A stretch of 37,835 bases of DNA from assembly GCA_963205375.1 (NCBI GenBank), contig CAUJJV010000083.1, positions 1-37,835 of the forward strand, read 5' to 3'. The notes under the pieces are model-generated. The model worked only from the letters and a program-made list of their open reading frames with translations, searched no databases and was not told where the DNA came from. Below, one piece after another: positions 1 through 37,835 of this stretch. This stretch comes from Pseudomonadota bacterium (GTDB lineage Bacteria; Pseudomonadota; Gammaproteobacteria; Burkholderiales; Burkholderiaceae_C). The position numbers and the translations under genes were made by a program. The number at the start of each line of letters is the position of its first letter. The stretch's first letter is position 1.

Positions 1-1
1 C

Positions 2-2050
<2,049 letters not shown>

Positions 2051-2058
2051 GCAAGTCT

Positions 2059-2112
2059 GCTATCAATTTGGTAGCTGCTTGCGCAATAAGCGCAGTGGCT
2101 ACCGGTTGATTT
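2059..2112 (+). repeat. Comamonadaceae-type dispersed hairpin repeat, copy A
   Basis: This fills the pnp-quinone oxidoreductase gap. It begins with the imperfect palindrome GCTATCAATTTGGTAGC, followed by a GCGCAATA block and a GGCTACCGG...TTT block. The same order of blocks occurs at 23150-23210 and, reverse-complemented, at 24270-24333. It resembles a short intergenic repeat I associate with Comamonadaceae genomes. The hairpin could act on the pnp mRNA 3' end, but it has no clear T-tract. Confidence 0.6.
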
Positions 2113-2116
2113 GGCT

Positions 2117-3112
2117 ATGAAAGCTGTTGAAATATCCTCCTTCGGTCCACCCGACGTATTGCGTCTGGTGGACCGTCCTGCGCCTGTTGCGGGCGCGGGA
2201 GAGGTGTGCATTCGTGTGGCAGCCAGTGGGATCAACCGGCCGGATGTGCTGCAGCGTGCCGGGCATTACCCCGCACCTGCGGGTGCGTCGGATCTGCCGG
2301 GGCTGGAAGTGGCGGGCACCATCGTGGATGGCGACGCTGCGGCCATGCAGGCGGCGGGCTTCCAATTGGGCGACCGCGTCTGTGCACTGGTGGCGGGCGG
2401 CGGCTATGCCGAGTTGTGTGTGGCTCCGGTCGGGCAGTGTTTGCCGGTACCCCAAGGGTTGACGGACATTGAAGCTGCATCTTTGCCAGAGACGTTTTTC
2501 ACGGTCTGGAGCAATGTGTTTGATCGCGGCCGCCTGCAGGCAGGGGAGACCTTGCTGGTGCAGGGTGGCACCAGTGGGATTGGCGTGACCGCCATTCAGC
2601 TGGCCAAGGCCCTGGGCGCCACCGTGATTGCCACGGCCGGTAGCGATGCAAAATGCGCCGCCTGTCTGGCGCTAGGTGCCGACCATGCCATCAACTACAA
2701 GACGCAGGATTTTCAGACCGAAGCATTGCGCCTGACCGATGGGCGTGGTGTGGACGTGGTACTGGACATGGTGGCTGGTGGTTACGTGGCCAAGGAAGTG
2801 CAGTGCCTGGCAGAGGATGGTCGCCTGGTCATCATTGCCGTGCAGGGGGGCGTGCAAAGTGAAATCAATGCAGGCCTGGTCTTGCGCAAGCGCCTGACCA
2901 TTACCGGGTCCACTTTGCGGCCCAGACCGATGGCATTCAAGCAGGCCATCGCCCAGGCGTGTCTGCAAAGGGTGTGGCCGCTGCTGGAGGCGGGCAAGAT
3001 CAAACCCGTGGTGCACAGTGTGTTTGCCGCTGCGGATGCTGCAAAGGCCCATGCGCTGATGGAAACAAATCAGCATGTGGGCAAGATCGTATTGACTTGG
3101 GGGTCGCTATGA
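2117..3112 (+). CDS. NAD(P)H:quinone oxidoreductase, PIG3 type (zinc-type alcohol dehydrogenase superfamily)
   Basis: 331 residues. This is a cytosolic medium-chain dehydrogenase/reductase expected to reduce quinones with NADPH. The N-terminal GroES-like half contains the family stretch [17 protein letters not shown]. The C-terminal half is a Rossmann fold with the nucleotide loop [20 protein letters not shown]. No zinc-binding cysteine cluster is visible, as expected for the quinone reductase branch. I chose the ATG at 2117 (MKAVEIS) over the TTG at 2111 because MKA-type starts are normal in this family; no strong Shine-Dalgarno is visible for either. Its stop overlaps the tpiA start (ATGA), so translation is probably coupled. 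The family call is firm, but the physiological substrate is unknown. Confidence 0.88.
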
Positions 3113-3852
3113 AAAAGAAACTGATTGCCGGAAACTGGAAGATGAACGGGTCTTCTGCGTCCAACGAGGCGCTGGTGAAGGCGCTGGCTGCAGGAATGGA
3201 TGGCAAGGATTGTCTGGTGGCGGTGTGTGTGCCTGCTCCCTATCTGGGCCAGGTGCAGGCACTGGTTGCCAATACCGGTATGGATCTGGGTGCGCAGGAT
3301 CTGTCGCAACATGAATCGGGAGCGTATACCGGTGAAGTGTCTGCCGTCATGCTGAAGGATTTTGGTGTGCGTTATGCCATCGTTGGCCATTCGGAGCGCC
3401 GTCAGTACCACGGTGAAACCGATGCTCTGGTAGCTCTCAAGGCACAACGTGCCCTGGCCAACGGGATCACGCCCATCGTGTGCGTGGGAGAGACGCTGGC
3501 CGAACGTGAAGCGGGCCAGACCGAAGAGGTGGTGAAGCGCCAGCTTGCAGCCGTCATTCATACCAATGGCCATTGCATCAGTGAAATCGTCGTGGCCTAT
3601 GAACCCGTTTGGGCGATCGGAACTGGCAAGACTGCCAGTCCCGAGCAGGCGCAGGAGGTGCACGCCGTGTTGCGCGCGCAACTCAAGGCGGCCACCCCGC
3701 ACGCTGACCGCGTACACATCCTCTATGGTGGCAGCATGAATGCGGCGAATGCGGCGCAATTGCTGGCACAAACCGACATTGATGGCGGACTGGTGGGCGG
3801 AGCCTCACTCAAAGCCCCTGATTTCCTGTCTATCGTCGCCGCAGCCCGTTAA
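3109..3852 (+). CDS. tpiA: Triosephosphate isomerase
   Basis: 247 residues, normal length for TIM. It interconverts dihydroxyacetone phosphate and glyceraldehyde-3-phosphate in glycolysis and gluconeogenesis. Visible active-site elements are NWKMN with the substrate-binding lysine near residue 11, GHSERR with the catalytic histidine, [12 protein letters not shown] with the catalytic glutamate and flexible loop, and the phosphate-binding YGGSMNAAN near the C-terminus. The start is the ATG overlapping the TGA of the quinone oxidoreductase. The ORF track extends upstream to 2959, but that lies inside the preceding gene. secG follows after 37 bp. Confidence 0.97.
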
Positions 3853-3889
3853 CGGGCGCGCGTATCCGTTTATTAGTTTGGAGTTGAAT

Positions 3890-4246
3890 ATGAGCATCGC
3901 AGTAACCATCATCCTGACAGTTCAAATGCTGTCCGCGCTGGCCATGATCGGCCTGATCCTTGTGCAGCACGGCAAAGGCGCCGACATGGGGGCTGCATTT
4001 GGCAGTGGCGGTTCTGGCAGCCTGTTTGGGGCCAGTGGCAGTGCCAACTTCCTGTCCCGCACCACTGCAGTGCTGGCCACCGTGTTTTTTGTCTGCACAT
4101 TGGCTTTGGCCTATTTTGGCAACCTGCGTCCTGCAAGTTCTGGCAGTGTGCTGGAGGGTGCTGCGGTGGTTGCCCCGGCGGCTGCTCCTGAAGTGCCTGC
4201 TACCGTAGCGCCTGCATCTGGCGCAGCGCAAATTCCCGCCAAGTAA
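3890..4246 (+). CDS. secG: Preprotein translocase subunit SecG
   Basis: 118 residues. SecG is the small non-essential subunit of the SecYEG protein-export channel in the inner membrane. Visible are a first membrane helix (residues about 3-22), the family-typical cytoplasmic loop GKGADMGAAFGSGGSGSLFG, a second helix (about 55-75), and an Ala/Pro-rich C-terminal tail common in proteobacterial SecG. The ATG at 3890 is preceded by TTTGGAG. Upstream in-frame extension in the ORF track lies within tpiA. A possible terminator follows directly, then tRNA-Leu and nuoA; this order is, to my knowledge, conserved in Burkholderiales. Confidence 0.95.
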   Translation: MSIAVTIILTVQMLSALAMIGLILVQHGKGADMGAAFGSGGSGSLFGASGSANFLSRTTAVLATVFFVCTLALAYFGNLRPASSGSVLEGAAVVAPAAAPEVPATVAPASGAAQIPAK

Positions 4247-4251
4247 TTGGC

Positions 4252-4278
4252 TTGCCCCTCTCTGAAGTGGGGCAATTT
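4252..4278 (+). terminator. Possible rho-independent terminator after secG
   Basis: The 7-bp stem TTGCCCC/GGGGCAA encloses a 10-nt loop and is followed by a short TTT run, six bases after the secG stop. The T-tract is weak, so read-through into tRNA-Leu and nuo is possible. Confidence 0.45.
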
Positions 4279-4354
4279 CAGGGTAAACTCTAAGTCTTGC
4301 CGGAAAGCAAAATAGTCCGTGGGGATCCTCACGCAATCCGGTAATTAGTGAGCC

Positions 4355-4439
4355 GCCGTCGTGGTGAAATTGGTAGACACGCTATCTTGAGGGGGTAGTG
4401 GCGAAAGCTGTGCGAGTTCGAGTCTCGCCGACGGCACCA
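4355..4439 (+). tRNA. tRNA-Leu(GAG)
   Basis: An 85-nt class II tRNA. The acceptor stem GCCGTCG pairs with CGACGGC, followed by discriminator A and an encoded CCA. The D-arm region contains AAATTGGTAGACA, typical of leucine tRNAs. The anticodon stem CTATC/GGTAG encloses the loop TTGAGGG, so the anticodon is GAG (reads CTC/CTT). A long variable arm (GGC-GAAA-GCT) and a T-arm GCGAG-TTCGAGT-CTCGC complete the structure. It lies 62 bp before nuoA. Confidence 0.97.
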
Positions 4440-4501
4440 AACAAAACTGCCTGCCTGGGTCAAGCCTGGTTCGGGCAATTAACGGTGATCAGAATCTCAA
4501 G

Positions 4502-4861
4502 ATGAACCTCGATCAATATTTGCCCGTCCTTCTGTTCATCTTGGTCGGTATCGGCATCGGCGTTGTCCCGCAGGTCCTCGGCTATATCCTCGGGCCCAAT
4601 CGGCCTGATCCGGCGAAAAACTCCCCCTATGAATGCGGCTTCGAGGCGTTTGAAGACGCCCGCATGAAGTTTGACGTGCGCTACTACCTGGTAGCCATTC
4701 TGTTTATCCTGTTCGATCTTGAAACCGCGTTCCTTTTTCCTTGGGCAGTAGGCCTCAAGGAGTTGGGTACTTTTGGCTTTCTGGTCGGTCTGGAATTCGT
4801 CACAGTGCTGACCATCGGCTTTGTGTACATGTGGAAAAAAGGCGCCCTGGACTGGGAGTAA
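4502..4861 (+). CDS. nuoA: NADH-quinone oxidoreductase subunit A
   Basis: 119 residues, a small membrane-arm subunit of complex I near the quinone site. Three membrane helices are visible (about residues 6-28, 60-82, 92-112). The conserved loop [20 protein letters not shown] carries the Cys of the ND3-type loop, and the second helix contains the family motif [13 protein letters not shown]. It is the first gene of the 14-gene nuo operon and starts 62 bp after tRNA-Leu. The Shine-Dalgarno is poor and I could not find a convincing sigma70 promoter in that gap, so transcription may come from upstream. nuoB follows after 4 bp. Confidence 0.97.
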
Positions 4862-4865
4862 AGCA

Positions 4866-5345
4866 ATGATTGAAGGTGTACTGAAAGAAGGCTTTGTCAC
4901 CACCAGTTACGACTCGGTGATGAACTGGGCCAAGACGGGCTCTATCTGGCCCATGACGTTTGGTCTGGCCTGTTGTGCGGTGGAGATGATGCATGCGGCG
5001 GCAGCGCGCTATGACATCAGCCGCTTTGGTTCCGAGGTGTTTCGCGCCAGTCCGCGCCAGTCGGATCTGATGATTGTTGCGGGCACGTTGTGCAACAAGA
5101 TGGCACCAGCTCTGCGCAAGGTGTATGACCAGATGTCTGAGCCGCGGTGGGTGATCAGCATGGGCTCCTGCGCGAATGGTGGTGGCTACTACCATTACAG
5201 TTACTCGGTAGTGCGTGGATGCGATCGTGTTGTTCCCGTGGATGTGTATGTTCCGGGTTGCCCGCCCACGGCAGAAGCATTGTTGTATGGCATTTTGCAG
5301 TTGCAGCAAAAAATTCGCCGCACTGAAACCATTGCGCGGGCTTGA
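4866..5345 (+). CDS. nuoB: NADH-quinone oxidoreductase subunit B
   Basis: 159 residues. NuoB carries the terminal [4Fe-4S] cluster N2, which passes electrons to ubiquinone. Cluster ligands are visible in [15 protein letters not shown] (tandem Cys), in [19 protein letters not shown], and in [15 protein letters not shown]. The ATG at 4866 ([10 protein letters not shown]) lies 4 bp after nuoA. The ORF track starts at 4821, inside nuoA, which I reject. It is a peripheral-arm subunit sitting at the membrane interface with NuoC and NuoD. Confidence 0.97.
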
Positions 5346-5353
5346 GGATTGCC

Positions 5354-5962
5354 ATGACTGTCTATTCCGTTCGCCCTGAAGCGACCCAGGCTGCCATTGA
5401 GGCGGTACTGGGTGAAAAAATCAAACATATTTCTACAGCCTTGGGCGAAGTGACCGTTCAGGTGGCGGCTGCTGACTATCTGGCAGTCGCGAAAGCTCTG
5501 CGGGATGCGCCGGGATGCCAGTTCGAGCAGCTGATCGACCTGTGCGGTGTGGACTACTCTGAGTATCCTGCGGGTTCTCTGGATGGGCGGCGCTACGCAG
5601 TGGTGAGTCACTTGCTGTCGGTGAGTCTGAATCAGCGTGTGCGTCTCAAAGTGTTTGCTCCGGATGACGACATGCCCATGGTGGCGTCGGTTAATGACAT
5701 CTGGAATTCTGCCAACTGGTTTGAGCGCGAGGCGTTTGATCTGTTTGGCATTGTGTTTGATGGGCACAATGATTTGCGCCGCATTCTGACGGACTATGGT
5801 TTTATTGGCCATCCTTTCCGCAAAGACTTCCCTGTTACTGGGCACGTGGAAATGCGTTTCGATGCCGAACAGGCGCGCGTTATTTACCAGCCCGTCACGA
5901 TCGAAACGCGGGAGATTACGCCGCGTATCGTCCGTGAAGACAATTACGGGGGCCTGCAATAA
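5354..5962 (+). CDS. nuoC: NADH-quinone oxidoreductase subunit C
   Basis: 202 residues, the 30-kDa type subunit of the hydrophilic connecting arm. It is separate from NuoD rather than fused as in E. coli. The family signature [20 protein letters not shown] is present, followed by [17 protein letters not shown]. The ATG at 5354 (MTVYSV) is preceded by GAGG at 5344-5347. The upstream TTG at 5342 overlaps the nuoB stop and gives an unlikely four-residue extension. No cofactor is expected in this subunit. nuoD starts 12 bp downstream. Confidence 0.96.
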
Positions 5963-5974
5963 GCAGAGGTATGC

Positions 5975-7228
5975 ATGGCTGAGATCAAAAACTACACCCT
6001 GAACTTTGGACCGCAGCACCCTGCGGCACACGGCGTTTTGCGTCTGGTGCTCGAGCTCGATGGTGAGGTCATCCAGCGTGCAGATCCGCACATTGGATTG
6101 CTGCACCGTGCGACGGAGAAGCTGGCTGAGACCAAGACCTATATCCAGGCGCTGCCCTATATGGACCGTCTCGATTACGTGTCCATGATGTGCAATGAGC
6201 ACGCCTATTGCCTGGCAATCGAGAAGCTTCTGGGCATCGAAGTGCCGATCCGGGCCCAGTACATCCGCGTGATGTTCTCCGAAATTACCCGTCTGCTCAA
6301 CCACCTGATGTGGCTGGGTTCGCATGGCAATGATTGCGGCAGTTCCACCATCCTGATCTACACCTTCCGTGAACGGGAAGACCTGTTTGACATGTACGAA
6401 GCCGCCAGTGGTGCACGCATGCACGCGGCGTACTTCCGTCCTGGAGGTGTGTACCGTGATCTGCCTGACACCATGCCCCAGTTCAAGGCCAGCAAGGTGC
6501 GTAATGCCAAGGGTGTGGCTGAGCTCAACCAGAATCGCCAGGGTTCGCTGCTGGACTTCATTGACGACTTTTCCCAGCGCTTTCCCAAGTGCCTGGAGGA
6601 ATACCACACCCTGCTGACCGAAAACCGCATCTGGAAGCAGCGCACGGTCAACATCGGCATCGTGACTCCTGAGCGTGCACTCAATATGGGCTTTACGGGT
6701 CCCATGTTGCGCGGCTCCGGTATTGCCTGGGATCTGCGCAAGAAGCAGCCCTACGATGCCTACGATAAGCTGGATTTTGATATCCCCGTGGGTAAAACTG
6801 GCGACGTGTACGACCGCTATCTGGTGCGCATGGAAGAGATGAAGCAGTCCAACCGCATCATCAAGCAGTGCGTGGACTGGCTCAAGGCCAATCCTGGCCC
6901 CGTCATTACCGACAACCACAAAGTGGCGGCACCTTCGCGCGAGTCCATGAAGACCAATATGGAAGGCTTGATTCACCATTTCAAGCTGTTCACTGAAGGT
7001 TTCCATGTGCCGGAAGGCGAGGCCTATGCGGCTGTGGAGCATCCGAAGGGTGAATTTGGTATTTACATCGTCAGTGATGGTGCCAATAAGCCGTATCGCC
7101 TGAAGATCCGTCCGCCTGGCTTTGCGCATCTGGCGGGCCTCAACGAGATGGCTCAAGGGCACATGATCGCCGACGCGGTGTCCATCATTGGCACCATGGA
7201 CATTGTTTTTGGAGAGATTGATCGATGA
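5975..7228 (+). CDS. nuoD: NADH-quinone oxidoreductase subunit D
   Basis: 417 residues, the 49-kDa subunit that forms the quinone-binding cavity together with NuoB. The N-terminal motif [20 protein letters not shown] contains the His-bearing loop that contacts the quinone headgroup. The fold derives from the NiFe-hydrogenase large subunit but lacks its metal cysteines. The C-terminus ends in the conserved [20 protein letters not shown] lies upstream of the ATG at 5975; a nearby ATG at 5971 is out of frame. The stop overlaps the nuoE start (ATGA). Confidence 0.97.
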
Positions 7229-7716
7229 TCTCCGACGCTACCAAAGCCCGCTTCGCCAAAGAAGTGGCCAAATACCCCGCTGACCAGAAGCAGTCTGCTG
7301 TGATGGCATGCCTGTCCATCGTCCAGCAGGAGCTCGGGCACGTTAGTGCTGACAGCGAGAAGGTCGTTGCCGATTACCTCGGCATGGCGCCCATGGCTGT
7401 GCATGAGGTCACGACCTTCTACAACATGTACAACCAGCGACCGGTGGGTAAGTTCAAGCTCAACGTGTGTACGAACCTGCCGTGCCAACTGCGTGATGGG
7501 CAAAAGGCTCTTCACCATCTGGAGAAGAAGCTCGGTATCTCGATGGGTGAAACGACACCGGACGGTTTGTTTACCCTGCAGCAAAGCGAATGCCTTGGCG
7601 CGTGTGCTGACTCGCCTGTTCTGCTGGTCAACGACCGCTCGATGTGCAGTTTCATGAGCAACGACAAGCTGGACCAGTTGGTGGACGGTATCCGTTCCGC
7701 GGAGGGCAAGGTATGA
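7225..7716 (+). CDS. nuoE: NADH-quinone oxidoreductase subunit E
   Basis: 163 residues, the 24-kDa thioredoxin-like subunit of the NADH-oxidising module. It holds the [2Fe-2S] cluster N1a, with ligands visible as CTNLPCQL and ECLGAC. The N-terminal helical part contains the conserved stretch [16 protein letters not shown]. The gene overlaps nuoD at its start and nuoF at its end, both by ATGA, consistent with equimolar coupled translation. Confidence 0.97.
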
Positions 7717-9065
7717 GCGCGCAGGACGTTATCAACCAGTTTGTTGCCAAGGGCGTGGAAACCTGTTTCCATGACCGCCATATCAATCCGCAGATATATG
7801 CAGGACTGAATGGTTCGAACTGGAGCATCAAGGACTACGAAGCCCGTGGTGGGTACCAGGCTCTGCGCAAAATTCTGGGCAAAGATGGAGGCGAAGGCTT
7901 CACCCAGGACCAGGTGATTGCTACGGTCAAAGAGTCCGGTTTGCGCGGACGCGGCGGTGCAGGCTTTCCGACCGGTCTGAAGTGGAGCTTTATGCCCCGC
8001 CAGTTCCCCGGTCAGAAGTATCTGGTGTGCAATTCCGACGAGGGCGAGCCCGGTACCTGCAAAGACCGCGACATTCTGCAGTTCAATCCGCACATCGTGA
8101 TCGAAGGCATGGCCATTGCTGCCTATGCCATGGGCATCAGCGTGGGTTACAACTACATCCACGGCGAAATTTTCGGTTCCTACGAGCGCTTTGAGGCAGC
8201 ACTGGAAGAAGCCCGCGCGGCCGGCTTTCTGGGTAACAACATCATGGGCTCGAATTTCAGCTTTCAGCTGCATGCCGCCCACGGGTTTGGCGCCTACATC
8301 TGCGGTGAGGAAACCGCCTTGTTGGAGTCGCTCGAAGGAAAAAAAGGGCAGCCCCGCTTCAAGCCACCGTTTCCTGCCAGTTTCGGTCTGTACGGCAAGC
8401 CGACCACCATCAACAACACGGAAACTTTCGCAGCGGTTCCCTGGATCATTCGCAACGGGGGGCAGGCCTACCTGGAGTGCGGCAAACCCAATAACGGTGG
8501 CACCAAGATTTACTCGGTGAGCGGTGACGTGGAGCGTCCCGGAAACTACGAAATCCCGATGGGAACCCCGTTTTCCAAACTGCTGGAACTGGCAGGTGGC
8601 GTGCGCGCTGGTCGCCAGCTCAAGGCTGTGATTCCTGGTGGTTCATCGTCTCCGGTGTTGCCTGCGTCCGTCATCATGGAATGCACGATGGATTACGACT
8701 CCATTGCCAAGGCAGGCTCCATGCTGGGCTCCGGCGCGGTCATTGTGATGGACGATTCGCGTTGCATGGTCAAGGCACTGCAGCGTCTGAGCTACTTTTA
8801 CATGCATGAGTCCTGCGGACAGTGCACGCCCTGCCGTGAAGGTACAGGCTGGTTGTCACGCATGGTTGACCGCATTGAGACTGGACACGGGCGTCCGAGC
8901 GATATGGATCTGCTGGACAACGTGGCCGAAAACATCATGGGACGCACGATTTGTGCCCTGGGCGATGCGGCAGCGATGCCGGTACGCGCCATGATCAAAC
9001 ATTTCCGGCACGAGTTTGTGCACCACATTGAGCACAAGAGCTGTGTGGTTCCAGCCTACGTTTGA
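7713..9065 (+). CDS. nuoF: NADH-quinone oxidoreductase subunit F
   Basis: 450 residues, the 51-kDa subunit that binds NADH and FMN and carries [4Fe-4S] cluster N3. Visible are the FMN/NAD glycine-rich loop [15 protein letters not shown], the stretch [19 protein letters not shown], and the N3 motif [15 protein letters not shown] with a further Cys in [12 protein letters not shown]. The ATG at 7713 overlaps the nuoE stop. The ORF track's start at 7644 lies inside nuoE. Length and motif order are normal for the family. Confidence 0.97.
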
Positions 9066-9076
9066 GCAATACCAAA

Positions 9077-11206
9077 ATGATTGAAATCGAACTCGATGGC
9101 AAGAAGGTAGACATTGTTGAAGGCAGCATGATCATGCATGCCGCCGACAAGGCTGGTACCTACATTCCCCACTTCTGTTACCACAAGAAACTCAGCATTG
9201 CTGCCAATTGCCGCATGTGCCTGGTGGATGTGGAGAAGATGCCCAAACCCATGCCTGCCTGCGCCACGCCGGTAACGCAAGGCATGATCGTTCGTACCAA
9301 GAGCGACAAGGCCATCAAGGCCCAGAAGTCGGTCATGGAATTCCTGCTGATCAACCATCCGCTGGATTGCCCTATTTGCGATCAGGGTGGCGAGTGCCAG
9401 TTGCAGGATCTGGCCGTGGGATATGGTGGCAGTACTTCACGCTATGAAGAAGAAAAGCGTGTGGTGTTCCACAAGGATGTGGGCCCGCTGATCTCCATGG
9501 AAGAGATGAGCCGCTGCATCCATTGCACACGTTGCGTGCGTTTCGGTCAGGAAATTGCGGGCGCCATGGAGCTGGGGATGTCCCACCGTGGTGAGCATGC
9601 CGAGATTGAAACCTTCGTTGGTGCGACGGTGGATTCCGAGTTGTCGGGCAACATGATTGACATCTGCCCGGTTGGTGCATTGACCAGCAAGCCTTTCCGT
9701 TACAGCGCCCGTACCTGGGAGCTGTCACGTCGCAAGTCGGTCAGTCCGCATGACTCGACGGGCGCCAATCTGATTGTGCAGGTGAAAAACAACAAGGTGA
9801 TGCGTGTCGTTCCGTTGGAGAACGATGCGGTGAATGAATGCTGGATTGCCGACCGTGACCGTTTCTCTTACGAAGCTCTCAATGGAGAGGATCGCCTTAC
9901 AACGCCCCTGCTCAAACAGGGTGGTGTGTGGAAGAGCGTGGACTGGCAGACAGCGCTTGAGTATGTTGCCAATGGACTGAAACAAATCAAGGCCAACCAC
10001 GGTGCGAATGCGGTGGGCGCTTTGGTGAGCCCGCACAGCACATTGGAAGAGTTGCATTTGGCGGGTTCCTTGGTGCGTGGCTTGGGTAGCGAGAACATCG
10101 ACTACCGTCTGCGTAACGCAGAATTTGTGACTGCACCGGGTGCGCGCTACCTGGGAACTTCCATCGCTTCCTTGTCCCAGTTGCAGCGCGTGCTGGTCGT
10201 GGGTTCCAACCTGCGCAAGGACCACCCTCTGTTTGCGTTGCGGATTCGTCATGCGACCAAACTGGGTTGTGCTGTGAATGTGCTCAATGAGCGTGTCAGT
10301 GATTGGGCTTTGCCCGTGGCCAATGCCATGACAGTGGCGTCGTCGCAGTGGCTTCAGGCACTTGCCGATATTGCTGCTGCGATTGCTGCCGAAAAGGGCG
10401 TCGCAGCACCGGTCGGCGGAAATGCAACCCCTGAAGCGCAAGCCATTGCCAAGTCGTTGCTCGGTGGTGAACGCAAGGCAGTGCTGTTAGGCAATGCAGC
10501 AGCACACCATGCCCAGGCCTCCGGTTTGCTGGGGCTGGCGAACTGGATCGCAGCGCAGACCGGCGCAAGCGTCGGTTACCTCACCGAGGCGGCCAATACC
10601 GTGGGGGCCCAGCTGGCTGGTGCCATGCCTGGCAAGGGTGGATTGACTGCCGGACAAATGCTGGCCGGTGCTTTGAAGGCGGTGCTGTTGCTCAATACAG
10701 AGCCAGCGCGCGACTCTGCTGCTGGTGCTGCCGCAGTCCAAAATCTGGGCAAAGCTGAGATGGTTGTCACCCTGAGCCCGTTTAAGGCAAATATGGAATT
10801 TAGCGATGTGCTGTTGCCCATTGCGCCATTCACAGAAACACCAGGTACTTTTGTGAACGCGGAAGGTCGGGTTCAAAGCTTCCATGCCGTGGTGAAGCCG
10901 CTTGCCGAAACGCGACCGGCATGGAAAGTGTTGCGCGTACTCGCCAATATGCTGGATCTGCCAGGTTTTGCCTACGAATCTGCGCAGGATGTTCTGGCTG
11001 GCATGCACCAGGCCAGCGGTGGCGTTCCGGCACAGGTTTCCGTCAGCGCATTGAACAACGCTGCGAATTTGCCGACAGATCTGTCCGCAGCGGCAGGTGC
11101 ACCGGTCGTGGCAGGCATCTACCAACTCGATGGCATCGTTCGGCGTGCGCCATCTCTGCAGTTGACCGCTGATGCACGACTGGTAGTTCAGGAGGCACAA
11201 GCATGA
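9077..11206 (+). CDS. nuoG: NADH-quinone oxidoreductase subunit G
   Basis: 709 residues, the 75-kDa subunit, which passes electrons through a chain of Fe-S clusters. The N-terminus carries [2Fe-2S] N1b ([20 protein letters not shown]). Next come the His-Cys3 N5 motif ([18 protein letters not shown]) and N4 (CIHCTRC ... ICPVG). A molybdopterin-oxidoreductase-like domain without visible cofactor site makes up the rest. At the site where E. coli and Thermus hold the extra N7 cluster, the sequence is [12 protein letters not shown] with no cysteines, so N7 is absent. I chose the ATG at 9077 ([11 protein letters not shown]). The TTG at 9062 overlapping the nuoF stop is possible but adds only five residues. 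Confidence 0.96.
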
Positions 11207-12279
11207 TTGACATGGTGTACAACGGTGGCATGGGCCTCCTGTCGAACGCATGGTGGACTGGCGTTGTGTGGCCAGTTCTGTGGGCGCTGATCAAGATCGT
11301 GGTGGTGGTATTGCCTCTGATGGGCGCGGTTGCCTATTTGACCCTGTGGGAACGCAAATTCCTGGGTTGGATGCAGGTGCGCGTGGGCCCCAACCGCGTG
11401 GGTCCTCTGGGTTTGCTGCAACCGATTGCAGATGCTTTGAAACTGCTGACCAAGGAAATTTTGGTTCCTGCGGCTGCGAATAAGAGCCTGTTCTTTATCG
11501 GTCCCATTCTGACCATCATGCCGGCTATGGCGGCGTGGGCTGTGGTTCCCTTTGGTCCTGAGGTTGCGCTCGCCAACATCAATGCAGGGCTGCTGTTTAT
11601 CATGGCTATCACCTCCATGGAGGTCTATGGTGTGGTGATTGCCGGGTGGGCTTCCAACTCCAAGTACGCGTTTCTGGGGGCCCTGCGTGCGTCCGCACAG
11701 ATGGTGAGCTACGAAATTGCCATGGGTTTTTGCCTGGTCATCGTACTCATGGTGTCGGGAAGCATGAACCTTACCGAGATCGTTGTGCTCCAGGGTAAGG
11801 GATCTTTTGCCGACATGGGGCTGTCATTCCTGTCCTGGAACTGGCTGCCACTGTTGCCGATTTTTGTGATCTATATTGTTTCTGGTCTGGCTGAAACCAA
11901 TCGCCATCCGTTTGACGTGGTGGAAGGCGAGGCGGAGATCGTTGCTGGCCACATGGTCGAATACTCGGGTATGTCCTATGCCATGTTCTACTTGGCTGAG
12001 TACGCCAACATGTGGCTGATTTCCATTTTGGCCTCTACCTTGTTCTTGGGTGGTTGGCTGTCGCCGGTAGCCGCACTGGACTGGATTCCCGGCTGGATCT
12101 GGCTGGGTATCAAGACTTGCTTCGTGGTGAGCCTGTTCATCTGGGTGCGGGCGACCTTCCCCCGTTACCGCTATGACCAGATCATGCGTTTGGGCTGGAA
12201 AGTGTTTATTCCTGTCACGTTGTTCTGGCTGGTTGTTGTGGGTGTCTGGATGCAGACCTCCCTGAACATCTGGAAGTGA
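11203..12279 (+). CDS. nuoH: NADH-quinone oxidoreductase subunit H
   Basis: 358 residues, the ND1-type membrane subunit that forms the entry to the quinone channel. About eight membrane helices can be drawn. Family signatures are the loop [20 protein letters not shown] and the acidic stretch [18 protein letters not shown] in the matrix-side loop next to the Q site. A strong AGGAGG lies upstream of the ATG at 11203, which overlaps the nuoG stop (ATGA). Confidence 0.97.
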
Positions 12280-12290
12280 GGGAACGATCC

Positions 12291-12812
12291 ATGTCTTCTA
12301 ACACTTCTGCCTCTATGCCTTCCGCATTTTCTCTCAAGGATTTCCTCTACAGCTTTTTGCTGATTGAGCTTTTCAAAGGACTCGCACTGACGGGGCGGTA
12401 TCTTTTCCGCCGTAAAGTCACCGTGCAGTTCCCGGAGGAAAAGACCCCGCTGTCACCTCGCTTTCGAGGCCTGCATGCGTTGCGTCGCTATGAAAATGGC
12501 GAAGAACGATGCATCGCCTGCAAATTGTGTGAGGCCGTTTGCCCTGCCATGGCGATCACGATCGAGTCCGATGTACGGGCCGACGGTTCACGTCGTACCA
12601 CACGCTATGACATCGATTTGACCAAGTGCATTTTTTGCGGTTTCTGTGAAGAGAGTTGCCCGGTGGATTCCATCGTGGAAACGCATATTCTGGAATACCA
12701 CGGTGAAAAGCGGGGTGACCTGTACTTCACCAAGGAAATGTTGCTGGCCGTGGGTGATCGCTATGAGAGCGAAATCGCTGCCAATAAGCAGGCTGACGCC
12801 AAGTACCGCTGA
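12291..12812 (+). CDS. nuoI: NADH-quinone oxidoreductase subunit I
   Basis: 173 residues, the ferredoxin-like subunit with two [4Fe-4S] clusters, N6a and N6b, which feed N2. Both motifs are complete: [12 protein letters not shown] and [12 protein letters not shown]. An N-terminal amphipathic stretch ([16 protein letters not shown]) anchors the subunit to the membrane arm. I chose the ATG at 12291 ([18 protein letters not shown]), 11 bp after nuoH, with GAGGGA upstream. The GTG at 12276 used by the track overlaps the nuoH stop. The Ser-rich first ten residues look like a small extension relative to shorter homologues. Confidence 0.96.
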
Positions 12813-12837
12813 TCCGTCGCAAGAAAGAAACTGAATT

Positions 12838-13476
12838 ATGAGTGTCACGACTGGTCTGTTCTACATTTTCTCGGCAGTCATGCTGTTTGCAGCGTTTCGT
12901 GTGATCACTGCACGTAACCCGGTGCATGCCGTGCTATTTCTCGTACTGACCTTCTTCCAGGCGGCCTTGGTATGGATGCTTTTGAAGGCTGAGTTCCTGT
13001 CGATTACGCTGGTGCTGGTGTACGTGGGTGCGGTGATGGTGTTGTTCCTGTTCGTCGTGATGATGATGGACGTGAACGTGGAAAATCTGCGGGTAGGCTT
13101 CTGGAAGCATTTCCCTCTCGCCGCCATTCTGGGGGTGGTCATTGCACTGGAGATGTCTGCAGTCTTGATGGGCGGGTTCCGCGTTGTGGATGAACCCCAG
13201 GCTGTTGTGCCTGGCGCCTCCAATACCAAAGAGCTCGGCATATTGCTGTACACGAAGTACCTCTACCCGCTGGAGGTGGCTGCAGCCATTCTGCTGGTGG
13301 CCATGATTGCGGCGATCGCGCTGACGCTGCGTGCCCGCAAGGACAGCAAATATGTCAGCCCAGGCGATCAGGTGCGCGTCAAGGCGCGCGACCGAATGGC
13401 CGTGGTCAAGATGGATGCCACACGTGAGGCCCCCGCGCCCACACAGGCTGCTACGCAAGCGGAGACCAAAGCATGA
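12838..13476 (+). CDS. nuoJ: NADH-quinone oxidoreductase subunit J
   Basis: 212 residues, the ND6-type membrane subunit. Five membrane helices are visible. The characteristic third helix lies around [20 protein letters not shown], which contains the pi-bulge region implicated in the coupling machinery. A polar, Ala/Pro/Thr-rich C-terminal tail of about 45 residues follows the last helix; its role is unknown. The stop overlaps the nuoK start (ATGA). Confidence 0.96.
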
Positions 13477-13781
13477 CTTTGACACTTGGACATTTCCTCT
13501 CACTGGGTGGCATGCTGTTTGCCCTGTCGGTGGTAGGCATCTTCCTGAACCGGAAGAACCTGATCGTGTTGTTGATGGCCATTGAACTGATGTTGCTGGC
13601 TGTCAATACCAATTTCGTCGCCTTTTCGCATTACCTGCATGACCTGCACGGTCAGATTTTCGTGTTCTTCATTCTGACGGTGGCTGCTGCGGAGTCCGCG
13701 ATCGGCTTGGCCATTCTGGTGCTGCTGTTCCGTAACAAGTCCAGCATCAATGTGGACGAACTCAATACGCTCAAGGGTTAA
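13473..13781 (+). CDS. nuoK: NADH-quinone oxidoreductase subunit K
   Basis: 102 residues, the ND4L-type subunit with three membrane helices. Two membrane-embedded glutamates of the proton path are visible, in [12 protein letters not shown] and in [13 protein letters not shown]. The ATG at 13473 overlaps the nuoJ stop. nuoL follows after 4 bp. Length is normal. Confidence 0.97.
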
Positions 13782-13785
13782 TAAG

Positions 13786-15816
13786 ATGAGTCAAACCCTG
13801 TCTGCTTCTACACTGCTTGCGGTCCCGCTGGCACCCTTGGTGGGATCCGCTCTGGCGGGTATTTTTGGCACCAAATTTGGTGGCAACTGGATCGGTCGCC
13901 GTCTGAGTCATACGCTGACCATTCTTGGCGTACTGGTCGCTTTTATCCTGTCCGCGCTGACACTCAAGTCGGTTGCCATGGAAGGGGCCCGTTTTAACGA
14001 GACCCTCTACACCTGGATGGTCGTCGGCGGACTGAAGATGGAAATCGGGTTTCTGGTCGACGGCCTGACCGCCATGATGATGTGCGTGGTCACCTTTGTC
14101 TCGCTGATGGTGCACATCTACACCATCGGCTACATGGAGGAAGACGAGGGCTACAACCGTTTCTTCGCCTACATCTCGTTGTTCACCTTCTCCATGTTGA
14201 TGCTCGTCATGAGCAACAACCTGCTGCAACTGTTCTTCGGTTGGGAAGCAGTGGGTTTGGTGTCCTATTTGCTGATTGGATTCTGGTTCAACAAGCCCAC
14301 AGCCATTTTTGCCAATATGAAGGCGTTCTTGGTTAACCGTGTGGGTGACTTCGGGTTCATTCTTGGCATCGGTTTGATTGTGGCCTTTGGTGGCACCCTC
14401 AACTACACAGAAGTATTCGCCAAAGCGGGTGAACTGTCTGCAATGGCATTTCCTGGCACGGACTGGATGCTGGTGACCGTCATCTGCATTTGCCTGTTTA
14501 TTGGTGCCATGGGCAAATCGGCGCAGTTCCCGCTGCATGTGTGGCTGCCGGACTCCATGGAAGGCCCCACTCCGATTTCCGCGCTGATTCACGCCGCGAC
14601 GATGGTGACCGCTGGTATTTTCATGGTTGCCCGCATGTCGCCGCTGTTTGAACTTAGCGACACAGCACTCAACTTCATTCTGGTGATCGGCGCCATCACG
14701 GCCCTGTTCATGGGCTTCCTGGGCATCATCCAGAATGACATCAAGCGTGTGGTGGCCTATTCCACGCTGTCGCAGCTGGGCTATATGACAGTGGCGCTGG
14801 GTGCCTCTGCTTACTCGGTCGCAGTATTCCACTTGATGACGCACGCTTTCTTCAAGGCGTTGCTGTTCCTCGGCGCGGGTTCGGTCATCATGGGTGTGCA
14901 CCACAACCAGGACATCCGCTGGATGGGTGGCCTGCGCAAGTACATGCCCATTACCTGGATCACGTCGCTGCTCGGTTCGCTGGCACTGATTGGTACACCG
15001 CTGTTTGCCGGGTTCTATTCCAAGGACAGCATTATTGAGGCGGTTCTCGAAAGCCACCTGCCAGCTGCCGGATTTGCATCTTTCGCCGTTCTGGCTGGCG
15101 TGTTTGTCACAGCTTTTTATTCGTTCCGCATGTATTTCCTGGTGTTCCACGGAAAAGAGCGCTTCGACCAAAATCCGGATGCTCACCACGACGATCACCA
15201 TGATGCGCACGGGCATGATGACCATCACGGACACCACAAGCCGCACGAGTCGCCCTGGGTCGTGACCGTACCGCTGGTACTGCTGGCCATTCCCTCCGTG
15301 GTGATTGGTTACCTGGCGATCGGTCCCATGTTGTATGGCGAGTTTTTCAAAGACGCCATCTTCGTGAACGCTTCGAAACACCCTGTGATGGAGGAGTTGG
15401 CCCACGCATTCCACGGTCCGCTGGCCATGGCGGCCCACGCCTTCAGCACCTTGCCGTTCTGGCTTGCGCTGGCGGGTGTTGCCGTTGCCTACTACATGTA
15501 TCTGGTGAACCCGGCTGTGCCCGCAGCGATCAAGCGCAATGTCATGCCGGTCTTCAAACTGCTGGAGAACAAGTACTACCTCGATTGGATCAACGAGAAC
15601 ATTCTGGCCCGTGGTGCCCGAGCTCTGGGAACCGGTCTGTGGAAGGGTGGGGACCAGACGCTGATTGACGGTCTGGTGGTCAATGGTTCATGGAAAGTGG
15701 TGGGCGCCATTGCCGGCGTTGCGCGCAAGTTGCAGACGGGTTACCTGTACCACTACGCCCTGGTCATGATTTTGGGCATTTTTGTGCTCATGACGTATTT
15801 CGTCTGGCTCAAGTAG
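13786..15816 (+). CDS. nuoL: NADH-quinone oxidoreductase subunit L
   Basis: 676 residues, the distal antiporter-like proton-pumping subunit (ND5), with about 16 membrane helices and the long lateral helix at the C-terminus. Family stretches include LFFGWEAVGLVSYLLIGFW, with the key glutamate, and MGKSAQFPLHVWLPDSMEGP. Residues about 464-488 form a very His/Asp-rich loop (for example AHHDDHHDAHGHDDHHGHH) between two helices. The ATG at 13786 (MSQTLSAS) lies 4 bp after nuoK; the track's start at 13750 is inside nuoK. Confidence 0.97.
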   Translation: MSQTLSASTLLAVPLAPLVGSALAGIFGTKFGGNWIGRRLSHTLTILGVLVAFILSALTLKSVAMEGARFNETLYTWMVVGGLKMEIGFLVDGLTAMMMCVVTFVSLMVHIYTIGYMEEDEGYNRFFAYISLFTFSMLMLVMSNNLLQLFFGWEAVGLVSYLLIGFWFNKPTAIFANMKAFLVNRVGDFGFILGIGLIVAFGGTLNYTEVFAKAGELSAMAFPGTDWMLVTVICICLFIGAMGKSAQFPLHVWLPDSMEGPTPISALIHAATMVTAGIFMVARMSPLFELSDTALNFILVIGAITALFMGFLGIIQNDIKRVVAYSTLSQLGYMTVALGASAYSVAVFHLMTHAFFKALLFLGAGSVIMGVHHNQDIRWMGGLRKYMPITWITSLLGSLALIGTPLFAGFYSKDSIIEAVLESHLPAAGFASFAVLAGVFVTAFYSFRMYFLVFHGKERFDQNPDAHHDDHHDAHGHDDHHGHHKPHESPWVVTVPLVLLAIPSVVIGYLAIGPMLYGEFFKDAIFVNASKHPVMEELAHAFHGPLAMAAHAFSTLPFWLALAGVAVAYYMYLVNPAVPAAIKRNVMPVFKLLENKYYLDWINENILARGARALGTGLWKGGDQTLIDGLVVNGSWKVVGAIAGVARKLQTGYLYHYALVMILGIFVLMTYFVWLK

Positions 15817-15828
15817 GAGAAAAAGAAC

Positions 15829-17304
15829 ATGGGATTGTTGAGCCTTGCGATCTGGACGCCCATTGCGTTCGGAGTGATTTTGCTGGCGTTGGGACGCGAC
15901 GACCAACTCGGTATGGTGCGTTGGGTGGCCTTGATTGGCTCGATCATCAGCCTGCTGGTGACGCTGCCGCTGTACGGACAGTTCAATACCGCGTCTGCAG
16001 CCATGCAGTTCGTTGAGAAGGCCTCCTGGATTGAGCGCTTCAATGTCAATTACCACCTCGGTGTGGATGGCATTTCTTTCTGGTTTGTGCTGCTGACGGC
16101 ATTTATCAATGTGATCGTTGTCATCGCCGGTTGGGAGGTCATCACCCGCCGCGTCAACCAGTACATGGGCGCCTTCCTGATTCTGAGCGGTTTGATGATC
16201 GGCGTGTTCTGTGCACTCGATGGACTGTTGTTCTACGTCTTTTTCGAAGCCACGCTGATCCCGATGTACCTGATCATTGGTATCTGGGGCGGTCCGAACA
16301 AGATCTATGCCGCGTTCAAGTTCTTCCTGTATACGCTGATGGGTTCGCTGCTCATGCTGGTGGCACTGATTTACCTGTACACCGCGTCGGGCGGCAGCTT
16401 TGATCTGGCGGTGTGGCACGCACTGCCGCTTGGCAAGACTGCTCAGACGTTCCTGTTCTTTGCCTTCTTCGCAGCATTCGCCGTCAAGGTGCCTATGTGG
16501 CCGGTGCACACCTGGTTGCCCGATGTCCACGTGGAAGCGCCTACGGGTGGTTCCGCGGTTCTGGCCGCCATCATGTTGAAGCTCGGAGCCTATGGTTTTC
16601 TGCGCTTCTCCCTGCCGATTGCGCCCGACGCCGCACATGAATGGGCCTGGCTGATGATCACACTGTCACTGGTGGCGGTCGTCTACGTCGGTCTGGTGGC
16701 CATGGTGCAACAGGACATGAAGAAACTGGTGGCTTATTCCTCTGTGGCCCATATGGGTTTTGTGACGCTGGGTTTTTTCATCTTCAATGATCTGGGTGTT
16801 TCCGGGGGATTGGTTCAGATGATTGCGCACGGTTTTGTATCGGGCGCCATGTTCCTGTCCATCGGTGTACTGTATGACCGCGTGCATTCACGCGAAATCG
16901 CGAGCTATGGCGGCGTGGTCAACACCATGCCCAAATTCGCGGCATTTGGCCTGCTGTTTGCGATGGCCAACTGCGGTCTGCCGGGTACCGCTGGATTCGT
17001 GGGTGAGTGGATGGTGATTCTGGGTGCAGTCAAGTTCAACTTCTGGATCGGTTTTGCGGCCGCCAGTGCGCTGATTTTTGGTGCGGCCTATACGCTATGG
17101 ATGTTCAAGCGCGTGTACCTCGGCCCGGTCGCCAATGACGATGTGAAGGCCTTGGTCGACATCAATGCGCGTGAGTTCACCATGCTGGCGCTCCTGGCCA
17201 TTGCGGTGCTCTACATGGGCATTTATCCCAAGCCGTTTACTGACGTCATGGATGCTTCGGTTGCGCAGCTGCTCAAGCACGTTGCGATTTCCAAGCTGAA
17301 CTGA
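15829..17304 (+). CDS. nuoM: NADH-quinone oxidoreductase subunit M
   Basis: 491 residues, an ND4-type antiporter-like proton-pumping subunit with about 14 membrane helices. The conserved glutamate helix is visible as FFEATLIPMYLIIGIWG, and the lysine-bearing helix as KVPMWPVHTWLPDVHVEAP. A further conserved stretch is MKKLVAYSSVAHMGFVTLG. AGGAGA lies 8-10 bp before the ATG at 15829, which is 12 bp after the nuoL stop. Confidence 0.97.
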   Translation: MGLLSLAIWTPIAFGVILLALGRDDQLGMVRWVALIGSIISLLVTLPLYGQFNTASAAMQFVEKASWIERFNVNYHLGVDGISFWFVLLTAFINVIVVIAGWEVITRRVNQYMGAFLILSGLMIGVFCALDGLLFYVFFEATLIPMYLIIGIWGGPNKIYAAFKFFLYTLMGSLLMLVALIYLYTASGGSFDLAVWHALPLGKTAQTFLFFAFFAAFAVKVPMWPVHTWLPDVHVEAPTGGSAVLAAIMLKLGAYGFLRFSLPIAPDAAHEWAWLMITLSLVAVVYVGLVAMVQQDMKKLVAYSSVAHMGFVTLGFFIFNDLGVSGGLVQMIAHGFVSGAMFLSIGVLYDRVHSREIASYGGVVNTMPKFAAFGLLFAMANCGLPGTAGFVGEWMVILGAVKFNFWIGFAAASALIFGAAYTLWMFKRVYLGPVANDDVKALVDINAREFTMLALLAIAVLYMGIYPKPFTDVMDASVAQLLKHVAISKLN

Positions 17305-17328
17305 TCAAACTGAATTGAGAGACCTAAG

Positions 17329-18816
17329 ATGATTGACAAAATCAGTTGGATCGCCGTTTACCCCGAGATCATTCTGTTTGCCATGGCGTGTGCCATCGCG
17401 CTGCTGGATCTGGGCGTCAAGTCGCCCCTGCGTGGACGGACCTATGCACTAACCCTGTTGACCCTGGCCGTGGTGGCCATCCTTCAGGCGGCCTACGCTA
17501 CGGGCGGGGCCACCATGTACGCGTTCGGCAACATGGTGGTCAGTGACTCCATGGGCAATTGGCTCAAGTGTTTTGCCACTGTGGCAGTCATGGTGACACT
17601 GGTTTATGGTCGCCCTTATGCGGGACAGCGGGATATGCTGCGCGGCGGTGAGTTCTTCACACTGAGCATGTTTGCCCTTCTCGGTATGTTCGTGATGATT
17701 TCCGGGAACAACCTCCTGGTGATCTACATGGGACTGGAGTTGCTGACCCTGTCCAGTTACGCCCTCGTGGCTTTGCGCCGCGACAACGCGACGGCGACCG
17801 AAGCTGCCATGAAGTACTTTGTGCTGGGCGCCCTGGCTTCGGGCTTCCTGCTGTACGGTATGTCGATGATGTATGGCGCCACAGGTTCGCTGGACATCAA
17901 TATGATTTTCAAGGCCATCGTTTCCGGCCAAGTGCGCCACCAGGTGTTGGTGTTTGGTTTGGTGTTTATCGTCGCCGGCCTGGCGTTCAAGCTCGGTGTG
18001 GTGCCTTTCCATATGTGGATCCCCGACGTGTACCAGGGCGCCCCCACCGCCATTACGCTGATGATTGGCGGCGCTCCCAAGCTTGCGGCATTTGCCATCG
18101 TGATTCGGCTGCTGGTGGAAGGCATGCTGCCGCTGGCCTTTGACTGGCAACAAATGCTGATGGTGCTGGCGGTAGGTTCGCTGTTGATTGGTAACCTGGC
18201 GGCCATCGCGCAGACCAATGTCAAGCGCATGCTGGCCTTCTCCACGATTTCCCAGATGGGTTTTGTGCTGCTGGGTTTGATGTCTGGTGTTGTCAATGGC
18301 AATACCCTGTCTGCAGCCAATGCCTACAGCTCGGCGATGTTCTATGTGGTCAGCTACGTTCTCACGACACTGGCCAGCTTCGGTGTGCTGCTGCTGTTGT
18401 CCCGCGAGGGTTTCGAGAGCGAAGAGATTGCGGACTTTGCTGGTCTGAACCAGCGCAGTCCCTTGTATGCCGGTGTGATGGCTGTCTGCCTGTTCTCCCT
18501 GGCAGGCATCCCGCCCATGGTCGGTTTCTACGCCAAGCTGTCAGTGCTCCAGGCATTGGTGGCGTCCGGTCAGGCGCTGTACCTCGGCCTGGCGATCTTC
18601 GCTGTCCTGATGTCCCTCATCGGTGCTTTCTACTACCTGCGACTCATCAAGGTCATGTACTTTGACGAGCCGATCACGGCCACCCATGTGGTTGCTCCCA
18701 TGGATGTGCGCGCAGTCTTGAGCATCAACGGGGCTCTGGTGCTCATTCTGGGCTTGCTGCCCAGCGGTCTCATGGATATTTGCGCGCGTTCGGTGCTGCA
18801 AATGCTGGGAACCTGA
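17329..18816 (+). CDS. nuoN: NADH-quinone oxidoreductase subunit N
   Basis: 495 residues, the ND2-type antiporter-like membrane subunit with about 14 helices. Signatures include [17 protein letters not shown], with the conserved glutamate, and [40 protein letters not shown] is the usual second lysine-helix region. The start is at 17329, 24 bp after nuoM, with GAGAGA upstream. It is the last canonical complex I gene; three further co-directional genes follow at short spacing. Confidence 0.97.
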
Positions 18817-18849
18817 GCGGTTTTTGGCTGCTGATCTGAGTCTGCCTGC

Positions 18850-19152
18850 GTGACCACTTCTGTTTCTGTCTGGCTGGTACTGGTGCTCGCATTGGTGGCA
18901 GCGAACTTGCCATTTTTCAGCCAGAAGCTGTTCGGCGTGATCGCACGGCCAAGCCCCAAGTCATTGGGTGTGCGTCTGCTGGAGTTGCTGGCGCTCTATC
19001 TGCTGTCGGGTCTGGTCGGATTGTTTCTCGAAAACCGTGCTGGCCAGATTGTTCCGCAGACTTGGGAGTTCTACGCCATCACGGTCACACTCTTCCTGAC
19101 CTTTGCGTTCCCTGGCTTCGTCTACCGCTATCTGTTGCGGCACAGAGATTAA
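18850..19152 (+). CDS. DUF2818 family small membrane protein
   Basis: 100 residues. I recognise it as the DUF2818 family, which in betaproteobacteria commonly sits just after nuoN; its function is unknown. Three hydrophobic helices are visible: about residues 6-20 (VWLVLVLALVAANLPFF), 38-56 (LLELLALYLLSGLVGLFL) and 76-95 (FYAITVTLFLTFAFPGFVY). The start is a GTG at 18850, 33 bp after the nuoN stop; no in-frame ATG precedes the first helix. The position suggests co-transcription with complex I and possibly a role in its assembly or membrane environment, but that is inference from neighbourhood only. Confidence 0.82.
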   Translation: MTTSVSVWLVLVLALVAANLPFFSQKLFGVIARPSPKSLGVRLLELLALYLLSGLVGLFLENRAGQIVPQTWEFYAITVTLFLTFAFPGFVYRYLLRHRD

Positions 19153-19165
19153 TCTGGCGGGAGCC

Positions 19166-19768
19166 ATGGGCGATAGCCACCTGATTGAAACCCGGACGTC
19201 GAGCCAGGAAGTTCTCAAGGGCGTCTTTCTGCACGCATTTCGCGATACCGTGCGGTTGCCGGATGGGCAGAGTTCCGTGCGCGAATATGTGGTGCACCCG
19301 GGGGCCGTCATGGTCATTCCTTTGCTCACGGATGCACAGGGGCAGGTTCGTGTGGTGCTGGAGCGGCAATTCCGTTATCCCGTCGGGCAGGTGATGATCG
19401 AATTTCCGGCCGGCAAGCTCGACGCCGATGAAAGTGTGCTGGCCTGTGCGCAACGGGAGCTGCGCGAAGAGACCGGTTACACCGCCACCGAGTGGGCCCG
19501 TGCGGGTGTGATGCACCCGGTCATTGCGTACTCCACGGAATTCATCGACATCTGGTTTGCCCGAGGCCTGACCCTGGGGGAGCGCAAGCTCGACCAGGGG
19601 GAGTTTCTGGACGTAATCACTGCGACTCCGCAGGAACTGTTGCAATGGTGTTTTGAAGGCAAGGTCACCGATGCCAAGACGCTGACGGGGGCTTTGTGGT
19701 TGCAGAACGTACTTGCGGGCGCATGGGCTTTACCGTGGCAGAACAGCGGCGAAGCACTGGCGGGTTGA
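19166..19768 (+). CDS. NUDIX hydrolase, ADP-ribose pyrophosphatase-like
   Basis: 200 residues. NUDIX enzymes hydrolyse nucleoside diphosphates linked to another group; this one resembles the ADP-ribose/NDP-sugar branch. The complete Nudix box runs from residue 83 (GKLDADESVLACAQRELREE, then TGY) and fits GX5EX7REUXEEXGU. The N-terminal part has the branch-typical YVVHPGAVMVIPLL and LERQFRYPVGQVMIEFPAG. I chose the ATG at 19166 (MGDSHLIE) with CGGGAG upstream. The track's start at 19103 is inside DUF2818. It lies 13 bp after DUF2818 and 10 bp before DUF1178, so it probably belongs to the tail of the nuo transcript. Substrate is not determinable here. Confidence 0.9.
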   Translation: MGDSHLIETRTSSQEVLKGVFLHAFRDTVRLPDGQSSVREYVVHPGAVMVIPLLTDAQGQVRVVLERQFRYPVGQVMIEFPAGKLDADESVLACAQRELREETGYTATEWARAGVMHPVIAYSTEFIDIWFARGLTLGERKLDQGEFLDVITATPQELLQWCFEGKVTDAKTLTGALWLQNVLAGAWALPWQNSGEALAG

Positions 19769-19778
19769 CAATACGTGC

Positions 19779-20228
19779 ATGAAAGTTCTGGATCTGCAAT
19801 GCTCGAACGGCCACACCTTTGAGGGCTGGTTTGCGTCTGAAGACGATTTTCAGACGCAGCTTGCGCAATCCCTGGTGCAGTGCCCTCTATGTGGGCACCC
19901 TGACGTGGTCAAGAAACTCAGTGCACCCCGACTTAGCCTTTCCGGCGCACAGCATGCACCCGCAAAGGAATCAACCGAAGCGGTACCCGTAGCGAGCCAG
20001 CCTGCCCTGGCTGCCGCATGGATGGCTGCAGCCCGCCATGTGATGGCCAACACCACCGATGTAGGCAACCGCTTTGCCGAGGAGGCCCGCAAGATGCACT
20101 ACGGCGAAGCCGAGGAGCGAGCCATCCGCGGCAAGACCACCCCGGACGAGGCGCAGGCGCTGGTCGAAGAAGGGATCGACGTGGTTCCGCTGCTGATACC
20201 GGATGCGTTGAAGGAACCCCTGCAGTAA
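19779..20228 (+). CDS. DUF1178 family protein
   Basis: 149 residues. I recognise the DUF1178 family, whose function is unknown. The N-terminus has a zinc-ribbon-like pair, LQCSNGHTFEGWF and VQCPLCGHPDV, followed by KKLSAPRLSLSG. A variable Ala-rich linker leads to a conserved C-terminal region (EARKMHYGEAEERAIRGKTT and EEGIDVVPLL). The ATG at 19779 (MKVLDLQCSNGH) lies 10 bp after the NUDIX gene. It is the last plus-strand gene before the convergent glutamate dehydrogenase, whose stop is only 23 bp away. Metal binding is inferred from the cysteines. Confidence 0.85.
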   Translation: MKVLDLQCSNGHTFEGWFASEDDFQTQLAQSLVQCPLCGHPDVVKKLSAPRLSLSGAQHAPAKESTEAVPVASQPALAAAWMAAARHVMANTTDVGNRFAEEARKMHYGEAEERAIRGKTTPDEAQALVEEGIDVVPLLIPDALKEPLQ

Positions 20229-20251
20229 ATCCTTGCAGGAGCACTTCATGC

Positions 20252-21580
20252 TCAGGGGTACAGACCCCGCAACTCGCGTGCGTGCAGTATTCGTTTGCAG
20301 GCCACGATGAAAGTGGCGGTACGCAGGCTGACCTTGTGGTCCTGTGCCACCTGCCACACACCGGCAAATGCTTCCTTCATGATGCGTACCAGACGGGCAT
20401 TGATTTCGTCTTCGCTCCAGAAAAAGCTGGAGAAATCCTGCACCCACTCGAAGTAGCTGACCGTCACGCCACCTGCGTTGGCAATGACGTCGGGTAGCAC
20501 CAGAATGCCGCGTTCCTGCAGGATGTCATCGGCCTGTGGTGTGGTCGGTCCATTGGCACCCTCAATCACCAGACGGGCTTGGATGCGCCCTGCATTGGCT
20601 GCCGTGATCTGCTGTTCCAGTGCGGCAGGAATGAGGATGTCGCAGTCCACATCCCAGAATGCATCCTGGGAGATCACCTCCGCGTGTGCGAAGCCCGCCA
20701 CGGAGCCGGTCAGTGCGACGTGGGCCAACAGCGCGGGCACATCGAGTCCCGACTCACGATAGATCGTGCCGCCATGGTCCTGCACGGCCACCACGCGGGC
20801 ACCCGCCTGGGCAAACAATTTGCCGGCGATACCGCCTACATTGCCAAAGCCCTGCACAGCAACCCGGGCGTGGGTCACGTCCAGCCCAATGTGGTGGGCC
20901 GCCTCCACGCCCACGGTGTATACGCCGCGCCCTGTGGCTTCACGCCGGCCCAGTGAGCCACCCAGGTCAATCGGCTTGCCCGTGACCACGCCCGTGGCTG
21001 TGGCACCCTCATTCATCGAATAGGTGTCCATCATCCACGCCATGATTTGCTCATTGGTGTTGACATCGGGCGCCGGGATGTCCTTGGTGGGGCCGATGAT
21101 GATGCCGATCTCGCTGGTGTAGCGGCGTGTCATGCGTTCCAGTTCACCGCGCGACAGCGTCTTGGGGTCCACGCGGATGCCGCCCTTGGCACCGCCATAG
21201 GGCACGTTGACGGCAGCATTCTTGATCGACATCCAGGCTGAGAGCGCCATCACTTCCGACAGCCTCACATCCTGGTGAAACCGCACGCCCCCCTTGCCGG
21301 GTCCGCGAGAGGTGTTGTGCTGCACGCGGTAGCCTTCAAAGTGCGCCACGGTGCCGTTGTCCAGCTGGATGGGGACGTCCACAATCAGCGCCCGCTTGGG
21401 CCGCTTGAGGGTTTCCGCCCAGCGCGCCAGATGCCCCAGGTAGGGAATCACGCGGTCGACTTGCTGCAGGTAAATGCCCCAGGGACCCAGTTGGTCGGCT
21501 TGGAGGTACGACGGCAGTGGGTGTCCGTACGGGTTGTTCAAATGCGATGCAGTGCCTGTGGGGGCGGTCGGGTGCGACAT
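20252..21580 (-). CDS. gdhA: Glu/Leu/Phe/Val dehydrogenase (glutamate dehydrogenase)
   Basis: 442 residues. It interconverts glutamate and 2-oxoglutarate plus ammonia. The catalytic-lysine region reads [15 protein letters not shown], and the substrate region has [14 protein letters not shown]. The Rossmann loop [20 protein letters not shown] supports nucleotide binding. The C-terminal stretch [17 protein letters not shown] is typical of the family. The ATG at 21580 is preceded by a good Shine-Dalgarno (CAGGAG). Whether it uses NAD or NADP cannot be settled by eye; similar betaproteobacterial enzymes are often annotated NAD-dependent. It is monocistronic, with a palindrome upstream. The symbol gdhA is by family convention. 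Confidence 0.93.
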
Positions 21581-21628
21581 GCGGGCTCCTGTGGTAAGTC
21601 GTCAAGCCCCGCACTCTAGGCGCGTCGC

Positions 21629-21649
21629 CTCAGCCTGTCTAAGGCTGAG
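21629..21649. promoter_or_regulatory. Perfect 8-bp inverted repeat upstream of glutamate dehydrogenase
   Basis: Arms CTCAGCCT and AGGCTGAG are perfectly complementary around a 5-bp spacer (GTCTA), 49-69 bp before the gdhA start. On the plus strand TTTT follows, so it could also fold as a terminator-like hairpin, but no plus-strand gene ends there. An operator is the likelier reading. The binding protein is unknown. Confidence 0.4.
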
Positions 21650-21717
21650 TTTTAGTGAAACTATGCAGAAATGTAATAACCGGGCGAATGGCGTGCGTGC
21701 TCGCAGGCGGTGTCTGG

Positions 21718-22122
21718 TCAGGCCGAGATGTTGACGATGCGTCCCGTCGACTGGCCCTGAATATTGATGACGGGCGAGCCGTTCGCCGTGGTCTTGAGTG
21801 CGTTGCCGCTGTCGGTGAACTTCTGGCTGGTGGCCTTGTACAGGCGCTCGATGAAGTCCTGCGTTTCGGGCGGTACTTCGGAGGTGCTGCCCTTGACCGC
21901 AGACGTGTAGGTTGCGTCCGATTGGCGGGCTTGTGCCGTCAGGGTGCGCACCTTTTCCTGGCCTTGCTGGGCTTTACGTTCTTCCTCGTTGGCCTGCGCA
22001 CGCAACTGCTGCGCGTTGGCTTCTGCTTGCTCGGCTTCACGCCCGGCCTGCTCCACGCGCGAACGATTCAACACCGACTGCAAAGACGGCGTCGCGTTGC
22101 TGGTGGCGGTGATGGCAACCAC
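21718..22122 (-). CDS. Unrecognised small coiled-coil protein (134 aa)
   Basis: I do not recognise this gene. The 134-residue product has no signal peptide or membrane helix. Residues about 18-70 are Ala/Gln/Glu/Arg-rich and look like a coiled coil (EQAGREAEQAEANAQQLRAQ). A more mixed segment follows (PPETQDFIERLYKATSQKF), then the C-terminal tail NIQGQSTGRIVNISA. That tail matches the tail of the upstream neighbour (NGQGQTIGTRLNVTA). The start is a GTG at 22122 with AGGAA upstream; no ATG gives a better start. It lies 30 bp after the 67-aa gene and shares its promoter. It is probably a real gene, judging by the Shine-Dalgarno, the operon layout and the paralogous tail. Confidence 0.72.
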   Translation of the reverse strand: MVAITATSNATPSLQSVLNRSRVEQAGREAEQAEANAQQLRAQANEEERKAQQGQEKVRTLTAQARQSDATYTSAVKGSTSEVPPETQDFIERLYKATSQKFTDSGNALKTTANGSPVINIQGQSTGRIVNISA

Positions 22123-22152
22123 TGGGTGGTTCCTGTCAGACCGGCGCGGTGT

Positions 22153-22356
22153 TCAGGCCGTGACGTTCAGGCGGGTTCCGATGGTCTGGCCCTGGCCGTT
22201 CACATTGGGACGGGGTTTGTTCTCGGCGGCTTTTTGTGTCTGTGCCTGTTCAGCTTGCACCTGCGCTTCGCGGCGCTGAGTCTGCTGCACCTGCTCGGCG
22301 CGCTTGGTGGCTTGCACCTGTTGTACTTGCTGGGGTTTGGCTTTGCTGACGTCCAT
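22153..22356 (-). CDS. Unrecognised Gln-rich small protein (67 aa), tail paralogue of its neighbour
   Basis: I do not recognise this gene. The 67-residue product starts MDVSKAKPQQVQQVQATKRA, is extremely Gln/Ala/Arg-rich, and is predicted helical from about residue 8 to 45. It ends NVNGQGQTIGTRLNVTA. The tail shares the pattern N-x-Q-G-Q-x-x-G-x-x-x-N-x-x-A with the next gene. The ATG at 22356 has GGGAGA nine bases upstream and a sigma70 promoter just before it. The ORF track shows this frame as part of a much longer open frame (to 23409) that runs antisense in frame terms through the ABC transporter; only the segment from 22356 is credible. Confidence 0.7.
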   Translation of the reverse strand: MDVSKAKPQQVQQVQATKRAEQVQQTQRREAQVQAEQAQTQKAAENKPRPNVNGQGQTIGTRLNVTA

Positions 22357-22384
22357 GGAAAATCTCCCGGGAGTGAATGCCTTG

Positions 22385-22413
22385 ATTTTAGGCACATACC
22401 CCGCGCTTTTCAA
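22385..22413 (-). promoter_or_regulatory. Sigma70 promoter for the two small-protein genes
   Basis: On the minus strand, TTGAAA and TAAAAT are separated by exactly 17 bp, one mismatch each from consensus. The predicted start near 22378 leaves a leader of about 22 nt with a GGGAGA ribosome binding site before the 67-aa gene. Confidence 0.65.
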
Positions 22414-22439
22414 TGCTTTGTCGTGTGCAAAACCTGCTA

Positions 22440-24218
22440 TCAGGCGTTGAATTGCAAGGCCGCCAGTCCGGCGTACACCCCGCCACGTGCCACCAGTTCG
22501 GCGTGCGTCCCTTGCTCCACCAGCCGGCCGTGGTCCAGTACCACGATCAAATCGGCCTTTTGTACCGTGGCCAGCCGGTGGGCAATGACCAGCGTGGTGC
22601 GGTCGCGCATGGCCGACTCCAGTGCCGCCTGCACCATGCGTTCGCTCTCGGCGTCCAGCGCGCTGGTGGCTTCGTCCAGCAGCAGCAGGGGCGGGTTTTT
22701 GAGCATGGCGCGTGCAATGGCAATGCGCTGGCGCTGTCCGCCCGACAGGCGCACCCCGCGCTCGCCCAGGAAGGTGTTGTAGCCCTCGGGCAAGTCCTGG
22801 ATGAATTCGTGCGCAAAGGCGGCATGGGCGGCGGCGTGCACCTCGGCATCGGTGGCCTCGGGTTTGCCATAGCGGATGTTCTCCAGTGCCGTGCTGGAAA
22901 AAATCACGGCGTCCTGCGGCACAATGCCCACGCGCTGGCGCAGCGCGTCCAAAGCCATGGCGCGTGTACCCACACCATCGAGCACGATCTGGCCGCTCTG
23001 CGGGTCGTAGTAACGCAGCAGCAGCTGGAACACCGTGCTCTTGCCCGCACCGCTCGGTCCCACGATGGCCACGGTCTGCCCGGGATGCACATCGAGGCTG
23101 AAGTCCTGCAATGCCGCCTGCTGCGGGCGGGATGGGTAGTGAAAATTGATTGCTTCGAATTTGATAGCGCTTCCCGCAGCAGGCATGGGGGCTAGAGCCG
23201 GATTTGAGGGTGAAGTGATGGGAGACTGGGTGCCTAGCAGCTCCATCAGCCGCTCGGTGGCACCCGCTGCGCGCAGCAGGTCGCCATACACCTCGCCCAG
23301 CACTGCAAAGGCGCTGGCCAGAATGATCACGTACACCACGGTTTGCCCGAGGTGGCCCGCGCTGATGCGGCCTTCGGCAACCGCCTGCGTGCCCTGGTAC
23401 AGACCCCACAGCAGCGCGGCCGACGTGGCAATGATGATGAAGGCCACCAGCACCGAACGCATCAGGCTGCGCTTGGTGGCAGTGGCAAACGCGTTGTCGG
23501 TCGAGGTGACAAACCGCTGCGTCTCTCGTCCCTCAGCCGTGTAGCTTTGCACCACGGGAATGGCGTTGAGCACCTCGGCCGCAATCGCACTGGAGTCCGC
23601 CACCCGGTCTTGAGACGCGCGAGAGAGTTTGCGCACCCGTCGGCCAAACCACAGGCTGGGCAGCACGATCAGCACCAGCACCACCAGCACCTGCAGCATC
23701 ACCACCGGGTTGGTCCAGACCAGCACCGCCAGCGCGCCCAAGCCCATCACCGCATTGCGCAGCCCCATGCTCAGCGACGAGCCCACCACGGTTTGCACCA
23801 GCGTGGTGTCGGCCGACAGGCGCGAGAGCACTTCGCCGGTTTGCGTGGTTTCAAAGAATTCGGGGCTCTGCTTGAGCACGTGGCTGTAGACCGCATTGCG
23901 CAGGTCGGCGGTTACGCGTTCGCCCAGCCAGCTCACCATGTAGAAGCGGCAGGCCGAAAACAGGCCCAGTGCCACGGCCACGGCAAACAGCGCCGCAAAG
24001 TGTTCGCGCAGCGCCATCACCTGCGCACCCTTGTCGGCCTGCACCAGCCCACCGTCGATCAGGCTGCGCAGTGCCACGGGGAAGGCCAGCATGGCCCCGG
24101 CCGCCAGCACCAGAAACAGCAGCGCCAGGCCAATGCGGCCTCGATACGGCCGCAGAAACGGCAGCAGACCGGAGAGCGATTTGGGGTTGGTGGATTTGGG
24201 GCGGTCAGAAGAAGTCAT
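22440..24218 (-). CDS. ABC exporter, fused permease/ATPase (MsbA-like)
   Basis: 592 residues. This is a half-transporter expected to work as a homodimer in the inner membrane. The N-terminal half has six membrane helices (about residues 28-320). The ATPase half has Walker A GPSGAGKST (about residue 386), the signature LSGGQRQRIAIARA (about 490), Walker B LLLLDEATSALD (about 510) and the H-loop IAHRLATV. The linker between the halves (about residues 336-356) is encoded by a copy of a dispersed repeat. The ATG at 24218 gives MTSSDRPKSTNPK. Family members export lipids or hydrophobic compounds; the substrate is not evident. The upstream gap contains another repeat copy. Confidence 0.92.
   Translation of the reverse strand: MTSSDRPKSTNPKSLSGLLPFLRPYRGRIGLALLFLVLAAGAMLAFPVALRSLIDGGLVQADKGAQVMALREHFAALFAVAVALGLFSACRFYMVSWLGERVTADLRNAVYSHVLKQSPEFFETTQTGEVLSRLSADTTLVQTVVGSSLSMGLRNAVMGLGALAVLVWTNPVVMLQVLVVLVLIVLPSLWFGRRVRKLSRASQDRVADSSAIAAEVLNAIPVVQSYTAEGRETQRFVTSTDNAFATATKRSLMRSVLVAFIIIATSAALLWGLYQGTQAVAEGRISAGHLGQTVVYVIILASAFAVLGEVYGDLLRAAGATERLMELLGTQSPITSPSNPALAPMPAAGSAIKFEAINFHYPSRPQQAALQDFSLDVHPGQTVAIVGPSGAGKSTVFQLLLRYYDPQSGQIVLDGVGTRAMALDALRQRVGIVPQDAVIFSSTALENIRYGKPEATDAEVHAAAHAAFAHEFIQDLPEGYNTFLGERGVRLSGGQRQRIAIARAMLKNPPLLLLDEATSALDAESERMVQAALESAMRDRTTLVIAHRLATVQKADLIVVLDHGRLVEQGTHAELVARGGVYAGLAALQFNA
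23150..23210 (+). repeat. Dispersed hairpin repeat, copy B, inside the ABC exporter gene
   Basis: Blocks TGCTTCGAATTTGATAGC, CCCGCAGCAGG and GGGGCTAGAGCCGGATTT occur in the same order and spacing as in copies A and C. It lies in frame within the ABC gene and, on the minus strand, encodes the linker and the first strand of the ATPase domain (...PMPAAGSAIKFEAI). Confidence 0.55.
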
Positions 24219-24269
24219 GGCTGCTTAGATGGGGGTCAAGGCGGTGGAGGCAAGGCAAGGGCATAAATA

Positions 24270-24333
24270 TAGAGAAATTGGCCTCTAGCCCCCGTCCATA
24301 TTGCGCATGTCGCTACTAAAAGTGTAGCGTTTT
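24270..24333 (-). repeat. Dispersed hairpin repeat, copy C
   Basis: On the minus strand it reads as the perfect stem GCTAC/GTAGC (GCTACACTTTTAGTAGC), then ATGCGCAATATGGAC, then GGGGGCTAGAGGCCAATTT. It is the copy closest to the family consensus as I remember it. It fills most of the 125-bp gap between the AttH-like gene and the ABC exporter. Confidence 0.65.
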
Positions 24334-24343
24334 TAGTGGACCA

Positions 24344-25465
24344 TCACAGTTTCAACGCCGCGGCGTAGCCGGTCATTTCCAGATACCCGCGCCCGACCAA
24401 GCGGTTGTTGCTATTCCACACCTCGCACAGACCCTCCCAATAGATGGCGCCTGTGGAGTTGCGGCTGTCGAGCTCCTGGTTGTCCACGACCGCCTTGACG
24501 GTGTAGTAGTCGGCCGGTGTGCGCACGATCCACTCCACCGGATAGCTGGCCTGGCTCAGCGGGCTGCGCCAGCTGCGCAGGGGGCGGAACAGCACCTCGC
24601 CGCGCGCGAATGCATAGCGGGTGCCCCCGGCAGAGGGTGCGCTGCGGAACGATCCGCCATCCCACAGGGCGTTGCCCTCCTTGTCGCGTAGCTGGAAGGC
24701 GGTCAGCGCGCTGCCGTCGAACAGGTTGATGCCCATCCAGTCCCAGCCCACGGCCTGCGGGTGCAACACCTCCTGGCTCCACTCGTGGTCCAGCCATGCC
24801 GTGCTGCCTGCGCCCAGCGTGCGAACCTTCCCCTGCAGCGTAATGCTGCCGCTGACTTCCAGTTGCGGCAGGCTGTAGTAATAGCTGGCCTGCCCGGCGT
24901 CCGGCCCCTTGCGCGACAGGCCATCTGCGCCTTGCAGCAGCACGGGCTGCGTCTGCACAAAGCGCAGGTCCAGCGCGAAGTCCGTACCAGTGACTTTGGC
25001 CTGCAAGTCGCTGCCATCGCGCAGCAGGGTCCAGTGGTTCAGGGTGATCGCCGTGTCCCGGGTGCTGGCATGTGCCGTGTCCACCGGGTTGGTGCCCGGC
25101 GCCGCGCCGGACCAGCGGGCAATGCGCTGGTCGTGCCAGAGTTTTTTGCCGCGCACATCGGTCACGGCGGCGTGTGCAAACAGTAGCTGTTTGGCGGCCA
25201 TACTGGACTGCATCGTCTGTGTCGCCTCCACCCGGCTGCGAAAGAACGTCACCTGAAAGCCGAGTGCTGCCTGCTCGCCACCCGCATTGGCATAGCCGGT
25301 GATGTACCACCACTCGGTGCGAAAGTCAGGGTGTGCGCCCGCATCGCGGGGAAACGCGAGCTTGCGCGGGGGCAGGGCGTGGGCGGCAGGCACCAGTGCC
25401 AGGCCGCTGGCAGCGCCCCAGCCCAGGACCGCGCGGCGTCGCAAAGAGAAGCTTGAAACAGACAC
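24344..25465 (-). CDS. AttH/CrtC-like lipocalin-fold protein with Tat-type signal
   Basis: 373 residues from the GTG at 25465. It is similar to the CrtC/AttH family (carotenoid 1,2-hydratase-like, double lipocalin fold). Supporting stretches are HPDFRTEWWYITGYANAGG near the N-terminus, WLDHEWSQEVLHPQAVGWDW in the middle, and GAIYWEGLCEVW near the C-terminus. The N-terminus has a twin-arginine-like signal (SLRRRAVLGWGAASGLALVP, then AAHA), implying export as a folded protein. The track's TTG start at 25522 would overlap norD by 22 bp; no ATG exists. It is co-directional with and abuts norD, so it may be the last gene of the nor operon. Catalytic activity is unknown, and a carotenoid role is not implied by context. 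Confidence 0.78.
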   Translation of the reverse strand: MSVSSFSLRRRAVLGWGAASGLALVPAAHALPPRKLAFPRDAGAHPDFRTEWWYITGYANAGGEQAALGFQVTFFRSRVEATQTMQSSMAAKQLLFAHAAVTDVRGKKLWHDQRIARWSGAAPGTNPVDTAHASTRDTAITLNHWTLLRDGSDLQAKVTGTDFALDLRFVQTQPVLLQGADGLSRKGPDAGQASYYYSLPQLEVSGSITLQGKVRTLGAGSTAWLDHEWSQEVLHPQAVGWDWMGINLFDGSALTAFQLRDKEGNALWDGGSFRSAPSAGGTRYAFARGEVLFRPLRSWRSPLSQASYPVEWIVRTPADYYTVKAVVDNQELDSRNSTGAIYWEGLCEVWNSNNRLVGRGYLEMTGYAAALKL

Positions 25466-25500
25466 CGTGGCTGGAGCCCGTGTGGCCCCCCGTGTGTGGA

Positions 25501-27330
25501 TTAGCGTGCAAGCATAGTCCAAGCCTGCGTCAGGCGTCGCACCAGGTCCTGTGGGCGGTGCACCATGGCGTAGCCCTGGCGGCCAAACAGCATGGGCAGG
25601 TAGTCGTGTGCGTCGGTGTCGATGGTCACACAGAATGGCGTCAGTCCGGCGGTACGTGCCTCGTGGATGGCGTGGCGCGTGTCCTCCAGGCCATAGCGAC
25701 CCTCGTACACATCGAGGTCATTGGGTTTGCCGTCGGTCAGCAGCATCAGCAGGCGCTTGCGCTCGGGCCGAACCTGCAGTTGCGCTGTGGCATGGCGCAC
25801 CGCTGCGCCCATGCGGGTGTAGTAGCCGGGGCGGATGGCGCCCACGCGTGCACGGGACGCGTCGCTCCAGCGTTCGTCAAAATCCAAGATGCGCTGCATG
25901 CGCACATTCTGGCGTCGCACCGAGCTGAAGCCCCACATGGCAAACGGGTCGCCCACGGCGGTGAGTGCTTCGCCAAACACATAGAGTGCATCGCGGATCA
26001 CATCGATCACCCTCTCGGTGTCGCTGGCATAGGCATCGGTGGATTGCGACAGGTCCGCCAGCAGCAGGGTGGAGAGGCTGCGTTCCCCACGTACCCGGCG
26101 CGTGTAGACGGCGGGGGTGTCGCTGCGCAAGGCCTGGTCGCCCACAGCGTCGGCTTGCAGTCGGATCCAGGCGTCCAGGTCAATGTCGTCACCACTTTGC
26201 TGGCCGCGCTGCTGGCGCGGCGCATCGCGCAAAATTTCCAGGCGCTTGCGCATGGCACGCGCGGTGTTGCGCAGGGCTGGAGACGGCACAAAGGCGGTGC
26301 CCGGGCGGGCGATGCGCTCCTGCAGGCAGCAGTGTGCCGGGATCAGCACGCCCTTGCGGTAGTCGTACTCGGGAAAGTGGGTCCCAGGTCCCAGCGGCAG
26401 ATCGTCTGCGCTGCTGCTGGGCAGGTCCAGGTCGAACTTCACCCGTGCGGCCAGAGACTGGCCGTCGGGGGTGATGCTCAGTGTCTCCATGTCATTGGCG
26501 GCGCGCATGGCGCTGCCATCGTCTTCGTCGTCGGTGCTGCGGTTGACACGCACCATTTCGTTCCAGCTCATCAGCGCCTCGGCGCGGAACGGCAGGATAA
26601 ATGGGTTGCGTTCGGTGTCGTACTGGCGTGTGCTGGCGCGGCGGCGCTGGGTGTCGTTCTTGTCCGCTGCTTTGCGTGGGTCAGTTGGCGTGGTGGGTTG
26701 GGTGCTCCGCTCAGCGCCTGGCGCAAACGATTCGACGGCACCCATCCAGAGCCATACCGGAGCTACGTCCGCACAGACCAGGTCCAGATAATCTGGCGTC
26801 TGGTCGCGCAGAGCGGTCTGTATGCAGCGTTCGGCTGCAGCGTGGCGTCCCTTGAGTGCGGCTGGGTCCGGGCGCTGGGCCAGGTGGGCGTCGCGCAGCG
26901 CCTGGTAACGCGGTGCAAACCCGGGAAAGGCCTGCAGTGCATGGTCAGTCGCTTGCAGGTTGTCCGCCACCCACCCATTGCCGTGCGTGTAGTGTGCGGA
27001 CAGCAATGCCAGCCATAGATACAGGTCGTGGTTCAGCGCGCGGTCCGGAAAAACGGCCAGCGCGGGGGGCAAGGCCAGTACCTGCGGCTCCAGCACGGTC
27101 AGCGCCGCGCGTTGGGGCGTGCCCGCCAGGCGGTTCAGCCAGGGTTGGGCACCGCCCGTGCGCTGCGACGTGGCTTCAGTGAGCCGCACATGGCCTGCGC
27201 CGCCCGCCGCGCGAAACATGATGCCGATGGATTTTTTGGCTTCATCCAGGCTGACCGAAAAAGCCGCATGCTCGGGACGCGTCCAGTGGGTCAGCGCCTC
27301 GTGCCACCAGCGGCCTACCAGTTCTTCCAT
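25501..27330 (-). CDS. norD: Nitric oxide reductase activation protein NorD
   Basis: 609 residues, cytoplasmic. NorD works with the AAA+ ATPase NorQ to insert or activate the non-heme iron of nitric oxide reductase. The C-terminal ~190 residues form a von Willebrand A domain with the MIDAS motif DLSQS (about residue 425) and LLLMLTDGKPNDLDVYEGRY. The family end DYLPMLFGRQGYAMVH is also present. The N-terminal part is the long variable helical region of NorD, with an acidic/Ser insertion in the middle. The ATG at 27330 overlaps the stop of the preceding polyferredoxin gene by one base (TGATG). Confidence 0.93.
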   Translation of the reverse strand: MEELVGRWWHEALTHWTRPEHAAFSVSLDEAKKSIGIMFRAAGGAGHVRLTEATSQRTGGAQPWLNRLAGTPQRAALTVLEPQVLALPPALAVFPDRALNHDLYLWLALLSAHYTHGNGWVADNLQATDHALQAFPGFAPRYQALRDAHLAQRPDPAALKGRHAAAERCIQTALRDQTPDYLDLVCADVAPVWLWMGAVESFAPGAERSTQPTTPTDPRKAADKNDTQRRRASTRQYDTERNPFILPFRAEALMSWNEMVRVNRSTDDEDDGSAMRAANDMETLSITPDGQSLAARVKFDLDLPSSSADDLPLGPGTHFPEYDYRKGVLIPAHCCLQERIARPGTAFVPSPALRNTARAMRKRLEILRDAPRQQRGQQSGDDIDLDAWIRLQADAVGDQALRSDTPAVYTRRVRGERSLSTLLLADLSQSTDAYASDTERVIDVIRDALYVFGEALTAVGDPFAMWGFSSVRRQNVRMQRILDFDERWSDASRARVGAIRPGYYTRMGAAVRHATAQLQVRPERKRLLMLLTDGKPNDLDVYEGRYGLEDTRHAIHEARTAGLTPFCVTIDTDAHDYLPMLFGRQGYAMVHRPQDLVRRLTQAWTMLAR

Positions 27331-28346
27331 CAGCGCTTGTCCTGGAGTTCTTCGCGGCGCTGGCGCAGGGTTTCACGCAAAGCCGCTTCGCCGATTTCCC
27401 ATTGCAGGGTTGGGCTACGGTGCTGCGCGGACTGGGTGGCATCGCACGCTGTCAGGCACTGGCCGCATTGCACGCAGGAGAACATGAGCCGCTTGATATT
27501 GCGCGGGTGCAGGCGCATGGGGCAAACCGCATCGCAGGCGTTTCCCGGAAGCGCCGTCAGGGCGGCTGCCCCGGGCAGCGCCTTGCCTTCGGCGGTTTCA
27601 TGGCGGCAGGTCTTGCAGTCGCGTGCGCGTTCGCGGGTGAAAGCCACCACCATGCCCCGTGGGTTGGCCATCCAGGCCAGACTCTGGAACAGCCCTACGG
27701 CGCAACCAAAGCGGCAAAACAGATGCCGTGCGAAGGCGAACTCCAGCGTGAACAGCAACGTGGCCACCAGCAGAAAGCGTGTGGGCCCGGGCGTCAGGGT
27801 GCCTTGCAACAGCCGGCCCCAGATTTCTGCGGGAGGCAACAGGTAGGTCAGTAGCGTGATGGCCCACACAAAGCCCATCGTCAGGCAGCTCAAGGCAAAC
27901 AGTGGCCACCACCGGGGAGACGGGTCGACGCCGGCGCGGGGGGTGGTGGCTTTGTCCCACAGGCTGAGCTTGCCGCAGGCGCGGTGCAGCAGCGTGTTGA
28001 GGGTTTCAACGGCAGAAAAATGGGGGCACAACCAGCCGCAGTAGATGCGCCCGTAGCGGTAGGCAATGCCCAGAAATACGACGATGAAGAGCACGGCGGG
28101 CACAAAAGCGCGCAGGAGCAGGGTTATGCCCGCCTGGGTTGCGCTGACTTCGCCGCGTGCCAGCGCATCAATACCCAACGACCAGCGCATGCCCAGAAAC
28201 CACAGTTGGGCCTCATGCAGGTCAAAACGCAGCAGGTTCAGTGCGGGAGCCAGCAAAAACAGAAGAAAAAAGCCGCCCTGTGTTCGGCGGCGCCATGCCT
28301 GCAGACGCGCGGTGCTGGAGGCCTGTGCGCCTACATCAGCTTTCAT
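27330..28346 (-). CDS. Membrane-bound 4Fe-4S polyferredoxin (NosR/NapH/CcoG-like) in the nor operon
   Basis: 338 residues from the ATG at 28346 (MKADVGAQ), overlapping the norQ end by 11 bp. About five membrane helices are visible, for example GGFFLLFLLAPALNLL and LLLRAFVPAVLFIVVFLGIA. Cysteine motifs in order are YCGWLCP, CRFGC, CKTC...CDAVCP with about two dozen residues inserted between the second and third cysteine, and CVQCGQCLTACD. This is the architecture of the NosR C-terminal, NapH and CcoG/RdxA polyferredoxins, which move electrons across or along the membrane or act on metal sites. Its position between norQ and norD suggests a role in NorCB maturation or electron supply, which is inference. 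The track's start at 28397 lies deep in norQ. Confidence 0.82.
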   Translation of the reverse strand: MKADVGAQASSTARLQAWRRRTQGGFFLLFLLAPALNLLRFDLHEAQLWFLGMRWSLGIDALARGEVSATQAGITLLLRAFVPAVLFIVVFLGIAYRYGRIYCGWLCPHFSAVETLNTLLHRACGKLSLWDKATTPRAGVDPSPRWWPLFALSCLTMGFVWAITLLTYLLPPAEIWGRLLQGTLTPGPTRFLLVATLLFTLEFAFARHLFCRFGCAVGLFQSLAWMANPRGMVVAFTRERARDCKTCRHETAEGKALPGAAALTALPGNACDAVCPMRLHPRNIKRLMFSCVQCGQCLTACDATQSAQHRSPTLQWEIGEAALRETLRQRREELQDKR

Positions 28347-29139
28347 CGCCGATGACAGCACGTACCACCTCGCGCAGCGCGACGGCGGTATCCGCATCGT
28401 CCGTCAGCGCATCAATGATGGCGGCACGGCATGCCAGTCCCAGTGGCAGACCCGATGCGGCCAGGCGCCCAGCGGCTACCAGCAGCCGGGTGCTGGCTGT
28501 TTCTTCCAGGTCATGATCGGTCAGACAGCGTAACGCGGTTGCCAGGCGCACCAGTTGCCCAGCTATGATTTCGGAGACACCTGTCTCGTTCTGCACGATG
28601 GTGCGCTCAATGTCGGGGGCAGGGTAGTCCAGGCTCAACGCCACAAAGCGCTGCCGTGTGCTGGGCTTGAGGCCCTTGAGAAGATTCTGGTAACCCGGGT
28701 TGTACGAGATCACCAGCATGAATTCTGGTGGCGCTGCCAACTCTTCCCCCGTGCGTTCGATCGGCAAAATGCGCCGGTCGTCCGCCAGTGGATGCAGCAC
28801 CACGGTGGTGTCCTTGCGAGCTTCGACCACCTCATCGAGGTAGCAGATGGCGCCGTTGCGCACTGCGCGGGCCAACGGACCATCAGACCACACTGTATTG
28901 CCCTGGCCAATCAGAAAGCGCCCCACGAGATCGGAGGCGCTGAGGTCGTCGTGGCAGGACACGGTGACCAGTGGACGGCCCAGACGGGCCGCCATGTGTT
29001 CCACAAAACGGGTCTTGCCACAGCCGGTGGGTCCCTTGATCAGCAGCGGCAACTGTTGTTGCCATGCATGTTCAAACAACTGGCATTCAGCTCCCTGCGC
29101 CGCGTAGTAAGGCGGCGTGTGCTGTGGAAGAACGTTCAT
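28336..29139 (-). CDS. norQ: Nitric oxide reductase activation protein NorQ (MoxR-type AAA+ ATPase)
   Basis: 267 residues, cytoplasmic. It belongs to the CbbQ/NirQ/NorQ branch and is required with NorD for active cNOR. Visible are Walker A GPTGCGKTRFVEHMA, Walker B AICYLDEVVEARKDTT and a sensor-1-like stretch FMLVISYNPGYQNLLKGLK. The C-terminal half contains STRLLVAAGRLAASGLPL, conserved in the family. I chose the ATG at 29139 (MNVLPQHTPPYY), 11 bp after norB; the upstream frame to 29424 lies inside norB. It overlaps the following polyferredoxin gene. Confidence 0.95.
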   Translation of the reverse strand: MNVLPQHTPPYYAAQGAECQLFEHAWQQQLPLLIKGPTGCGKTRFVEHMAARLGRPLVTVSCHDDLSASDLVGRFLIGQGNTVWSDGPLARAVRNGAICYLDEVVEARKDTTVVLHPLADDRRILPIERTGEELAAPPEFMLVISYNPGYQNLLKGLKPSTRQRFVALSLDYPAPDIERTIVQNETGVSEIIAGQLVRLATALRCLTDHDLEETASTRLLVAAGRLAASGLPLGLACRAAIIDALTDDADTAVALREVVRAVIGDES

Positions 29140-29150
29140 AGCGGTCAATT

Positions 29151-31051
<1,901 letters not shown>

Positions 31052-31086
31052 TGCGTTACTACTCCAGTGATGAATAATCTGCCACG

Positions 31087-31092
31087 ATTTTA
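31087..31092 (-). promoter_or_regulatory. -10 element of norC promoter
   Basis: Minus-strand TAAAAT, one mismatch from TATAAT. It implies transcription start near 31080, which puts the centre of the upstream FNR/Dnr box at exactly -41.5. The leader to norC would be about 29 nt. No good -35 is needed for a class II activator site. Confidence 0.6.
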
Positions 31093-31114
31093 GAGCGTGG
31101 GGCGTCGTTTATCC

Positions 31115-31128
31115 TTGAACGACTTCAA
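31115..31128. promoter_or_regulatory. FNR/Dnr-type box upstream of norC
   Basis: TTGAACGACTTCAA is a perfect inverted repeat TTGAA-N4-TTCAA, close to the FNR-family consensus TTGAT-N4-ATCAA. It lies 64 bp before norC in the intergenic region shared with dnr, and its spacing to the norC -10 is that of a class II activated promoter. The adjacent Dnr-type protein is the natural candidate to bind it; a separate FNR could too. Confidence 0.75.
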
Positions 31129-31208
31129 GAATGCGTAAGAAACAGAATTTGCCTGTGTTTCCCGCCTCTTGCCAGCTCTATGCACTATGACAATATGGAC
31201 CGTTATTG

Positions 31209-31907
31209 ATGGAACTTGAACAATTCAACATCCCCCGCTTCCTGGCAGTGTTGCCACTTTTTAGCGATTTGTCGCCTGCAGATCTGGCCCGCATGGCCGG
31301 TGGCTGTGACCTGAAACGCCTGAACCGAGGTGACACCATATTTCGCTACGGCGAGCCATGTGAAGAGTTCCATGTGGTGGTGACTGGTCAGATCAAATTG
31401 TTTGCGCTGTCCCAGGCTGGACAGGAAAAAGTCATTGAACTGGTCGGACCGGGGCACAGCTTTGCCGAGGCGCTGATGTTCACCAGCAAACCTTACATCC
31501 TCAATGCCCAGGCCTTGACCAGCACACTGCTGCTGACCGTGGGGAAGCAGGCCATCGTGGCTGAGATTGAACGGGACCCCCGCTTCTGCATGCGCATGCT
31601 GGCGGGCATTTCCCGAAGGTTGCATGGGTTGATCCAGGATATCGAATCCGGCGCTCTGCAAAATGGCGTGCAAAGGGTGATTGGCTATTTGCTGCGTGAA
31701 TACCAGATCGAAGCCGAATCACCAGAGCAAGCTTTTACGGTGGCGTTACCCGTGAGCAAGGCCACGATTGCCTCACGGCTTTCCCTGACGCCGGAGTATT
31801 TTTCCAAAGTGCTGCGCGAGCTGGAAGAGCAGGGACTGATAGCAATGGACAAGCGCGATATCCGCATCATCGATCCACAGCGACTGGCGACCTACGGCGT
31901 GCAGTAG
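31209..31907 (+). CDS. dnr: CRP/FNR-family regulator, Dnr type
   Basis: 232 residues. The N-terminal cyclic-nucleotide-like sensor domain includes LPLFSDLSPADLARMAGG, RGDTIFRYGEPCEEFHVVV and GHSFAEALMF. A long dimerisation helix follows (RRLHGLIQDIESGALQNG). The C-terminal HTH contains VSKATIASRLSLTPEYFSKV; its recognition helix has E-x-x-S-K where FNR has E-x-x-S-R. The FNR-type N-terminal cysteine cluster is missing, so it is of the Dnr/Nnr type, usually NO-responsive through heme. The ATG at 31209 (MELEQF) is preferred to the TTG at 31206. The gene is divergent from norC and its 3' end overlaps the convergent d1-like gene. The symbol rests on family resemblance and context. Confidence 0.88.
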   Translation: MELEQFNIPRFLAVLPLFSDLSPADLARMAGGCDLKRLNRGDTIFRYGEPCEEFHVVVTGQIKLFALSQAGQEKVIELVGPGHSFAEALMFTSKPYILNAQALTSTLLLTVGKQAIVAEIERDPRFCMRMLAGISRRLHGLIQDIESGALQNGVQRVIGYLLREYQIEAESPEQAFTVALPVSKATIASRLSLTPEYFSKVLRELEEQGLIAMDKRDIRIIDPQRLATYGVQ

Positions 31908-32587
31908 CGCCGCAGGGCTTGATGGGCGGAGATGTTCTGGCGCAGCCCCGGCATTGCCCTCCAGGTGCGTCCATCGACTGCGACCGAAATTGCCGCATCG
32001 GCAGGCTGGTAGGTAGCCAGTGGGACGGCGGCCAATTCCCTGCGAACATCCAGATTGATCACGTGGGCTTGGGCAGGCGCGTTGTGGGCCGCTGCAGTAA
32101 TGCTAACGGCGGTGCGGTAATCGTCCGTGAAGTACAGATCCGCAAGCTGCGTCTGCAGCAAAGTCCGGCGTACGCCCAGAAAACCGGCATGTGCCAGTCC
32201 TTCCCCCATGCGGTAGTCATGGACCAGACCGTCAAAGATGGGTTCGGCCTGCGGGTCATAGGAAATTTCCCAGATCTCGGGTATGTCGCGTAGCACCACA
32301 ATAAAGCTGCGCCGAGCGGGCGCGTCGTAGATCGCGTGGATCCGTGAAGGAGATTTTCCATCCCGGGTGGCTACCGTGTACTGGCGAATGGCCTGGGGTT
32401 TTGCATCAAACAGGGTCATTGCCGGTTTTTCTGCATCGGACCAGAGAATCCACTGGCCATCTGCGGATGAAGCCGTGTGGCGGGCGTCCTGATCGGTGCA
32501 CCAGGGTGGCACAAACACCTCGGCCTGCACGAGGCAGGCCGAGAGCAGTATGGCAATGCCTACCCCCAGAAAGCCGGTGGTACGCAT
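31892..32587 (-). CDS. Short NirF/cytochrome d1-like beta-propeller protein, exported
   Basis: 231 residues. The N-terminus is a signal sequence with a possible lipobox (LLSAC, Cys18); a signal peptidase I site after VQA is an alternative. The middle resembles the d1-propeller of NirF and NirS: RIHAIYDAPARRSFIVVLRD and IPEIWEISYDPQAEPIFDG correspond to the 'GLVDAPGRRF...GEIWLLDFSDP' region of NirF as I recall it. The protein is much shorter than a full eight-bladed d1 propeller (NirF is about 390-400 residues) and looks like part of one. It lies 12 bp after nirM, so it is probably the third gene of the nirS operon, and its end overlaps dnr convergently by 16 bp. NirF acts in heme d1 biosynthesis; whether this protein can is open. 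There is no heme c motif. Confidence 0.6.
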   Translation of the reverse strand: MRTTGFLGVGIAILLSACLVQAEVFVPPWCTDQDARHTASSADGQWILWSDAEKPAMTLFDAKPQAIRQYTVATRDGKSPSRIHAIYDAPARRSFIVVLRDIPEIWEISYDPQAEPIFDGLVHDYRMGEGLAHAGFLGVRRTLLQTQLADLYFTDDYRTAVSITAAAHNAPAQAHVINLDVRRELAAVPLATYQPADAAISVAVDGRTWRAMPGLRQNISAHQALRRYCTP

Positions 32588-32599
32588 GGTGAAGCCAGG

Positions 32600-32905
32600 T
32601 CAGGACTTGAGGATCAATTCCACGGCCGCTTTCAGATCAGCGTCGTTGATCTTGTCAGGGCCGTTCGGTGCCATGGGAATCGGGCCAAAAGTGCCGGAGC
32701 CGCCCTTGCGAACTTTTTCCATCAGTTTGGCGACCGCATCCTGGCCTTTGTATTTGGCAGCAATGTCCTTGAAAGACGGGCCAACCAGTTTTTTGTCCTT
32801 GGCGTGGCAGGCCATGCAGCCAGCCTTGTTCATGGCATCGTCCACCGGGGCTGCCTGCGCGCCAAAGGCCAGCAGTGCGGCTGCTGCAATAAGTACAGTT
32901 TTCAT
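32600..32905 (-). CDS. nirM: Cytochrome c551 (NirM-like electron donor to nitrite reductase)
   Basis: 101 residues, periplasmic. A cleavable signal peptide (MKTVLIAAAALLAFGAQA) precedes a class I c-type cytochrome with CMACH at residues 30-34. The family stretch KKLVGPSFKDIAAKY follows, and the methionine ligand lies in GPIPMAPNG (about Met78). This is the Pseudomonas-type c551 pattern. The ATG at 32905 has GGAGAAG upstream; the track's longer start (32935) would run into the intercistronic hairpin. It lies 62 bp after nirS and is the likely electron donor to NirS and possibly NorC. Confidence 0.88.
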   Translation of the reverse strand: MKTVLIAAAALLAFGAQAAPVDDAMNKAGCMACHAKDKKLVGPSFKDIAAKYKGQDAVAKLMEKVRKGGSGTFGPIPMAPNGPDKINDADLKAAVELILKS

Positions 32906-32925
32906 TCTCGTCTTCTCCATGTTGA

Positions 32926-32946
32926 GCGGGGCCACTGGGGCCCCGC
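32926..32946. other. GC-rich hairpin between nirS and nirM
   Basis: Perfect 8-bp arms GCGGGGCC and GGCCCCGC flank a 5-nt loop, between the nirS stop and the nirM start. No T-tract follows on the minus strand, so it is not a standard terminator. It could protect the 3' end of nirS mRNA or partly attenuate transcription, giving unequal NirS and NirM amounts. Confidence 0.55.
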
Positions 32947-32967
32947 AGTTAGTATCAGCGCGTAATT

Positions 32968-34776
<1,809 letters not shown>

Positions 34777-34791
34777 TCAGCGAATGCAAGC

Positions 34792-34797
34792 ATGATC
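34792..34797 (-). promoter_or_regulatory. Possible -10 element of nirS promoter
   Basis: Minus-strand GATCAT (4 of 6 to consensus). It is placed so that a start near 34785 puts the upstream FNR/Dnr-like box at -41.5. Weak on its own; supported only by that spacing. Confidence 0.35.
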
Positions 34798-34819
34798 GGA
34801 CAGATGCATGCGGCGAACA

Positions 34820-34833
34820 TTAATTTGGATCAA
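34820..34833. promoter_or_regulatory. FNR/Dnr-type box between nirS and the TonB receptor gene
   Basis: TTAATTTGGATCAA fits TTGAT-N4-ATCAA with one arm mismatch (TTAAT). It is centred about 137 bp before nirS and about 80 bp before the TonB receptor start. It could activate nirS as a class II site and possibly the divergent gene as well. Confidence 0.6.
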
Positions 34834-34874
34834 GGTTACGGTGTATTCCTCAGCGCTGTTAAAGGGTTTCCCCT

Positions 34875-34880
34875 AATAAT
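34875..34880 (+). promoter_or_regulatory. Possible -10 element of the TonB receptor gene
   Basis: AATAAT (inside TAATAAT) is one mismatch from TATAAT. It implies a start near 34887, about 19 nt before the ATG. No good -35 is seen at 17 bp. The FNR/Dnr box would then be near -60.5, close to the class I position. Confidence 0.4.
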
Positions 34881-34905
34881 CACGCCAGCCATCAAGAAGA
34901 GATAC

Positions 34906-37221
34906 ATGCGCATGATCAACCATATGAAAATTCCTGCACTCCGAACCATTGCTGTCGCCGCTTCTATGGCATGTACCGGCATTGGCAACGCACAAACGCA
35001 AACCTACGTTCCCGTGCTCAAGGAAGTCGTTGTCGTCAGTGGTTCCCGCAACGAACAGCTTGTTGAAGACTTGCCACTCGCCGTGGATGTGATCAGTGCG
35101 CAGGACCTTGAAGCAGATCAGGTGGGTGACATTCGGGACGCGGTGAGGACATTGCCCAATGTCTCTGTTAAGCGCGCACCTGCGCGTTACGGTGTTACCG
35201 GCAGGGGGAATTCGGTGGGTGCCGATGGCAATGCTGGGTTCAACATCCGTGGCATGGGCGGCAACCGGGTGGTCATGCTGGTGGATGGCGTGCGGCTGCC
35301 GCGCAGCTATATCAATGGAAGCGATGCTTTCAGCCGTGACACGGTCGCGGTCGGGGTGCTCAAACGCATTGAAGTCATTCATGGTCCGGCATCGGTGCTG
35401 TATGGGTCGGACGCGTTGGCCGGTCTGGTGAACTTTATTACCCTGGAGCCCTCTGACTACCTGCTGAATGCGACCGATAGTTCGCCAAAGTCCATTGGCG
35501 GCAAGGCCTGGTTGTCCTACAGCGGCGATGATCAGGGTAGCACTGTGGGTGGCACGGTGGCCGTGCGTGCCAATGAAGCGATGGAGTGGTCGCTGACCGG
35601 GGTCCAGACCCGCGCCAGCGCTCTGGGAAATATGGGTAGCAACGATGCGGCCAATGTGGATCGCACTACGCCCAATCCGCAAACCAACAATAACAACGCC
35701 ATCTTGGGAAAATTGGTGCTGCATCCTTCAGGGACGCAGCGCCATGCCTTCACGCTAGAGCATGTTCACAAGACTTCGGAGGTGGAGCTGTTGTCCAGCC
35801 GGGTCAAGACTCCGGTAAATGTCACATCGACTGCCAACGCTGCCAGTGCGGTGATCGGAGAGTCCTCCAAGAAAATCAGTGATAGGGACCGGGGTAGCTG
35901 GGAGGGTCAATACCGAATGGATACGGCATGGGCAGACCGGTTGCAGTTGGTCTTGAGTGCCCAGAACAGCCACGCCCTGGACGATGGGTATACCCTGCTC
36001 AAGACCGCCGCCGCCAATGATGGCAAGCGGGTTCGGATCATGAACTATGACGAGCGTACATTGCAGGGGAATGTGCAGGCAGACAAGGTGTTTGTGCTGT
36101 CGCCGCAGTGGTCGCATAAGTTGACCTACGGGTTGGACGTGGTACGTACCGATGTATCCAGTTTTGCCGATGGCAGCGACCCGGCTCCACTGACTCCCTA
36201 TATACCCAAGCGTTACTTTCCGGATATGCGCGACAGCAGCCAGGCGGTCTATGTGCAAAGCGAATGGATTAGCGATGCCTGGAGTATTACGCCCGGTGTG
36301 CGCTATGACCAGTTTGCACTGGATGTTCTGAGTCAGGATGGGTACTACCCTGGTATCGCTACAGGTCCTGGCAAATCACTTTCGGGCTCTGCCGTCACCC
36401 CTAAACTGGGTGCCGTGTTTCGTGTCAGCCCCCAGTGGGCGGTGTATGGAAATTATGCGGCGGGTTTTCGGGCGCCAGAAGGACAGCAGCTCAACAGCGC
36501 ACTGGAAGTTTCCACGGCGGTGCTGCTACCCAACCCGGATTTGAAGCAGGAAGAAAGCAATAATTTTGAAATCGGCACGCGCGTCAAACTGGATCGACTG
36601 AGCCTGGATTTTTCTGTTTTTTCAGGTGTTTACACCAACCTGATTGTTGAGAAAAAAGACCTCGGTACTGCAAACGGCCTGCCAGCCAGTACGACTAACA
36701 AGACGCGGTTCCAAACCGTCAATATCGACAAGGCGACGATTTCCGGTTTCGAAATTCGAGGCAACTACGATTGGGGCCAGTTTGCAAACGGGCGTCTGAG
36801 TTCTCCCTTCGGCTATGGATTCACTCGCGGAACCAACGATGCAACTGGCTTGCCACTCAATTACATTGAACCAGCCAAGCTTGCATTCGGGTTGAAATAC
36901 GAGACCTCCAACTGGGATGTGCGCCTGGATGCCGTATTCCAGGACGAGAAGAAGTTGCAGGATCTGGATAGTGCATATATTCCCAAATCCCTTACTCAAC
37001 TGCAGTTTCTGGTGCCCGCTTCGACCACCTTGAATCTGAGCGGCCAATGGCGTATTCGCAAAGATATCCGTATGAATCTGGCCATCAACAACCTGACAGA
37101 CCGCAAATACTGGAACTGGTCCGATGTGCAGGGCTTGGCCTCCAATGCAAGTCCGGTGGTCGTGGACGCCTACACCCAGCCCGGCCGCCACGCCAGCGCG
37201 TCTTTGGTTGTCGATTTCTAG
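34906..37221 (+). CDS. TonB-dependent outer-membrane receptor, hemoglobin/transferrin/lactoferrin receptor type
   Basis: 771 residues. A signal peptide (about MKIPALRTIAVAASMACTGI) is followed by a TonB-box-like segment (LKEVVVVSGSRNEQ). The plug domain contains GFNIRGMGGNRVVMLVDGVR and IEVIHGPASVLYGSDALAGL. A long beta-barrel ends in aromatic phenylalanine (HASASLVVDF). The barrel has heme-receptor-like FRAPEG and NPDLKQEESN motifs, but no histidine lies between them, unlike typical heme receptors. I chose the ATG at 34906, with AAGAAGAGA upstream; 34912 and 34924 are alternatives, and the track's 34792 lies in the nirS promoter. It is divergent from nirS. The substrate is uncertain: heme, siderophore or another metal complex. 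Confidence 0.85.
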   Translation: MRMINHMKIPALRTIAVAASMACTGIGNAQTQTYVPVLKEVVVVSGSRNEQLVEDLPLAVDVISAQDLEADQVGDIRDAVRTLPNVSVKRAPARYGVTGRGNSVGADGNAGFNIRGMGGNRVVMLVDGVRLPRSYINGSDAFSRDTVAVGVLKRIEVIHGPASVLYGSDALAGLVNFITLEPSDYLLNATDSSPKSIGGKAWLSYSGDDQGSTVGGTVAVRANEAMEWSLTGVQTRASALGNMGSNDAANVDRTTPNPQTNNNNAILGKLVLHPSGTQRHAFTLEHVHKTSEVELLSSRVKTPVNVTSTANAASAVIGESSKKISDRDRGSWEGQYRMDTAWADRLQLVLSAQNSHALDDGYTLLKTAAANDGKRVRIMNYDERTLQGNVQADKVFVLSPQWSHKLTYGLDVVRTDVSSFADGSDPAPLTPYIPKRYFPDMRDSSQAVYVQSEWISDAWSITPGVRYDQFALDVLSQDGYYPGIATGPGKSLSGSAVTPKLGAVFRVSPQWAVYGNYAAGFRAPEGQQLNSALEVSTAVLLPNPDLKQEESNNFEIGTRVKLDRLSLDFSVFSGVYTNLIVEKKDLGTANGLPASTTNKTRFQTVNIDKATISGFEIRGNYDWGQFANGRLSSPFGYGFTRGTNDATGLPLNYIEPAKLAFGLKYETSNWDVRLDAVFQDEKKLQDLDSAYIPKSLTQLQFLVPASTTLNLSGQWRIRKDIRMNLAINNLTDRKYWNWSDVQGLASNASPVVVDAYTQPGRHASASLVVDF

Positions 37222-37226
37222 ATTTC

Positions 37227-37835
37227 TCAGTCCGGATGGGCTCCGGCATCGGCGTCGGGCACATCCCCGATGGCCAGGCGCGTGAGTTCTGCCTGCCCCG
37301 TAAGCCACTGGCAGAAGGCCTGTATTTCGGGCCGCACGCCGCTGCGCGGGCCCACCAGCAGCCAGTAGACCATCGGGGTGTCGATGCGTGCGTTGGGCAG
37401 TACTTCCACCAGGTCGCCGCTGGCCAGACTGTCGGCCACCAGGGGCATGCGGGCCAGTGCGATGCCCTGGCCGGTAAGTGCGGCCTGGACGATCTGGTGC
37501 GCGTAGTTGAAGTGCATCCAGCGTTTGGGCGCGAGCTTGGGCTGCCGGTTGCCTTCCAGCCAGCGCCGCCAGGTCAGCCACTCCAGGTTTTGCGTGCGGT
37601 GGGAGTCACTGGCTTCCAGCAGCGCATAGTTGGCAAGGTCCTTGGGGCTGCGCAGCGGTGGCCCGCTTTTGAGCAGCCAGGGGCTGGCCACCGGGGTGAG
37701 CTGCTCGCCAAACAGGCGCACCGCCTCGTTGCCCACATGGCCCGGGCGGGTGTAGCGAATGGCCAGGTCCACATCGCTGGTCTCCAGGTCGACGGGATTG
37801 TCGGTGGCATCAATGCGGATATCGATGTCGGGGTA
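37227..37835 (-). CDS. LysR-type transcriptional regulator, 5' part cut by window edge
   Basis: 202 residues of the C-terminal substrate-binding domain are visible; the frame stays open to the last base (YPDIDIRIDATDNPVDLETS), so the N-terminal HTH lies outside the window. The stretch DVDLAIRYTRPG followed by LFGEQLTPVASPWLL is typical of the GcvA-like branch of LysR regulators. The stop lies 5 bp from the stop of the convergent TonB receptor gene. The ORF track's start at 37772 is an internal GTG. The inducer and target cannot be told from this fragment. Confidence 0.88.
   Translation of the reverse strand, partial: YPDIDIRIDATDNPVDLETSDVDLAIRYTRPGHVGNEAVRLFGEQLTPVASPWLLKSGPPLRSPKDLANYALLEASDSHRTQNLEWLTWRRWLEGNRQPKLAPKRWMHFNYAHQIVQAALTGQGIALARMPLVADSLASGDLVEVLPNARIDTPMVYWLLVGPRSGVRPEIQAFCQWLTGQAELTRLAIGDVPDADAGAHPD

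Follow-up and report, generated by a model that had tools for sequence, protein, structure and literature searches.

A hitherto undescribed betaproteobacterial family of small proteins sharing a conserved C-terminal tail

Introduction

Four described groups of proteins offer the closest comparisons for the two small proteins encoded side by side in the window, the 37,835-nucleotide stretch of a Burkholderiaceae_C genome analyzed here. YjfB_motility proteins (PF14070) are, like the tail proteins of this report, small (~60–70 aa) and soluble, and B. subtilis yjfB is SigD-linked. Their MDVSSIAS-like N-termini and LGQNINTTA-like C-termini loosely resemble the ends of the tail proteins, and sigma28-type sites (12–15 of 16 positions) precede three of seven YjfB genes from relatives (L199, L200, and L202), a feature held in common with single-copy tail genes. 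The conserved central YjfB helix, LKKALDIQ, is nevertheless absent from the tail proteins; PF14070 (27-bit cut-off) matched neither the window proteins nor nine relatives, whereas a true YjfB scored 61.6 bits in the same run, and hhalign paired tail and YjfB profiles (TGtlINvtA with LGqnvntaA) over only 9 columns at 9.9% probability. FlaG (PF03646), a small flagellar protein, has an N-terminus that is variable and rich in Ser, and its gene adjoins one sigma28-driven tail gene, but the tail proteins have no match to its Pfam profile, and the NCBIfam hit of a single relative is at chance level (E 0.3). The Lpp/OprI alanine-zipper lipoproteins (PF11839, NF040598) possess an Ala-rich coiled coil like the body of the large protein, with sub-threshold scores; the tail proteins, in contrast, have no signal peptide, lipobox, or Cys and end in a hairpin tail. 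Lastly, two Rhodoferax sensors of the PDC/dCache type (a domain type assigned by inspection) carry SPVVNAQGQAIGVIVINIDL, nearly the tail consensus, at a hairpin that is internal to a membrane sensor of ~570 aa rather than C-terminal, and this likeness is probably a convergent hairpin sequence.

Wider searches agree with the initial annotation, which had recognized no family. No Pfam, NCBIfam, or PHROGs profile exceeded its cut-off for the window proteins, nor did any Pfam or NCBIfam profile for nine diverse relatives; PHROGs returned only weak coiled-coil matches, and the sole PADLOC matches, to MukB-like JetC, are short stretches of coiled coil (11–15.5 bits) that do not run along the length of the family. 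Foldseek searches gave no meaningful match, PDB sequence searches gave none for the small family and only tropomyosin-level coiled-coil noise for the large one, and no description of the tail family was found in the open-access literature. The tail proteins are a real, selected, and hitherto undescribed betaproteobacterial family, new in sequence and of a generally familiar kind, that of tail-tagged coiled-coil proteins.

The Gene Pair and Its Surroundings

The two adjacent reading frames of 67 and 134 aa proposed initially lie at the expected coordinates (Table 1), separated by 30 nt, and both are translated genes under purifying selection: pairwise dN/dS is 0.05–0.21 for both proteins among Rhodoferax- and Azonexus-type pairs, and 0.07 (small) and 0.10 (large) against the pair at locus L013. 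The GTG start of the large gene is credible because its homologues have ATG aligned with the same codon. The description of both products as Gln/Ala-rich suits the small protein (24% Gln, 13% Ala, pI 10.5) and is less apt for the large one (11% Gln, 14% Ala); neither contains Cys or a hydrophobic N-terminal stretch.

The strong promoter noted earlier holds as well. It sits in the 83-nt gap between the pair and the ABC transporter gene that precedes it, and a sigma70-type promoter of the same place and spacing, ~55 nt upstream of the start, precedes nearly all of the ~37 Rhodoferax-type small genes. Because this conserved promoter falls in the gap, the pair appears to be its own transcription unit, with co-transcription suggested by the gene spacing, and read-through from the ABC transporter gene is a needless assumption. 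At five Dechloromonas/Azonexus loci (L053, L058, L070, L097, and L128), the small gene has upstream of it a conserved block resembling TGGAATATTT-N6-ATGGTGTARAGT, possibly an extended -10 promoter or the site of another sigma factor.

Table 1. Positions of features, numbered along the window unless another locus is named
Feature	Position	Strand	Remarks
Small protein gene	22153..22356	(-)	67 aa, ATG start; Gln-rich body between a short N-terminal segment and the conserved tail
Large protein gene	21718..22122	(-)	134 aa, GTG start; predicted helices at 12-77 (long) and 85-104, then the conserved tail
Small-protein tail, NGQGQTIGTRLNVTA-stop	22153..22200	(-)	Exact tail match; partly modelled as strands
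Large-protein tail, NIQGQSTGRIVNISA-stop	21718..21765	(-)	Exact tail match; modelled beta-hairpin, strands 117-119 and 125-128
Sigma70-type promoter of the pair, TTGAAA-N17-TAAAAT	22385..22413	(-)	10/12 consensus matches
Probable ribosome-binding site, small gene	22363..22368	(-)	GGGAGA, read from sequence
Probable ribosome-binding site, large gene	22130..22134	(-)	AGGAA, read from sequence
Upstream neighbour, ABC transporter	22440..24218	(-)	MsbA-like by inspection; synteny limited to Rhodoferax
Downstream neighbour, glutamate dehydrogenase	20252..21580	(-)	By inspection; DUF1178-like/NUDIX pair instead in some congeners
Denitrification-type cluster	25501-34731		By inspection; NorB-like, MoxR-like AAA, VWA protein, Crp/Fnr-type regulator, cytochrome cd1-like reductase
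nuo genes	about 4.8-18.8 kb
Membrane sensors with SPVVNAQGQAIGVIVINIDL	L236 1447-3228; L237 1917-3659
Sigma28-promoted tail gene, then flaG, Rhodoferax sp. BLA1	L239 2694-3016; L261 6694-7470		Away from the pair locus

The neighbours do not explain the pair, since it carries a conserved sigma70 promoter of its own and its contexts in different genera are unrelated: the ABC transporter and glutamate dehydrogenase genes adjoin it in Rhodoferax, in Dechloromonas it lies by DHFR and GGDEF-like genes (assigned by inspection), and in further genera by others. Gene neighbourhood was accordingly rejected as a functional clue. Chemoreceptor genes lie near 5 of the 119 loci among the matches listed, with no enrichment seen. 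The window also holds a denitrification-type cluster and nuo genes (Table 1).

A Conserved Tail on Divergent Bodies

The claim that a common tail, NxQGQxxGxxxNxxA, ends two otherwise divergent helical proteins is borne out. The last 15 residues of the two window proteins share 7 identities, and their 18-residue tails align with a score of 42 against a shuffled mean of 16.9 (maximum 31 of 500 shuffles); the bodies, at 43 versus 44.2 for shuffles, align no better than chance. Profiles built from independent relatives of the small and large families likewise match each other only in their last 21 columns, with 97.7% probability. Across 190 collected tail-like reading frames the consensus is P-V-V-N-T/A-Q-G-Q-x-T-G-R/T-h-h-N-V-T-A (h, hydrophobic). 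The first N and both G are kept in >95% of these frames, and 177 of them end in Ala; the tail is always C-terminal, at a fixed distance from the stop. Small proteins additionally begin with M-x-I/V-x-S-V-x-S.

In AlphaFold models, the large protein forms two helices (residues 12-77, which are heptad-like, and 85-104) followed by a two-stranded tail, and the small protein a helix (11-45) and tail strands, its body being mostly of low confidence or disordered. As confidence in the tail hairpin is moderate (pLDDT ~78) and overall pTM is low (0.31 and 0.28), the models serve as local structure predictions only; at that level, the tail is predicted to be a beta-hairpin and the bodies helical.

Partner tails within a genome resemble each other no more closely than tails from different genomes do (similarity 0.583 versus 0.576, p = 0.23). 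Co-adaptation of partner tails is thus rejected, which argues against recognition of a specific partner tail by tail, and the equal likeness across genomes points to a single constraint acting on all members, be it a conserved receptor or a structural one. A terminal docking element would be expected to keep a constant distance from the stop and an invariant pattern of polar and Gly residues while the body diverges freely, as is seen here; the docking role suggested initially is plausible. On the strength of the tail pattern and the lack of within-genome co-adaptation, we consider it an even call that these are docking adaptors encoded by a two-gene operon, with a tail hairpin that fits a conserved receptor. 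Each member is a small soluble protein with a short segment at its N-terminus, a fast-evolving body that is coiled-coil or rich in Gln, Ala, and Pro, and, at its C-terminus, a nearly invariant tail predicted to be a hairpin; the hairpin would most likely be the docking module for the putative receptor, and the body a spacer and oligomerization rod, so that the small and large proteins would serve one site as adaptors of two lengths.

Distribution of the Family

In the window's genome, the exact tail followed by a stop occurs twice and the reversed-pattern control not once. The same C-terminal search across 401 genomes of the family, as the initial annotation had suggested, finds the tail in 18 (control, 0 everywhere), and the small-protein profile in 25 genomes and 11 of 141 genera; in a phylum-wide draw, the tail was present in 1 of 399 genomes, namely the window's own. 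Homologues thus exist, and their tail is conserved. The pair is conserved too, given that the large protein is found in 19 of 37 genomes of the genus (E < 1e-11), nearly always beside the small gene. A scan of database contigs recovered at least 119 stretches with the tail; among the matches listed, these derive mostly from Rhodoferax, Hylemonella, Dechloromonas, Azonexus, Accumulibacter, Rhodocyclus, Sideroxydans, Sulfuricella, Massilia, and Duganella, and mostly from the families Comamonadaceae, Rhodocyclaceae, Gallionellaceae, and Oxalobacteraceae. (An exact-seed scan of database contigs with single proteins gave nothing, its seeds being too short and exact for the homologues that exist.) A tail profile run over 32 genomes mostly found one to three tail proteins in each, typically with one adjacent pair. 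An adjacent pair occupies 59 of 103 non-redundant loci with room for one among the matches listed, with the small gene first in 47 and a median gap of ~29 nt, which supports the proposed two-gene arrangement; the count is an underestimate because diverged tails (e.g., at L013, L017, and L018) escape the pattern.

The tail is not confined to pairs and also ends single proteins in Sideroxydans, Oxalobacteraceae, and others, some of them with sigma28 promoters. A different coiled-coil body (~108–136 aa) bears the same tail at L072, L073, L083, and L138 (Oxalobacteraceae and a similar locus), with no paired gene seen nearby. In a third subtype, comprising single proteins at L253, L247, L258, L162, L080, and L119, an acidic DGDxDD-like segment precedes the tail, and sigma28-type promoters stand before L253, L258, and L162. 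A pattern match in a Desulfobacteraceae genome (G487) is likely due to chance, having no profile match, as are several other distant loci at which no tail reading frame was present. Viral contigs searched with query A1 and the tail pattern yielded no member, and none was found on plasmids.

Sigma28 Promoters and Flagella

Sites of the sigma28 (flagellar class III) type, TAAAGTTT-N11-GCCGATAA, matching 13–15 of 16 positions, lie directly upstream of nine non-redundant single-copy tail proteins, namely those of Sideroxydans (L090, L112, L125, and L145), those of L162, L188, L192, and L253, and one that Rhodoferax sp. BLA1 encodes as its second tail protein (L239). In 2.2 Mb of sequence read on both strands, 17 such sites were found, 11 of them before tail genes (nine once twice-fetched loci are removed), against a background of ~2.7/Mb. 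A FlaG gene (PF03646, 48 bits) is the next gene after the tail gene at L261. In Rhodoferax sp. BLA1, the sigma28-promoted tail gene and flaG lie away from the pair locus (Table 1), and a small tail gene of the sigma70 type (L109) is present as well.

These promoters are one argument for regarding the tail proteins as late flagellar accessory factors or export substrates, wherein M-x-I-x-S-V-x-S would be an export or targeting signal, the hairpin would dock on a filament, cap, or export component, and control of the pair branch would have moved from sigma28 to sigma70. The flaG gene downstream of one tail gene and the sigma28-type promoters on the YjfB-family genes speak for it, as does the occurrence of flagellin in 24 of 25 tail-positive versus 294 of 376 tail-negative family genomes (p = 0.02), or in 23 of 23 versus 260 of 328 when genomes of good quality are taken (p = 0.006), both with shared ancestry ignored. 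Also in its favour, the window's genome (75% complete) encodes FlhA, with no flagellin detected. Against it, the pair has a sigma70 promoter instead (in the window, the best sigma28-like score is at the level of shuffles, and other pairs are likewise without such sites), pair loci lie outside flagellar clusters, the pair does not track flagellin within the genus (17 of 19 versus 15 of 18, p = 0.47), and two draft genomes, G009 and G484, possess the pair and neither flagellin nor FlhA. Given this weakly positive family-wide association, its absence within the genus, and the carriers free of flagellin and FlhA, flagella may be a common setting of the tail family, and flagella as a strict requirement are not supported. 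On balance, the accessory-factor or export-substrate account is rather unlikely.

Other Readings of the Pair

Less probable still is a polymer, a filament or scaffold in the cytoplasm that the small and large proteins would build together through their coiled coils and hairpin tails. The predicted heptad-like long helix of the large protein, weak Ala-zipper and coiled-coil profile matches, a hairpin on both partners, and a promoter of their own would suit such a polymer; on the other hand, many members occur without a partner, co-variation of tails within genomes is absent, and most of the small body is modelled at low confidence or as disordered. It is very unlikely that the tail acts as a C-terminal signal, left uncleaved, that is read by a Sec-independent exporter or, as a degron, by a protease: its terminal position, fixed stop distance, frequent final Ala, and the lack of Cys would be compatible with this, but degrons are short and type I secretion signals loosely conserved, both unlike a rigid N/G hairpin, and the loci have no exporter or protease gene in common among their neighbours. 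A toxin-antitoxin system is argued against by the gene layout, with one syntenic pair per genome in the genus and single members elsewhere.

Implications

The docking-adaptor interpretation may be extended to a dedicated tail-recognition system of the Betaproteobacteria, in which a putative receptor, possibly flagellar or polar, binds the N-x-Q-G-Q-x-x-G hairpin of both the sigma28-driven single proteins and the constitutive pairs as adaptors of different lengths; we hold this extension tentatively, as a possibility with a little more in its favour than the flagellar account above. That the receptor would be part of the motility apparatus is put forward with less assurance than docking itself or a shared receptor.

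In summary, the tail proteins define a family absent from the libraries searched, with a tail sharp enough to serve as bait, and the sigma28 promoters of its single members turn a puzzling gene pair into a testable question about motility. The tail family may also inform on the uncharacterized YjfB proteins.
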